Positions 1 through 64,000 of a DNA stretch of 64,000 nucleotides are shown one piece after another. This stretch comes from Polynucleobacter sp. Tro8-14-1. GTDB taxonomy: Bacteria; Pseudomonadota; Gammaproteobacteria; Burkholderiales; Burkholderiaceae. A program made the translations under genes and the position numbers. The DNA is taken from contig NZ_JACVPX010000002.1 in the NCBI RefSeq assembly GCF_018881655.1, positions 62,001-126,000 on the forward strand. Reading direction: 5' to 3'. The notes below the pieces were generated by a model, which did no database searches, was not told where the DNA came from, and saw only the letters and a list, made by a program, of their open reading frames with translations. The first letter of the stretch is position 1. Each line of letters begins with the position of its first letter.

Positions 1-56
1 AGCTGATAAAACTGCTTGTCATCAATGGTTTCTACGCCTGGATTATTTGGATTCAT
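1..56 (-). CDS. cyaY: CyaY/frataxin-like protein, 5' end only (partial)
   Basis: The minus strand from an ATG at 56 reads MNPNNPGVETIDDKQFYQ and runs off the window edge. An AGGA lies about 8 nt upstream of this ATG; an in-frame ATG at 71 is less well placed. The call as frataxin (iron donor for Fe-S assembly) rests mostly on context, because cyaY commonly lies divergent from lptM-lysA in proteobacteria, and on the D/E-x-x-F-x-x-L start of frataxin helix 1. Only about 18 residues are visible, so this is tentative. Confidence 0.5.
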   Translation of the reverse strand, partial: MNPNNPGVETIDDKQFYQ

Positions 57-103
57 ACCGGAGTCCTGCATGCTATATTCAATCATTCGTTTTAGAGACA
101 TTC

Positions 104-295
104 ATGATAGCGATTCTTAATAGAACCCTCTGCTTTAGCCTTCTAATATCCCTTTTTGGGTGTGGGGTAAGGGGACCTCTATATATGCCAAATGTGCCGC
201 CAGTTCCGCCTGCTCCTTCAGAGCCAGAACCCAAAGGCAAGCTATACCCACCTCAAACCTCTGCTAGCCCAAGCAACTCTTCATCGGCCAAGTAA
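104..295 (+). CDS. lptM: LptM-type small lipoprotein
   Basis: A 63-residue protein with a hydrophobic signal peptide ending in the lipobox LFGC, followed by the family signature CGVRGPLYMP and a Pro-rich tail. The ORF track begins at 47, but the ATG at 104 gives a normal lipoprotein signal and has GAG about 8 nt upstream. In the known family (LptM/YifL) the protein helps the LptDE translocon mature at the outer membrane. Its stop overlaps the lysA start (TAATG), and lptM-lysA pairing is common in proteobacteria, so the two are probably cotranscribed. Confidence 0.8.
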   Translation: MIAILNRTLCFSLLISLFGCGVRGPLYMPNVPPVPPAPSEPEPKGKLYPPQTSASPSNSSSAK

Positions 296-1593
296 TGACA
301 AGCAAAGCAATTCCCCTTCCTAAGTTATCTGGGTTTACTGAACGCGATGGCAATTGGTACGCCGAAGAAATTCCGCTCGCAGATTTAGCACAAGAATTTG
401 GTACGCCGCTGTATATCTATAGCAAAAAAGCATTGACTGAAGCCTACCAGGCCTACGATAAGGCCTGTGTTGATGGCAGTGGTAAACGTCGTGCTCGCGT
501 GCACTACGCCATGAAAGCCAATAGCAATTTAGCGGTGATTGATTGCTTTAAAAAACTGGGCGCCGGATTCGACTTAGTGAGTGGCGGTGAGTTAGCTCGT
601 GCATTAGCAATTGGCGCAGATCCAAAGAGCTTGGTATTTGCCGGCGTAGGTAAATCTGCCGCCGAGATCGCCACTGCCCTCAAGGCTGGCGTCAAATGCA
701 TCAACGTAGAATCGATTGCTGAACTACACAAAATTAATCGCGTAGCCACTGAACTCAATTGCCGCGCCCCAATTTCTTTGCGTGTTAATCCTGATGTAGA
801 TGCACAAACCCATCCCTATATTTCTACTGGACTTAAGGGCAATAAATTTGGTATCGCCTATCACGAGGTTTTAAAAACCTATCGCGAAGCATCGCAACTC
901 TCTCAAATTGATGTTGTGGGTATTGATTGTCATATTGGTTCACAGATCACTACTACCGCCCCCTATTTAGACGCGCTGGATAAAGTCTTAGATCTTGTCG
1001 CGCAGTTAAAGAAGGAAGGCATTGTCATTCACCATCTTGATCTCGGTGGTGGTCTTGGCATTTCTTATAGCGATGAAACTCCGCCAGACATTACTGACTT
1101 TACGAACACCCTGTTGAATCGAGTGGCTGAGCGTGGTTTTGGTCACCTAGACGTTGTGCTTGAGCCAGGCAGATCATTGGTGGGCAATGCTGGCGTGTTA
1201 CTAACCACCGTGGAGTATTTAAAGCCTGGCGCTGAAAAGAACTTCTGCATTGTTGATGCCGCTATGACCGAACTGATGCGCCCCGCCCTATATGAAGCAC
1301 ATCATGGAATAGTGCCCGTACAAAAGAAGGTAGCAAAAGCATTGACCTATGACATCGTTGGTCCTGTTTGCGAATCTGGCGACTGGCTGGGAAGAGATCG
1401 CCATCTTGCAGTAGAAGAGGGTGACCTTCTGGCTATTCTGTCTGCTGGCGCTTATGGTTTTGTAATGGCGTCCAACTACAACACACGCCCTAAACCTGCA
1501 GAGATTATGGTTGACGGAAAAAATGCTTACGTGATTCGTGCCCGTGAAAAAACTACTGACTTGTTTTCATCGGAAACAGTTTTGCCAAATTAA
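295..1593 (+). CDS. lysA: Diaminopimelate decarboxylase
   Basis: A PLP-dependent fold-type III decarboxylase of 432 residues, the normal length, converting meso-diaminopimelate to L-lysine in the cytoplasm. Visible landmarks are the PLP lysine in HYAMKANSN, the glycine-rich phosphate loop LDLGGGLGI, the substrate-binding EPGRSL segment, and CESGDWLGRDR with the second-subunit cysteine near the C-terminus. The start codon overlaps the lptM stop, so translation is likely coupled. A strong hairpin terminator follows about 30 nt after the stop. Confidence 0.97.
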   Translation: MTSKAIPLPKLSGFTERDGNWYAEEIPLADLAQEFGTPLYIYSKKALTEAYQAYDKACVDGSGKRRARVHYAMKANSNLAVIDCFKKLGAGFDLVSGGELARALAIGADPKSLVFAGVGKSAAEIATALKAGVKCINVESIAELHKINRVATELNCRAPISLRVNPDVDAQTHPYISTGLKGNKFGIAYHEVLKTYREASQLSQIDVVGIDCHIGSQITTTAPYLDALDKVLDLVAQLKKEGIVIHHLDLGGGLGISYSDETPPDITDFTNTLLNRVAERGFGHLDVVLEPGRSLVGNAGVLLTTVEYLKPGAEKNFCIVDAAMTELMRPALYEAHHGIVPVQKKVAKALTYDIVGPVCESGDWLGRDRHLAVEEGDLLAILSAGAYGFVMASNYNTRPKPAEIMVDGKNAYVIRAREKTTDLFSSETVLPN

Positions 1594-1619
1594 TAATCCG
1601 CAAAAGTTTTAGACAATAA

Positions 1620-1648
1620 AAAACCCCGCTGAAGTAGCGGGGTTTTTT
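1620..1648. terminator. Bidirectional rho-independent terminator (lysA / cytochrome c4)
   Basis: Arms AACCCCGCT and AGCGGGGTT enclose a short loop, with T-runs on both strands. It sits between convergent lysA and the cytochrome c4 gene and can serve both. Confidence 0.9.
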
Positions 1649-1667
1649 GTTTTAATGCTTTAGCTTA

Positions 1668-2393
1668 TTAATGCAAACCTGCGATGTAATCGGCCACCGC
1701 TTTCATTTCTTTATCCGAAAGCTTTGAAGCAATCGTTGTCATTTGACTACTATTGGTGCGCACGCCTTCACGGAACGCTAGCAACTGGGCATTACTGTAT
1801 TCAGCCCATTGACCACCTAGGAGCGGGTACTGAGCAGGAATACCAGCGCCAGTTGGGCTGTGGCAGGCAGCACAAGCTGGAACGCCTTTTGCTGCAATAC
1901 CGCCACGATAAATACTTTGGCCTAATGCGATTGTTTCTTTATCTTGAGCAACACCCTGGGAGATTGGCTGCTTAGATAAAAAAGCGGAGATATTTTGCAT
2001 ATCTTCTTGAGTCAAAGTGGCGGCCATACCCATCATGATTGGATTTGCGCGAGTGCCTTCTTTAAAGTTTTTCAACTGCTTTGTGAGGTATGCAGCATGC
2101 TGTGCGGAAAGCTTTGGCCATGTACCAATCGCACTTTGACCTTTAGGGCCATGGCAAGTGATACAGGCGGTTACGCCACGAGTTGCATCACCATTTGAAT
2201 ACAGTGCTTCACCCGCGGCCGGATCAACCTTAGGTTTACCTGGAACTTCTGCTTTAGCTTCTGGAGCGGCTGCCATAGGAGCAGCATCGGCAGCAAAAGC
2301 TGCACCAGATACGCCGATCAGAGCGAAAATGGAGAGAACCGCAAAACCAGCCCGTAAGCTAGTTAATTTGGAGATTTGAGAGGTTTGACGCAT
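1668..2393 (-). CDS. Diheme cytochrome c4
   Basis: A 241-residue periplasmic c-type cytochrome. An N-terminal signal peptide ends around AFAADA, an Ala/Pro/Lys-rich linker follows, and then two homologous cytochrome domains carry CITCH and CAACH haem sites. Each domain has a downstream methionine candidate for axial ligation (MMGMAATL and SQMTTIA). The arrangement is the standard c4 layout, which passes electrons from the bc1 complex to terminal oxidases. It lies divergent from engB and upstream of a shared terminator. Confidence 0.93.
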   Translation of the reverse strand: MRQTSQISKLTSLRAGFAVLSIFALIGVSGAAFAADAAPMAAAPEAKAEVPGKPKVDPAAGEALYSNGDATRGVTACITCHGPKGQSAIGTWPKLSAQHAAYLTKQLKNFKEGTRANPIMMGMAATLTQEDMQNISAFLSKQPISQGVAQDKETIALGQSIYRGGIAAKGVPACAACHSPTGAGIPAQYPLLGGQWAEYSNAQLLAFREGVRTNSSQMTTIASKLSDKEMKAVADYIAGLH

Positions 2394-2507
2394 TATGTTT
2401 ACCTTGGCAAAAATTCCTAAAAGTGTTTGGGCCCTGCATTTACAACCTTTTACCCAACACCATGAGATATTTCATGATTTTGCGTGATTTTACAATAGCT
2501 TCTGGAC

Positions 2508-4185
<1,678 letters not shown>

Positions 4186-4202
4186 AAAACAAATTTGATT
4201 TT

Positions 4203-5882
4203 TTATTGAGTGCTTGCTGCTTGTTTTAATCGTTCAATAAAACGCTGGGGTGGCATGTAGCCAATCACACGTTGGTCTTTTAGCTCTTCTGAATTTTGAT
4301 TAAAGATCAGAATTCCTGGGGGACCAAATAAACCGAAGCGCTTCAGTAATACCTGGTTCTCCGGGCTGTTTGCAGTAACGTCCGCTTGCAATAAGACAAA
4401 CTGTTTTAGCTCTTTACTTACCTCTGGATTTGTAAAGGTACTTACTTCCATCTCCTTACAGCTAATACACCAGTCCGCATAAAAATCTAGGAGGACCGCT
4501 TTCTTCTCCTCTTTGGCTTTGCTTAATTGCGCATCCAACTCCGCAGGCGAATGAATCACCACAAAAGATAAATCACCTACTTGATGAATACTCTGGCCAT
4601 TGACTGTTTTTGTGGTTCCCGCAAGATCATTTTTCTGGATCAATGGCGAGGCAATCCATACTGCCGTGGCGACCAGAAGAACTCCCAAGGTACGCTGCAA
4701 ATAAACCATCCAAATACCCGTGGATGGAATCAGAATACGGGCCTCAATCGCAATAAAAAATAGTGGCAAACCCATTCCTAGGGCCATTACAAAAAGGAGT
4801 CCTGCGCCTAGGCTCATAGAGCCGGTTTGCGCAATAAAGGCCAAAACGCCCGCTAGGGGCGCAGTAATACAGGGGCTGGCCACTAAAGTAGAAATACCCC
4901 CCAAAGCAAAAGCGCCAAACACATTGCCGCCCTTTTGACGCCCTGCCAACCGATCTACATGGTGATGCCATGATTGCGGCAACCGAAGGTCATATAAGCC
5001 AAATAAACTGCCTGAAAGGGCTAAAAGTAATAGGGCAAAAGCAGCTAATGCGAAGGGACTCTGCAAAGCCCGCTGTACGCTCCCACCAAGGGCTGCCATA
5101 AGCACTCCTGCCAAGGCGTATACCAATGCCATACCAAAAACATAGGCCAGCGCTAAGATGCTGGCACGCCCCTTGGTTACAGCCTTACCGTCTTGAGTGC
5201 CAAAGATAACGCTCGACAAAATAGGCAACATGGGAAGGACGCAGGGTGTAAAAGCGAGCGCAAGCCCCAATACAAAGAAAGCTAGCAATAAATAAGCAGT
5301 TGAAGTGCTTTCTAAAAAGCGAGCAATAGCATTGACGTCATCACGCTCACGCCATAAATCAGCCAAGCTGAATTCGCCACTAGCCTGGGGGCTAGATAAA
5401 GGCATGCCATCTAAAGCATCTGGAATAGGGGCTACTTTAACCCCGGGACCTGCGAGTAAAAATTTCAGGGTCATAGGTGGATAGCAAATGCCTGCCTCCG
5501 CGCAACCTTGCAGTGTTACAGCTGCATGGATCGGCTTGCCATCGGCAGGCTTTATATCTAAAAGTACTAGGAAGGATTCTTTATAAACTTGCAGTTTTTT
5601 CTGAAAAGTCTCATCAAACTTCACCACACCCGTTGGCAATGAAGGCCTTATATTGATTAGCTTCTCGGCCTGCGTGCCCGCTTGAAACTTTAAAGATTCT
5701 TGATAGATGTAATAGCCTTTAGTGGGCAAAAATTCCAGCTCCACTTGATTGGAATTTTCCAACCAAGTAGCCTCCACTCGGAACGCTTTCTCTGGGGGCA
5801 AGAAATCCGGCGCAGCAAAAACTTGCGCGGACAGGAATAAAAATAGGGCAAAGATCTTTGCTACAAAGGAATGCATTCTCAT
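4203..5882 (-). CDS. dsbD: Thiol:disulfide interchange protein DsbD
   Basis: An inner-membrane electron shuttle that moves reducing power from cytoplasmic thioredoxin to the periplasm for disulfide isomerisation and cytochrome c maturation. In order: a signal peptide (residues 1-23), a periplasmic N-domain with the cysteine pair in GCAEAGICYPP, a multi-helix membrane domain with FTPCVLPMLPI and ASPCITAPLAG, and a C-terminal thioredoxin domain with YADWCISC. At 559 residues it is full length. The start overlaps the cutA stop by 4 nt (ATGA), so the two are probably one operon. Confidence 0.96.
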   Translation of the reverse strand: MRMHSFVAKIFALFLFLSAQVFAAPDFLPPEKAFRVEATWLENSNQVELEFLPTKGYYIYQESLKFQAGTQAEKLINIRPSLPTGVVKFDETFQKKLQVYKESFLVLLDIKPADGKPIHAAVTLQGCAEAGICYPPMTLKFLLAGPGVKVAPIPDALDGMPLSSPQASGEFSLADLWRERDDVNAIARFLESTSTAYLLLAFFVLGLALAFTPCVLPMLPILSSVIFGTQDGKAVTKGRASILALAYVFGMALVYALAGVLMAALGGSVQRALQSPFALAAFALLLLALSGSLFGLYDLRLPQSWHHHVDRLAGRQKGGNVFGAFALGGISTLVASPCITAPLAGVLAFIAQTGSMSLGAGLLFVMALGMGLPLFFIAIEARILIPSTGIWMVYLQRTLGVLLVATAVWIASPLIQKNDLAGTTKTVNGQSIHQVGDLSFVVIHSPAELDAQLSKAKEEKKAVLLDFYADWCISCKEMEVSTFTNPEVSKELKQFVLLQADVTANSPENQVLLKRFGLFGPPGILIFNQNSEELKDQRVIGYMPPQRFIERLKQAASTQ

Positions 5883-6229
5883 GACTTCGAATTTACCTCA
5901 GACTGTACCCACTTGCCGTATTGCTTTTCATATTGCTCTGGAAAAAAGGCCAATATTTCTGGTAAGTCATAAGGATGCGCGCTTTGAATAAAGGCTGAAA
6001 TTTCAGACCACTTTGATTCAGTCGTTTTTGCAGAAAGCAATACTTCATGCTCCTCGCAAACTTTACCCTCCCAGCGATAAATCGATTGAATGCCGTTTGT
6101 AAGCTGCACACAAGCGGCGAATTTTCTCTCCACCAAGGCTCTTGCCAAGGCTGTGGCAGCCTCCAGATTGGGAAGACTCGTAAGCACTACCAAAAGCTTA
6201 CTGGAATTGGCTGGAGAGTTTTCAGACAT
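5879..6229 (-). CDS. cutA: CutA-family protein
   Basis: A 116-residue protein with the CutA1 core: a start like VVLTSLPNLEAATALARALVE, the conserved FAACVQL strand, YRWEGKV and EVLLSAKT, and a C-terminal YxxWV segment. Family members are very stable trimers linked to divalent-cation (copper) tolerance; the biochemical role is unsettled. It lies directly upstream of dsbD with a 4-nt overlap, and the cutA-dsbD pairing is common in proteobacteria. Confidence 0.93.
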   Translation of the reverse strand: MSENSPANSSKLLVVLTSLPNLEAATALARALVERKFAACVQLTNGIQSIYRWEGKVCEEHEVLLSAKTTESKWSEISAFIQSAHPYDLPEILAFFPEQYEKQYGKWVQSEVNSKS

Positions 6230-6253
6230 TGTGTATTTATAACCTGATAAATG

Positions 6254-6283
6254 AAAAAAGCCAGACCGAAGCCTGGCTTTTTA
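6254..6283 (-). terminator. Rho-independent terminator after rplQ
   Basis: On the minus strand AAAGCCAG and CTGGCTTT form a stem around a TTCG-containing loop, followed by a T-run. It ends the ribosomal-protein superoperon just before cutA. Confidence 0.85.
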
Positions 6284-6298
6284 CCGTAACACCGAGAC

Positions 6299-6691
6299 TT
6301 AAGCCTCTTCAGTTACTGCTGTTTCTTCAACTTCTGGGCGATCTACCAACTCAACCAAAGCCATTGGTGCATTGTCGCCATGACGGAAGCCAAACTTCAA
6401 AATACGAAGGTAGCCACCTGGACGTGTTGCGTAACGTGGGCCGAGCTCTGTGAAGAGTTTAGCTACGATATCGCGATCACGTGTGCGATTGAATGCTAAG
6501 CGACGGTTTGCTAAGTTGTCTTTTTTACCTAAGGTAATCAAGGGCTCAACAACCATGCGCAATTCTTTTGCTTTTGGCAAAGTCGTTTTAATGACTTCGT
6601 GCTCCAAAAGTGAATTGGACATGTTGCGCAGCATCGCTAGGCGATGTGATGATGTTCTGTTTAGTTTGCGTAAGCCGTTTCCGTGACGCAT
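6299..6691 (-). CDS. rplQ: 50S ribosomal protein L17
   Basis: 130 residues beginning with the highly conserved [17 protein letters not shown]. It binds 23S rRNA near the exit-tunnel side of the 50S subunit. An acidic tail ([11 protein letters not shown]) follows the conserved domain. It is the last gene of the alpha-operon segment, 16 nt after rpoA, and is followed by a terminator. Confidence 0.98.
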
Positions 6692-6707
6692 GATGCTTCC
6701 TTTCTAA

Positions 6708-7688
6708 TTATTTCTCGAGGTTCGCTGGAGGCCAGCTTTCGAGTTTCATGCCAAGACTTAAGCCACGAGCAGCCAATACATCTTTGATTTCATTCAAAGA
6801 TTTGCGACCCAGATTAGGCGTCTTCAACAATTCATTCTCAGTACGTTGAATCAAGTCACCGATGTAGTAAATGTTCTCAGCCTTCAAGCAGTTTGCAGAG
6901 CGAACTGTGAGCTCGAGATCATCAACCGGACGCATCAACATTGGATCAACCATTGATGAGCGGCTTGGTGCTAAATCACCAGAAACTTCGCTGCTCTCAA
7001 GAGCCGCGAATACAACCAATTGATCAACCAAGATGCTAGCTGCTTGACGAATTGCTTCTTCAGGAGACAACACACCGTTAGTTTCAATCGTCATTACTAA
7101 ACGATCGAGGTCGGTACGTTGCTCAACACGAGCAGACTCAACAGCATAGCTAACACGACTTACAGGGCTGAATGAGGCATCCAACACAATACGACCAATG
7201 ATCTTAGTAGCTTCGTCGCTGTACTGACGAACGTTACCAGGTACATAACCACGGCCTTTTTCAACCTTGATCTGCATGTCCAACTTACCACCCGCTGACA
7301 AGTGAGCGATCACATGATCAGGGTTCATGATTTCTACATCATGTGGCAAGTCGATATCTTTTGCTGTAACAACGCCTGGGCCTTCTTTACGCAAATTGAT
7401 AGTAACTTCATCACGTGACTGCAACTTAAATACGATACCTTTGAGGTTCAACAAGAGGTTTACTACGTCCTCTTGAACTCCATCTAATGTGGAGTACTCA
7501 TGAACAACACCGGCAATAGCTACTTCAGTTGGCGCATAACCAACCATCGAGGACAAGAGTACGCGACGTAATGCATTTCCGAGTGTGTGGCCATAGCCAC
7601 GCTCGAACGGCTCCATAACAACCTTAGCTTGGTTGGCGGTAAGCGCTTCAACAGAAATAATCTTTGGCTTGAGCAAATTTGTTTGCAT
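6708..7688 (-). CDS. rpoA: DNA-directed RNA polymerase subunit alpha
   Basis: 326 residues with the two expected parts. The N-terminal assembly domain has [19 protein letters not shown], which drives dimerisation and binding of beta/beta-prime. After a linker comes the helix-hairpin-helix C-terminal domain ([23 protein letters not shown]), which contacts UP elements and activators. The AT-rich DNA upstream of the rrn promoter in this window is a plausible target. It lies in the classic rpsM-rpsK-rpsD-rpoA-rplQ order. Confidence 0.99.
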
Positions 7689-7711
7689 ATTTTTTCCTTG
7701 AGAGTGCCTAA

Positions 7712-8335
7712 TTAGCGTGAATACAATTCGACGATCAAACTTTCATTAATTTCACCGCTAATATCTTCACGGTCAGGCACTTGCTTAAATGTTCCCTCGA
7801 GCTTAGCTGCGTCAACTGAAACCCAAGTAACGGCTGCCATTTGTCCAACCAAATTGAGTGATTCTGTAATACGTGCTTGCTTCTTCGCTTTTTCACGAAT
7901 CGCAACTACATCACCAGGCTTAACCTGAATTGATGGAATATTGACAGGGCTACCATTAAGCAAAATTGCACAGTGAGAAACCAACTGACGTGCTTCAGCG
8001 CGTGTAGAGCCAAAACCCATGCGATACACCACGTTGTCTAAACGTGACTCAAGTAACTGGAGCAATGTTTCGCCAGTGTTGCCCTTACGACGCTCAGCTT
8101 CTGCGAAGTAACGACGGAATTGACGCTCTAATACGCCGTAGATACGCTTAACCTTTTGCTTTTCACGCAATTGATTACCGTAATCAGATGTTCTTGAGCC
8201 AGATGTACGGCCATGTTGACCAGGCTTAGTATCTAACTTGCACTTGTCTGACAGGGCGCGACGAGCGCTCTTTAAAAATAAATCGGTACCTTCCCGACGT
8301 GCTAATTTGGCCTTAGGCCCTAAGTAACGTGCCAC
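7712..8335 (-). CDS. rpsD: 30S ribosomal protein S4
   Basis: 207 residues with an N-terminal domain followed by the S4 RNA-binding fold ([26 protein letters not shown]). It is a primary 16S binder, nucleating 30S assembly, and represses the alpha operon in E. coli; whether that control exists here is not shown. The 118-nt gap before it contains a small hairpin. Confidence 0.98.
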
Positions 8336-8377
8336 GATGCTTTCCTTTCTTTGCCGCAGTCTTACGACCGACGGTGA

Positions 8378-8401
8378 GTTCGCCTTTTAAAACAGGCGAA
8401 C
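8378..8401 (-). promoter_or_regulatory. Hairpin in the rpsK-rpsD spacer
   Basis: Arms GTTCGCC and GGCGAAC enclose a 10-nt AT-rich loop in the only wide gap (118 nt) inside the alpha-operon segment, just before rpsD. There is no U-run, so it is not a simple terminator. It could be an mRNA processing or S4-responsive element; function is inferred from position only. Confidence 0.4.
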
Positions 8402-8453
8402 AGTGGGCTTTAATAAAAAACTACTGAAACTGTTGTACTGCCAACTTCCAAGC

Positions 8454-8861
8454 TTAAATACGACGACGCTTAGGAGGACGGCAACCATTATGTGGAACTG
8501 GAGTTACGTCTTGAATCTCAGTGATCTTGATACCTAATGAGTTCAATGCACGAACTGCTGATTCACGACCTGGGCCTGGGCCTTTGATCTGAACTTCCAA
8601 GTTCTTGATGCCGCATTCAACAGCTGCTTTACCAGCAACTTCTGCAGCTACCTGAGCAGCAAAAGGTGTTGATTTACGTGAGCCCTTGAAACCCTGGCCG
8701 CCAGAAGTTGCCCATGAAAGCGCATTTCCCTGACGATCAGTGATCGTAATAATGGTGTTATTAAAAGAAGCGTGAACGTGTGCAATACCGTCAGCAACGT
8801 TCTTTTTAACCTTCTTACGAGCGCGCTGTGAAGCGGCGGAAGCGGATTGTTGTTTTGCCAT
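8454..8861 (-). CDS. rpsK: 30S ribosomal protein S11
   Basis: 135 residues with the conserved [18 protein letters not shown] core and the C-terminal [13 protein letters not shown] motif. It lies on the 30S platform and contacts the 16S 3' region near the Shine-Dalgarno helix. It is 18 nt downstream of rpsM in the alpha-operon order. Confidence 0.98.
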
Positions 8862-8879
8862 GTCAATAAACTTTCTTGA

Positions 8880-9245
8880 TTATTTCTTGAGTTGCACACC
8901 AGACTTGCGTGGGCCCTTGCGGGTACGCGCATTAGTCTTAGTACGTTGACCACGTACAGGCAAGCCCTTACGATGACGAACACCGCGGTAGCAACCTAAG
9001 TCCATCAAACGCTTGATGCTCATAGTTACTTCACGACGAAGGTCACCTTCGGTAATGAATTTACCTACTTCATCGCGCAACTTTTCCAAGTCAGCGTCAG
9101 TAAGGTCTTTAACTTTTTTATTGATTGCAACACCTGTGGTTTGACAAATTTTGTTAGCACGAGTTGTGCCAATGCCAAAAATAGCTGTTAAACCGATAAC
9201 AGTATGTTGATGATTTGGGATGTTTACCCCAGCGATACGTGCCAT
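8880..9245 (-). CDS. rpsM: 30S ribosomal protein S13
   Basis: 121 residues starting [11 protein letters not shown], with the helix-two-turn-helix region and the basic tail [16 protein letters not shown] that reaches P-site tRNA. It is located in the 30S head and forms bridges to the 50S subunit. It follows rpmJ, as in the standard spc-alpha junction. Confidence 0.98.
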
Positions 9246-9269
9246 GAGATTTCCTCTTAATTAACCAGA

Positions 9270-9386
9270 TCAGCCTTGACGCTGCTTATGACGTGCGTCT
9301 GAAGAACAGATCACGCGAACAACGCGTTTGCGCTTAATGATCTTGCAATTTCTGCAAATACACTTAACGGATGCTAAAACTTTCAT
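9270..9386 (-). CDS. rpmJ: 50S ribosomal protein L36
   Basis: Too short for the ORF track. From ATG at 9386 it reads 38 residues starting [15 protein letters not shown] and ending KQRQG. The zinc ligands C-x2-C...C-x4-H are intact (CICRNC, CSSDARH), so this is the zinc-binding C+ form. AGGTGAG lies just upstream as ribosome binding site. It lies between infA and rpsM, its usual place in betaproteobacteria. Confidence 0.97.
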
Positions 9387-9421
9387 AACTCACCTCTAAA
9401 AAAATTGGTACTTCTTAATCT

Positions 9422-9640
9422 TTACTTCGCACGGAAAATGATTCTGGCGCGCGTTAGGTCGTAAGGAGTCATCTCCACCGTCACCTTGTCTCCCGGCAAA
9501 ATACGGATGTAATGCATCCGCATCTTTCCGGAAATGTGCCCTAGAACCACATGTCCGTTTTCCAGCTTTACGCGAAACATCGCGTTCGGCAAATTCTCTA
9601 CAACTTCTCCCGCCATCTGAATTACATCGTCTTTAGACAT
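9422..9640 (-). CDS. infA: Translation initiation factor IF-1
   Basis: A 72-residue OB-fold protein ([38 protein letters not shown]). IF-1 occupies the A site of the 30S subunit during initiation. It is wedged 4 nt after secY, an arrangement usual in betaproteobacteria but not in E. coli, where infA lies elsewhere. Confidence 0.98.
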
Positions 9641-9644
9641 TCAG

Positions 9645-10982
9645 TTAAGCGCCCATCTTAAAGTTGGCTTTCTTCATCAAAGAGCCGTACTGCTGCTGCA
9701 TCACGAATGACTGGACTTGAGCCATGAAATCCATTGCAACAACAACAATAATCAACAATGAAGTACCGCCGAAATAGAACGGCACGTTGTACTTCAATAC
9801 TAAGAATTCTGGCAACAAGCAAACCAAAACCATATAAATTGCACCGGCCAAAGTTAAGCGCACCAAGATCTTATCGATATAACGCGCTGTTTGGTCGCCC
9901 GGACGAATACCAGGAACAAATGCGCCACTCTTCTTCAAGTTCTCAGCAGTTTCACGGCTGTTAAACACCAATGCGGTATAGAAGAAGCAGAAGAAAATAA
10001 TCGCAGCTGCGTACAAAATCGTATACACAGGTTGACCGGGAGCTAAAGTCGCTGCTAAGTCTTTAATAATTCTGCTGAACATATTGGTTGGCTCACCTGA
10101 TGTAAACCAGCCAGCAATCGTTGCGGGGAACAAAATAATCGATGAAGCAAAAATCGGAGGAATAACACCTGCCATGTTTAACTTCAATGGGAAGTAAGAA
10201 GATTGGCCGCCGTAAATCTTATTACCAACTTGACGCTTGGCGTAGTTCACCAAGATCCGGCGCTGACCACGCTCTACAAACACCACAAAATAAGTTACCG
10301 CTACTACGATCACAACGATCAAGAGAGCAGAAATAATATTCATTGAGCCAGTACGTACCAACTCTAACAAGCTTGCCAATGCATTTGGTAAACCAGAAAC
10401 AATACCGCCAAAAATGATGATGGAGATACCATTACCCAAGCCACGCTCAGTAATTTGCTCACCCAACCACATTAAGAACATTGTGCCTGTTACCAAAGTA
10501 ACTACTGTATTCAATTCAAACATCAAACCTGGGTTAATCACTAAACCTGGTTGAGCCTGCAAAGCAACGGAAATACCTAATGCTTGGAATGTAGCCAAGA
10601 ATACAGTGCCGTAGCGCGTGTACTGAGTAATCTTCCGTTGACCTGCTTGGCCTTCTTTTTTCAAAGACTCTAGAGAAGGCACAACAATCGTCATTAACTG
10701 CATGATGATCGATGCAGAAATGTACGGCATGATTCCCAAAGCAAATACCGTGAAGCGAGATAAGGCGCCACCAGAGAACAAGTTGAACATTCCCAAGATG
10801 CCGTCTTTTTGACCAGAAAACAACTGTGCCAATTGATCTGGATCGATTCCAGGGACTGGAATATGAGCACCCAAACGGAACACGAGCAAAGCCAACACCA
10901 GAAAGACTAAGCGTTGGCGTAATTCGCCAAACTTACCACCTGTTGCTGCAGTGCTTGCGTTATTGGTAGGTGCTAATGCCAT
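9645..10982 (-). CDS. secY: Protein translocase subunit SecY
   Basis: 445 residues with about ten predicted transmembrane helices. Landmarks are the N-terminal [24 protein letters not shown], the plug region after [26 protein letters not shown], and the cytoplasmic loop with [13 protein letters not shown]. It forms the inner-membrane protein channel with SecE (also encoded here) and SecG. It closes the spc-type segment after rplO. Confidence 0.98.
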
Positions 10983-10999
10983 ATCTACTAAAAGACCTA

Positions 11000-11440
11000 T
11001 TAAACTAATTCAACCAATTTGCCGCCGGCTGCTTCGATAGCTGCTTTTGCGCCGGCAGTTGCTGTAATACCCTTGAGGGTTACAGCAATCTTGAGTTCGC
11101 CAGTCTTGATAACCTTAACTGCATTGATTTGCTCACCAGCAAAGCCGTGTGCCTTCAATACCAATAAGTCCACTTCTGGCAAATTGATTTTTGCTAAATC
11201 GTTCAATGTAATTTGACCAACGTGACGACGTGTCAAAGACACGAAACCGCGTTTAGGCAAACGACGATACATAGGCATCTGACCGCCTTCAAATCCAACC
11301 TTGTGGAAACCACCAGAACGGGATTTTTGACCTTTGTGACCACGGCCAGCAGTTTTACCAAGACCAGAACCAATGCCGCGTCCAACGCGACGACGGTTTT
11401 TCTTGGAGCCTTCTGCAGGTTTAATTGTGTTGAGTTGCAT
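11000..11440 (-). CDS. rplO: 50S ribosomal protein L15
   Basis: 146 residues with the Gly/Arg-rich N-terminal extension ([21 protein letters not shown]) that threads into 23S rRNA, and a C-terminal globular domain. It is a late assembly protein of the 50S subunit, in the expected rpmD-rplO-secY order. Confidence 0.98.
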
Positions 11441-11467
11441 ATTCTTCGCCTATTTACTTGCTAGTTA

Positions 11468-11656
11468 TTAGCCAACGACTTTAACTAGATAAGAAACTTT
11501 ATTAATCATGCCGCGAACAGCTGGAGTGTCTTCCAATTCAGAAACTGAATTGATGCGACGAAGGCCTAAGCCTCGTACAGTTGCACGGTGGCTTTCGCGT
11601 GTACCGATCAAGCTGCGTACTAATTGCAGTTTGACTTTGGAGTTAGTTGTTGTCAT
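11468..11656 (-). CDS. rpmD: 50S ribosomal protein L30
   Basis: A 62-residue protein with the L30 signature ([30 protein letters not shown]). It is small and single-domain and lies between rpsE and rplO, as in other spc operons. Confidence 0.97.
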
Positions 11657-11679
11657 TTGTAGATTCCTAATTTTTGGTC

Positions 11680-12198
11680 TTAGCCGAGAATCTCTTCAAC
11701 TGACTTACCGCGCTTAGCAGCAATCTCAGCAGGAGTACTCATTTTGCTCAAACCATCAATGGTTGCACGAACCAAGTTGTATGGGTTTGTAGAGCCAAGT
11801 GACTTAGCAACCACGTTTGTTACGCCCATTACGTCGAAAATTGCGCGCATTGGGCCACCAGCGATAATTCCAGTACCGTCTTTAGCTGGAGAAATCAAAA
11901 CGCGTGATGCGCCATGTTGGCCAGTAACAGTGTGCTGCAAAGTACCTTTACGCAAAGTTACCTTGATCATCTTGCGACGAGCTTCGTCCATTGCTTTTTG
12001 AACTGCAACTGGAACTTCTTTTGATTTGCCTTTACCCATGCCGATGCGGCCATCGCCATCGCCAACTACAGTGAGTGCAGCGAAGCCGAGAATACGACCA
12101 CCCTTAACCACTTTAGTTACACGATTAACAGCAATCATCTTCTCGCGAAGACCATCATCACGCTCTTCGTTTTGCATCTTAGTTTGCATTTTTGCCAT
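11680..12198 (-). CDS. rpsE: 30S ribosomal protein S5
   Basis: 172 residues: a dsRBD-like N-terminal domain ([38 protein letters not shown]) followed by the C-terminal S5 fold. S5 affects decoding accuracy together with S4 and S12. It has standard spc-operon context. Confidence 0.98.
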
Positions 12199-12216
12199 GT
12201 TTTTTCCTAAACCCTA

Positions 12217-12570
12217 TTAGAACTTCAGGCCGGCTTCACGCGCAGCTTCAGCTAAGGCCTTAATACGGCCGTGGTAACGATGACCGGAGCGATCAAATGC
12301 AACATCAACAATGCCTGCCTTAACAGCACGCTCAGCAACTAACTTGCCGATTTGTTTTGCCGCTTCAGCGTTGCCGCCGTTTTTGATTGCTTGGCGCAAA
12401 TCTTTTTCCATTGTTGAAGCAGCTGCTACAACTTTGGTTCCGCATGGGCTATAAACCTGGGCAGAAATATGAGTATTGCTACGGATAACTGTTAAGCGAT
12501 TTGCCAAAGCTTCGGCAATGCGAATACGAGTCTGCCTAGCGCGTCTTTGTCTGGATTCGTCTTTATTCAT
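12217..12570 (-). CDS. rplR: 50S ribosomal protein L18
   Basis: 117 residues with a basic N-terminus ([18 protein letters not shown]) and the conserved VRSN, SP.G and [23 protein letters not shown] elements. It binds 5S rRNA in the central protuberance. It lies between rplF and rpsE as expected. Confidence 0.98.
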
Positions 12571-12583
12571 TTTTTAATCTCGC

Positions 12584-13117
12584 TTACTTCTTCTTAGTTT
12601 CTTTCAGATGCACAACCTCATCCACGTAGCGAACGCCTTTGCCTTTGTATGGCTCTGGTGAACGGTATGCGCGAACTTCAGCTGCGACCTGGCCAACTTG
12701 CTGCTTGTTGGAACCTTTGATAATGATTTCAGTTTGAGTTGGAGTCTCAGCCTTCACACCCTTTGGCAGGTTGTAAATAATGTCGTGTGAGAAACCTAAC
12801 TGCAATTTCAATGTTTCGCCTTGAGCAGCAGCACGATAACCAACGCCTACCAAGCTGAGCTTGCGCTCAAAGCCAGCAGTTACGCCAACAACCATGTTGT
12901 TAACCAAAGCACGGGCTGTACCTGACTGTGCACCAGCTTCTGGTGAGTCGTTATTTAAAACAACTGTCAATACGCCATCTTCTTGTTTCAAACCAACAGA
13001 AGGATGCAAGTTGTGTGTCAAAGTACCCAATGGGCCTTTAACAGTAACGTTTGCACCGTTGATGCTGATTTCAGCGCCCTTGGGAACTGTAATTGGTGAT
13101 TTACCTACGCGGGACAT
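12584..13117 (-). CDS. rplF: 50S ribosomal protein L6
   Basis: 177 residues with two tandem L6 domains, starting [16 protein letters not shown] and ending with the conserved [13 protein letters not shown]-type motif. It lies near the factor-binding site of the 50S subunit. Confidence 0.98.
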
Positions 13118-13127
13118 ATTTCGCTCC

Positions 13128-13523
13128 TTAAGCTACGTAGCAAATAACTTCGCCGCCCACGCCTGTTGCACGTGCTTTACGGTCTGTCATTACACCTTGA
13201 GGGGTTGAAATAATTGCAATGCCCAAGCCATTCATTACCTCTGGAATGTCATGACGGCCTTTATAGATACGTAGACTTGGTGTTGATACACGGTCAATAC
13301 GCTCAATAACAGGACGGCCTGCATAATATTTGAGATCGATGTGGAGCACTGGCTTAGCTGCTTCACCTTTGATTTCAAAACTTTCGATATAGCCTTCATC
13401 TTGCAAAACTTTTGCGATGGCTACTTTTACTTTTGACGACGGCATCAAGACTACGGGTTTCTGCACTGCTTGCGCATTGCGGATCCTTGTCAACATGTCG
13501 GCGATTGGATCGCTGATACTCAT
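13128..13523 (-). CDS. rpsH: 30S ribosomal protein S8
   Basis: 131 residues, starting [18 protein letters not shown] with the C-terminal [18 protein letters not shown] motif. S8 binds the central domain of 16S rRNA and represses the spc operon in E. coli by binding the rplE start region; no such site was verified here. Confidence 0.98.
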
Positions 13524-13547
13524 GAGTTCTCCTAATTCTTTCGCCGC

Positions 13548-13853
13548 TTACCAGCTGGCCTTGGTTAAACCGGGGATTTCGCCACGGAAGGCGATTTCAC
13601 GAATCTTGCTACGAGCCAAACCGAATTTACGGAATGTGCCACGTGGTCGACCGGTTAATGAACAACGATTTCTTTGACGAATCGGGCTTGCGTTACGTGG
13701 AAGTGCCTGTAGCTTCAAGCGAGCTTCATAGCGCTCTTCATCGCTGCGTGACTGATCAGCAATGATCGCTTTGAGTTCGGCACGCTTTACAGCGTACTTC
13801 TCTACAGTTTTTGCGCGCTTATTCTCGCGCTCAATTAGGGATAGTTTTGCCAC
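13548..13853 (-). CDS. rpsN: 30S ribosomal protein S14 (zinc-free form)
   Basis: 101 residues with [21 protein letters not shown] and the C-terminal [19 protein letters not shown]. The CxxC pairs of the short zinc-binding form are absent, so this is the long zinc-independent form. It lies between rplE and rpsH. Confidence 0.97.
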
Positions 13854-13862
13854 GTTAGCCTC

Positions 13863-14405
13863 TTAATTGCGGAAAGGGAATTTGAATGCTGCCAACAAAG
13901 CTTTTGCTTCTTCGTCGGTTTTAGCAGTCGTCGTAATACTGATATTGAGACCGCGGAGGGCATCAATCTTGTCGTATTCGATTTCAGGGAAAATGATTTG
14001 TTCTTTAACGCCGATGTTGTAGTTACCACGGCCGTCAAATGCTTTACCAGAGATACCGCGGAAGTCACGTACTCGTGGCAATGCAACAGTAACGAAACGA
14101 TCCAAGAATTCGTACATGCGTGCACCACGCAATGTCACCATGGCACCGATTGGGTAGCCTTGACGAATTTTGAAACCTGCAATCGCTTTTTTGGCTTTAG
14201 TTACAACTGGCTTTTGGCCCGCAACTTTAGTTAAATCGCCAACTGCATTTTCGATAATTTTCTTATCGTTCACTGCATCACCCAAGCCCATGTTCAGGGT
14301 AACTTTGGTGATACGTGGAACTTCCATTACAGATTTGTAACCAAATTTGGCGATCAAATCTGCAACAACTTTAGCTTGATAGTGTTCTTGAAAACGTGTG
14401 CTCAT
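13863..14405 (-). CDS. rplE: 50S ribosomal protein L5
   Basis: 180 residues: [44 protein letters not shown] and the C-terminal [14 protein letters not shown]5 binds 5S rRNA and touches P-site tRNA. Spc-operon order is preserved. Confidence 0.98.
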
Positions 14406-14421
14406 AATTTCTCCGTGCCCC

Positions 14422-14730
14422 TTATGCGCTTAAAGTTGCGCCAGTGGTTTTGAGGAAACGCTGCTTTTTACCATCAACGAGTTTGATACCAACACGTGAT
14501 GGCTTGCCGTTACCGTCAACCACAGCCACATTAGAAATGTGAACAGGCATCGTCTTGTCAATCATGCCGCCAGTAACACCGGCCGCTGGATTTGGCTTAA
14601 CGCTCTTTTTATAAATGTTTACGCCTTCGATCACTAACTTGTTCTCGAGAACGGCTGTAACAGTTCCTTGCTTGCCTTTATCGCGACCAGTCAACAGAAC
14701 TACGGAATCACCTTTACGAATCTTTTTCAT
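14422..14730 (-). CDS. rplX: 50S ribosomal protein L24
   Basis: 102 residues with an N-terminal KOW motif ([22 protein letters not shown]). It is an assembly initiator of the 50S subunit, located next to the tunnel exit. It lies 9 nt downstream of rplN. Confidence 0.98.
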
Positions 14731-14739
14731 ATCAGCCTC

Positions 14740-15108
14740 TTAAATAACTTCGGGGGCGAGAGAAACGATCTTCATGAACTTTTCAGTACGCAACTCGCGC
14801 GTCACTGGTCCAAAGATACGTGTGCCAATTGGCTCTAACTTAGCGTTGAGCAATACCGCAGCGTTGCCATCGAACTTAATCAATGAACCATCTGGACGGC
14901 GAACACCCTTAGCAGTTCTCACTACTACGGCGTTATAAATGTCACCTTTTTTAACACGGCCACGTGGAGCAGCAGACTTAACGCTGACTTTGATGACATC
15001 ACCGATACTGGCGTAACGACGCTTAGAGCCGCCCAATACCTTGATGCACAACACTTCACTGGCGCCTGTGTTATCGGCAACCTGTAATCTACTTTCGGTT
15101 TGTATCAT
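14740..15108 (-). CDS. rplN: 50S ribosomal protein L14
   Basis: 122 residues starting [16 protein letters not shown], with the conserved RGRVKKGD and [13 protein letters not shown] elements. It lies at the subunit interface. It is the first gene after a 183-nt gap containing hairpins, which marks the S10/spc boundary as in E. coli. Confidence 0.98.
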
Positions 15109-15157
15109 TTCTAATCCCCAACTTATTGGCCAAAGGCAAACAGTCTTGGTTCCGTCT

Positions 15158-15181
15158 ATGGGCTTTAACGAGAGTTAAAAC
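15158..15181 (-). promoter_or_regulatory. Small hairpin in the rplN leader
   Basis: On the minus strand GGGTTTTAAC and GTTAAAGCCC enclose a 4-nt loop, about 50 nt upstream of rplN. There is no following T-run. It is the third hairpin of the rpsQ-rplN gap and may shape the rplN leader; function is inferred from position. Confidence 0.4.
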
Positions 15182-15202
15182 CCGGAATTAATGAAAAACA
15201 CT

Positions 15203-15227
15203 GCTTCTCCAATAAAACCAGAGAAGC
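15203..15227 (-). terminator. Second terminator-like hairpin in the rpsQ-rplN gap
   Basis: Arms GCTTCTC and GAGAAGC enclose an 11-nt loop, followed on the minus strand by AGTGTTTTTC. It is weaker than the hairpin just upstream and may act with it as a tandem attenuator. Confidence 0.5.
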
Positions 15228-15244
15228 CTTCTATTCTACTACGT

Positions 15245-15283
15245 AAAAAAGGGATTTGGGAAGAATCTTCACCAAAATCCCCA
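15245..15283 (-). terminator. Rho-independent terminator after rpsQ
   Basis: On the minus strand GGGATTTTGG and CCCAAATCCC form a stem of about 10 bp and are followed by TTTTTT. It lies right after the rpsQ stop, so at least part of the S10-segment transcripts should end or pause here before rplN. Confidence 0.75.
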
Positions 15284-15291
15284 ATATTTCT

Positions 15292-15561
15292 TTAAATACC
15301 CTTTGAAGCCTCAACCAAACGGGTCACAACCCAAGATTTAGTGCGTGAAATTGGCTTAGATTCAGCAATTTCAACGGTATCACCCATCTTGTATGTGCCA
15401 GCTTCGTCATGAGCGTGGTACTTTTTAGATTGGCCAACGTATTTACCAATCACTGGATGCTTAACTTGACGCTCAACCAACACCGTCACAGTTTTTTGCA
15501 TTTTGTCGCTAACAACGCGTCCCACAAGGGTGCGGCGCAAGGGTTTAGATAATTCTGTCAT
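15292..15561 (-). CDS. rpsQ: 30S ribosomal protein S17
   Basis: An 89-residue OB-fold protein ([22 protein letters not shown]...HPVIGKYV). It is a primary 16S rRNA binder. It is the last gene before the terminator-like hairpins that separate the S10 and spc segments. Confidence 0.98.
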
Positions 15562-15573
15562 ATCCCTTTTTCC

Positions 15574-15768
15574 TTATTTCTGTGCAGTCTTTTGGGCGAT
15601 AAAAGTCTTCACACGAGCGATGTCGCGCTTATTTTTACCCAATTGGCTGGTATTTGTGAGTTGCTGAGTGCCTTTTTGCATACGGAGCTTGAAACCGGTC
15701 TTTAGCAACTCGGTTAACTCTGCATTCAATGCATTCAGATCTTTTGAAGCTAATTCTGTATTTTTCAT
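15574..15768 (-). CDS. rpmC: 50S ribosomal protein L29
   Basis: 64 residues of two helices ([36 protein letters not shown]). The ORF track extends to a TTG at 15786, but the ATG at 15768 fits the family and has GGGATAGAG upstream. L29 sits at the tunnel exit where nascent-chain factors dock. Confidence 0.96.
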
Positions 15769-15782
15769 AATCTCTATCCCGA

Positions 15783-16196
15783 TCAACCTAAGTGGCGAAT
15801 CACGAAAGTGGTCTGTAAAGGCAACTTAGCAGCAGCAAGCTTGAAAGCTTCGCGCGCCAATTGCTCGTCAACACCGTCCATCTCGTAGAGCACTTTGCCT
15901 GGTTGAATTTCAGCTACGTAGTACTCTGGATTACCTTTACCGTTACCCATACGTACTTCAGCAGGTTTTTGTGAAATTGGCTTATCTGGGAAAATACGAA
16001 TCCAAATACGGCCACCACGTTTAATGTGACGAGTCATTGCACGACGTGCTGACTCGATTTGACGAGCAGTCAAACGACCACGGCCAACGGCCTTCAATCC
16101 AAAGTCACCAAAGGCTACGGAACTACCACGTGTTGCCACGCCAGTGTTACGACCTTTTTGTTCCTTACGATACTTGCGACGCTTTGGTTGTAGCAT
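15783..16196 (-). CDS. rplP: 50S ribosomal protein L16
   Basis: 137 residues starting [17 protein letters not shown], with the conserved [23 protein letters not shown]. It contacts A-site tRNA and is needed for peptidyl-transferase centre assembly. It lies 2 nt after rpsC. Confidence 0.98.
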
Positions 16197-16198
16197 GC

Positions 16199-17026
16199 TT
16201 ACTCTCCTGACTTCTGCGTATCTGCGGCAGGTGTTTCAACCTTACGCACACGCTTTACTGCTGGCTTAGCAGCAACTAATGGCTTGTCTGTGCCAGCGGC
16301 TGGTTTACGAGCAGCTGTCTTGCTTGGGGCACGACGAGTTTTCTTTTCTTCGGCAGCTGGTTCAGCGGATGGAGCAGCTACTTGAGCTTCTGCACCACGA
16401 CCCAATGTGTCGCCTTTGTATACCCAAACTTTTACACCAATGATGCCGTATGTTGTTTCAGCTTCTGATGTAGCGTAATCAATATCAGCCTTCAATGTAT
16501 GAAGTGGAACGCGACCTTCGCGATACCATTCGCGACGAGCAATCTCAGCACCATTTAAACGACCTGATGACATGATCTTGATGCCTTGTGCGCCAAGACG
16601 CATTGCATTTTGCATTGCACGCTTCATCGCACGACGGAACATAATACGTTTTTCGAGCTGCTGAGTAATTGAGTCAGCAATTAATTGCGCATCAACTTCT
16701 GGCTTACGAATTTCTTCAATGTTTACGTGGACTGGAACACCCATACGCTTTTGTAATTCGCGGCGGAGCACTTCAATATCTTCGCCTTTTTTACCGATTA
16801 CAACGCCTGGACGTGAGCTATAGATAGTAATACGGGCATTCTTTGCAGGACGCTCAATCACAACCTTACTTACGGATGCATTCTTCAACTTCTTCTTGAG
16901 ATAGATGCGGACATTTACGTCCTCTTTCAACATCTTCGCGAAGTCAGTATTGTTTGCATACCAACGTGATGTCCAATTCTTCGTTACCGCGAGTCGGAAT
17001 CCGGTTGGGTTTATCTTTTGTCCCAT
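16199..17026 (-). CDS. rpsC: 30S ribosomal protein S3, long C-terminal tail
   Basis: 275 residues: a type-2 KH domain ([23 protein letters not shown]) and the S3 C-terminal domain ([24 protein letters not shown]), both canonical. It forms part of the mRNA entry channel. About 60 residues of Ala/Lys/Pro-rich, probably disordered tail ([15 protein letters not shown] and onward) follow, making it longer than the 233-residue E. coli protein. Confidence 0.98.
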
Positions 17027-17034
17027 ATCTTTCC

Positions 17035-17364
17035 TTAGTTACTCAAGGTCACGGTAATGTGACATGTTTGTTTTTCAATTTGATTACCACGACCCTTAGC
17101 GCGTGCTGTGAAGCGCTTCAAGGAAGTGCCTTTATCAACAATAATTGTTGAAACCTTGAGCTCATCAATATCAGCACCTTTATTGTGTTCAGCGTTGGCC
17201 ACTGCAGACTCAACAACTTTTTTCACAATGAAGGCAGCTTTCTTGGGGCTGAAATTCAAAATGTTTAATGCGCGTGCAATTGGCAAACCACGAATTTGGT
17301 CTGCGACCAAACGTGTCTTTTGCGCAGAAATGCGGGCGCTCTTGTGAATAGCTTTAACTTCCAT
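17035..17364 (-). CDS. rplV: 50S ribosomal protein L22
   Basis: 109 residues from the third of three consecutive ATGs, which is best spaced from the AAGGGG ribosome binding site and gives [26 protein letters not shown]. The long beta-hairpin ([21 protein letters not shown]) lines the exit tunnel and is the site of macrolide-resistance changes in other bacteria; nothing unusual is seen here. Confidence 0.97.
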
Positions 17365-17374
17365 CATCATCCCC

Positions 17375-17653
17375 TTACTTCTTCGTTACTTTCTTGTCAG
17401 CAGCGTGACCTTTGAAAGTACGGGTCAAGGCAAATTCGCCTAACTTATGACCCACCATGTTTTCTGATACATAAACCGGAACGTGTTGACGACCGTTATG
17501 CACAGCAATCGTCAGACCAATGAAGTCTGGGAGGATTGTTGAACGGCGTGACCAAGTTTTGATCGGCTTTTTGTCTTTGTTGGCTTGTGCGACTTCAACC
17601 TTGTTTACCAAGCTGGCTTCGCAAAATGGGCCTTTTTTAGCTGAACGTGTCAT
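17375..17653 (-). CDS. rpsS: 30S ribosomal protein S19
   Basis: 92 residues starting [20 protein letters not shown], with [18 protein letters not shown] and [16 protein letters not shown]. It is a 30S head protein paired with S13. Standard S10-operon order. Confidence 0.98.
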
Positions 17654-17673
17654 ATCTATTTTTCCTTAATCGC

Positions 17674-18504
17674 TTAACGCTTTTGACGACGTTGAACGAT
17701 CATCGATGTTGTACGCTTGTTACGACGTGTACGATAACCTTTGGTTGGAGTGCCCCATGGAGATACTGGTACACGGCCTTCGCCAGTTTTACCTTCACCA
17801 CCACCATGTGGGTGATCTACTGGGTTCATTGCCACACCGCGAACGGTTGGGCGAATACCACGCCAGCGATTTGCACCAGCTTTACCGATAACACGCAAGC
17901 TGTGCTCTTCGTTACCAACTTCACCAATAGTGGCGCGGCACTCAATCAGAACACGACGCACTTCGCCTGAGCGCAAACGCACTTGAGCGTATACGCCTTC
18001 ACGGGCTAGCAACACCGCTGAACCACCGGCTGAGCGCGCTACTTGAGCACCCTTACCTGGCATGATTTCTACACAGTGAATTGTGCTACCAACAGGAATA
18101 TTACGGATTGGCAAGTTATTGCCAGACTTAATTGGAGCCTCTGAACCACTCATCAAGGCTTGACCAACAGTCATTCCTTTAGCTGCCAGAATGTAGCGGC
18201 GCTCACCATCAGCAAACACGATCAATGCAATATTTGCACTACGGTTTGGATCGTATTCCAAGCGTTCAACTTTTGCTGGAATACCGTCTTTGTCATTGCG
18301 TTTGAAATCAACAACACGATAGTGATGCTTATGACCACCACCTTTATGACGGGTAGTGATGTGACCATTATTGTTACGACCCGCTTTTTGGAATTGTGGC
18401 TCTACCAACGCTGCAAAAGGTTTGCCCTTGTGCAGGTCAGGATTTACCACCTTGACCATTGAACGACGACCTGGTGAGGTCGGTTTTGTCTTCATCAAAG
18501 GCAT
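17674..18504 (-). CDS. rplB: 50S ribosomal protein L2
   Basis: 276 residues with an OB-fold and an SH3-like domain. The C-terminal [18 protein letters not shown] carries the universally conserved histidine region near the peptidyl-transferase centre. It is essential for subunit joining. Confidence 0.98.
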
Positions 18505-18506
18505 GA

Positions 18507-18821
18507 TTAATTCGCCTCCGCTTCAAAGTTAATTTCTTGACCTGGCTTCAAGCTTACGTAGGCCTTCTTAGTGTGGTCACGACGACCCTCAAAACGGCCA
18601 TAGCGCTTAGGCTTACCCTTTTGATTCACGATCTGAACAGAGTCAACTTGCACTTTGAAGAGCAATTCAACTGCTTGTTTTACATCGAGCTTATTTGCGT
18701 CGCGAGCTACTTGGAAAACTACTTGTTCGTTTTTCTCTGCAACCATAGTGGCTTTTTCAGAGATAACCGGTCCAAGCAGAACCCTCATTAGATTGTGATC
18801 ATTTTTACGGACTTGGCTCAT
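18507..18821 (-). CDS. rplW: 50S ribosomal protein L23
   Basis: 104 residues with [21 protein letters not shown] and the C-terminal [18 protein letters not shown]. It is the docking site for trigger factor and SRP at the tunnel exit in known ribosomes. Its start overlaps the rplD stop by 4 nt. Confidence 0.98.
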
Positions 18822-19438
18822 TTCAGCAACTCCTCAATTTTTGCGATCGCAGCTTTGCTAACCAATACTTTTTTGTATTGGACCAAAGCTAATGGATCAG
18901 CGTGCTGTGGCTCACATACAGCAACTTTATGCAAGTTACGTGATGCCAAGTACAAATTCTCGCTAACCTGATCAACAATAATCAAGACTGAATCCAGGCC
19001 CATTGCTTTAACTTTGTCAGCTAAAACTTTAGTCTTTGGAGCGTCAAGAGAAAATTGATCAACAACATTCAAACGACCTTCGCGAGCTAACTGAGACAAA
19101 ATAGATCTCATACCAGCGCGGTACATTTTCTTGTTTACTTTTTGGCTGAAATTCTCTTCTGGAGAATTCGGGAATATACGGCCACCTCCACGCCACAGCG
19201 GGGAAGAGCTCATACCAGCACGTGCACGACCAGTACCTTTTTGACGCCAAGGTTTCTTGGTTGTGTGCTTAACTTGCTCACGGTCTTTTTGTGCACGGTT
19301 ACCGCTACGTGCATTAGCTTGGTAAGCCACTACAACTTGGTGTACCAATGCTTCGTTATATTCACGTTCGAATACTTCTGGTGAAGCTTGTACGCCTGCA
19401 CCTAAAGTACCGTTGTCTTGGAGAAGCTTAAGTTCCAT
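18818..19438 (-). CDS. rplD: 50S ribosomal protein L4
   Basis: 206 residues, including the tunnel loop ([27 protein letters not shown]) and a globular Rossmann-like domain. In E. coli L4 also represses its own operon through a leader upstream of rpsJ; the hairpin-rich gap between rpsJ and rplC here is a candidate regulatory region, not shown to bind L4. Confidence 0.98.
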
Positions 19439-19449
19439 ATTCGCTCTCC

Positions 19450-20106
19450 TTATTTCTTCTTCAACGGTGTTTTAACCGCTGGAGTAACAATAACTTTACC
19501 GCCTGGGGCACCTGGAATAGCGCCTTTAACCATGATCAGGTTACGTTCTGAATCAATGCGTGCGATGACTAAATTTTGAACTGTACGTGTAACGTCACCC
19601 AAGTGACCGGTCATACGCTTACCAGGGAAAACACGACCTGGATCTTGCGCCATACCGATTGAGCCTGGTACGTTATGTGAACGTGAGTTACCGTGGGATG
19701 CACGACCAGAAGCGAAGTGATAACGCTTGATGGTACCTGCGTAGCCCTTACCGATAGACACGCCCTGTACGTCCACTTTTTGACCAGCAGTAAATGCAGT
19801 GTCAGCAGGAATTACTTGTCCTGGCGTCATTTCTGCGATTTTTGCTGCGTCTAATTGGAATTCGTTGAGGCCGTTACCTGCCATCACACCAGCTTTGGCG
19901 AAGTGACCAGCCATTGCCTTAGTAACGCGAGTAGCTCTACGTGTGCCATGTGCTAACTGGATAGCATCATAGCCATCAGTTGCCTGGGTCTTGATTTGAG
20001 CGATTCTGTTGTCGCTCACGTCAATTACGGTCACAGGGATTGAATCCCCTTCGTCCGTAAATAGACGGGTCATGCCGACCTTGCGGCCGATTAAGCCTAA
20101 GCTCAT
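19450..20106 (-). CDS. rplC: 50S ribosomal protein L3
   Basis: 218 residues from the second ATG ([16 protein letters not shown]), which is better spaced from GGAG than the ATG at 20112. The internal [25 protein letters not shown] and [18 protein letters not shown] loops that reach the peptidyl-transferase centre are intact. It is the first gene after a 190-nt gap. Confidence 0.97.
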
Positions 20107-20118
20107 ATTCATGCTCCA

Positions 20119-20138
20119 CGCCGACTTCGATTGGTCGG
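20119..20138 (-). promoter_or_regulatory. Hairpin just upstream of rplC
   Basis: GCCGAC and GTCGGC arms around an 8-nt loop lie about 12 nt before the rplC start, where they could shield or expose the GGAG ribosome binding site. Function is inferred from position. Confidence 0.45.
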
Positions 20139-20215
20139 CAAAATTAATTTAAGTGATTTACAAGTAAAAGTACTTCTAAATCAATAACTTACAACGTTTT
20201 TAGTGCTGATAAAAC

Positions 20216-20254
20216 TAAGATTTTCGCTCAAATAATTGAGCGAAGCCTTAGATT
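20216..20254 (-). promoter_or_regulatory. Extended hairpin in the rpsJ-rplC gap
   Basis: A perfect inner stem TCGCTCAA/TTGAGCGA with a 4-nt loop is extended by CTAAG/CTTAG across small bulges. No T-run follows directly, so it is not a canonical terminator. It may be an mRNA processing or attenuation structure. Confidence 0.5.
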
Positions 20255-20263
20255 CTATCCCGA

Positions 20264-20296
20264 AAACCCAGTCTTGACAAGCAAAAAGACTGGAAA
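20264..20296 (-). terminator. Weak terminator/attenuator-like hairpin after rpsJ
   Basis: On the minus strand CCAGTCTT and AAGACTGG pair around a 10-nt loop and are followed by GTTTTCGGG. The short interrupted T-run suggests pausing or partial termination after rpsJ. Confidence 0.4.
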
Positions 20297-20303
20297 ATAC
20301 AAA

Positions 20304-20615
20304 TTACTGCAACTTAATTTCGACATCCACACCTGCTGGGAGGTCTAATTTCATCAAAGCATCTACAGTTTTCTCTGTAGGATCAACGATATCCATCAAA
20401 CGGAGATGGGTGCGGATCTCTAACTGATCACGGGATGTCTTGTTCACGTGTGGTGAACGCAAGATATCAAAACGCTCAATACGGGTTGGCAAAGGTACTG
20501 GACCCTTAACAACTGCACCAGTACGCTTAGCTGTATCAACGATTTCAGCTGCAGACTGGTCGATTAAACGGTAATCAAATGCTTTAAGGCGAATACGAAT
20601 TTTTTGGTTTTGCAT
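20304..20615 (-). CDS. rpsJ: 30S ribosomal protein S10 / NusE
   Basis: 103 residues ([31 protein letters not shown]...GPVPLPTR). It is a 30S head protein that is also NusE, which with NusB reads boxA sites in rrn antitermination; boxA-like sites are present in the rrn operon here. It follows tuf at 119 nt and precedes an unusually hairpin-rich gap before rplC. Confidence 0.98.
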
Positions 20616-20666
20616 ATTAATTCCAAAGAGCGTTGTGGTGCTGCCACGTTATACATCTAAAGAGCT

Positions 20667-20695
20667 CGGTGACATCAGCAGCACTGATGTCACCG
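20667..20695 (-). promoter_or_regulatory. Strong hairpin between tuf and rpsJ
   Basis: Arms CGGTGACATCAG and CTGATGTCACCG (12 bp, 5-nt loop) form the most stable-looking hairpin in the str/S10 region. There is no T-run on the minus strand, so it is more likely an RNA processing or stability element than a terminator. Confidence 0.6.
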
Positions 20696-20734
20696 GTTAG
20701 CAAACCGCTAAATATTTTTATTAAAACTTACTAC

Positions 20735-21925
20735 TTAAGCCAAAATCTTTGCAACCACGCCGGCGCCAACAGTACGGCCACCTTCACGGATCGCAAAACG
20801 TAAACCTTCTTCCATCGCGATTGGCGCGATGAGTTTTACGGTAATCGTGACGTTATCGCCAGGCATGACCATTTCTTTGTCTTTTGGCAACTCGATTGAA
20901 CCAGTTACGTCCGTTGTGCGGAAGTAAAACTGTGGACGATAGTTGTTAAAGAACGGTGTATGACGACCACCTTCGTCTTTACCCAAGATGTACACCTCGG
21001 CTGTAAAGTGAGTATGTGGGGTGATTGAACCTGGCTTAGCCAATACTTGGCCGCGCTCAACTTCTTCACGTTTTGTACCGCGTAACAAGATACCAACGTT
21101 ATCGCCTGCTTGACCTTGGTCGAGCAATTTACGGAACATTTCAACACCAGTACAAGTGGTCTTGAGTGTTGGCTTGATACCGATGATTTCGATCTCTTCG
21201 CCTACTTTAACGATACCGCGCTCGATACGACCAGTCACAACAGTACCGCGACCGGAGATAGAGAACACGTCTTCTACTGGCATCAAGAAGGCACCATCAA
21301 CAGCACGCTCTGGAGTTGGGATATAAGTATCTAATGCTTCAGCCAATTTCATGATGGCTTCTTTACCCAATGGGCCTTCGTCGCCTTCAAGGGCTAACTT
21401 AGCAGAACCTTGAATGATTGGTGTGTCATCGCCAGGGAAGTTGTACTTAGATAAAAGCTCACGAACTTCCATTTCAACGAGCTCTAACAATTCAGCGTCA
21501 TCAACCATGTCGCATTTGTTCAAGAACACCACGATGTAAGGAACACCCACTTGGCGTGCCAAGAGGATGTGTTCACGTGTTTGTGGCATTGGGCCGTCAG
21601 CAGCAGAACAAACCAAAATAGCGCCGTCCATCTGAGCAGCACCAGTAATCATGTTCTTCACGTAGTCAGCATGTCCTGGGCAATCCACGTGTGCGTAGTG
21701 ACGGTTTGCTGTCTCGTACTCAACGTGCGCTGTATTAATCGTAATACCGCGTGCTTTTTCTTCAGGAGCAGCATCGATCTGATCATATGCTTTAGCTTCG
21801 CCACCGAATGCTTTAGAAAGCACGGTTGCAATTGCTGCTGTCAATGTAGTTTTACCGTGGTCAACGTGACCGATGGTGCCTACGTTTACGTGCGGTTTTG
21901 TCCGCTCGAATTTTTCTTTTGCCAT
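20735..21925 (-). CDS. tuf: Elongation factor Tu (copy in the str segment)
   Basis: 396-residue GTPase that delivers aminoacyl-tRNA to the ribosome. G1 is GHVDHGKTT, switch and G3 are [12 protein letters not shown] and DCPGHADY, and G4 is NKCDMVDD; domains II and III are complete. The protein is identical in the ORF track to the copy at 37542-38732 and the DNA looks identical too, with identity ending just outside the coding region. It belongs to rpsL-rpsG-fusA-tuf. Confidence 0.99.
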
Positions 21926-21975
21926 TTTTGTCTGCCTTCTTTAGCTAGTCAATATTCAAAATTAATGTAGATAAA

Positions 21976-24078
21976 TTACTTCGCTTTAGCAGCCATAACT
22001 GCTTCAGCAACGTTCTTCGGTGCTTCGGAATAATGCTTAAATTCCATGGTGTAGGTAGCGCGACCTTGGGTCAACGAGCGTAAGCCAGTTGAGTAACCAA
22101 ACATCTCTGCTAACGGCACTTCAGCACGGACGATCTTGCCACCGCCTGGAATGTCATCCATACCCTGCAAAATACCGCGACGGGATGAAAGATCACCCAT
22201 TACGTTACCCATGAAATCTTCTGGTGTTTCTACTTCAACAGCCATCATCGGCTCAAGCAATACTGGTGCTGCTTTACGCATACCGTCTTTGAATGCCATA
22301 GAACCCGCCATCTTAAATGCGTTTTCATTGGAGTCAACGTCATGGTATGAACCGAAGAACAATGTAGCTTTGATATCTACAACTGGATAGCCAGCCAAAA
22401 TACCGGAATTCAATGTTTCGCGAATTCCTTTTTCTACTGCAGGGATGTATTCGCGTGGAACTACACCGCCCTTAATAGCGTCAATGAATTCAAAACCTTT
22501 ACCTGGCTCTTGTGGCTCAAGCTTCAATACCACGTGACCGTATTGACCGCGACCACCAGACTGCTTAACAAACTTACCTTCGATTTCTTCGCAAACTTTA
22601 CGAATAGTTTCGCGATAGGCAACTTGTGGCTTACCAACAGTGGCTTCAACACCAAATTCACGACGCATACGATCAACCAAAATTTCCAAATGGAGCTCGC
22701 CCATTCCAGAAATAATTGTCTGGCCAGACTCTTCATCCGTTTTAACGCGGAAAGAAGGATCTTCTTGTGCCAAGCGGTTCAAAGCAAGACCCATTTTTTC
22801 TTGGTCTGGTTTTGTCTTTGGCTCAACTGCTTGTGAGATTACTGGCTCTGGGAATACCATGCGCTCCAAAATAACAATGCTATCTGGGTCACATAATGTT
22901 TCGCCAGTAGTTGCGTCTTTTAGACCAACTGCAGCAGCGATATCGCCTGCATAAACTTCTTTAATTTCTTCACGTTGGTTTGCATGCATCTGCAACAAAC
23001 GACCAACACGCTCTTTCTTACCCTTGATTGGGTTGTAGATTGTGTCGCCAGATTTCATTACACCTGAATAAACGCGGAAAAAGATAAGCTGGCCAACAAA
23101 TGGGTCAGTCATGATCTTAAATGCCAATGCAGAGAATTTCTCAGCATCGTCAGCTTTACGTGTTGTTGGAGTTCCGTCTTCCAATTCACAAGGAACTGGT
23201 GGAACGTCTAATGGGGATGGCAATAACTCAACCACCGCATCCAACATTGCCTGAACGCCTTTGTTTTTGAACGCAGTTCCGCACATCATTGGAATGATTT
23301 CATTAGCAATCGTACGTTGACGCAACGCTTTTTTGATTTCTTCTTCGGTTAACTCTTCGCCACCGAGATACTTCTCCATCAACTCTTCTGAACTTTCAGC
23401 AGCGGCTTCAACCATCTTTTCGCGCCACTCATCTGCAGATGCCTTTAATTCAGCAGGAATCTCTTCGTAGCTAAACTTAGTGCCTTGTGAAGCCTCATCC
23501 CAATAGATGGCCTTCATTTTTACCAAGTCCACAACGCCCTTGAAGTTTTCTTCAGCGCCAATAGGAATCTGGATCAAGATAGGATTTGCTTTAAGGCGTA
23601 ACTTCATCTGGTCATAGACCTTAAAGAAGTTCGCACCGGTGCGGTCCATCTTGTTTACGAAAGCCAAACGTGGAACTTGATACTTGTTAGCTTGACGCCA
23701 AACAGTTTCAGATTGGGGCTGTACACCACCTACCGCACAGTAAACCATGCAAGCACCATCCAAAACGCGCATTGAACGCTCAACTTCAATAGTGAAATCT
23801 ACGTGTCCTGGGGTATCAATAATATTGATGCGGTGCTCTGGGAAATTACCAGCCATACCCTTCCAGAACGTTGTAGTAGCAGCAGAAGTAATCGTGATAC
23901 CACGCTCTTGCTCTTGTTCCATCCAGTCCATGGTTGCAGCGCCATCATGTACTTCACCAATCTTATGATTAACACCGGTGTAGAACAAAACGCGTTCTGT
24001 AGTTGTTGTCTTGCCTGCGTCAATGTGCGCAGAGATACCAATATTGCGGTATCTGTCGATGGGGGTTTTACGTGCCAC
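21976..24078 (-). CDS. fusA: Elongation factor G
   Basis: 700-residue translocase GTPase with G1 [21 protein letters not shown]3 DTPGHVDF and G4 NKMDRTGA, followed by domains II-V (domain IV around [14 protein letters not shown]). It drives tRNA-mRNA translocation and, with RRF, ribosome recycling. It lies between rpsG and tuf in the str order; full length with no anomalies. Confidence 0.99.
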
Positions 24079-24105
24079 TGTTGGTACCTTTTCTTTGCTG
24101 TGCGA

Positions 24106-24576
24106 TTAGAAGCGGAAATGTGAGAAAGCTTTGTTAGCTTCTGCCATACGGTGAACTTCTTCACGCTTCTTCATTGCTCCGCCGCGACCTTCTGCAGCTT
24201 CTAATAATTCGTTGGCCAAACGTTGAGCCATAGATTTCTCACCGCGCTTTTTAGCGGCTTCGCGCACCCAGCGCATTGCCAAAGCAGAACGGCGTGATGG
24301 GCGAACTTCAACAGGAACCTGGTAGTTAGCGCCACCAACACGACGGCTCTTCACCTCAACCATTGGCTTAACGTTGCCCATAGCTGTTGAGAAAATTTCG
24401 AGTGGTTCTTTGTTTGCTTTTTTCTCGATGTGATCAAAGGCACCGTAAACGATACGCTCTGCAACCGATTTCTTGCCGTCCAACATGAGGACGTTCATGA
24501 ATTTAGCTACTTCTACATTACCGAATTTTGGATCCGGCAAAATTTCCCGTTTGGGAACTTCACGACGACGTGGCAT
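24106..24576 (-). CDS. rpsG: 30S ribosomal protein S7
   Basis: 156 residues starting [20 protein letters not shown], with the conserved [30 protein letters not shown]. It is the primary binder that nucleates the 30S head. A 161-nt gap containing a perfect TCTAAGAA/TTCTTAGA palindrome separates it from rpsL. Confidence 0.98.
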
Positions 24577-24737
24577 AACTACTCCTTCAGTTCAGTTAGG
24601 GGCGACCCACATGGATCACCCGCTCCGGTTGCCCTACTATCTAAGAAGATTCTTAGACGGGACAACCACTTACTTGTCTTTTAAGTCTGACAAACGAAGA
24701 CTTACTACAAATACTTCAGCAAAAATCTATTGAAAGA

Positions 24738-25118
24738 TTAAGCAGATTTCTTAGCGCGCTTAGCACCGTACTTGGAACGTGATTGCTTACGGTCTTTAAC
24801 ACCTTGCAAGTCAAGTGAGCCACGAACGATGTGGTAACGAACACCTGGCAAATCCTTTACACGACCACCACGAATCAACACTACCGAGTGTTCCTGGAGG
24901 TTATGGCCTTCACCGCCAATGTATGAAATAACTTCAAAACCATTGGTTAAGCGAACTTTGGCTACTTTACGAAGTGCAGAGTTAGGCTTTTTAGGAGTAG
25001 TGGTGTACACACGTGTACAAACACCACGGCGCTGCGGACTGTTTTCCAGTGCAGGGCTCTTGCTTTTAACGATCAGCCTGGATCTTGGCTTACGTATTAA
25101 TTGATTAATTGTTGGCAT
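24738..25118 (-). CDS. rpsL: 30S ribosomal protein S12
   Basis: 126 residues with the decoding-centre loops [21 protein letters not shown] and [14 protein letters not shown]. The lysines altered in streptomycin-resistant mutants of other species are the wild-type residues. It is the first gene of the str segment, preceded by a near-consensus promoter. Confidence 0.98.
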
Positions 25119-25222
25119 AAAATAGCTCGGTTAGTACTTCTTTGTTGCTTTCTTCAAGAAAATCAATGACTTAGAGAATTTCTAGGTCAAAAAGACCCTC
25201 TTCTGAATCAGTAGAACTCAGC

Positions 25223-25251
25223 ATTCTAGCTTGGCCAGCCTTTTCCGTCAA
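25223..25251 (-). promoter_or_regulatory. Sigma-70 promoter of the rpsL (str) operon
   Basis: On the minus strand TTGACG, a 17-nt spacer, then TAGAAT. It lies directly after the rpoC terminator and about 105 nt upstream of rpsL, so transcription of rpsL and the following genes can start here. Confidence 0.85.
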
Positions 25252-25261
25252 CCAAATGGGG

Positions 25262-25285
25262 AAAAAACTGGCCATTTCTGGCCAG
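25262..25285 (-). terminator. Rho-independent terminator after rpoC
   Basis: CTGGCCA, a GAAA loop and TGGCCAG are followed by TTTTTT on the minus strand: a perfect 7-bp stem 10 nt after the rpoC stop. Confidence 0.92.
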
Positions 25286-25295
25286 AATTACCAAA

Positions 25296-28200
25296 TTAGC
25301 TCGGATCAGCCTCCCCAGCAGGAGCAACGACTTCAGCCTCTATTTCTACAGGCATATTGGCTATTGCTTCCTCTTCGGCGGCAATCATTTGAGCGCGGTC
25401 ACGCTCGAATTGCTCTCTGACCTTGCGTGCACGGCGGTAAGACAAGCCGGTACCAGCAGGGATTAGACGACCAATAATGACGTTTTCCTTGAGGCCACGG
25501 AGTGTATCGGTCTTGCCCATAATTGCGGCTTCGGTCAATACACGGGTGGTTTCTTGGAAAGAAGCCGCTGAAATGAAGCTGTCGGTCGACAAGGATGCTT
25601 TAGTAATACCCAACAGCACGTTTTCGAACTGAGCTGGGCGCTTACCTGCGGCAATCACTAAATCGTTAGCGTCATACAGTTTTGAACGCTCAACTTGCTC
25701 ACCAGTGATGTAAGCGGTATCGCCGCCATCAGTGATCTGCACACGACGCAACATTTGACGCACGATCACTTCAATGTGCTTGTCGTTAATCTTCACGCCT
25801 TGCAAACGGTAAACGTCTTGAACTTCATCAACGATGTAGATCGCCAACTCTTCAATACCTCTGAGAGTCAAGATGTCATGTGGATCAGCTGGGCCTTCCA
25901 CAATCATCTCGCCCTTGTTCACAACTTGACCGTCATGAACGAGAACTTGCTTTTCTTTAGGAATCAAGAATTCATTGGCTTCGCCGTCCATATCGGTAAT
26001 CACCAAACGTTGTTTACCTTTGGTTTCTTTACCGAAGGAAACTGTTCCAGTAACTTTCGCCAAGACAGCTGCATCTTTAGGTGAACGTGCTTCGAACAAT
26101 TCAGCGACGCGTGGCAAACCGCCGGTAATGTCGCGAGTCTTCTGTGATTCGATTGGAATACGCGCCAATACTTCACCAACTTCGACTTTTTGACCATCTT
26201 TAACAGTAATCAACGCGCCCACTTGGAGGCCAATGTTTACTGGGTGATCAGTACCGGCGATCATGACTTCGTTACCCTTGTCATCAACCAAGTTGATCAC
26301 TGGGCGAACGCCTTTGCTTGCTGCAGAACGACGCTTACCGTCAATTACCACCAAGGTGGAAAGACCGGTAACTTCGTCTACCTGCTTAGCAACGGTTACA
26401 CCTTCTTCAACGTTGTCGAAGCGGGCGATACCAGCGTACTCAGAAATAATCGGACGTGTTAATGGGTCCCAAGTCGCCAAGCTTGCGCCAGCCTTAACAG
26501 CTGCATCTTCTTTCAACAAGAGAGTTGCACCATAAGGCACTTTATGACGCTCGCGCTCACGACCATTCTCATCAACGATCAAGGCTTCGCCAGAACGTGA
26601 AATCACGATCTGCTCACCCTTCGCATTCTTGACAACACGCATCGTGGCAGAGAATTTCAAAGCACCATTAGACTTAGCTTCGATGTTGCTTGCAACCAAT
26701 GCACGTGACGCTGCGCCACCAATATGGAAAGTACGCATAGTCAACTGTGTGCCTGGCTCGCCGATGGACTGAGCAGCGATCACGCCAACTGCTTCACCAA
26801 CGTTTACCAAACCACCGCGACCTAGATCGCGTCCGTAGCACTTCGCGCACAAACCAAAGCGAGTTAAGCAAGACAATACTGTGCGAACTTTAACTTCGTC
26901 GATACCCAATGCAACGATTTGATCAACGTGATCTTCATCGAGCAAGGTGTCGTTCGGAACAATGACTTCTTGTGTGTCAGGATGAACGATGTCACCGATA
27001 CATACACGACCCAAAATACGGTCACGCAATGCTTCGATAATTTCGCCGCCTTCAACCAGCGCCTTCATGGTTACACCATTAGTTGCGCCGCAATCATCTT
27101 CGATCACCACGAGATCTTGAGTGACGTCGCATAAACGACGTGTCAAGTAACCCGAGTTCGCTGTCTTCAACGCTGTATCTGCCAGACCTTTACGAGCGCC
27201 GTGGGTTGAGATGAAGTACTGCAATACGTTCAAACCTTCACGGAAGTTCGCAGTAATTGGGGTTTCAATGATGGAGCCATCAGGCTTAGCCATCAAACCA
27301 CGCATACCAGCCAACTGACGAATCTGCGCTGCAGATCCACGCGCACCAGAATCCGCCATCATGTAGATGGAGTTAAAGGATTCTTGACGCACAGTCTTAC
27401 CGTTACGATCGAGTACGTCAACGTGTGACAACTCATCCATCATTGCTTTACCAACTTGGTCGCCTGCAGCACCCCAAATATCAACTACGTTGTTATAACG
27501 CTCTTGATTGGTTACGAGACCTGACATGAACTGCTTGTCATACTCCTTAACCTTGGCAGATGCCTCAGTGATGATGCGCTCTTTAGAAGTTGGGATCAGC
27601 ATATCGTCGATCGCAACTGAGATACCAGCGTTGGTTGCCAAACGGAAACCAGACTGCAAGAGGCGGTCGGCAAAAATCACAGTTTCACGTAAACCGCACT
27701 TACGGAATGAAGTGTTGATCAAGCGTGAGATTTCTTTTTTCTTCAAAGGCTTGTTAATTTCCTCGAAAGACATGCCTTTAGGCAAAATCTCAGACAAGAT
27801 TGCACGGCCAACTGATGTTTGATAGATCTTGGTCTTTTCAGCAAAACGGGCATCGCCCTCTGCCTTCTTGTCCACAATCTCAAACTCAGTAATACGAACA
27901 GCAACACGAGAAGCCAATTCAACTTGACCTGCTTCGTATGCACGTACTACTTCAGTAATGTTAGCGAAAACCATGCCTTCACCCTTACCGTTGATCTTGT
28001 CACGTGTAGCGTAGTACAGACCCAACACCACGTCCTGTGACGGAACGATTGATGGCTCGCCGTTAGCTGGGAACAATACGTTGTTCGAAGCCAACATCAA
28101 TGTACGTGCTTCCATTTGCGCTTCGAGCGACAAAGGAACGTGAACCGCCATTTGGTCACCGTCAAAGTCCGCATTAAATGCCGCGCAGACTAATGGGTGC

Positions 28201-29558
28201 AATTGGATTGCTTTACCTTCAATCAGCATTGGCTCGAAAGCCTGAATACCAAGACGATGCAATGTAGGCGCACGGTTCAACATGATTGGATGTTCACGAA
28301 TGACTTCTTCGAGAATGTCCCAAACGATTGGAGTCTGGCTTTCAACTTCTTTCTTTGCAGCCTTAATCGTGGTTGCAATACCCAAAGTCTCAAGCTTGTT
28401 GAAAATGAATGGCTTGAATAATTCCAAGGCCATTAATTTTGGTAAGCCGCACTGATGCAACTTCAATGTAGGGCCAACCACGATGACTGAACGACCAGAG
28501 TAGTCAACACGTTTACCCAACAAGTTTTGACGGAAACGACCGCTCTTACCTTTAATCATCTCGGCCAAGGACTTGAGAGGACGCTTGTTAGCGCCAGTCA
28601 TAGCCTTACCGCGACGACCGTTGTCGAGCAATGAGTCAACCGCTTCTTGCAACATCCGTTTTTCGTTACGAACGATGATCTCTGGTGCGCGCAACTCTAA
28701 CAAACGCTTTAAACGGTTGTTACGGTTGATCACACGACGGTAGAGGTCGTTCAAATCTGAAGTAGCAAAGCGACCGCCATCCAATGGCACCAATGGGCGC
28801 AATTCAGGTGGCAATACTGGCAATACTTCCATGATCATCCAGTCAGGCTTGATGCCTGAAGTCTGGAACGCCTCGAGCACTTTTAAGCGCTTAGCGTATT
28901 TCTTGATCTTGGCATCGCTACCAGTGGCTTTTAAGTCAGCGCGAATAGTCTCTACTTCACGATCGATATCAATCGAACGCAAGAGATCACGAATACCTTC
29001 CGCGCCCATGATGGCGGTAAATGCACCGTCACCATACTCTTCGGTCTTAGCAATGTATTCATCTTCAGACATGATCTGACCGCGCTTCATCGCGCCTTCA
29101 GGAGTCATACCAGGATCAACTACTACATATGCTTCAAAGTAAAGAACGCGCTCGATATCACGCAATGTCATATCGAGAACCATACCCAAACGGGATGGCA
29201 ATGACTTCAAGAACCAAATGTGCGCTACAGGGGCTGCCAACTCAATGTGGCCCATGCGCTCACGACGCACCTTAGCGAGAGTAACTTCAACGCCGCACTT
29301 CTCGCAGATTACGCCACGGAACTTTAAACGCTTGTACTTACCGCATAAGCACTCGTAGTCTTTGGTTGGTCCAAAAATCTTGGCGCAGAACAAACCATCA
29401 CGCTCGGGCTTAAAAGTCCTGTAATTGATGGTTTCTGGTTTGCGTACTTCACCAAAAGACCATGAGCGAATTTTCTCAGGAGATGCGAGACCAATTTTGA
29501 TGACATCAAACTGCTCTTCGCCCTGCGTTTGCTTAAATAAATCGAGCAATGCTTTCAT
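25296..29558 (-). CDS. rpoC: DNA-directed RNA polymerase subunit beta-prime
   Basis: 1420 residues from ATG at 29558 ([18 protein letters not shown]); the ORF track adds nine upstream codons that overlap rpoB. The N-terminal zinc ribbon ([21 protein letters not shown]), the catalytic [12 protein letters not shown] and the second zinc site (CGATNGV ... [13 protein letters not shown]) are intact. It lies 1 nt after the rpoB stop, so translation is likely coupled, and is followed by a strong terminator. Confidence 0.99.
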
Positions 29559-29559
29559 A

Positions 29560-32500
29560 TCAGTTGCGCTCCATGTCAATGTCAATACCCAACGAACGGA
29601 TTTCTTTTACCAGCACGTTGAAGGATTCGGGCATGCCAGCATCAATCGTGTGCTCGCCCTTGACGATGTTTTCATAAACCTTGGTACGGCCTGCGACGTC
29701 ATCGGACTTCACTGTCAGCATTTCCTGCAAGACATATGAAGCACCGTATGCTTCGAGGGCCCAGACTTCCATCTCACCAAAGCGCTGACCACCGAACTGA
29801 GCTTTACCGCCCAATGGCTGTTGCGTTACTAAAGAGTAAGGTCCGGTTGAACGTGCATGCATCTTGTCATCGACCAAATGGTGGAGTTTCAAGACGTGCA
29901 TTACGCCAACAGTGACTGGACGCTCAAATTGGTCGCCAGTTCGGCCGTCGCACAAAATCATTTGCTGACGTGAAGGGGTCATCTTCAAAGATTTAGCAAC
30001 ATCTTCTGGATACGCCAACTCGAGCATGCGTCCGATTTCAGCTTCAGTAGCACCATCAAACACTGGAGTAGCAAATGGCAAGCCTTGGCGGAGATTCTCA
30101 GCCAAAACATTGATCTGCTCATCAGTGAAGTTGTCGATGTCTTCAACACGACCTGTTTCGTTATAAAGCTGCTTGAAGAACTTACGTAATTCAGTTTGCT
30201 TAGCGTGCTCACGAACCATCTCGTCAATACGCTTACCAATACCTTGGGCAGCCCAACCTAAATGGGTTTCCAAGATCTGGCCAACGTTCATACGGGAAGG
30301 AACACCCAATGGGTTCAAGACGATGTCAACAGGGCGTCCGTCAGCCATAAATGGCATATCTTCAGCTGGGGCGATTTTAGAAACCACACCTTTGTTACCG
30401 TGACGACCGGCCATCTTGTCACCAGGCTGTAAACGACGCTTAACGGCCAAGTACACCTTAACCATCTTTGTTACGCCAGGCTGTAAATCATCGCCCTGGG
30501 TAAGCTTGGTGCGCTTCTCTTCAAAAGCCTCATCAAATTGCTTACGCTTCGCTTCGATAGAAGATTTAATTGCTTCAACTTGTGAGGCAACCTCATCATC
30601 TGCTGGACGAACGTCAAACCAATGGTATTTATCTAAGCTGGCAAGGTATTCCTTGTCAATCTTAGTGCCTTTAGCTAATTTCTGAGGACCACCATTGGCA
30701 ACTTTACCAATCAACAGTTTTTCTAAACGCATGAAGGCATCGCCCTCAACAATACGCAACTGGTCGTTCAAGTCCAAACGATAGCGTTGTAATTCTTCTT
30801 GGATAATTGACTGTGCACGTGCATCACGCTCAATACCTTCACGGGTGAAGACCTGAACATCAATAACAGTACCGATCATTCCTGATGGAACGCGCAAAGA
30901 AGTATCTTTAACGTCAGATGCTTTTTCACCGAAGATCGCACGTAGTAACTTCTCTTCAGGAGTGAGAGTAGTCTCGCCCTTTGGAGTTACTTTACCAACC
31001 AATACGTCGCCAGCTTCAACTTCAGCACCGATGTAAACAATACCGCTTTCATCCAAACGGGAGAGTTGTGACTCTGCCAAATTGGAGATATCGCGAGTAA
31101 TTTCTTCTGAACCCAGCTTGGTATCACGCGCAACCACTGACAACTCTTCAATATGAATAGAGGTGTAGCGGTCGTCAGCAACAACTTTCTCAGAAATCAA
31201 GATTGAATCTTCGAAGTTGTAACCGTTCCATGGCATAAATGCCACAGTCATGTTTTGACCCAAAGCCAATTCACCCAAATCGGTAGATGCGCCGTCAGCA
31301 ACAACGTCACCACGCGCTACGCGATCACCAGCCTGAACGATAGGACGTTGGTTAATGTTGGTGTTTTGGTTTGAACGGGTGTACTTGATGAGGTTATAAA
31401 TATCCACACCAACTTCACCAGCAGCTGTCTCATCATCGTTTACACGAATCACAACACGGTTAGCGTCAACATAATCAACGATACCGCCGCGGGACGCCAA
31501 AATAACAGTGCCAGAGTCAACCGCAACAATACGCTCTAAACCTGTACCAACCAATGGCTTATCCGGACGCAAGCAAGGAACTGCTTGACGCTGCATGTTC
31601 GCACCCATCAACGCACGGTTTGCATCATCGTGCTCTAAGAATGGAACGAGTGAAGCGGCAGCAGAAACGATCTGGCTAGGAGCAACGTCGATGAAATCGA
31701 TGCGCTCTGGGCTAACCATCATGGTTTCACCAGCTTGACGAGCAGAAACTAATTCGTCGGCCAACTTACCGCTCTTGTCGATTGTTGCGTTTGCCTGAGC
31801 AATCACATACTTTGCTTCCTCAATCGCAGAGAGGTAAACCACTTCATCGCTTACCTTGCTATTGGAAACCTTACGGTATGGAGTTTCTAAGAAACCATGC
31901 TCATTCAAACGCGCAAATAACGCGAGTGAGTTGATCAAACCAATGTTTGGTCCTTCGGGAGTTTCAATTGGGCAAACACGTCCATAGTGGGTTGGATGCA
32001 CGTCGCGCACTTCAAAGCCTGCGCGCTCGCGGGTCAAACCACCAGGTCCCAACGCAGAAATACGACGCTTGTGCGTGATCTCTGAAAGCGGGTTGGTTTG
32101 GTCCATAAACTGGGACAACTGTGAAGAACCGAAGAACTCACGAATCGCAGAAGAGATTGGCTTACTGTTAATCAAGTCATGCGGCATGAGGTTTTCTGTT
32201 TCGGCTTGGCCAAGACGTTCTTTAACCGCACGCTCAACACGTGACAAACCAGCACGGAATTGGTTTTCAGCCAACTCGCCAACGCAACGTACACGACGAT
32301 TACCTAAGTGATCGATATCGTCTACTTCGCCTTTGCCGTTACGCAAATCTACGAGGGACTTAATAGTGTCGAGAATATCTTCGTTCGACAGAACCATTGG
32401 ACCTTCCATTTCTGGACGGTTCAAACGGCTGTTGACCTTCATGCGGCCAACACGCGACAAATCGTAAGTATCTTCGTTATAGAACAAGCGCTGGAACAAG

Positions 32501-33660
32501 GCTTCAACAGCATCTTCTGTTGGAGGCTCGCCAGGACGCATCATGCGGTAAATGGCGATACGAGCAGCCATTTGATCTGCTGTTTCATCAGTACGCAATG
32601 TCTGAGAAATGTATGCACCAGAATCCAAATCATTGGTGTAGATAGTTTCTAATTGCTTGATGCCTGCATCGCGCAATGTAGCCAATACCTCTTCAGTGAT
32701 TTCATCATTAGCGTAGGCCAAGATTTCACCAGAATCTGGATCAACGATATTGCGCGCTACTACACGACCAATTAAATAGTCGTCTGGTACAGCGATTGTT
32801 TTAGTTTTAGCAGCTTCGAGTTCACGAATATGCTTTGCATTGATACGCTTGTCTTTTTGAATGACAACAACGCCATTCTTATCGAGCACATCAAAGCTAG
32901 CCAACTGACCACGCAAACGCTCTGGCACAAATTCCATTGAACCGCCGTTAGCAGTTAATGAGAAATGATCAAAGTTAAAGAAGTTCGCAAGAATCTGTTC
33001 GTTGTTTAAACCAATTGCTTTGAGCAAAATGGTGACAGGCATCTTACGACGACGGTCAACGCGGAAATAGAGAATGTCTTTCGGATCAAACTCAAAATCG
33101 AGCCATGAACCACGGTAAGGAATGATGCGTGCTGAGAACAGCAACTTACCTGAGCTGTGTGTCTTGCCCTTATCGTGTTCGAAGAACACGCCTGGGGAAC
33201 GGTGCAACTGAGAAACGATTACGCGCTCAGTACCGTTAATCACAAAAGAGCCATTTTCTGTCATGAGTGGAATTTCACCCATGTAGACTTCGCTCTCTTT
33301 TACCTCTTTAACCTTAGTAGGCGCTTCGCGATCATAAATAATCAAGCGAACTTTTGCGCGCAAGGCAGAGTGGTATGTGTAACCACGCTGTTGACATTCT
33401 TTAACGTCAAATGGTGGCTGTGATAACTGGTAAGACACGTATTCCATACGTGCATAGCCGTTGTTAGACACAATTGGGAATGCTGATGTAAAGGCAGCTT
33501 GAAGTCCCTCAGTAAGACGAGACATTGCTGGCTTTTCAGCCTGTAAAAATTTAGCGTAGGATTCCAGCTGCGTTGCGATCAGGTACGGAACCTGGTGGTT
33601 ATTTACTCGCTTAGCAAAGCTTTTACGGACTCGCTTGCGTTCGGTGAAGCTATAGTTCAT
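29560..33660 (-). CDS. rpoB: DNA-directed RNA polymerase subunit beta
   Basis: 1366 residues from ATG at 33660 ([18 protein letters not shown]), preceded by GGAG; the longer ORF-track start adds 19 residues that do not fit the family. The rifampicin region reads [18 protein letters not shown], a normal betaproteobacterial wild type, and the C-terminal [19 protein letters not shown] contacts beta-prime. It is preceded by a 226-nt hairpin-rich gap after rplL. Confidence 0.99.
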
Positions 33661-33720
33661 TTCATCTCCGAATTCAGCGACTGTACAAAGATTTGGCGAT
33701 TGGCCACTACCAATCACTGG

Positions 33721-33753
33721 CGGACAACACTAAACCGATAGATTTAGTGTCCG
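33721..33753 (-). promoter_or_regulatory. Hairpin in the rpoB leader
   Basis: ACACTAAA and TTTAGTGT (8 bp) with flanking CGG/CCG across a small bulge, about 60 nt upstream of rpoB. It is the third strong hairpin in the rplL-rpoB gap. No T-run follows. Confidence 0.5.
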
Positions 33754-33787
33754 ACCAAACTTGCATTCTGCAGTCGTATCAGAAGGC

Positions 33788-33841
33788 AAACCCGATTTCA
33801 ATCAGAAATGAAATCGGGTTTGACCTCTAGAGGTCAAACCC
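33788..33841 (-). promoter_or_regulatory. Two overlapping hairpins in the rplL-rpoB gap (candidate attenuator)
   Basis: In transcript order, hairpin I pairs GGGTTTGACCT with AGGTCAAACCC around CTAG. Hairpin II pairs AAACCCGATTTCA with TGAAATCGGGTTT around an 8-nt loop. Both need the same AAACCC, so they compete. E. coli has an attenuator and an RNase III site between rplL and rpoB; this could be the functional counterpart. Neither hairpin is followed by a T-run. Confidence 0.65.
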
Positions 33842-33886
33842 AACATGGCTAACGCCCCTTTTTGAGAGGCGCCAGCATTGTATGTA

Positions 33887-34261
33887 TTACTTGAGTTCTG
33901 CTTTAGCGCCAGCTTCTTCAAGCTTCTTCTTAGCTTCTTCAGCCGTCTTCTTATCAACAGCTTCTTTGATTGGCTTCGGTGCACCGTCAACCAAGTCCTT
34001 AGCTTCTTTCAAGCCAAGACCAGTAATTTCGCGAACTGCCTTAATTACTGAAACCTTGTTTGCGCCAGCTTCGAGCAAGTTAACAGTGAATTCTGTTTGC
34101 TCTTCAGCAGCAGCGCCGCCAGCTGCACCAGCAGGACCAGCAACAGCCATCGCTGCAGCGGAAACGCCAAACTTCTCTTCGAACGCCTTAACCAAGTCGT
34201 TCAAATCCATAACGGACATGCTACCTACTGCATCAATGATTTCTTCTTTAGTAATCGCCAT
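33887..34261 (-). CDS. rplL: 50S ribosomal protein L7/L12
   Basis: 124 residues: an N-terminal dimerisation domain ([34 protein letters not shown]), an Ala/Gly-rich hinge, and a C-terminal factor-binding domain ([24 protein letters not shown]). It forms the multi-copy stalk bound to L10. It lies 36 nt downstream of rplJ. Confidence 0.98.
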
Positions 34262-34297
34262 TTTTAGCTCCTAATACTTAAATAGTTAATCTGTCGC

Positions 34298-34939
34298 TTA
34301 TTCAGCGGCAGGGGTTTCAGGTGTTTCTGTTCCAGCTTCTGGGGCTGAGGCTGCAGGCTCAGCACTTGCTTCTGGAGCGGCGGCTTCAGCAACTACTTCT
34401 GCTGGGGCTGCTGCTACTTCTGCTACCGGTGCTGCAACAGGAGCAGGTGCTCCTTCTGCCTTTTGTGCTGCTACTGCGCCCAATACGCGAGCCATCGCAG
34501 AAACTGGGGCCAACATCACACCCAACAACTGAGATAACAACTCGTCGCGGCTTGGAATAGACGCGAGGGATTTAACACCCGCTACGTCCAACAACTTGCC
34601 GTTATATAAGCCAGCAGTAATGACCAGCTTGTCTTGAGTCTTAGCAAAGTTCTGCAATACTTTTGCCGAAGCAATCGGATCAGCAGAAATGCCGTAGATC
34701 AAGGGGCCAACCATCGAATCGGCAAGAGGCTCAAACTGTGTGCCTTGTGCAGCACGGCGTGCCAATGTGTTCTTCAAAACGCGAAGATATACACCTTGGT
34801 CACGTGCGCTAGCACGTAGCTTTGTCAACTGCTCTACTGGAATACCACGGTATTCAGCGAGCACGACAGTTTGGGCTCCAGCCAATTGAGCGCCGACATC
34901 AGCAACAATCGCTTTTTTGTCTTGTACATTCAAAGGCAC
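34298..34939 (-). CDS. rplJ: 50S ribosomal protein L10, long Ala/Pro/Glu-rich tail
   Basis: 213 residues from a GTG start (34939) with AGGAGT correctly placed. The globular domain ([35 protein letters not shown]) and the L12-binding helix ([27 protein letters not shown]) are normal. About 45-50 residues of Ala/Pro/Glu-rich low-complexity tail follow, compared with 165 residues in total for E. coli L10. The tail may be disordered; its role is unknown. Confidence 0.97.
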
Positions 34940-34983
34940 GGTTTAACTCCTAAAAAACCAACTGTTTCCAGTTGGGGTTACAC

Positions 34984-35051
34984 ACCAGCGTCTGATCATT
35001 TGTTCACAAGGTTCTTGTGAAAATCTTTTCAGGGTCGCCATCTGCGCTGGC
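34984..35051 (-). promoter_or_regulatory. L10 leader RNA (ribosomal protein L10/L12 autoregulation)
   Basis: On the minus strand GCCAGCG and CGCTGG close a structure containing AGATGGCGACCCTG, an inner perfect hairpin TTCACAAG/TTGTGAA-type, and a returning GATCAGACGCTGG. It lies about 45 nt upstream of rplJ, matching the position and kink-turn-like content of known L10 leaders, where excess L10(L12)4 blocks rplJL translation. No clear promoter was identified in the 238-nt gap. Confidence 0.7.
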
Positions 35052-35177
35052 TATTACTTTCGTAACGATTAAGAATTCATCCCTATAAAAGCAAACTCAT
35101 TCACCAACGGTCTTTGATGTTCGACTCTCACTCAAAGAGTGGGCGTCGACCCAAAGTTCTTTTTTGCTACAGGCTAA

Positions 35178-35879
35178 TTAAGCTGCTGCCTGTAACGATG
35201 CTTGGTCTACGCGTACGCCTGCACCCATGGTGCTGCTTACGGCAACCTTCTTTAAATAAATACCCTTAGATGCAGGTGGCTTCGCTTTATTCAAAGCCTC
35301 GAGCAATGCGAGCAAGTTGGATTTCAATGCAGTTGGCTCGAATGAACGACGGCCAATGCTTGCGTGCACGATACCGGCTTTGTCCACGCGGAACTGAACT
35401 TGACCCGCTTTTGCATTTTTAACTGCAGTAGCAACGTCAGGAGTCACTGTTCCAACTTTTGGATTCGGCATCAAACCACGTGGGCCCAATACTTGACCTA
35501 AAGTACCAACAATTTTCATTGTGTCTGGGGATGCGATCAAAATATCGAAATCAATTTTGCCGCCTTTAATTTGTTCAGCAAGCTCTTCCATGCCAACGAT
35601 TTCTGCACCAGCGGCTTTAGCTTGTTCAGCCTTCTCACCTTGAGCAAAAACAGCTACACGAACATGCTTACCTGTACCAGCCGGGAGCACTACTGCGCCA
35701 CGCACAACTTGGTCAGATTTCTTAGCATCAATACCTAACTGAACTGCAACGTCGATAGACTCATCAAACTTAGCAGTTGCACACTCTTTAACGAGGTTCA
35801 ATGCGTCATCTAATGAATAGAATTTGTTGCGATCAACTTTAGATTGAATTGCTTTAACGCGTTTAGATAATTTAGTCAT
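35178..35879 (-). CDS. rplA: 50S ribosomal protein L1
   Basis: 233 residues with the L1 core ([30 protein letters not shown]) and the signature [16 protein letters not shown]. It forms the mobile stalk at the E site and represses rplKA translation in E. coli. It lies 2 nt after rplK. Confidence 0.98.
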
Positions 35880-35881
35880 GA

Positions 35882-36313
35882 TTAGAGACCTTCCACAGTG
35901 ATGCCCATGGAACGGGCGCTACCAGCGATTGTTCTAACAGCTGCGTCCATATCGGCTGCTGTCAAATCTGGCATTTTTGCTTTAGCGATTTCTTCCGCTT
36001 GAGCACGAGTAATTGAACCCACTTTATCGGTATGAGGACGTGGTGATCCTTTTTCAATCTTCGCAGCCTTCTTAATCATGATGGTTGCTGGAGGAGTCTT
36101 CATGATGAATGTGAAGCTCTTATCAGCAAACGCTGTAATCACGACTGGAATTGGAAGGCCTGGTTCCATGCTCTGAGTTTGAGCATTGAACGCCTTACAG
36201 AATTCCATAATGTTAAGGCCGCGTTGACCCAATGCTGGACCTACGGGTGGTGATGGATTTGCTTTACCTGCAGGGATCTGCAGCTTAATAAAGCCAATAA
36301 TCTTCTTTGCCAT
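35882..36313 (-). CDS. rplK: 50S ribosomal protein L11
   Basis: 143 residues: the N-terminal domain ([38 protein letters not shown]) contacts factors, and the C-terminal domain binds the GTPase-associated 23S region. It is needed for RelA activation in E. coli. It lies 147 nt downstream of nusG. Confidence 0.98.
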
Positions 36314-36460
36314 GTGTGCTCCTTAAAGCGCGCCTAACCTCATTAGGAAAGACCGCTGTTGAGTAAACGCTTCGCTAGTTTTTGGCTTTCTAGCTCCGCT
36401 CCTCGGTTATTGCTAACCACTTAACTACTAACTACTAAAACCAGGACTAAGTCCTTGTTT

Positions 36461-37033
36461 TTACATCTTTTCTACCTGGCCGAACTCCAGCTCAACTGGG
36501 GTACCGCGGCCAAAAATTGTAACAGAAACGCGCAATCTTGACTTCTCATAATTGACTTCTTCGATATTTCCGTTGAAATCAACAAATGGGCCTTCTTTAA
36601 CTCGCACGATCTCGCCAACCTCAAATAGGGTCTTAGGCTTAGGTTTATCCACCCCAGCCTGCATTTGATCCATGATTTTGGCTACTTCAGCCGTAGAAAT
36701 TGGGCTTGGACGATTACGAACGCCGCCTACGAAACCGGTTACTTTTGGTGTGTTCTTCACCAAATGCCAGCTCTCATCGGTCATTTCCATCTCAATCAGG
36801 ACATATCCTGGGAAGAAACGACGCTCGGAAACTGACTTGGTGCCGGACTTGATCTCTACAACCTCTTCGGAAGGGACCAAAATACGGCCAAATTTCTCAG
36901 GCATTCCAGAGCGAGCAATACGCTCTTCAAGGCCTCTTTTCACGCTCTTTTCCATTCCGGAATAAGCATGAATGACGTACCAGCGCATATTGCCGATAGC
37001 TTGTGGATTAGTAGCTACTTCAGAATCAATCAT
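36461..37033 (-). CDS. nusG: Transcription termination/antitermination protein NusG
   Basis: 190 residues: an NGN domain ([35 protein letters not shown]) that binds RNA polymerase, and a C-terminal KOW domain ([23 protein letters not shown]) that binds Rho or S10/NusE. The annotated start adds a 15-residue lead before MRWY. It lies in the secE-nusG-rplK order, 7 nt after secE. Confidence 0.98.
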
Positions 37034-37040
37034 TTTTTAC

Positions 37041-37418
37041 TCACTTCCAGCCCAAAAAGACTGAAAAAACTAGCCATTCAATCAATTTGTCTGCAGTCCA
37101 CAAAAACAAGGACATGATCAGAACAAAGCCAAATACGACTAGAGTCATTTGGGTAGTCTCTTTACGAGTTGGCCAAACAACCTTTTTTACTTCATACCAA
37201 GAATCTTTTGCGTAGGCGATGAAACGACGCCCATCAGGAGAAATTGCCACAATCAAAACTGCAGCTGCAATGCCGCCAAATAAAACAGCAAGACGAATCA
37301 ACATAGATTGATCAGCGAGCGTGTAGTACAGAACTAACGCTGCAACGACGATTAAAGCAGCGAGTACAGTGACCCAGCTGCTTTTTTCTTCAGTATGACT
37401 TGCTGTTTGATGAGACAT
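37041..37418 (-). CDS. secE: Protein translocase subunit SecE
   Basis: 125 residues with three predicted transmembrane helices as in E. coli SecE. The conserved cytoplasmic amphipathic segment is YAKDSWYEVKKVVWPTRKETTQM, just before the essential third helix. It clamps SecY. It lies between tRNA-Trp and nusG, as usual in betaproteobacteria. Confidence 0.97.
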   Translation of the reverse strand: MSHQTASHTEEKSSWVTVLAALIVVAALVLYYTLADQSMLIRLAVLFGGIAAAVLIVAISPDGRRFIAYAKDSWYEVKKVVWPTRKETTQMTLVVFGFVLIMSLFLWTADKLIEWLVFSVFLGWK

Positions 37419-37438
37419 TTTGCTTTCAGTTCAAATCG

Positions 37439-37514
37439 TGGCAGGGGCGGAGGGCATCGAACCCCCAACCTTTGGTTTTGGAGACCAACGCTCTGCCAAT
37501 TGAGCTACACCCCT
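37439..37514 (-). tRNA. tRNA-Trp (CCA)
   Basis: A full cloverleaf from AGGGGTG with anticodon loop CTCCAAA, T-loop GGTTCGATG and an encoded CCA end (76 nt). It lies between the second tuf and secE. Confidence 0.97.
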
Positions 37515-37541
37515 TTATAAAAACTAATTAAAACTTACTAC

Positions 37542-38732
37542 TTAAGCCAAAATCTTTGCAACCACGCCGGCGCCAACAGTACGGCCACCTTCACGGATCG
37601 CAAAACGTAAACCTTCTTCCATCGCGATTGGCGCGATGAGTTTTACGGTAATCGTGACGTTATCGCCAGGCATGACCATTTCTTTGTCTTTTGGCAACTC
37701 GATTGAACCAGTTACGTCCGTTGTGCGGAAGTAAAACTGTGGACGATAGTTGTTAAAGAACGGTGTATGACGACCACCTTCGTCTTTACCCAAGATGTAC
37801 ACCTCGGCTGTAAAGTGAGTATGTGGGGTGATTGAACCTGGCTTAGCCAATACTTGGCCGCGCTCAACTTCTTCACGTTTTGTACCGCGTAACAAGATAC
37901 CAACGTTATCGCCTGCTTGACCTTGGTCGAGCAATTTACGGAACATTTCAACACCAGTACAAGTGGTCTTGAGTGTTGGCTTGATACCGATGATTTCGAT
38001 CTCTTCGCCTACTTTAACGATACCGCGCTCGATACGACCAGTCACAACAGTACCGCGACCGGAGATAGAGAACACGTCTTCTACTGGCATCAAGAAGGCA
38101 CCATCAACAGCACGCTCTGGAGTTGGGATATAAGTATCTAATGCTTCAGCCAATTTCATGATGGCTTCTTTACCCAATGGGCCTTCGTCGCCTTCAAGGG
38201 CTAACTTAGCAGAACCTTGAATGATTGGTGTGTCATCGCCAGGGAAGTTGTACTTAGATAAAAGCTCACGAACTTCCATTTCAACGAGCTCTAACAATTC
38301 AGCGTCATCAACCATGTCGCATTTGTTCAAGAACACCACGATGTAAGGAACACCCACTTGGCGTGCCAAGAGGATGTGTTCACGTGTTTGTGGCATTGGG
38401 CCGTCAGCAGCAGAACAAACCAAAATAGCGCCGTCCATCTGAGCAGCACCAGTAATCATGTTCTTCACGTAGTCAGCATGTCCTGGGCAATCCACGTGTG
38501 CGTAGTGACGGTTTGCTGTCTCGTACTCAACGTGCGCTGTATTAATCGTAATACCGCGTGCTTTTTCTTCAGGAGCAGCATCGATCTGATCATATGCTTT
38601 AGCTTCGCCACCGAATGCTTTAGAAAGCACGGTTGCAATTGCTGCTGTCAATGTAGTTTTACCGTGGTCAACGTGACCGATGGTGCCTACGTTTACGTGC
38701 GGTTTTGTCCGCTCGAATTTTTCTTTTGCCAT
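37542..38732 (-). CDS. tuf: Elongation factor Tu (copy in the tRNA-tuf-secE segment)
   Basis: 396 residues, identical in the ORF track to the str-segment copy ([25 protein letters not shown]). It follows tRNA-Tyr, -Gly and -Thr and precedes tRNA-Trp, matching the tufB context of other proteobacteria. DNA identity with the other copy starts a few bases outside each end, as expected from ongoing gene conversion. Confidence 0.99.
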
Positions 38733-38796
38733 TTTTAATCTGCCTTTAGTTAACTCTTAAACCAAACACGAAATACACAATTAATAAAATCAAACA

Positions 38797-38871
<75 letters not shown>

Positions 38872-38892
38872 GAAATCTAATGCAACAAATTC

Positions 38893-38966
38893 TGGAGCGG
38901 GATAAGAGAATCGAACTCTTGACCGAAGATTGGAAATCTGCTGTTTTACCATTAAACTAATCCCGC
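38893..38966 (-). tRNA. tRNA-Gly (UCC)
   Basis: A 74-nt cloverleaf starting GCGGGAT, anticodon TCC in TTTCCAA, T-loop AGTTCGATT, encoded CCA. Confidence 0.97.
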
Positions 38967-38971
38967 ACATC

Positions 38972-39056
38972 TGGTGGAGGGGGTAGGATTCGAACCTACG
39001 TAGGCATAGCCAACAGATTTACAGTCTGCCTCCTTTAGCCGCTCGGACACCCCTCC
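38972..39056 (-). tRNA. tRNA-Tyr (GUA)
   Basis: An 85-nt tRNA with a long variable arm, starting GGAGGGG, anticodon GTA in CTGTAAA, encoded CCA. It is the first gene of the tRNA-tuf operon, just downstream of a promoter. Confidence 0.97.
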
Positions 39057-39067
39057 GCGAACCCAAT

Positions 39068-39096
39068 ATTCTGACTCCAAATGGAGTTTCTGTCAA
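39068..39096 (-). promoter_or_regulatory. Sigma-70 promoter of the tRNA-Tyr-Gly-Thr-tuf operon
   Basis: On the minus strand TTGACA, a 17-nt spacer, then CAGAAT, about 12 nt upstream of tRNA-Tyr. It lies between the rrn terminator and the first tRNA, so it is well placed. Confidence 0.85.
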
Positions 39097-39120
39097 TATC
39101 TCTAAACGCTTTGCACAAGT

Positions 39121-39151
39121 AAAAACGCCCAGACCTAAGAGGGTCTGGGCG
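39121..39151 (-). terminator. Rho-independent terminator of the rrn operon
   Basis: On the minus strand CGCCCAGACC and GGTCTGGGCG form a perfect 10-bp stem followed by TTTTT, shortly after 5S rRNA. Confidence 0.95.
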
Positions 39152-39160
39152 TCGCATTGG

Positions 39161-39276
39161 TGCCCGGCAGTTACCTACTTTCACACGGGTAATCCGCACT
39201 ATCATCGGCGTAAAGTCGTTTCACTGTCCTGTTCGGGATGGGAAGGAGTGGTTCCAACTTGCTATGGTCACCGGGC
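39161..39276 (-). rRNA. rrf: 5S ribosomal RNA
   Basis: About 116 nt. The minus strand has the conserved GACCATAGCAAGTTGGAACC and CCATCCCGAACAGG segments, with closing stem GCCCGG/CCGGGC. Ends are estimated from that stem. Confidence 0.95.
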
Positions 39277-39376
39277 GTAGAGGGTCGAGTTGCTGATTAA
39301 ATCAACAACTCTATTTGAGTAAGCATGTAATAAGGATGCAGATTAAATCTGGCAAACATCCAACACAATAGTGCTG

Positions 39377-42262
<2,886 letters not shown>

Positions 42263-42450
42263 GAGCACCATTGCTAGTACCTGTTACAGGTTTACTTCTA
42301 CTTCTGACATGTTTGCCGTAATCCAAACTGTAAGTACTTTGTTAAGAACTTGGTAAAACTCGTTTGTATTACTGATTGATGATTCAATCTTTACCCTTAT
42401 TACATTGTCAAATGTCCTCTCAAAGAAACATTTGACACTTTGCTTACTCA

Positions 42451-42465
42451 AATTTTTAAAGAACA
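42451..42465 (-). promoter_or_regulatory. boxA-like antitermination site in the 16S-23S spacer
   Basis: The minus strand reads TGTTCTTTAAAAATT, close to the boxA consensus, between tRNA-Ala and 23S rRNA. NusB/NusE binding is expected from known rrn operons. Confidence 0.7.
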
Positions 42466-42522
42466 GCCATAAATGGCAAAACTAAACGATTAAATATTCG
42501 CTTAGTTTTGACATTTAGATGA

Positions 42523-42598
42523 TGGTGGAGGATGACGGGATCGAACCGACGACCCCCTGCTTGCAAAGCAGGTGCTCTCCCAGCTGAGCTAATCCCCC
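42523..42598 (-). tRNA. tRNA-Ala (UGC)
   Basis: A 76-nt cloverleaf in the rrn spacer starting GGGGGAT, anticodon TGC in TTTGCAA, T-loop GGTTCGATC, encoded CCA. Confidence 0.97.
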
Positions 42599-42628
42599 AA
42601 CGTCCCACTAAGTCTTGTTTCTGGCTGG

Positions 42629-42705
42629 TGGTGGGTCTGGTAGGACTTGAACCTACGACCCCTGCGTTATCAACACAGTGCTCTAACCAGCTGAGCTACA
42701 GACCC
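42629..42705 (-). tRNA. tRNA-Ile (GAU)
   Basis: A 77-nt cloverleaf in the rrn spacer starting GGGTCTG, anticodon GAT in TTGATAA, T-loop GGTTCAAGT, encoded CCA. Confidence 0.97.
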
Positions 42706-42760
42706 GTGGCTTTTATTGTCAACCGATAAGTGTGGGCACTAGGATTCAGCATCTTTTCTC

Positions 42761-44297
<1,537 letters not shown>

Positions 44298-44509
44298 ATT
44301 CCTGTGATCCTTGCGGATCGTCGCACTCATTCAAGAAATTGACTTGGTAATAAAACCAAATCTTTTTACTGTCTATGAGTACTATTTATTTACATCTGTC
44401 CCGAAGGACTGGATGCTTTCACTTAGTACCCACAATTATCGGTTGACTAATTTTTAAAGAGGGCTGACTTGTTTTTCGTATTTCGTAAAACATTCAGCAG
44501 AGAGGTGAG
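44298..44509 (-). other. rrn leader region
   Basis: The leader between promoter and 16S rRNA carries a boxA-like site and sequences that should pair with the spacer to form the 16S processing stem. No protein-coding gene is seen. Confidence 0.7.
44448..44464 (-). promoter_or_regulatory. boxA-like antitermination site in the rrn leader
   Basis: The minus strand reads GCCCTCTTTAAAAATTA, between the rrn promoter and 16S rRNA, matching boxA in place and sequence. Confidence 0.75.
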
Positions 44510-44538
44510 ACTATATCCCACATTTTTAGGGTCGTCAA
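44510..44538 (-). promoter_or_regulatory. rrn promoter
   Basis: On the minus strand TTGACG, a 17-nt spacer, then TATAGT, about 210 nt upstream of 16S rRNA. AT-rich DNA (TTTTTTAATTAAAA) lies just upstream of the -35 box and could act as an UP element for the RpoA C-terminal domain. Confidence 0.9.
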
Positions 44539-44618
44539 CACCTTTCGTACTCTTTTAATTAAAAAAGGCTAAGTTTTTTCTTAGTTTAAAAATATATCCA
44601 ATTAAAACAATGGGTTAT

Positions 44619-44651
44619 ATTTCGAAAAAAATTTCAACTTTTTTTCGAAAT
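44619..44651. repeat. AT-rich perfect inverted repeat upstream of the rrn promoter
   Basis: Two 13-bp arms, ATTTCG followed by seven A and seven T followed by CGAAAT, enclose the 7-nt loop TTTCAAC. It lies between the rrn promoter and the divergent GNAT gene. It may be an UP-element/bent-DNA site or a protein-binding cruciform; the otherwise gene-free AT-rich stretch 44539-44780 contains nothing else recognisable. Confidence 0.7.
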
Positions 44652-44780
44652 TTCTTATTTTTTAAGGTTTAGCCCTAAACAAACCAAAAATTACGCTGTT
44701 TTTTGATGCTGATTTGGCCTATTTGCAACAAACTTAGGGAAAACCCTGTAATTTTTAGCTATCCCTGCTAAAATATTGCT

Positions 44781-45437
44781 ATGCACAATAAATTAGCGAA
44801 TAGTCACTTACCTTCAAGCCCTTATATGGCTGGGCAGGCTGTGCCCGTTCGCGAACTTCACGCTGGATATAGACGGGAAATATTGAATCATTTACTACAA
44901 CTAAATGATGAAGATAGGCGGCTACGGTTTGGTACCCAGACTCCTGATGAGGTGATTCGTCACTATGTAGAAGGTCTTGATTTCAATCGGGATGTCATTT
45001 TTGGTGTTTTCAATTTAGATCTGAAGCTAGTTGGTATGGCCCATCTAGCCTATTTGCCTGAGCATAAGGGTGAGGCGCGAGCTGCTGAATTTGGTGTGTC
45101 TGTGTTACCAGAAGGGCGCTCCCAGGGCCTGGGCACAGCGTTGTTACAACGCTCAGCCGTTCACTCACGCAATACCAGCATTGAAACCCTTTACGTTCAT
45201 TGTCTTGCCAATAACAAAGCCATGATGCATTTGGCTCAAAAGGCAGGGATGACCGTTGAATACGCCTATGGCGATGCTGATGCTTGCCTTAAGTTGCCCC
45301 CAGCAAATCCCGCGACTATTGTGGAAGAGGCTGCCAATGCGCAGTGGGCTGGCATGGACTACGCCCTAAAAGAAAACCTCAAACGCTCTAATCAAGCCTG
45401 GTGGTGGCTCTTAGGAAGACCCGGTCTAGCGCCTTAA
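44781..45437 (+). CDS. GNAT-family N-acetyltransferase
   Basis: 218 residues with the GNAT acetyl-CoA loop in SVLPEGRSQGLGTALLQRS (R-x-x-G-x-G/A pattern) and the following strand ETLYVHCLANNKAMMHLAQKAGM, which matches GNAT motif B. A C-terminal extension with WWWLLGRPGLAP follows. It acts on an unknown substrate in the cytoplasm. It is divergent from the rrn operon and convergent with a small cytochrome c gene. Confidence 0.85.
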   Translation: MHNKLANSHLPSSPYMAGQAVPVRELHAGYRREILNHLLQLNDEDRRLRFGTQTPDEVIRHYVEGLDFNRDVIFGVFNLDLKLVGMAHLAYLPEHKGEARAAEFGVSVLPEGRSQGLGTALLQRSAVHSRNTSIETLYVHCLANNKAMMHLAQKAGMTVEYAYGDADACLKLPPANPATIVEEAANAQWAGMDYALKENLKRSNQAWWWLLGRPGLAP

Positions 45438-45446
45438 CTTCTAGCC

Positions 45447-45806
45447 TTAGTTTTTGTTGGGTGCGCCACGCAATATCCAGCTAGTTAATGTAGATAAATC
45501 CGCATCACTCAATTTTGAGTTGGCCGGCATAGGCACAATGCCCCAAGAACCAGACCCTCCTTTAGCAATTTTATTTTTTAAAAATGCTTGAGCATTGGGG
45601 TCGCTCTTATATTTTTCTGCCACCGCTTGAAAACTAGGGCCAACAATTTTTTTATTGATTGCATGGCAGCCCAAGCAAGCATTTTGTTTTGCAAGTGCGA
45701 ATGCATTCTCGTCTTGAATATTCGCCTGCGCAGTAGGCAAGAAATAAGCGAGCACTGTAAATAAAAAAACTATTTTTACAATCGCTCGCTTTTTAAACAT
45801 CACCAA
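45447..45806 (-). CDS. Small monohaem cytochrome c (c551/c552-like)
   Basis: 119 residues: a signal peptide ending near AQA, one haem site CLGCH, a KKIVGPSFQAVAEKY helix and the axial methionine in IVPMPANSKLSD, ending in a LTSWIL helix. This is the class I c551/c552 pattern of a soluble periplasmic electron carrier. It lies 12 nt downstream of the dolP-like gene, possibly in one transcript with it. Confidence 0.92.
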   Translation of the reverse strand: MVMFKKRAIVKIVFLFTVLAYFLPTAQANIQDENAFALAKQNACLGCHAINKKIVGPSFQAVAEKYKSDPNAQAFLKNKIAKGGSGSWGIVPMPANSKLSDADLSTLTSWILRGAPNKN

Positions 45807-45818
45807 CCTACGAAAAAA

Positions 45819-46469
45819 TTATTGAAATTTTGGAGGGCTACTAGGTTGAGTTTGATCTGCTTTGCCTTGCTTTTCTAGACGCACTTTTTCTTCTTCAGAA
45901 ATGATGTCAAAGTAAACGTAAACATCTTTTACGCCATTTGCATTACTCGCAACTTTCTTAGCAAGGTCAGCCTCACTTTGAGTCAAGATGCCCATAAGAT
46001 AAACGCTGCTACTTTCTGCAACTATAACCATAGAGTTTGACGGCAACTGATCTGTAAAGACCATTTGTGTTTTGATCTTAGATTCAAGATAAGAATCGTT
46101 TGCACGTGATGTGTAGCTACTGTTGGGTCCAATAACCAATTCATTAAACACGGCTCGCGCATTTTTCATCGCCTTGACATAAGCGCCTGCCTCACCCTTA
46201 ATATCAGCATCCTTCACTTCGCCAGTGAGCAATACTTTTTGATTAAATGAAGTCACGTTAATGTGTGCGTTATCGCCAAAGCGTTTTGCTAACGCATTTT
46301 CTGCCTCTAACTCAATTCCTTTATCGATTGCTTGTACGGCTGGTGTGCGACGGTCTGCGAGCACTGTTGCTCCAGCAGCAACACCGCCAACAGCCAATAC
46401 CCCACACGCAGTTAACTGCGTGACTATGAGTAAAACAATAAGTAATTTAAACGTGGAAAAAATTTTCAT
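45819..46469 (-). CDS. dolP: DolP/YraP-like outer-membrane lipoprotein with two BON domains
   Basis: 216 residues: lipobox LTAC, a GGVAAGATVLADRRT segment typical of DolP, then two BON domains (about residues 50-115 with VLLTGEVKDADIKGEA, and 125-195 with VYLMGILTQSEADLAKKVASNANGVKDV). DolP supports outer-membrane integrity and BAM function in E. coli. The rsmI and diaA neighbours reproduce the E. coli yraL...diaA-dolP cluster. Confidence 0.9.
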   Translation of the reverse strand: MKIFSTFKLLIVLLIVTQLTACGVLAVGGVAAGATVLADRRTPAVQAIDKGIELEAENALAKRFGDNAHINVTSFNQKVLLTGEVKDADIKGEAGAYVKAMKNARAVFNELVIGPNSSYTSRANDSYLESKIKTQMVFTDQLPSNSMVIVAESSSVYLMGILTQSEADLAKKVASNANGVKDVYVYFDIISEEEKVRLEKQGKADQTQPSSPPKFQ

Positions 46470-46503
46470 GGATATGTTTTCTAATGTGAGCTATCAATAA
46501 TTT

Positions 46504-47106
46504 TTAATCAAGCAAAACATGATCTACGCCATCACATAAAGCATGCAGCAAAACCAAATGCGTTTCTTGAATGCGCGCTGTACGCGTTGATGGTGCGCAC
46601 AAGTGAATATCATCTTTATCTAATAACTGAGCTATCTTGCCGCCACCATTGCCGGTGAATGCAATAATTTTCATACCGAGCTTTTTGGCAGCCTCAATGG
46701 CTTTAATCACGTTCTTCGAATTCCCTGAGGTTGAAATACCCAACAGAATGTCACCTTTTTTCCCAAGACCGCGAACTTGCTTACTAAAAATCTCATCGTA
46801 GCTATAGTCATTTCCAATGGCCGTAAGAATTGAAGTGTCGGTCGTCAAAGCAATTGCAGCCAACTCTTGGCGCTCCCTTTCAAAACGACCAACGAGCTCT
46901 GCTGCAAAGTGCTGCGCATCGGCTGCAGAACCACCATTGCCACAGGCCATGATCTTACCGCCGGCACGCAAACAATCGACCATCGCCAGTACGCCCCTAG
47001 CAACAGATTCGGGGAGCAGTTTTTCAGCCTCTTGTTTCACGGCAATGCTGTCCAGAAAATGCTGGGAGGCACGCAGACGCAAACGTTCGTTGATATCTTT
47101 TTCCAT
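46504..47106 (-). CDS. diaA: SIS-domain protein, DiaA / phosphoheptose isomerase (GmhA) family
   Basis: 200 residues from ATG at 47106 ([20 protein letters not shown]); the ORF-track start at 47124 is a TTG. The SIS fold shows [33 protein letters not shown] and the C-terminal [17 protein letters not shown]. Context with dolP and rsmI favours the DnaA-binding DiaA role; by sequence the isomerase GmhA, which makes heptose for lipopolysaccharide, is close and cannot be excluded. Confidence 0.85.
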
Positions 47107-47210
47107 AACAATATTATGCGCCAAAGATGTCCTAATTTCAGTAGCAATCAGCTTATCCCAAAAGCAACGTATCCTCTTACTAATTGTTTAACTTTTTGCA
47201 GGCAGCCCCC

Positions 47211-48104
47211 ATGGAACTTAGCTCTTTCGATTTCTTAAAGCAGCAGGATTTACCTGTAGGAGCTCTGTATATGGTTGCGACACCTATCGGCAATTTGGGC
47301 GACATTACTTTACGCGCCCTGCATGTTCTCAATTCAGTCGATGGGATTGCTTGTGAAGACACCAGACATAGTGCGGCATTACTCCAACAATTTGGCATTC
47401 ATAAAAAATGTTTAGCGTTGCACGAACACAATGAAATTGGCGGCGCTCAAACAGTCATACAACACCTTTTGAACAATGAGCGCTGGGCTTATATTTCAGA
47501 TGCCGGAACCCCGGGAGTCTCGGACCCAGGGGCAAAGCTGGTAAATGAGGTTCAAAAAGCAGGGCTAAGAGTAATTCCCATTCCGGGCGCAAGCGCTGTA
47601 TCAAGCGCCATCTCAGCAGCCGGCTCAGTGATGCATCACTCGGAAGGACGCTTTCAGTTTTTAGGTTTTTGGCCCAATAAAACTAAAGAGCGTGATGCTC
47701 TGCTGCACGATATCTCCAGCAGCAAAAAGGCAAGCATCTTTTTCGAGTCTCCGCACCACATTAAAGAAACACTTGCATTGCTTGCAAAAAATTTAGAGGC
47801 TGATCGTCAGCTTTTAGTCTGCCGTGAGTTAACCAAAAAATTTGAGCAACTAGTGCCACTTCAAGCGCAAGACGTTACTCACTGGCTAGAGGTGGCAGAG
47901 AGCCTTAAGGGTGAATTTGTCATCGTGGTTGCAGGGCGATCAGCCAATAGCGATGAGACTCCAGAGCATTCAGCTCTCTTGTTGTGGGCTAATGCGCTGA
48001 GCCCTTATATGGGGAGCAAAGAAATTGCTGCCGTTCTTTCGCAAACTTTAGGACTCACAAAAAAAGAAGCCTATCAAGTTGCCTTAGATGCAAAGAGTGA
48101 ATAA
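47211..48104 (+). CDS. rsmI: 16S rRNA 2'-O-methyltransferase RsmI
   Basis: 297 residues of the tetrapyrrole-methylase-like SAM fold: LYMVATPIGNLGDITLRALHVL, CEDTRHSAALL, YISDAGTPGVSDPGAKLV and the IPGASAVSSAIS loop. RsmI modifies C1402 of 16S rRNA. The ATG at 47211 is preferred to the TTG at 47184 of the ORF track. It is divergent from the diaA-like gene and followed by a terminator. Confidence 0.95.
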   Translation: MELSSFDFLKQQDLPVGALYMVATPIGNLGDITLRALHVLNSVDGIACEDTRHSAALLQQFGIHKKCLALHEHNEIGGAQTVIQHLLNNERWAYISDAGTPGVSDPGAKLVNEVQKAGLRVIPIPGASAVSSAISAAGSVMHHSEGRFQFLGFWPNKTKERDALLHDISSSKKASIFFESPHHIKETLALLAKNLEADRQLLVCRELTKKFEQLVPLQAQDVTHWLEVAESLKGEFVIVVAGRSANSDETPEHSALLLWANALSPYMGSKEIAAVLSQTLGLTKKEAYQVALDAKSE

Positions 48105-48112
48105 ATGAAAAT

Positions 48113-48138
48113 AAAAAAGCTGGCACAAGGCCAGCTTT
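48113..48138. terminator. Bidirectional rho-independent terminator after rsmI
   Basis: AAAAGCTGG and CCAGCTTTT enclose a 7-nt loop, with A/T runs on both sides. It serves rsmI and the convergent small membrane-protein gene. Confidence 0.9.
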
Positions 48139-48156
48139 TAAATATGCGCTAAAGAC

Positions 48157-48384
48157 TTATTTGGCGCTAGTAGCAGGAGCCGCAGGCTCGCTAGCATCTT
48201 TAAAATTGAGTTGCCCCACTGGCTTAATAATTTGATCGGCAGATGCAGATGAATCTGCGCGCTTGCCATTGTTCACAAACACCATTAATAACAAAATGAT
48301 GATGAGTGGCACGAAAAAGCTTGCGAACACCATGATGATGAGTTGTTTTGGGGACTTAATTAGACTTCCGTGCTCGTTGCTCAT
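48157..48384 (-). CDS. Short membrane protein resembling the anchor of a cytochrome c5-type protein
   Basis: 75 residues: MSNEHGSLIKSPKQLI, one transmembrane helix (about residues 15-37), then a short tail with IIKPVGQLNFKDAS and an Ala/Pro end. From memory of the family, this is the N-terminal anchor and linker of betaproteobacterial membrane-bound cytochromes c, but here the CxxCH domain is missing and a terminator follows within 45 nt. It may be a decayed or repurposed anchor. Function unknown. Confidence 0.75.
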   Translation of the reverse strand: MSNEHGSLIKSPKQLIIMVFASFFVPLIIILLLMVFVNNGKRADSSASADQIIKPVGQLNFKDASEPAAPATSAK

Positions 48385-48488
48385 AAGAATTTATCGTTTG
48401 ACGGGTTTCAGGGTTGTTTTGTCGAGATTATAACTAGAGAGAAGGGTTATAGACACTTACAATAGAGGGGTAACCAGTTTTTCCACTA

Positions 48489-48564
48489 GCGCCCGTAGCT
48501 CAGTGGATAGAGTATTGGCCTCCGAAGCCAAGGGTCGCAGGTTCGATTCCTGCCGGGCGCACCA
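48489..48564 (+). tRNA. tRNA-Arg (CCG), likely island attachment site
   Basis: A 76-nt cloverleaf starting GCGCCCG, anticodon CCG in CTCCGAA, T-loop GGTTCGATT, encoded CCA. A recombinase-encoding island starts immediately after its 3' end, so its 3' half is the likely attB/attL core. No second copy of the 3' end was seen inside the window. Confidence 0.97.
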
Positions 48565-48677
48565 GTCTTTCGGGCACATAGTTCTTAAAAAACTGCATTG
48601 AAAGCTATTTTTTGCGGCTTTTAATGCTTTTGCTCTCTCTTCATTTACAAATCAGGCCAATACTCAAATGGTCTTTT

Positions 48678-48716
48678 GTGCCCAAACCGTGCCCATTTTG
48701 TGCCTGCTCTGTGCCC
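48678..48716 (+). repeat. Four GTGCCC repeats in exact 11-bp phase (candidate integrase arm sites)
   Basis: GTGCCC (third copy GTGCCT) starts at 48678, 48689, 48700 and 48711, exactly one helical turn apart. Another direct copy lies at 48792 and an inverted copy, GGGCAC, at 48572 next to the tRNA end. This placement between att core and integrase gene fits arm-type recombinase binding sites; binding is inferred. Confidence 0.65.
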
Positions 48717-48809
48717 ACCCTTTTTGATCTATGCTGGTTTTGAGTATTAGCCTCAAATTGGCACACTTACCGCCTTAATACCTAGATTTCTGTGCCCAAG
48801 GCGAAATGA

Positions 48810-49025
48810 CTAGTCATTTTGAGCATCTGGTAGGTATTCAAATAGATCTTCGACTTTGCAATCGAAAAATTTGCATAGCTTACTAATTGCATCTAAATCG
48901 ACCCTTGCAGCAGTTTCATCGTAAAGCAGGGTGATGGTGTTCCGATGCAAGCCAGTCTCACGAGCGACATCTACCAACTTAAGTTTTCTTTCACCCATAA
49001 GGGTCGATAAATGGCATTTTATCAT
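48810..49025 (-). CDS. Small Xre-family (Cro/CI-type) repressor
   Basis: 71 residues, essentially one helix-turn-helix domain: KLKLVDVARETGLHRNTITLLYDE is the recognition unit, followed by DAISKLCKFFDCKVEDLF, as in short Xre regulators. It is divergent from the excisionase-like and integrase genes. Palindromic AATGTCATT boxes in the shared promoter region suggest it controls both directions. Confidence 0.85.
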   Translation of the reverse strand: MIKCHLSTLMGERKLKLVDVARETGLHRNTITLLYDETAARVDLDAISKLCKFFDCKVEDLFEYLPDAQND

Positions 49026-49063
49026 TCTGAATAGCTTTTTTTAATATTAAATGTAAAAAGTGC

Positions 49064-49098
49064 TTGCTAAATGTCATTTACTCATGCATAATGTCATT
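49064..49098 (+). promoter_or_regulatory. Excisionase/integrase promoter with two AATGTCATT operators
   Basis: TTGCTA, a 17-nt spacer and CATAAT form a good promoter. One palindromic box, AAATGTCATTT (49069-49079), lies in the spacer, and a second, AATGTCATT (49090-49098), overlaps the -10, with centres 20 bp apart. A related box, AAATGGCATTT, is at 49009-49019 inside the repressor gene start. Binding of the adjacent Xre protein would block the promoter. Confidence 0.65.
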
Positions 49099-49167
49099 CA
49101 GGATGGCAAAAGTTAATTAAGAATTACTTTTCGCCACTTTGATTGATTTTACTACATGGAGTTAACA

Positions 49168-49404
49168 ATGGCACAGACCTATCTCACCACTGAAGAGCTT
49201 TCAGCTCGCATCAAATATGACCCCCGCACGATTCGGGATCAACTTAAAGATTCTGTCTTATTAGAGGGACGTCATTATTTCCGCCCTTTTGGCGGAAGAA
49301 AGATTCTCTATATCTGGGAAGTTATTGAGGATGACATGACAAAGGCGATCTCTTCGACCCTAAATCAAATCCCAATGGCAAGAGGGGGCGTTGTTCATGT
49401 CTAA
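49168..49404 (+). CDS. Excisionase-like DNA-binding protein
   Basis: 78 residues from ATG at 49168 with GGAG 7 nt upstream; the ORF-track start at 49156 leaves no such site. The winged-helix-like start YLTTEELSARIKYDPRTIRDQLKDSVLLEGRHY and the IWEVIEDDM segment resemble small excisionase/AlpA-type proteins. It overlaps the integrase start by 8 nt, so the two are coupled. Confidence 0.75.
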   Translation: MAQTYLTTEELSARIKYDPRTIRDQLKDSVLLEGRHYFRPFGGRKILYIWEVIEDDMTKAISSTLNQIPMARGGVVHV

Positions 49405-50956
49405 CATTCGCGTCAGAAAAGAAACTGGGCGCCTCTTTCTGGATTTCCGAGTTTTTGGGATTCGCTGTAGAGAGCAAACGGAATTGGGTGACTCCAAGGC
49501 TAACCGCAAATTACTGGCCAAGCTAGATGAAAACATCAAAGTAGCTGTAGCCAATGGCTCTTACCGCCATGAGCACTTCTTTCCAATGAGTAAACGCATT
49601 GCAGAAGTAGAAGAAGCACGACTGGCTATTAGCACCCCTGCTATTAATAAGGCTCCCACCAACTTGGTTTTAGCCATTGCTGGAATGCTACCCGACCGCC
49701 CGCCATCAACCCATCGTCAAACCCCACTGTTTTCCGACTTTGCCAATCAATGGTACTCAGAGATGGAAGTAGGGTGGAAGCGTTCGCATCGCACTACTAC
49801 TAGAGGTGTCCTGGATAACTTTCTAATTCCTCAATTTGGCCAAAAGACGGTAAATGAGATTAAAAAGGGTGAAATTCTCGCTTTTAGATCATCTTTAGCG
49901 AAGTTACCCGGAATTAAGAACAAAGAGAGCCTTTCAGCTTCTCGCATCAACCACATCATGACCCCGCTGCGGATGATATTGACAGAGGCTGCCGATCGCT
50001 ATGAATTTGCCCCGGCCTTTATCAATATCAAACCTTTAAGAGTGGGCAAGACCGATGTGCAGCCGTTCACGATGCAAGAAGTCCAAGACATTCTTCACAC
50101 GGTTCGAGCTGACTTTCGCAACTACTATATCGTTCGCTTCTTTACGGGGACCCGTACTGGTGAGATCGATGGCCTCAAATGGCAGTACGTTGATTTTGAA
50201 CGTCGCACGATTTCCATAAAAGAGACGATTGTGAATGACTATGAGGAAACTCCCAAAACGGGAGAGTCCGAGCGTGACATCCAAATGTCCCAGATGGTCT
50301 TTGATGCGCTTTTGGCTCAGCACAAAGTAACAGGGCAGGGCGTGTATGTTTTTGCAACCAGTGCTGGAACGCCCATTTCTCATCGCAATATTTCTAAGCG
50401 AGTTTGGTATCCGCTCTTAAGATTATTGGGCCTGAAAAAGCGAGTGCCCTATCAAACTCGCCATACCTATGCCACCCTCATGTTGGCTTCTGGCGAGGCC
50501 CCCGAATGGATCGCCCGTCAGATGGGACACACCACTACCGAGATGCTCTTTCGGGTGTACTCAAGATTCATTCCAAACTTGACCCGCCAGGATGGAAGCG
50601 CCTTTGAACGACTCATGGCAGCGCAGATGCAAGACCAGCCGCACCCCATTGTGAACCCCCAATCACTCAATGAAGTAAGCGCCCACTCAGTTATAAATCC
50701 CAACAGCATTGGAGTGAATCATTTACCGAAAACTCAGAGTCGGGTGACTGAGAAAGTTGAACAAGCACCAGAATTACCTGAGCCCGAAACCCCAAAGCCT
50801 CCAGTTGCACTGCCCAACACTCGAATCAATCCAAGTGCTGATGCTGCACTGATCGCTAATCCTTGGCTAGAAATTGCCAAACATTCTGGTCTTTCTATGC
50901 CCCCTAAAGTCGACCCAACCCCACCCTCAGATCACCCAAAGGGAGGCCTTTTATGA
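49397..50956 (+). CDS. Tyrosine recombinase (phage-type integrase)
   Basis: 519 residues from ATG at 49397, with AGAGGGGG 9 nt upstream. An N-terminal arm-DNA-binding segment (IRVRKETGRLFLDFRVFG, as in DUF3596-type integrases) is followed by a core-binding SAM-like domain (about 110-200) and the catalytic domain. Catalytic residues are the Arg in GTRTGEIDG, RHTY, the MGH histidine and the Tyr in FRVYSRF. A Pro-rich tail of about 110 residues follows. It probably moves the island at tRNA-Arg. Its stop overlaps the next gene (ATGA). Confidence 0.95.
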   Translation: MSNIRVRKETGRLFLDFRVFGIRCREQTELGDSKANRKLLAKLDENIKVAVANGSYRHEHFFPMSKRIAEVEEARLAISTPAINKAPTNLVLAIAGMLPDRPPSTHRQTPLFSDFANQWYSEMEVGWKRSHRTTTRGVLDNFLIPQFGQKTVNEIKKGEILAFRSSLAKLPGIKNKESLSASRINHIMTPLRMILTEAADRYEFAPAFINIKPLRVGKTDVQPFTMQEVQDILHTVRADFRNYYIVRFFTGTRTGEIDGLKWQYVDFERRTISIKETIVNDYEETPKTGESERDIQMSQMVFDALLAQHKVTGQGVYVFATSAGTPISHRNISKRVWYPLLRLLGLKKRVPYQTRHTYATLMLASGEAPEWIARQMGHTTTEMLFRVYSRFIPNLTRQDGSAFERLMAAQMQDQPHPIVNPQSLNEVSAHSVINPNSIGVNHLPKTQSRVTEKVEQAPELPEPETPKPPVALPNTRINPSADAALIANPWLEIAKHSGLSMPPKVDPTPPSDHPKGGLL

Positions 50957-52758
50957 GGCTCGCCAAACTCCTTACTTCAACCCATCACCAACCACTTGAG
51001 AAAACTATGGCACCTAAATACAAGCTTTATGGCAATGCAACTGATGACTTTATATTTGAATTAGTTTGCAAATACGACCCCTCAAATTTGAGCCACCTTC
51101 AAGACCTAGACTCAGTTTTGTATAACGAAATTGGGCGACGCAAAACCCTCAGAACGCGTTTAAGCGATACACGAGGATGGCGCAGGGGAGTAGAGAATTG
51201 GGAATCCTATAAATTACCCGACTGGCTAAATCTGTGCGAACAATTTAAGTCTGCTGGAGAATTTCGCGATAGTTATGGTGCCGCTCAAAGTGCTGCACAT
51301 AACTTAGGTCTTTGGCCTGAAATAGAAAAATTAATGGTTGATTCTGGGAAATGGTCCAACCAACTTTATGGCATTGATGGTCGCAAATATGCCAGTCGCT
51401 CGGAACTCATTGTCGCCAATTGGCTTCATTACTCAAAAATTGACTACATCAGCCATCCAAAGCTAAAACTGCAAGAAACAAGCAAGCCGTACAGAGGTGA
51501 TTTTCAATTGCCCATGGTGGCAAATATTGAAGTATTTATGTTCTCCAAAGACGGGGTCAAGTGTCGAACAAACTTACCGAATTGGAGCAAAGACTACCTA
51601 AATAATCGCCAAAAAAAGGAGCTCTATTATGAAACGGAGGGGTTACCATTCATTGCGATTGAGGCTGAAATTTATCGTCAACATGGCTATAAGAGATATT
51701 TAAGTCATATCCAGCAAGAATTTATCAACCTTGGCCTTGAGTTATGCGATCCCACAAATTTCCCAATTGAATATAGTCAACATGACCTTGGTATTAATTG
51801 GGCTTTAGATGATTTTATAAATTACGCTCAAACCAACAATATTCAATTTCTGTCGCATTTTCAGAAGAACGCGCAAGATCTATATAACCTAATCAAAATT
51901 AAAGGCCTTCGTAAGCAAGTTAGAGTTAAGCTCGATGAACTCTATGCAAGAAGGTCTATTGCATACAAAGAAGAGTTGAGGCCTATTGAAGATGTCAGGG
52001 CAGATTGCCTTCGACTGGGAATTATCGAAAGATCTCAATATGAACATGCGCACCAAAAAGGTCTTTTCCCGACAGATACGCCTTATTCAATATTGCAAAG
52101 CTATGGAATGACATGGTTTGAGTTTATTAACGGTAGAAAAATTGATGATTTTTGGGCTTGGGAGACTGCAAAGCAATTTGTACGCTCCTTTAACTTCCAA
52201 TCAAAAACAGAATTTGAGAAACATCCCAAGACGGGTAGCGACTGGGGCTTCATCAGAAAATCCCCAACAGCCCCAAGCGGCGGATATTCGGAGTGGACTA
52301 GTTGGCCGGACTTTCTGGGAAATACCAGCCCCATAGAGCAGGAACGTATAAAAGCTGAAATTGAAATTACAAATAAACTTATCAACGAATTTAAGACACT
52401 TGACACTAAGGCATCCGTCTTTTACCTAAAAAAATTAGGCCTACATGGCACTAGACTATTGAATAAAACAAGGGGGAGGCTTTATGAGGATCTACAAAGA
52501 CGACCGGACTGGATTCAATTGCGCGATATGCTCGCATCACGCATTCCAAAAGTTAAAACCATTTCAGAAGCTATAGAAATACTCCTATTTGAAAAATGCT
52601 TCTATTTTTCGGACTTTATAGCTCAGCGAGAGTCAAACCCCAACCTGCAGCGAATTCCCAAGCATCCCGACAGACTTGGTAAGGGGATTTTTGAGCTTGT
52701 CCGTAAAGCCGTGGGGTTGCCCACACATGATTCCAAGATGCGAAGTTCACTTAGTTAG
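50953..52758 (+). CDS. Putative PD-(D/E)XK-type nuclease with integrase-repeat-like segments
   Basis: 601 residues. The start at 50953 has a strong AAAGGGAGG site inside the integrase gene and a 4-nt ATGA overlap. Residues 95-125 (EFRDSYGAAQSAAHNLGLW) look like the small helical repeats found beside Vsr-like nucleases. Residues 145-240 fit a PD-(D/E)XK core: SRSELIVANWL (Glu), YRGDFQLP (Asp), IEVF (Glu), a following KK, then FIAIEAE. Residues about 345-396 and 402-456 resemble phage-integrase repeat units (EWTSWPDFLG end). Function is inferred: a DNA-cutting partner of the recombinase or a defence/homing nuclease. Confidence 0.65.
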   Translation: MRLAKLLTSTHHQPLEKTMAPKYKLYGNATDDFIFELVCKYDPSNLSHLQDLDSVLYNEIGRRKTLRTRLSDTRGWRRGVENWESYKLPDWLNLCEQFKSAGEFRDSYGAAQSAAHNLGLWPEIEKLMVDSGKWSNQLYGIDGRKYASRSELIVANWLHYSKIDYISHPKLKLQETSKPYRGDFQLPMVANIEVFMFSKDGVKCRTNLPNWSKDYLNNRQKKELYYETEGLPFIAIEAEIYRQHGYKRYLSHIQQEFINLGLELCDPTNFPIEYSQHDLGINWALDDFINYAQTNNIQFLSHFQKNAQDLYNLIKIKGLRKQVRVKLDELYARRSIAYKEELRPIEDVRADCLRLGIIERSQYEHAHQKGLFPTDTPYSILQSYGMTWFEFINGRKIDDFWAWETAKQFVRSFNFQSKTEFEKHPKTGSDWGFIRKSPTAPSGGYSEWTSWPDFLGNTSPIEQERIKAEIEITNKLINEFKTLDTKASVFYLKKLGLHGTRLLNKTRGRLYEDLQRRPDWIQLRDMLASRIPKVKTISEAIEILLFEKCFYFSDFIAQRESNPNLQRIPKHPDRLGKGIFELVRKAVGLPTHDSKMRSSLS

Positions 52759-52824
52759 CATTGGATGAAAACCAGAAAGACCAATCAGCAATTGGTAGCC
52801 AATTCTTTGATTTATTTTGTGATT

Positions 52825-52868
52825 ATTTGATCAATATATTGACCAAATAATGTTTTTATGGTTAAAAT
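52825..52868 (+). promoter_or_regulatory. Promoter and operator of the Xre/nucleotidyltransferase pair
   Basis: An imperfect 24-bp palindrome, ATTTGATCAA-TATA-TTGACCAAAT, contains TTGACC as -35; TAAAAT follows after 18 nt as -10. The start codon at 52878 lies only about 10 nt after the -10 and has no Shine-Dalgarno, so the mRNA may be nearly leaderless. Autorepression by the Xre protein is the natural inference. Confidence 0.6.
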
Positions 52869-52877
52869 AATGATCAA

Positions 52878-53579
52878 ATGACTGCTTCTGAACTTAGCCC
52901 CATCCTAGAGCGCCAGTTGCTATTGCAACTAGGCGATCGCATTAAGCGCTTACGTAAAGCGCAAGGGCTTGGCACGGTCGAAGTATCTGCGTGCGCAAAA
53001 CTTACTCGTAATACTCTGCGGTCCATTGAAGCAGGCGATCCATCTCCTTCAATCGGCGCTTACCTAAGAGTGATGTCCGTTCTGGGCGTTAGCGGAGAGT
53101 TAGCGCTTTTGGCGGGCGACACGATGCAGGCCTCTCCAGCTGGATCAGCAGGAGCAAGGTCCAGACGCATTACCCCTAACGTACAAGTACGCGTTTTGCC
53201 AGATAACGCCGGGCACCGACTTCAAGATCTACAAAGTCTTGCCCTGCATGAAGAGGCTGTTCGGCTGGTAAAGACTGATCCTGCATTACTGCTACAAGCT
53301 CAAGATACCGTAGAGCGTTGGCTTGCTGCTGGCGATTCTCGCTCAGCTGGCCTATGGCGTGAATGGCAACTGATCTTAAGTGCAGGCTCTTGGCGCAAAG
53401 TGCTTGGCCGCACGAGGCATGCCCAGCAACTTAGACAAACCTCACCACTGGTGACCATTCTTCCAGATGAAGTGCGCCTTCGTATTTTGAAGGATGTGAG
53501 CGCGCTCAAAAAAGGGGTCGTATTTGGCAGCTCTATAACTGGCACCCAAGATGATGAAGCCTTCAAGGAGTTACCATGA
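52878..53579 (+). CDS. Xre-family regulator, antitoxin-like partner of a nucleotidyltransferase
   Basis: 233 residues. Residues 15-75 are an HTH_3 domain (LGDRIKRLRKAQGLGTVEVSACAKLTRNTLRSIEAG). The remainder (AGDTMQASPAGSAG linker, then a helical domain to about 230) is unassigned but carries conserved-looking WREWQLIL and LLP-type motifs. It overlaps the next gene by 4 nt (ATGA), giving a tight two-gene module. Codon use is more GC-rich than the genes that follow, suggesting separate origin. Confidence 0.8.
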   Translation: MTASELSPILERQLLLQLGDRIKRLRKAQGLGTVEVSACAKLTRNTLRSIEAGDPSPSIGAYLRVMSVLGVSGELALLAGDTMQASPAGSAGARSRRITPNVQVRVLPDNAGHRLQDLQSLALHEEAVRLVKTDPALLLQAQDTVERWLAAGDSRSAGLWREWQLILSAGSWRKVLGRTRHAQQLRQTSPLVTILPDEVRLRILKDVSALKKGVVFGSSITGTQDDEAFKELP

Positions 53580-54136
53580 CACGAGAAGAGCTAGAGCACA
53601 TCATTCGCGCCAGCGCTGATGTCACCAACCAATATGAATTTGTGATCATCGGCAGCCAGTCAATGCTAGGCCAAGTGCCCAATCCAGAAAAGGTCTTCAC
53701 CGTTTCTATGGAAGCGGACATCTATCCACGACAGGCTCCTGACTTGGCTGATGAGATTGATGGTGCAATTGGTGAAGGCTCGCAATTCCACGAGACTTAT
53801 GGTTACTACGCTCAAGGTGTGGGGCCGGATACCGCAATACTGCCAAAAGACTGGATGTCGCGTATCCATCGCGTGCAAAACAACAATACCAATGGTCGAG
53901 TGGGGTACTGCCTTGATGTGCTTGATCTCTTTCTTGCAAAGGCTGCGGCAGGGCGGGACAAAGATCGAGAGTTTTGTATGGCGCTACTGGAGTACGCCTA
54001 CCTTGCGCCCGCTCAAGCCCTAGAGTTGGTGCCGACTATGCCGCTCGATGATGGTGTGCAGCGAACGCTACGCGCAACGATTCGTCGCTGGGCAAAAGCA
54101 TTACGAGATGCGGGTCACGATATTCCACAGGATTAA
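53576..54136 (+). CDS. Nucleotidyltransferase-fold protein (DUF6036-like, toxin-like)
   Basis: 186 residues. FVIIGSQSMLGQ supplies the GS motif of the nucleotidyltransferase fold and MEADIYPR the acidic metal-binding strand; a YCLDVLDLFLAKAAAGRDKDREF segment follows. The nearest family I recognise is DUF6036/AbiEii-MNT-like proteins, which pair with Xre or AbiEi-type partners in toxin-antitoxin or abortive-infection modules. The coupling to the upstream HTH gene supports this. Substrate unknown. Confidence 0.75.
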   Translation: MTREELEHIIRASADVTNQYEFVIIGSQSMLGQVPNPEKVFTVSMEADIYPRQAPDLADEIDGAIGEGSQFHETYGYYAQGVGPDTAILPKDWMSRIHRVQNNNTNGRVGYCLDVLDLFLAKAAAGRDKDREFCMALLEYAYLAPAQALELVPTMPLDDGVQRTLRATIRRWAKALRDAGHDIPQD

Positions 54137-54175
54137 AAGTGAATCATTACCTCCATCACCATTAAGAATATTGAT

Positions 54176-54221
54176 CTAGATAGAGCGTGCAATTAACTAT
54201 CCTCCATCTATCAAGCTCGAT
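54176..54221. repeat. Imperfect flanking repeat, copy 1
   Basis: CTAGAT...GCAATTAACTATCCTCCATCTA...AAGCTCGAT aligns with copy 2 at 54916-54958 at about 26 of 33 positions in the shared 3' part. The copies bracket the one-TM protein gene and this one overlaps its stop codon. Confidence 0.5.
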
Positions 54222-54843
54222 CTAATTCTGATAAGACTTCTAGCGTCATGTCTCGATTGCTTTTTCTTTTATCAATCAACTCCCAGTCTTTTTCCAACTC
54301 CGCACTTGAGCTGCACTTGACCAATAGCTGAGTTACTTCGGCTACTCCAATTAACGCCTCTTCTTTAGTTTTTGCAATCATTCTTGAAATGATCAACCTG
54401 GTCTCTTCTTTTCTTGGGCTGCTGAGAGCATTGACCATCAAGACGGTTAACCTTAATCCCCTTGAAGTCTCAAGAACTCTCGCCATTAACCCTGCATCTG
54501 AAATTATTGATAGCGGCATGGAATGCATTCTTCTATCAAGCTCTTGAAACTCATCTGCCTGAATATCCCATCTCACATGCTCGCTATTTAGCTTGGTCAG
54601 GCACATTTGGGCTTGATTAGAAATTTCAAGAAATATCCACTTCAGAGCATTTAACTGTTTGCGGCTCTCCAGCCTCGAGGCCTCTATTCTTCGAGCCTCC
54701 TCTTTAGACTGCTGATAGATGATTGCCAAGATGCCAAGAATTATTGCGCAGACTGAGCCTATAGCCTGAACCCAGGCCGCACACTCTGTGCGAGTAAAAG
54801 AAACTGGGACTAAAAGGCAGGTGTTACAAATATCGTAGTCCAT
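54211..54843 (-). CDS. One-TM protein of unknown function with a helical cytoplasmic part
   Basis: 210 residues. A short N-terminus with several cysteines (ICNTCLL) precedes one transmembrane helix (WVQAIGSVCAIILGILAIIYQQ, about 24-45). A highly charged segment (SKEEARRIEASRLESRKQL) then enters a long helical, probably coiled-coil region to the end. I do not recognise the family. Proteins of this outline are frequent in accessory islands. It is oriented against its neighbours and flanked by imperfect direct repeats, so it may be an independent cassette. Confidence 0.7.
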   Translation of the reverse strand: MDYDICNTCLLVPVSFTRTECAAWVQAIGSVCAIILGILAIIYQQSKEEARRIEASRLESRKQLNALKWIFLEISNQAQMCLTKLNSEHVRWDIQADEFQELDRRMHSMPLSIISDAGLMARVLETSRGLRLTVLMVNALSSPRKEETRLIISRMIAKTKEEALIGVAEVTQLLVKCSSSAELEKDWELIDKRKSNRDMTLEVLSELDRA

Positions 54844-54915
54844 TGCAGCCCCTTTTATTCAATATCCAAATATTAAGCGTCCCGCAACAACTAGATGCAA
54901 ATTAGTTTATTCCAT

Positions 54916-54958
54916 CTAGATCAGGCAATAAGCGATCCTCTATCTAACGAGGCTTGAT
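54916..54958. repeat. Imperfect flanking repeat, copy 2
   Basis: CTAGAT...GCAATAAGCGATCCTCTATCTA...AGGCTTGAT, related to copy 1 at 54176-54221. It sits inside a longer inverted pair, TATTCCATC (54909) and GATGGAATA (54957). Confidence 0.5.
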
Positions 54959-54975
54959 GGAATAGGGCTGGCGAG

Positions 54976-55006
54976 GATTGCCCCAATCGGCCAAAGATGG
55001 GAAGAT
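54976..55006 (+). repeat. 31-bp motif upstream of the AbiJ-like gene, copy 1
   Basis: GATTGCC, eight variable bases, then CCAAAGATGGGAAGAT. A second copy lies upstream of the DUF2971 gene at 57366-57396; 25 of 31 positions match, 15 of 16 in the 3' part. It is possibly a shared regulatory or insertion-site sequence. Confidence 0.6.
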
Positions 55007-55032
55007 GAGTAATTACTTTTGGAGCCCTATAA

Positions 55033-55848
55033 ATGCTTTTTAGCGAAAGAAATGGTCATAGCCAACTACCCTCGAACCTAAAACCTGATTCCATTTCGCC
55101 TACGCTCCGAAATTCCTTATGGAATGAAGTAATAGAGTGGATTGACACTCAAGACTTGGGAAGCGTTTGCTACTTAATTTGGAAAAATTTCTTTAAAACC
55201 CCAACAGACAAAATGCCCGCAATTGAGAGCTATAGGGGCATAAGTTATGCCCACGCTTGGGCACAAGCCAGAGAATATTACTTCTCATGCCCATGGCATA
55301 AAGTGTTTAGCTTTATCGAGTTTCTAATTTCTACAGACCCTTATGGCCCGCTTGCGAAAAAGATAAATGCTATTTTGATTGAAGAGGTGTCTGCATATCG
55401 CATATTTAATAATCACTTCATTCAAATAACCGACCAACATGAACTTTCGGCGCTATTAGAAGGTATTTCATATAAGGGAATTTTTTCTCCAGTATCTCAC
55501 CACATTCAATCTTCTATAGACCTATTATCGAGTCGCGAAAATCCGGACTATCGGAATTCAATTAAGGAAGCAATTTCAGCAGTTGAAGCAATGGGAAAAA
55601 TAATTACCAATCAGCCAAATGCAACTCTTGGCGAAATACTTAAAACACTTGAGTCAAAACATAAACTTCATGGAGCCCTAAAGAACGGCTACTTAAGTCT
55701 ATATGGCTATACAAGTGATGCTAATGGCATTAGACACGGGCTAATGGAAGAATCAAATCTAACGCAAGCAGACGCCAAATATTTTTTATTGTCATGCACT
55801 AGCTTTGTAAATTACTTGAAGACTTTTGTTGCAAACTCAAAAGAATAG
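55033..55848 (+). CDS. AbiJ-like abortive-infection protein with HEPN-type C-terminal domain
   Basis: 271 residues. The start MLFSERNGHSQLPS... LRNSLWNEVIEWI matches the AbiJ N-terminal domain type 4 pattern as I know it. The C-terminal third (DYRNSIKEAISAVEAMGKII ... ANGIRHGLMEES) is helical with an Arg-His pair typical of HEPN-related RNases near residue 234. AbiJ proteins give phage resistance by abortive infection in lactococci. GGAG lies upstream of the ATG. A 31-bp motif shared with the DUF2971 gene precedes it. Confidence 0.7.
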   Translation: MLFSERNGHSQLPSNLKPDSISPTLRNSLWNEVIEWIDTQDLGSVCYLIWKNFFKTPTDKMPAIESYRGISYAHAWAQAREYYFSCPWHKVFSFIEFLISTDPYGPLAKKINAILIEEVSAYRIFNNHFIQITDQHELSALLEGISYKGIFSPVSHHIQSSIDLLSSRENPDYRNSIKEAISAVEAMGKIITNQPNATLGEILKTLESKHKLHGALKNGYLSLYGYTSDANGIRHGLMEESNLTQADAKYFLLSCTSFVNYLKTFVANSKE

Positions 55849-56029
55849 AAAAGATATTGGAACCATTTGCCCGGCCTGCGGAAAAACCAACGACTGCCAA
55901 TTGGCAAGCGATAAGAAATGTTGGTGCTTTGATGTGCCAGTTGACAAGTTCAAACTAGAACAAGTCCTTAAAGACAAATCAAAAGATCAATGTCTGTGTA
56001 AGAATTGCTTGAAGAAGTTAAGCGTCTAG
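55826..56029 (+). CDS. Cysteine-rich CWC-family mini-protein
   Basis: Up to 67 residues. ICPACGKTNDCQLASDKKCWCF and a C-terminal CLCKNCLKKL give the metal-binding pattern of the CWC family (PF14375-like). There is no ATG, only TTG codons at 55826 and 55829 that overlap the AbiJ-like gene, so the start is uncertain and translation is probably coupled. Role unknown. Confidence 0.65.
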   Translation: MLQTQKNRKDIGTICPACGKTNDCQLASDKKCWCFDVPVDKFKLEQVLKDKSKDQCLCKNCLKKLSV

Positions 56030-56057
56030 AGTTTAGACGCTCGCCACAAAAGAGTAA

Positions 56058-57305
56058 TTAATCAAAGGTGCCTTCAATATGTCGGCGCGCAATCCCGATA
56101 GATTCTGATAGAGAAACCCCAAAACCAGCACAGAATTGCTTTAATTCCTCATCTTTTTCATCAAAAACATTCCGCTCATAGCTCCTATGTAGTCGCAAAA
56201 AAACCTGAGCTACCCGATAATTTTGATCACTCTCTTTTATATTTATTAACAAGTTAGCAGCAAGATGATGGGACGATAATTCACCAGAACACACCCCTTG
56301 ATAAATCATTGGGTACTTAGCTTTTAGCCCAATAAGCCAAGACTCTAATGCTACAAAATTCCTGGTGGAGGACATCGTCCACCAGTCCAACATTCTCTTG
56401 CATTGCCTAGCATTTAAATTTAACAATGTGGAGATTGCGATCAACCATCTCGAATTATCTAAGAATCGCAACTTTCTCTGTTGATCCAATTCTTCTGCAA
56501 GCAAGCTAATTAGCCTTTCCATTGGCGGTGAATTGGTGCTTAAACTGGCAAATGACATCGCAATTGGATAGTCAATGAACTTATCAAGATACATTGAACC
56601 GTCAGTCCCAGCGCCATAAAAGGCTTCAACAGCTTGCTTAATCTGCAACCTATTCCACAGCAAAAGAAAAGCGACACCTTCTATATCAAATAGGTGCTTA
56701 AGTCTTTCCAATAAACGGATTGCATAAGCTGGTGAACACCTGTCCAACTCATCCACAATAACAATAACTTTTTCACCTTTAGCTTCTTTAATATGTTTAG
56801 CTATAAGCCTTTTTAAATGCTCAAGAACCTCTTTTCTTTCTGCCAACTCATCTAATTTTGCGCGAATTATTTCTTCAGATTCATCTTTCAAGATATCTGC
56901 TGCTGTATCGAGCACATCTTCATTGATACCAATTAAATTTCCTGCGGTTTTAGCTGCAGCTTTTGCTAAATTTGGCACTGCCCTTGCGATTAATGGAGCA
57001 ACGGAATCAAAAAGGTTTTTTCTTTCCGCGGCACCCAATGCTGCGCCCATTGAAGAAATTAAAGTTAATGCGGGATCATCAACCCAATCTGCCTCAAATG
57101 CATCAATCCATACAACATTAAATTGATTGCGCTCTTTAATTAAGGCCTCCAAGTTCTCCCCGAACCAGGTCTTCCCAATACCCCAATCTCCATCGATAGC
57201 CACTACACCTTTTGGCAATCCCTCAAGCAATTTATAAATGCCCTCAGCAAGTTTTTTTCTGTCCAATGCATCATCTGTAAAGGCTGCTTTATTTAAATTG
57301 GTCAT
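56058..57305 (-). CDS. KAP-family P-loop NTPase
   Basis: 415 residues. Walker A is GDWGIGKT (about 39-46) and Walker B is VIVIVDELDRC (about 180-190). Between them lies a helical insertion (APLIARAVPNLAKAAAKTAGNLIG), as in KAP NTPases, but without clear membrane helices. The sensor-type motif LLLWNRLQIKQAVEAFYG and YLDKFIDYP follow. KAP NTPases occur in phage-defence settings and membrane-associated systems. It is divergent from the DUF2971 gene. Confidence 0.88.
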   Translation of the reverse strand: MTNLNKAAFTDDALDRKKLAEGIYKLLEGLPKGVVAIDGDWGIGKTWFGENLEALIKERNQFNVVWIDAFEADWVDDPALTLISSMGAALGAAERKNLFDSVAPLIARAVPNLAKAAAKTAGNLIGINEDVLDTAADILKDESEEIIRAKLDELAERKEVLEHLKRLIAKHIKEAKGEKVIVIVDELDRCSPAYAIRLLERLKHLFDIEGVAFLLLWNRLQIKQAVEAFYGAGTDGSMYLDKFIDYPIAMSFASLSTNSPPMERLISLLAEELDQQRKLRFLDNSRWLIAISTLLNLNARQCKRMLDWWTMSSTRNFVALESWLIGLKAKYPMIYQGVCSGELSSHHLAANLLINIKESDQNYRVAQVFLRLHRSYERNVFDEKDEELKQFCAGFGVSLSESIGIARRHIEGTFD

Positions 57306-57365
57306 TGCAATTCCCCGTCGTTCAATCGCATTCTTTGTTGCCCAACACCCTTGTGGAGATTAACA

Positions 57366-57396
57366 GATTGCCTGATTTGACCAAAGGTGGGAAGAT
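57366..57396 (+). repeat. 31-bp motif upstream of the DUF2971 gene, copy 2
   Basis: GATTGCC, eight variable bases, then CCAAAGGTGGGAAGAT; it ends 6 nt before the DUF2971 start codon, where GGGAAG may also serve as ribosome binding site. Confidence 0.6.
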
Positions 57397-57402
57397 TCCC
57401 TT

Positions 57403-58269
57403 ATGCCTTTAGAGCCAAAGATAAAAGTTTCACCTCTTTATGATGAACAAATAGATGCCTATGGAAATCCCAAGCCGGTTGTAATGGGAAGGGGGCACTT
57501 CTATAAATATAAATCACTAGCCCCAAAATACCTGCCTCATACATTAGAAATTATTAAAGACAGGAAGATATTTTGTCCAAGGCCATCTCAAACAAACGAC
57601 AAAGATGAAGAATTCAAACCGCCAGTTACTGTTGGAGATTATTCCGATCCAATATACAGGGCAAGAGTCCATAGATGGGTTAGACGCATAGCCACAAGAA
57701 GCAACCCTCATGCCTTGGAAGCACAAATTCAGCACCAGCTAAGCATCATTACTCAAGAAGGTCTTGAGAGCTATGCGAAACAGCTTGAACCCGAATATCA
57801 CCAAGAAATAGAAAATCAATACCGTCTTTTAAGTCTAAGTGATATTCCAGACAATCATCACTTGTGGGTTAATTATGCCGATGACTATGCTGGCATTAGC
57901 TTTCAATTTTTTATCACTCCAGAATTTTCTACCGTCTATCAAGTTAACTATGTCCAAAGTCGACCTAAGTGGGATTTAGTATGCGACCAAGATATGGAGA
58001 CTCTTTCTGCTACGGCTCTTACTAAACTGGATAAATGGCGAGATGAAAGGGAATTCAGAGTGGTTATTTCCGAACCGCCGCTTCCATATGGGCCCGTATT
58101 AGTAAATCAAAAATTAGATTTGCCAATTGAAGCATTCGCTGGAATTTATTTGGGAAATAAAATTAATCCAACAATTAAAACTTTAATTGTAGATTTGGCA
58201 AAACAGTATTTGCCTTTAGTTCCAATTTATGAAGTTGCCAAAGGCTCTCTAATAAAGAAGATTCTATAA
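57403..58269 (+). CDS. DUF2971-family protein
   Basis: 288 residues with the DUF2971 hallmarks: HFYKYKSL, PRPSQTNDKDEEF, LWVNYADDYAGISFQF, VNYVQSRPKWD and the KWRDEREFRVVI strand, ending in GIYLGNKI. Biochemistry of the family is unknown to me; members are common next to defence genes and mobile elements. It is divergent from the KAP NTPase with about 97 nt between start codons, so the two may be co-regulated. Confidence 0.8.
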   Translation: MPLEPKIKVSPLYDEQIDAYGNPKPVVMGRGHFYKYKSLAPKYLPHTLEIIKDRKIFCPRPSQTNDKDEEFKPPVTVGDYSDPIYRARVHRWVRRIATRSNPHALEAQIQHQLSIITQEGLESYAKQLEPEYHQEIENQYRLLSLSDIPDNHHLWVNYADDYAGISFQFFITPEFSTVYQVNYVQSRPKWDLVCDQDMETLSATALTKLDKWRDEREFRVVISEPPLPYGPVLVNQKLDLPIEAFAGIYLGNKINPTIKTLIVDLAKQYLPLVPIYEVAKGSLIKKIL

Positions 58270-58461
58270 AAATTTCACCAGCTCAAAGCTGTCGATGCCA
58301 ATTCGGGAATATTCGAAACCGCTGGAAACCAATAGATTCGGTGCTTAGCGGGTAGTGAGTCTTGTTGTGCTTAGACCCAATGTGTAGAACTGTTTTAGTC
58401 TTTAACCTGGTTGAGCTAATGCGAACGTGAAAATCCGCCCGACGAACTTATTCGTCCACCA
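58270..58461. other. Gap between convergent DUF2971 and PfpI-like genes
   Basis: 192 nt without an ORF or RNA that I recognise. A perfect GACGAA/TTCGTC hairpin at 58441-58456 lies just after the PfpI-like stop, without a T-run, and may be a weak terminator. It could mark a junction between modules. Confidence 0.4.
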
Positions 58462-59151
58462 TTACGCACCTAAATTAAGGGCCGCCTTTTGAATCACCGT
58501 CTCCATTACGACAATCCGATCCTTTTGGAGTGCCAGTACCTCATTCACTAATGCTGGGCCCGCTTTTTTTGGCGAACCACAATTAAATGGTGGCACAGGA
58601 TCATATTCAAGCGCCAACTGAAGTCGCTTAGCAATATCTTCCCCTGCAAGTTCTGCGGCTAGCTCATAAGCAAAATCAATGCCCGCAGTTACCCCTCCGC
58701 CAGAGATAAATTTTCCATCTTTGACCACTCGTTGATTAATGGGCTCAACACCAAATAGCGGAAGATATTTGCTCCAGATCCAGTGACACGCACTTTTGTG
58801 GCCCTTGAGGATTCCAGCAGCCGCAAGAATGAGTGATCCATTACAGACAGAGGTTATATATTTGGCGCCGATGCTTTGCTTACGCAGGAACGAGAGGGTT
58901 ACCTCATCAATCATCTGCTCGCCGATTCCAAAACCGCCGGGTACACAAAGAACATCCAATTGAGGACAGCTCTCAAATGTTGTCGTTGGATTAATAGAAA
59001 ACCCCACATCCGTCATTACGGGGCCTAAGTCTTTCCACACCAAATGCACTTTCGCATTAGGCACTCGGCTAAGAACTTGAGCGGGGCCGGTGAGATCAAG
59101 CTGAGTCAAATTAGGAAATAACAGAAAGCCCACTTCAATGTTTGTATTCAT
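58462..59151 (-). CDS. DJ-1/PfpI-family protein, isonitrile-hydratase-like
   Basis: 229 residues of the class I glutamine-amidotransferase-like fold. LTQLDLTGPAQVL supplies the acidic residue (Asp19) and ITSVCNGSLIL the nucleophile-elbow cysteine (Cys103); GGGVTAGIDFAYELAAELAGED is the C-terminal helix. This combination resembles isonitrile hydratase (isocyanide to N-formamide). Activity is not proven; other PfpI enzymes share the fold. It is divergent from a GlxA-type regulator that is itself related. Confidence 0.85.
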   Translation of the reverse strand: MNTNIEVGFLLFPNLTQLDLTGPAQVLSRVPNAKVHLVWKDLGPVMTDVGFSINPTTTFESCPQLDVLCVPGGFGIGEQMIDEVTLSFLRKQSIGAKYITSVCNGSLILAAAGILKGHKSACHWIWSKYLPLFGVEPINQRVVKDGKFISGGGVTAGIDFAYELAAELAGEDIAKRLQLALEYDPVPPFNCGSPKKAGPALVNEVLALQKDRIVVMETVIQKAALNLGA

Positions 59152-59172
59152 ATCAGCCCCTTAGTTGAATTA

Positions 59173-59226
59173 AGCATGATCAAAGTCTAAGCAATATTGA
59201 TTTGGCATAAATGACAAAATCATGCT
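59173..59226. promoter_or_regulatory. Divergent control region with AGCATGAT/ATCATGCT boxes
   Basis: An 8-bp box, AGCATGAT (59173-59180), and its inverted copy ATCATGCT (59219-59226) frame the 86-nt gap between the PfpI-like gene and the GlxA-type regulator. The spacing suits an AraC-type dimer; the regulator next door is the obvious candidate. Confidence 0.5.
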
Positions 59227-59237
59227 AATTTCTGCCA

Positions 59238-60203
59238 ATGACCAAATTACGCCAAATTGCTCTCATTGCTTTTGATGGATTTCAGATTCTCGATATCACG
59301 GGGCCCGCCTCTGTTTTCTCTGCGGCCAACGATGCCTTAGGCAAGCCCTATTACCAAGTGGCGACCATATCAGCCAAAGGAGGGTTAGTTTCCAGTCATT
59401 CTGGAATTAGCATTCAATCCCAAAGCTACAAATCTTCTAAGTTAGCCCCTATAGATTCGCTCTTAATCGCTGGCGGTAGTGCGGATGGATTGGAGGCACT
59501 ATCTAGGAACGAGCCTTTCATGAAGTGGATTAAGCAGACGGTTCAAGGGACTCGTCGCTATGGGTCTGTTTGTACTGGGGCTTTTGTTCTAGGTCACCTA
59601 GGCTTACTCAAGAAAAAGAAAGTGGCAACACACTGGGGTTCATGCGAAAAACTGGCAATGCTTTATCCAGATGCAGAAGTTGATGCCAACGCATTATTTG
59701 TTAATCAAGGAAAACTTTGGACTTCTGCTGGAGTGACTACAGGCATTGATATGGCCCTAGAAATGGTGGCACAAGATCTTGGCACTGAAATTGCTAACGT
59801 TATTGCTAAACGTTTAGTACTTTATGCAAAGCGGCCTGGCTATCAATCACAATTTAGTCCATTACTCAAAGCCCAAGAAAATGCTGTGCCAAAATTTTTA
59901 AAACTGGTTGAATGGCTTGGAAAACATCTTGATCAAAATATTGACATTCCAAGGATGGCGGAGCAAATGGCCATGTCAGAAAGAACCTTTTATCGCAAAT
60001 TCACGCAATGCTTTGGAGAAACGCCTCGGGATTATGTCGAAAAGTTACGACTAGATAATGCGCGCAATCTTCTTTCTTCTAAAACTTCACTAAAACAGAT
60101 CGCCATATTAAATGGCTATTCCGCTCCCGCTCAATTGACAAAGGCATTTGAGCGGCGGTTTGGAGTTAGTCCTACGATGTTTAGGAAAATGCATTGTCAA
60201 TAA
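59238..60203 (+). CDS. GlxA-family AraC-type regulator
   Basis: 321 residues: an N-terminal DJ-1/PfpI-like domain (LIAFDGFQILDITGPASVFSAAN, GSVCTGAFVLGHLGLL) and a C-terminal AraC DNA-binding domain (about 220-318) with two HTH units (IPRMAEQMAMSERTFYRKFTQCFG and LKQIAILNGYSAPAQLTKAFERRFG). Such regulators often control an adjacent enzyme of the same fold, here the divergent PfpI-like gene. It probably activates that gene in response to a ligand of the N-terminal domain. Confidence 0.93.
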   Translation: MTKLRQIALIAFDGFQILDITGPASVFSAANDALGKPYYQVATISAKGGLVSSHSGISIQSQSYKSSKLAPIDSLLIAGGSADGLEALSRNEPFMKWIKQTVQGTRRYGSVCTGAFVLGHLGLLKKKKVATHWGSCEKLAMLYPDAEVDANALFVNQGKLWTSAGVTTGIDMALEMVAQDLGTEIANVIAKRLVLYAKRPGYQSQFSPLLKAQENAVPKFLKLVEWLGKHLDQNIDIPRMAEQMAMSERTFYRKFTQCFGETPRDYVEKLRLDNARNLLSSKTSLKQIAILNGYSAPAQLTKAFERRFGVSPTMFRKMHCQ

Positions 60204-60272
60204 TTTAAGGGGGCTGAAAAATTTAGCGCTTCAAATTAAGACTTAGGGTTAAAAATTCAAGTTAGGTGAGCA

Positions 60273-60956
60273 ATGGAAAATGAATACGATGCAATTCGAG
60301 AGCTAGCAAAAACCGCGGGAAAAGGAATTGATGCGACACGAGAAATGGGTGGCTTTATTGCTAAATATATCGGCGGCCCTTTAGAGCAGGGGATAGGAAT
60401 ATTTGAGGATCGACTGAAATTTCTGCGCTGGGAGCGTCAAATTCGCCTCATCAGGCGCGTACAAGAAATCCTGGATGAGTCAGGCCTCAAAGCCCCAACC
60501 CAAAATGTTCCGATGAAGCTATTGATTCCCATCCTCCAAGGCGCAACCCTTGAGGAAAATGACTCCCTTCAGGATATTTGGGCCAATCTTTTGGTGAATG
60601 CTGCCAATGCCTCTTTTGGTGAAGAAGTGCGCTCCTCATACATTTCAATTCTTGAGCAATTAAACCCACTAGATGCACAAATTCTAAATACCCTTTATTC
60701 GCTGCCATTTAATGAAAGTCAACACAACGGTATTCTTACTGCGGAACTTCCAGAAATTGCGCGAATTGCAGAAGAGGATAGAAAAGAAAATCCACTGCCG
60801 CCGAATAATGAGATAGTTATTTGTTTAAGCAACTTGGTGCGACTCGGGTGCCTACGCCCAGAAATGACCTGGGGTGGCGGGGAGGTCTTTGGAAGGGTTA
60901 ACCCAACCATTGCTGGTAGGGCCTTTGTAAATGCCTGCCGCATTAGAAAAATATAG
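60273..60956 (+). CDS. Abi-alpha (DUF4393) protein
   Basis: 227 residues. GGPLEQGIGIFEDRLKFLRWERQIRLIRRVQEIL is a long amphipathic helix. The core LLIPILQGATLEENDSLQDIWANLLVNAAN followed by ILEQLNPLDAQILNTLY is the DUF4393/Abi-alpha signature. A C-terminal winged-helix-like part (LSNLVRLGCLRPE) ends the protein. AGGTGAG precedes the ATG. The family name reflects phage-resistance proteins; the mechanism is unknown. It is the first gene of a four-gene run that ends with two protease-like genes. Confidence 0.85.
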   Translation: MENEYDAIRELAKTAGKGIDATREMGGFIAKYIGGPLEQGIGIFEDRLKFLRWERQIRLIRRVQEILDESGLKAPTQNVPMKLLIPILQGATLEENDSLQDIWANLLVNAANASFGEEVRSSYISILEQLNPLDAQILNTLYSLPFNESQHNGILTAELPEIARIAEEDRKENPLPPNNEIVICLSNLVRLGCLRPEMTWGGGEVFGRVNPTIAGRAFVNACRIRKI

Positions 60957-60979
60957 GCTAAAGTTAACTCAAAATCATT

Positions 60980-61483
60980 ATGACAATAAAACGCGAAGCT
61001 GCATTCCACGAGGCCGGCCACGCCATTGCTGCATACCAGTCAAAATTCCACGCTTTATGTGGCCCGATTAATCTCATGAATTATGGGGCTGGCGAAATCT
61101 TTATTTCCCTGAGCAAAAGTAAACTGAGGGCTGCCGGAAAGCCCATTGATAACTCAATACAAAAGGATGGGGAAATTGTTGACGATCTTGCCACTATTCT
61201 TAGCGCTGGCCTAGCTGCCGAATATTTAGCCGAGCTAAAAGTGGATGGTTTGAAGGCGGATCCAACTTGCGCTAAATTAGATCACGACCTATTAAGATCT
61301 CAATTGAGCAATGCAAATCTATCTTTATGCATTGCTCAATACGAGAGCACCGCAATTAAGCTGCTTGAATCTGACTGGTCACTGGTGACCAGTCTCGCCA
61401 ACTATCTTTACGATAATCCGATTTCCAGCCCAAATGACATCATAGCGTTCATCGAACGACATATATTTAGAGATGGCACATAG
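60980..61483 (+). CDS. Stand-alone M41-like zinc metalloprotease
   Basis: 167 residues. REAAFHEAGHAIAAYQ carries the zinc HExGH motif at His10/His14, as in the FtsH (M41) protease domain. DDLATILSAGLAAEYLAE and LDHDLLRSQL match the following helices, with an Asp as likely third ligand. There is no AAA+ domain, so it must work alone or with a partner. It begins 24 nt after the Abi-alpha gene, suggesting joint expression. Confidence 0.8.
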   Translation: MTIKREAAFHEAGHAIAAYQSKFHALCGPINLMNYGAGEIFISLSKSKLRAAGKPIDNSIQKDGEIVDDLATILSAGLAAEYLAELKVDGLKADPTCAKLDHDLLRSQLSNANLSLCIAQYESTAIKLLESDWSLVTSLANYLYDNPISSPNDIIAFIERHIFRDGT

Positions 61484-61573
61484 GAATCATTAAGCCCCAC
61501 CGATAATTGCCTGGAGCGTCATAAAGCAAAAAATAAGGCAAATCTATGATAAATTTCCACTATAGGAGGCGCA

Positions 61574-61768
61574 ATGAAACAAAAAAAGGCCAATAAACTA
61601 CTCAGCGATTCAGATATTTTAGCGCTTCTTTCTGAGGCATCTAGTCAGCTTGAAATTTATACTGCCCTTAACAGAACATCTAACCTTGGCCCAAGTCAAC
61701 AGATGCCGCTTGGTAGACCCAAGGATTGGACGTATCCGATAGGCCTCTCATTTATAAAGAATATCTGA
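61574..61768 (+). CDS. 64-residue protein of unknown function
   Basis: The sequence MKQKKANKLLSDSDILALLSEA begins after a full TAGGAGG ribosome binding site, strong evidence for a real gene. The first half is helical; the second half (SQQMPLGRPKDWTYPIG) is not. No family recognised. It ends 1 nt before the SDH-type protease gene, so translation is likely coupled; an inhibitor, adaptor or substrate role for the protease is possible but speculative. Confidence 0.7.
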   Translation: MKQKKANKLLSDSDILALLSEASSQLEIYTALNRTSNLGPSQQMPLGRPKDWTYPIGLSFIKNI

Positions 61769-61769
61769 T

Positions 61770-62693
61770 ATGGCGGCGTGGTCTCAATTAGTAGACGAAT
61801 TAAATTCCCTCTCTGCCGACCCGAATATCAAACACCAGTGGCTTGTAAGCAATCTTACAACGGCATTAGCAAATATTTCAAAGCTCAGAAAAGACAGGAA
61901 TGTTCTTTTTTATGCTTCAGCCTTCCTACAGAAGCCACACTTAAACCCCGATGCCATTCAAATTACCTATGAAGAAATAAATGGATTCATGTCCTGTTTG
62001 TATGGGATGGATTTCAATAAGGGGCTGACTTTGATTCTTCACACTCCAGGAGGCGTCACGAATGCAGCCGAATCAATCGTTCAATATCTTCATAGTAAAT
62101 TTAAGGATATAGAGGTAATTATTCCCACCTTTGCTATGTCTGCTGGAACGATGATCAGCCTGTCAGCAAATAGAATAATTATGGGCCGACCAAGCCAACT
62201 AGGCCCAATAGATCCTCAAATTCCTATTTCAGGAAAATTTGTATCTGCACGAGCAATTGTTGATCAATTTGCAAAGGCAAAATTGGAAATTAGCTCTGAC
62301 CTTGCTTTGGCTCATGCATGGGCCCCAATACTACAATCGCTTGGGCCTGCGCTTTTAGTCGAAGCTGAGTATGCATTAGATTATGGCGAGAGGATGGTGG
62401 CATCGTGGCTTGCAAATAGAATGCTAAAAAGATCGCCCAATAAAATCACTAAAGCGCAAGCTATCGCTCGATACTTCAATGATGCAAGCACTCACAAGAG
62501 TCATGGCAGAAGAATTGATATTGCTGAAGCTAAGCGACAAGGTGTTAATGTTATAGCATTAGAAAGTGATCAAAAATTACAAAATGAGGTTCTTACCGCA
62601 TATCATTTGGCCACAATTTTGATTGGACAAACTGTAATTTCTAAATTGCTTTGGAATAACCTCGGAATTAGCTGGGTGAAGAATCACTCTTGA
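61770..62693 (+). CDS. SDH-type serine protease (ClpP/crotonase fold)
   Basis: 307 residues. LTLILHTPGGVTNAAESIVQYL forms the oxyanion-hole strand, IIPTFAMSAGTMISLSANRI contains the catalytic Ser124, and MGRPSQLGPIDPQIP carries the downstream acidic/helix element. This is the serine dehydrogenase proteinase (PF01972-like) pattern, related to SppA/ClpP. Family members turn up in defence islands. It overlaps the convergent recombinase gene by 10 nt. Confidence 0.85.
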   Translation: MAAWSQLVDELNSLSADPNIKHQWLVSNLTTALANISKLRKDRNVLFYASAFLQKPHLNPDAIQITYEEINGFMSCLYGMDFNKGLTLILHTPGGVTNAAESIVQYLHSKFKDIEVIIPTFAMSAGTMISLSANRIIMGRPSQLGPIDPQIPISGKFVSARAIVDQFAKAKLEISSDLALAHAWAPILQSLGPALLVEAEYALDYGERMVASWLANRMLKRSPNKITKAQAIARYFNDASTHKSHGRRIDIAEAKRQGVNVIALESDQKLQNEVLTAYHLATILIGQTVISKLLWNNLGISWVKNHS

Positions 62694-64000
62694 TAATAAA
62701 ACATAAAAATACCCCCCAACAAAATCATCATCTGCCTAAAAGCAAATGGCAAATCATCCGCCGCCTTACCTCCGCACTTTAATACCAGACTATTTTTTCC
62801 AGTGGGCGCATAGCCGACTTCTAATGCATCCAGAAATCTCATATAGGTCTCATTGATTGGGCTTGAAATAACCGCGCTTTTCCTTTTATGTTGGCCGATA
62901 CCCAATTCTTTCTGAGTAAATTTAATCGCATCTGCCCTTGCTCTAATTCGCTCTTTGGCGTAATCAAGCAATAAGAAGATATCGTCAGGATGCATTTCAA
63001 AATACGCGGTTGCTTTTGTAAGCCATTGATCAGCCTTCTTGATTCCCCCTCGCATACGCGGCTTTTTGACAATAAAAGCCTTGGGCAAGGGATCGGGTAA
63101 ATTTTCGTAAAGATACTTTCTATCTGATGCATATAGGTCGGCTTGATTGGTGAACGCGGTGGCATTGCTGATCCAGTGATGAGCAAGCTCTTCCGGAATA
63201 TCAAGTAACGCAGCCGTTTTAGCAAACCGCTTCTCATCTGCGCTTACAAGCCTCTCGAAACTATCGCAAGCCCACTCAATCCCCCGCCCAGCATCAGGAT
63301 TCAATATCTGCACAAGGTTTAAATGCTTTGAAGTCTGTTTTTGAATCTTTGGCCCTGGACTCATCACCTCATTGAGTAACACCGGAACTTTATCTAGCCC
63401 AGCCTTGGGGTCATCAAATGGCGTTTTGCACCGCCTACGTCTGATATCTAAATTACGTTTAGTGCCAGGATAGAGCGCATTTAGTAACCCCGGATTTAAG
63501 CGCAACAAACGTTCATGTAAAAAAGCGCCGGTCAGTACATCAATCACGTGGATGTAGCTATATAGAGTCGTTGCAGGCGAAGAGTGCCCAAGCAAAGTAG
63601 ATACGACATAGAGCTCTGATGGACTTGCCCTCGAGTCATTGAGTAAAAAATAACGGGCATATCCCATACGACGCTTGAGATTTCTAATCTGCAAAATGGG
63701 ATTACTTCCATCTGCCATTCCTACAGCCGCATGATCCCTCGCAATGCGCGCCTGGATTTCCGTATTGCCATAAAGGTGATCAAGTATGAAGCGCTCAGAA
63801 TTAGGCAATCGCGGCGCACATAAAAGCATCAAGGTATTCATCGCTGCTGAATGCCGGAGATGATGAAAGCGGATATAGGGATTTTTTGTGACCCGCCTCA
63901 TCGACTCATGAATATAGTCAATGATTCTGTCGCGCTCGGTGTTACTCGTTATTTCTAGGGAATTCTTCTCGCGCGCTTTAGCGCTCATTGGTACCGGGAA
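62684..64000 (-). CDS. Second tyrosine recombinase, partial, with long C-terminal extension
   Basis: The reading frame is open to the window edge; the ORF-track start at 63988 is internal, because no stop lies upstream. The visible part has the catalytic FHHLRHSAAMNTL and VSTLLGHSSPATTLYSYIHV motifs (Tyr nucleophile); the N-terminal Arg is outside the window. About 280 residues of helical, basic extension follow the catalytic domain. It differs clearly from the tRNA-Arg integrase, so it belongs to another element or to the far side of this one. Confidence 0.85.
   Translation of the reverse strand, partial: FPVPMSAKAREKNSLEITSNTERDRIIDYIHESMRRVTKNPYIRFHHLRHSAAMNTLMLLCAPRLPNSERFILDHLYGNTEIQARIARDHAAVGMADGSNPILQIRNLKRRMGYARYFLLNDSRASPSELYVVSTLLGHSSPATTLYSYIHVIDVLTGAFLHERLLRLNPGLLNALYPGTKRNLDIRRRRCKTPFDDPKAGLDKVPVLLNEVMSPGPKIQKQTSKHLNLVQILNPDAGRGIEWACDSFERLVSADEKRFAKTAALLDIPEELAHHWISNATAFTNQADLYASDRKYLYENLPDPLPKAFIVKKPRMRGGIKKADQWLTKATAYFEMHPDDIFLLLDYAKERIRARADAIKFTQKELGIGQHKRKSAVISSPINETYMRFLDALEVGYAPTGKNSLVLKCGGKAADDLPFAFRQMMILLGGIFMFYYQE

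Follow-up and report, generated by a model that had tools for sequence, protein, structure and literature searches.

A predicted PD-(D/E)XK nuclease with an integrase-type repeat appears to occupy an exchangeable slot behind the integrase of a Polynucleobacter tRNA island

In Polynucleobacter sp. Tro8-14-1, the stop codon of a tyrosine integrase gene overlaps the start of a 601-codon open reading frame, here called X601, and the arrangement raises the question of what a protein so placed does for the element that carries it. A preliminary description of the window (the whole 64,000-nucleotide stretch of DNA analysed, from contig 11 of genome G000) read the pair as a recombinase translationally coupled to a putative nuclease, and suggested that it might be a new kind of mobility module. 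X601 would be the third gene of a repressor-controlled alpA-int-nuclease operon (Table 1). The AlpA-like protein upstream of the integrase gives sub-threshold HTH matches only and is kept in related elements. The integrase itself ends in a proline-rich C-terminal tail of about 130 residues, and its homologues (E<=1e-30) occur in 13 of 186 genomes of the genus.

Table 1. Features of the integrase operon and its surroundings (positions in the window).
Feature	Position	Strand	Basis
tRNA-Arg(CCG), integration target	48489..48564	+	ARAGORN
attL core GTTCGATTCCTGCCGGGCGCACCA, the 3' end of tRNA-Arg(CCG)	48541-48564	+	repeat comparison
Cro/C1-type repressor (HTH_26), divergent from the int operon	48810..49025	-	Pfam HTH_26, E 3e-19
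Small AlpA/excisionase-like HTH protein, 82 aa, overlapping the int start	49156..49404	+	ORF
Tyrosine integrase, Arm-DNA-bind_2 + Phage_integrase	49397..50956	+	Pfam
Shine-Dalgarno and ATGA stop/start overlap	50940..50956	+	sequence reading
X601, predicted PD-(D/E)XK nuclease with INT_rpt repeat(s)	51007..52758	+	probable true start Met19
Predicted PD-(D/E)XK domain, residues 135-275	51355..51777	+	profile comparison, AF2, Foldseek
Predicted catalytic residues E151, D183, E193, K222	51403, 51499, 51529, 51616	+	alignment
Weaker degenerate INT_rpt copy, residues 346-393	51988-52131	+	rebuilt profile
INT_rpt-like repeat, residues 402-456	52156..52320	+	rebuilt profile
HTH + DUF6036 nucleotidyltransferase pair, toxin-antitoxin-like	52878..54136	+	Pfam
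Variable cargo: AbiJ_NTD4/PDC-S32, KAP NTPase/PDC-S20, PDC-S31, Abi_alpha, SDH-type protease, others	55033..62693		profile matches

The element is a tRNA-integrated genomic island of 23.2 kb that carries defence genes as cargo. Its att repeats, at tRNA-Arg(CCG), are 24 bp long, and the second copy lies about 23.2 kb downstream with one mismatch, beyond the window (L007:7760-7783; G000:C11 133710-133733). Of the 61 genomes of the genus that were sampled, 60 match the right flank of the island, in many cases from precisely the repeat onward. In three genomes inspected (L081, L082 and L083), the flanks are contiguous across one intact tRNA-Arg, with 94-98% identity on either side. With the 3' end of the tRNA directly repeated and the site contiguous in relatives, the element is identified as an island integrated at a tRNA gene, for which an empty site is proven. 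A close relative, the L005 element, is a 7.9-kb deletion form with an exact 20-nt copy of the att core at 15568, and the cargo of L005 and L006 differs from that in the window. Such tRNA/tmRNA-integrated defence islands are a known, non-conjugative class, represented in Pseudomonas by I23, I44 and I55 (PMC12595487). In the accessible part of that source, these islands share with the present one a tyrosine integrase, att direct repeats at an RNA gene, an AlpA-like regulator and variable defence cargo, whereas no account of a conserved nuclease slot coupled to the integrase was found there.

The overlap of the integrase stop with the 601-codon frame, behind a good ribosome binding site, was confirmed: the int frame (49397-50956) and the longer frame (50953-52758) overlap as ATGA, preceded by the Shine-Dalgarno sequence AAAGGGAGG, and both elements are kept in all four loci homologous to X601. 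The junction on which translational coupling was originally proposed is thus real, but a direct link of the full reading frame to ATG 50953 is not conserved. In two of the four homologues, L005 and L006, the frame from ATG 50953 ends after 12 codons with TAA at codon 13 (CAC TAA in L005; CAA TAA plus a 1-nt insertion in L006). Because these two stop before Met19, whose ATG at 51007 is present in all four, X601 probably starts at 51007, which gives a protein of 583 residues, and ATG 50953 probably opens a leader of 12-18 codons. An identical junction begins an unrelated HD-domain gene in sister elements, suggesting that ATG 50953 belongs to a common junction between int and the following slot; any coupling of int to X601 would then run via the short leader.

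What, then, does X601 encode? None of the curated families in Pfam and NCBIfam covers it; Pfam matches to DUF4882 and APAF-1 WHD do not reach the cut-off and were put down to chance, and its identification as a recombinase was rejected, no recombinase domain being present. Residues 135-275 are predicted, by profile comparison and modelling, to form a PD-(D/E)XK nuclease domain. A profile of residues 125-275 matches the nuclease inserts of UvrD/helicase-IV-like helicases (hmmsearch, E 3e-5 to 8e-4), and hhalign of the X601 domain against these inserts and PDC-S69 gives a probability of 96.8 (hhalign E-values being those of single pairwise comparisons). PADLOC returns a weak partial match to PDC-S69 (E 5e-5, profile positions 176-268 of 289); a full-length match was not obtained, the similarity being confined to the nuclease domain. 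The helicase inserts and PDC-S69 thus have a nuclease domain homologous to that of X601, with the same invariant residues, but theirs is fused to helicase or other N-terminal domains, and in the loci read they come with neither an INT_rpt array nor a coupled integrase.

Over 10 diverse sequences, S148, E151, N156, D183, F184, P187, E193, Y215 and K222 are invariant, among them Asp183 and Glu193, which had been put forward as catalytic residues from the start. A predicted catalytic Glu is found on helix A (E151), and the Asp and second Glu (D183, E193) on core strands. The Glu...Asp...Glu...Lys pattern seen earlier is real, and homologous to that of a known nuclease domain, but its lysine is not at the E-x-K position, where X601 reads E193-V-F195. 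Migration of the lysine out of E-x-K is a known variation of the PD-(D/E)XK fold, and we assume that its place is taken by K222, an invariant lysine of the following helix. For the domain alone, AF2 gives a model of moderate confidence (pLDDT 59.7, pTM 0.58) with the order H-E-E-H-E-H, which was taken to agree with the alpha-beta-beta-beta-alpha-beta core fold of the superfamily; the model of full-length X601 was unusable (pLDDT 34.6). As the proposed comparison with known folds anticipated, the top Foldseek matches of the domain model in the PDB are mostly PD-(D/E)XK enzymes. Ranked by length-normalised score, I-Bth0305I, a homing endonuclease, comes first (TMt 0.72), although its E is 0.09. 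BFVD gives 35 viral matches at E<=1e-3, and most of those with names are homing endonucleases, restriction endonucleases or DUF559/DUF2726 proteins.

The Vsr-like PD-(D/E)XK homing endonucleases (I-Bth0305I and phage homologues) therefore share their predicted fold and core topology with X601. Those of the I-Bth0305I type likewise pair a nuclease with separate repeat DNA-binding modules, and their genes also lie at a boundary of genetic exchange. X601 differs from them in belonging to an island integrase operon rather than to an intron or a space between phage genes, in having INT_rpt-like repeats, and in that an HD gene was replaced, not joined; no target or intronless cognate site for X601 was identified.

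Two segments resembling integrase repeats had been reported in the C-terminal half, of which residues 402-456 are clearly supported and the earlier copy is weak. The suggested PF14882 search of this region gave no match (none is listed for X601 at E<=1, and a PF14882 search of its own genome missed it too), but an INT_rpt profile rebuilt from VPA1269 and related repeats, X601 left out, does match. Residues 402-456 score 28.6 bits against 10.6 for the best of 2000 composition-matched shuffles, and are the sole match of the profile among 300 frames of the window; a weak second unit appears near residues 346-370. When the C-terminal third was searched against plasmids, the top three matches were VPA1269-family proteins adjoining gmtY (E 0.02-0.4), two of which have 8 INT_rpt units each. 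By analogy, the repeats of X601 probably bind DNA. The gamma-mobile-trio (GmtY/VPA1269 (GmtZ)/GmtX) resembles the present locus in that a tyrosine recombinase gene is overlapped by the gene of an INT_rpt protein. However, VPA1269 is a recombinase (Integrase_2) with 8 repeats, and X601 a predicted nuclease with one clear repeat. X601 was rejected as a member of the trio, there being no GmtX partner and no NCBIfam gamma-mobile-trio match among the window proteins or the L006 recombinases.

X601 is present in 4 of 186 genomes of the genus, always behind the same integrase, so that the expected recurrent pairing is seen; neither of the outcomes held to speak against the preliminary description, a missing nuclease fold or a pairing that does not recur, was found. 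Outside Polynucleobacter, X601 was not detected among the genomes, plasmids, phages and viral contigs sampled, and neither was its nuclease domain alone in viral contigs, phages or plasmids. The dN/dS ratio is 0.19-0.36 for the whole gene, 0.11-0.20 for the nuclease domain and 0.13-0.16 for residues 276-460; N-terminal values of close pairs are high, but are based on very few changes. The low ratios of the nuclease domain and of residues 276-460 point to purifying selection, and X601 is therefore maintained.

The position behind int is not reserved for X601. In the tRNA-Arg elements with an intact slot (n=8, the disrupted slots of G098 and G157 being left out), the gene after int encodes X601 in four and an HD-domain protein in four. 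The latter is an overlapping 350-residue gene in G015, G108, G109 and a second contig of G151, whose assembly is fragmented and partly contaminated. These elements are without X601 although their integrases are at least 76%, and up to 96%, identical. DNA homology between the two kinds of element stops at 50956-50966, that is, at the int stop and slot start, and a second exchange point near 49730 swaps the repressor, alpA and the integrase arm domain. L005 illustrates this mosaicism, since its X601 is 97% identical to that of the window and yet stands with another repressor/alpA/arm type. More distantly, tRNA-Val elements have an integrase 43-44% identical, followed by a 185-residue GIY-YIG protein, which falls just short of the Pfam cut-off (E 0.001) and matches a PHROG endonuclease (E 7e-5). 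In Aeromonas caviae, an integrase 44% identical is followed by a protein overlapping by 1 nt that matches HD and TraI_2, both above cut-off. Counter-examples are a small protein without family on an Acinetobacter plasmid and a zeta-toxin gene on a Shewanella plasmid, and integrase sampling beyond the genus is thin. Neither plasmids nor viral contigs yielded close relatives of the slot HD and GIY-YIG proteins, and no HD homologue was found in the genome searched. Because the types of slot gene stay constant while the downstream cargo changes, the slot behaves as backbone. The position thus appears, from these comparisons, to be a real, recurrent and exchangeable slot for a nuclease or hydrolase, in which the HD protein was more probably the original occupant, later displaced by X601. 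Of the supposed new mobility module, the recurrent slot therefore stands, whereas the nuclease is not a required partner, related integrases being followed by HD/TraI_2 or GIY-YIG proteins. In the open-access literature, no description of an exchangeable nuclease slot behind int, or of an INT_rpt nuclease, was found.

From the fold family, catalytic residues, repeat, operon position, slot exchange, purifying selection and element borders, all read from sequence, we infer a nuclease activity for X601, together with its target, timing and benefit. The reading we prefer, tentatively and at somewhat short of an even chance, is that X601, as a nuclease of homing type, took the place of the HD gene and is directed against the DNA of rivals. 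It would be an endonuclease joining a homing-endonuclease-like PD-(D/E)XK catalytic domain to a C-terminal INT_rpt helical repeat array, and would be expressed together with the integrase once the repressor is lifted. Its target would be a specific site in the DNA of elements, competing or related, from which X601 is absent, and cutting there would exclude rivals and/or promote cassette exchange at the 3' end of int, as free-standing homing endonucleases do. This action of one element against another is favoured because of the homing-like domain, the position at a recombination boundary, and the 97%-identical X601 found across differing repressor/arm modules. Nuclease genes are known at boundaries of phage genetic exchange, and are active in phage-satellite conflict (PMC10448857). 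The evidence for homing in the present elements consists of the mosaic breakpoints at the 5' boundary of X601; the displaced HD gene was lost and not flanked, and plain homologous recombination or a single replacement gives the same result.

The nearest alternative in terms of the operon is that X601 helps the integrase in excision or integration, its repeats binding the att arms and a T7-endonuclease-I-like nuclease processing junctions or nicks. X601 would be co-translated with int, its repeat is otherwise found in VPA1269 recombinases adjoining GmtY, and the extended family profile matches T7 endonuclease I (PF05367), a Holliday-junction resolvase (hhalign probability 93.7; 2pfj at E 0.044 in a PDB sequence search, amid noise). 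Yet the X601 domain itself gives no significant match to that enzyme (E 0.32), and tyrosine recombinases resolve their own junctions. Moreover, the same integrase lineage works with an unrelated slot protein, which makes it unlikely that recombination depends on X601; the integrase does not need it, and we consider a helper role quite unlikely. For the same reason, cutting of attB by X601 was set aside, and the cut-assisted integration offered by the preliminary description is weakened and disfavoured, the nuclease not being required by close relatives of the integrase; competition or homing fits better.

It is also unlikely, in our estimate, that X601 is simply the first cargo gene, cutting phage DNA and placed behind int merely for expression. 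The surrounding cargo is of defence type, there is the weak PDC-S69 match, and tRNA/tmRNA islands often hold defence genes near int, according to the accessible part of PMC12595487; against this, the slot types are constant while cargo varies, and the PDC-S69 likeness is limited to the nuclease domain. It may be noted that slot occupants might be ordinary first cargo, and that defence cargo is often nucleolytic. An improbable alternative is a stability or mobilisation factor replacing the HD/TraI_2-like protein, which would nick for transfer, or kill element-losing cells together with HTH-DUF6036. TraI_2, matched by the Aeromonas slot protein, is a MobH relaxase-associated domain, and an HTH gene follows X601 in all four homologous loci; however, none of the element genes examined could be recognised as coding for a relaxase or for conjugation, the HTH-DUF6036 pair lies 120 bp away from X601, and the L005 copy is without DUF6036.

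Returning to the action of X601 against rival elements, mobile islands contend for a small number of tRNA sites, and little is understood of how a resident keeps rivals from integrating. A slot with predicted nucleic-acid-processing enzymes of unrelated folds, cleanly exchanged at the start codon, makes rival exclusion a testable question, and would give integrase-repeat modules a role outside recombinases. A doubtful extension is that Arm-DNA-bind_2 (DUF3596) integrases in general have a dedicated slot whose unrelated, co-expressed enzymes (HD/TraI_2, GIY-YIG, PD-(D/E)XK with INT_rpt) decide competition for the tRNA site; if true, mobile islands would have in it a specificity module that parallels superinfection exclusion without being the same thing. 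The host of the present island is a freshwater Polynucleobacter, and named strains of the genus also carry homologues.

The right end of the tRNA-Arg(CCG)-integrated defence island carries two neighbouring genes which, with lengths taken from the related Polynucleobacter locus L006, encode proteins of 1220 and 1026 residues. At least the first of these is a very large tyrosine recombinase with only a weak Pfam match. Distant relatives (1129, 935 and 182 residues) are found in the tRNA-Val element L078, and in the Aeromonas caviae locus L121 an 889-residue recombinase adjoins the int-HD pair. The right-end genes may constitute a second, so far undescribed recombinase module. The source record of L121, NZ_AP026896.1, is 4.9 Mb long and labeled a plasmid in PLSDB; it looks like a misfiled chromosome.

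Coordinates of features in the island and related loci
Feature	Locus	Position	Strand
Proline-rich Int tail, ~130 aa, C-terminal to catalytic domain	window	about 50570-50953	
HTH and DUF6036 nucleotidyltransferase genes, toxin-antitoxin-like	window	52878-54136	
Candidate defence genes PDC-S32 (AbiJ-like), PDC-S20 (KAP NTPase), PDC-S31, Abi_alpha	window	55033-58269, 60273-60956	
Right-end gene pair	window, into L007 (same contig)	62684-64000, L007:3-5450	-
AbiEi/AbiEii pair, island's right edge	L007	5591-7457	
Int-coupled HD-domain family	L070	6419-7474	-
Same	L071	10266-11321	-
Same	L072	6223-7275	+
Same	L073	1815-2870	-
GIY-YIG gene directly 3' of tRNA-Val integrase	L078	5391-5945	+
Same	L077	5559-6113	+
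Same	L076	9858-10412	-
Small protein, almost entirely INT_rpt-like repeats	L051 (Vibrio plasmid)	8662-9309	
Same	L052 (Vibrio plasmid)	8683-9315	

Searches of plasmids, viral contigs and other family genomes returned no close relative of the HD-domain family coupled to int. The GIY-YIG gene directly follows a tRNA-Val integrase in three genomes. The proline-rich tail is present in the tRNA-Arg integrases and absent from those of tRNA-Val. Downstream of X601, the predicted nuclease gene behind int, the HTH-DUF6036 pair is preceded by the palindromic stretch ATTTGATCAATATATTGACCAAAT; the related locus L005 has lost DUF6036 and retained the HTH gene. In the Vibrio plasmids, a gene for a Tus-like replication-terminus-binding protein adjoins or lies near the genes built from repeats like INT_rpt, the integrase-type repeat of X601 (residues 402-456).

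Follow-up and report, generated by a model that had tools for sequence, protein, structure and literature searches.

Lit, a protease borne by the Escherichia coli prophage e14, is used for phage exclusion and is activated by a phage peptide. The protease PH1510-N of Pyrococcus horikoshii, which belongs to the STOPP-stomatin operon pair, binds the stomatin PH1511, the other product of the operon, at its hydrophobic C-terminal stretch and cleaves it there (PMC3795559). Here we describe two adjacent genes for a small protein and a serine protease, which form a conserved but hardly annotated pair in prophages of many bacterial groups. One copy is located in a stretch of 64,000 nucleotides from Polynucleobacter sp. 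Tro8-14-1, the whole of which is referred to as the window. An original prediction made for this DNA had combined four genes at 60273-62693 into a proteolytic defence cascade.

The four open reading frames indeed lie on one strand (60273-60956, 60980-61483, 61574-61768 and 61770-62693) with gaps of 23, 90 and 1 nt, and the first of them (60273..60956, +) was correctly recognized as an Abi-alpha (DUF4393) gene, since its product matched PF14337 with an E value of 4e-24 and 86.1 bits at a curated Pfam cut-off of 29. For gene 2 (60980..61483, +), the assignment to the M41 zinc proteases had to be abandoned. Its product of 167 amino acids reached 14.4 bits against Pfam M41 (cut-off 29.9), the match was limited to residues 4-22, which correspond to the HEAGH motif, and an AAA+ domain is absent, which places the protein outside FtsH/M41. 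Relatives of gene 2 were found neither among 150 relatives, 369 genomes of the class and 300 genomes of the order nor on plasmids, phages or viral contigs. The assumption that the four genes constitute a unit did not withstand a check of their co-occurrence, as genes 1-2 and genes 3-4 occur independently. Among the 369 genomes of the class, Abi-alpha is present in ten and strong PHROG 11747 matches (E<=1e-60) in eight, and the genome of the window is the sole one in which a close relative of the SDH protease occurs alongside Abi-alpha. Around the ten other Abi-alpha loci (~1.5 kb) we detected neither a protease nor a HEAGH ORF, and no further SDH locus had a HEAGHA ORF in its vicinity. We therefore separated genes 1-2 from the small ORF and the protease and rejected the four-gene system. 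The common strand and the gaps would make co-transcription possible, and between the genes the plus strand shows just weak terminator-like sites, but the four genes were never encountered together elsewhere, gene 2 is an orphan, and Abi-alpha (ef2833), described in Enterococcus faecalis prophage 6, confers abortive infection as a single gene (PMC6356687). Hence, the cascade as first proposed is largely refuted and must be regarded as very improbable. On these data, Abi-alpha and the HEAGH ORF are best described as unrelated neighbours of the pair in a defence island.

This island of about 23.2 kb, which holds all four genes, extends from 48541 to the end of the window at 64000 and on to about 71729 (extended coordinates). 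It is associated with a tRNA-Arg gene (48489-48564) and an integrase gene (49391-50956). A 20-bp exact repeat of the 3' part of the tRNA is situated at 48541 and at extended position 71710, and core-type genes follow the second copy. The gene content includes AbiJ_NTD4, KAP NTPase, PDC-S31, Abi-alpha and AbiE. No recognisable promoter of its own was found for the cassette in the window, and the pair may be co-transcribed with genes 1-2. Because the island is rich in defence genes, it is reasonable, if unproven, to suspect that the window pair serves in phage defence. The genes adjoining this copy are not constant among the loci, so that guilt by association is weak. Within the right end of the island an AbiEi_2/AbiEii toxin-antitoxin pair was identified (L220 6042-7908), and at window positions 52878-54136 an HTH gene overlaps a gene for a DUF6036 nucleotidyltransferase, which makes them a candidate AbiE-like pair. 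A gene for a weakly tyrosine-recombinase-like protein (window 62684-64000, -) converges on the SDH gene, and close to it a protein of 1026 amino acids without a Pfam family is encoded (region L220 2821-5901, -). On an Acidiphilium plasmid (L003), a recombinase and a VPA1269-family protein are also found near the SDH pair.

The SDH-type protease comprises 307 amino acids, and its gene (61770..62693, +) begins 1 nt after the small ORF, as had been predicted. Residues 83-169 matched PF01972 SDH_protease with 67.4 bits (curated Pfam cut-off 31.3) and the protein was assigned to PHROG 11747 ('unknown function') with an E value of 4e-71, whereas the score of 80.8 bits for the SDH Clp-fold equivalog NF047768 lies below its cut-off of 250. 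The Ser124 that had been singled out as catalytic proved to be invariant. Together with Asp148 and His245 it was present in 61/61 non-redundant proteases, in the order Ser-Asp-His expected by PF01972. On the plus strand of the window, the codons of the three residues occupy positions 62139..62141 (Ser124, the putative nucleophile, AMSAGTM), 62211..62213 (Asp148, GPIDPQ) and 62502..62504 (His245, SHGR). In an AlphaFold2 model of the close relative L063 the protease attained a pLDDT of about 97, and the protease part of a model of L125 was confident too. Foldseek returned PH1510-N as the best solved match, followed by ClpP and SppA, and its matches also included an SppA structure with C-termini bound in the active sites. 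A phage head-maturation protease was considered and rejected, as matches to PHROG 53/1684/94 were weak and the E. coli prophages have a separate prohead protease. No PADLOC model was matched by the small protein or the protease.

The small partner of 64 amino acids (61574..61768, +) contains an N-terminal helix region, SDILALLSEASSQLEIYTALN, and a C-terminal tail, TYPIGLSFIKNI. The good ribosome binding site claimed for it does exist, namely AGGAGG at 61564..61569 (+), 4 nt ahead of the ATG. Searches of Pfam, PHROG and NCBIfam with the protein yielded no match, and homologues of the small ORF stand beside SDH relatives. For 17 out of 21 close pairs of small ORFs tested, dN/dS could be computed. 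Sixteen values ranged from 0.04 to 0.22, while the 17th (0.46) derived from just five changes. Thus, purifying selection acts on the protein, from which we concluded that the small ORF is a bona fide gene, both members of the pair being under selection. Where dN/dS was computable for both, it was mostly several-fold higher in the small ORF than in the protease, and small ORFs of different clades align poorly as one family. Despite purifying selection, the small ORFs diverge fast. Within the clade of the window (14 loci), a short helix region is common to the small proteins, as is a C-terminal tail of the form P-[LVI]-x-[ILFV] (in the window residues 53-64, 61730..61765, +), which we propose to dock on the protease. 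The motif was defined on five members of the clade and recovered in 6/9 held-out members (shuffled mean 0.56, p 5e-5). Other clades exhibit different tails, often V-x-[YFW]-[AS]-[ST], and many tails are extended and rich in Ser and Thr. The models of L063 and L125 were calculated as stop-read-through fusions, in which the small part had next to no alignment to rely on and for which an inter-domain error was unavailable. The small-protein helix of L063 reached a pLDDT of about 90 and the small helices of L125 65-80; in both fusions the tail remained below 50, so that its docking was not predicted.

Plasmids, phages, genomes and viral contigs served as sources for relatives of the protease; the viral and plasmid sets were assembled on the basis of similarity and not at random. 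Pairing was scored if an ORF of 50-95 amino acids with a ribosome binding site ended between -40 and +80 nt relative to the start of the protease. Such an ORF was located just upstream of the protease in 52/58 non-redundant loci, while 67/170 other large genes of the same loci had one (odds ratio 13, p 8e-12). In an extended set of 81 non-redundant relatives, which came from phages, prophages, plasmids and islands, a coupled ORF of 45-95 amino acids was found upstream in 65, downstream in six and on both sides in none; two loci are truncated and eight failed the strict criteria. Four of the latter (L010, L072 with the full locus L179, L147 and L156) have a small ORF by relaxed criteria, which leaves four untruncated loci without a recognisable partner (L126, L169, L173 and L175). 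The downstream cases are confined to one part of the tree (10 leaves with one 'upstream' case among them, support 0.71). The gap between the small ORF and the protease has a median of 2 nt, and 43 of the 65 upstream ORFs lie at a distance of <=5 nt or overlap. As the partner may be situated downstream of the protease (6/81 loci) and is selected at the protein level, we rejected the possibility of a leader peptide or a mere translational coupler. That the small ORF and the protease form a unit is well supported by these comparisons. The original prediction had seen in the 64-residue protein a possible inhibitor, adaptor or substrate, any of which it may be, and its partnership with the SDH protease was corroborated by the conserved pairing.

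Proteobacteria, Bacteroidota and Actinomycetota all have phages and prophages with the pair. So far just a solitary protein, labelled 'SDH family' or 'hypothetical', had been recognized, and the pair was overlooked because the small gene is often unannotated. Seven of 50,697 deposited phage records carry the pair, compared to at least 153 viral contigs. A query with a single protease retrieved one locus (L008) from the GTDB contigs, and the viral loci were recovered by an alignment query. The viral loci are surrounded by a mixture of phage genes (integrase, endolysin, terminase, O-antigen acetylase), and, the small ORF excepted, no neighbour was seen to be constant. In E. coli KL53 the pair is inserted between the lysis and terminase genes, in E. 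coli Nissle 1917 between Q and the holin gene. Both copies possess a ribosome binding site, a terminator-like hairpin upstream and a strong terminator directly downstream; the downstream terminator of KL53 was scored by software, the other hairpins and the terminator of Nissle 1917 were read from the sequence. To judge from this arrangement, the pair constitutes a moron-like transcription unit in the two E. coli prophages. Over all loci, terminators right after the protease were modestly enriched (8/62 loci vs 8/240, p 0.007). The small gene is unannotated in KL53 and strain 120899 and a 'hypothetical protein' in Nissle 1917. Small genes resembling that of E. coli were found in 49 E. coli genomes, 42 of them with matches at 99% or more and seven at about 80%, and the counts for the protease agree (42 at 99% or more, seven at about 83%). 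In Nissle 1917 (L221 9001-9900) the SDH gene is annotated from 9031 onwards, and the conserved MPNW start, which lies at 9001, is thereby missed. On the Enterobacter plasmid p16773_5 (L006 4796-5640) the SDH gene is seemingly broken into several frames, and the small ORF at 4529-4783 is intact. Bury et al. reported that the lambdoid 'prophage 3' of Nissle contributes to resistance against lambdoid phages and left further contributing factors open (PMC5987069). The presence of the pair in the harmless strain Nissle 1917 makes its function directly testable.

The explanation that we favour, with somewhat less than even confidence, is that temperate phages and islands carry the pair as a cargo cassette, in which the small protein serves as a dedicated ligand that restrains or aims the protease until a trigger arrives. 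The two genes, for a fast-evolving protein of ~65 amino acids and an SDH-type serine protease of the ClpP fold, would be expressed together through coupled translation. The small protein would be anchored on the protease by its N-terminal helix, and its extended C-terminal tail may lie as a beta-strand within the active cleft or close to it. In this way the free protease would be restrained, or aimed, until the trigger, most likely infection by another phage. The resulting change in the pair may then allow the protease to cleave a host or phage protein, by which the infection would be aborted. A broader idea, which we consider doubtful, is that such cassettes represent a widespread and undescribed class of prophage immunity, in which a hypervariable mini-protein with its tail in the active cleft checks or aims a ClpP-fold protease and, as the variable partner, acts as a sensor of competing phages.

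An ordinary SDH housekeeping protease preceded by a small ORF by chance would be in line with the abundance of distant SDH/SppA-like proteins and of small ORFs in phages (seen at 67/170 control genes). The conservation of the small ORF has already refuted this explanation, which hardly deserves credit given the excess of pairing, the retention of the partner in loci with reversed gene order, the dN/dS values and the homologous partners. It is conceivable, if rather doubtful, that the small protein is a substrate or effector precursor which the protease cuts in the manner of PH1510 and stomatin, the released piece or the loss of the protein being the signal or effector. The specific cleavage of a C-terminal hydrophobic stretch in the operon partner by PH1510-N (PMC3795559), the top solved-structure match of our protease, and the many extended Ser/Thr-rich tails point in this direction. 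On the other hand, the tails of different clades share little sequence, which also holds for the rest of the small protein, and there is no obvious reason for a near-obligate coupling to a mere substrate. Unlikely as well is a late role in the lytic cycle (host take-over, assembly or lysis timing) instead of lysogen cargo. Such a role would suit the positions of the pair in Porphyromonas phages (portal/adaptor genes on one side, neck genes on the other), in a Mu-like phage of Shewanella (behind the late regulator C) and in E. coli (near lysis and terminase genes). However, the positions vary widely among phages, promoter-like and terminator sequences flank the pair in E. coli, and the window copy resides in a non-phage defence island.

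Compared with described systems, the cargo cassette resembles the SDH family (PF01972/NF047768) by the order of its catalytic residues, the GPIDPQ motif and the score above the Pfam cut-off, but differs by the low NF047768 score, a conserved M-x-x-W start and the small partner gene. PHROG 11747, of which the window protease is a member, is listed without a described partner. With PH1510-N and PH1511 it shares the ClpP-like fold and perhaps the principle that a protease acts on the C-terminal stretch of an adjacently encoded protein (PMC3795559), docking being a proposal in our case. PH1510-N, however, has a Ser-Lys dyad, is membrane-bound and is accompanied by a large SPFH partner, whereas the pair described here has invariant Ser, Asp and His residues and a partner of ~65 amino acids. 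The 64-residue protein of the window has no Pfam family above the cut-off, and hence the pair falls outside the STOPP-stomatin type with its SPFH partner. Like type II toxin-antitoxin systems, the pair consists of an adjacent, translationally coupled small and larger gene, the small gene usually comes first, its product evolves fast and the setting is mobile. It differs from them in that the small protein lacks a recognised DNA-binding domain and the gene order is reversible, and toxicity is hypothetical here. The analogy to Lit lies in a prophage-borne protease dedicated to phage exclusion, Lit being a protease of another kind that is not known to have a paired small gene. Should phage exclusion indeed be the role of the pair, it would add regulated proteolysis by an unfoldase-free ClpP-fold enzyme to prophage defence.
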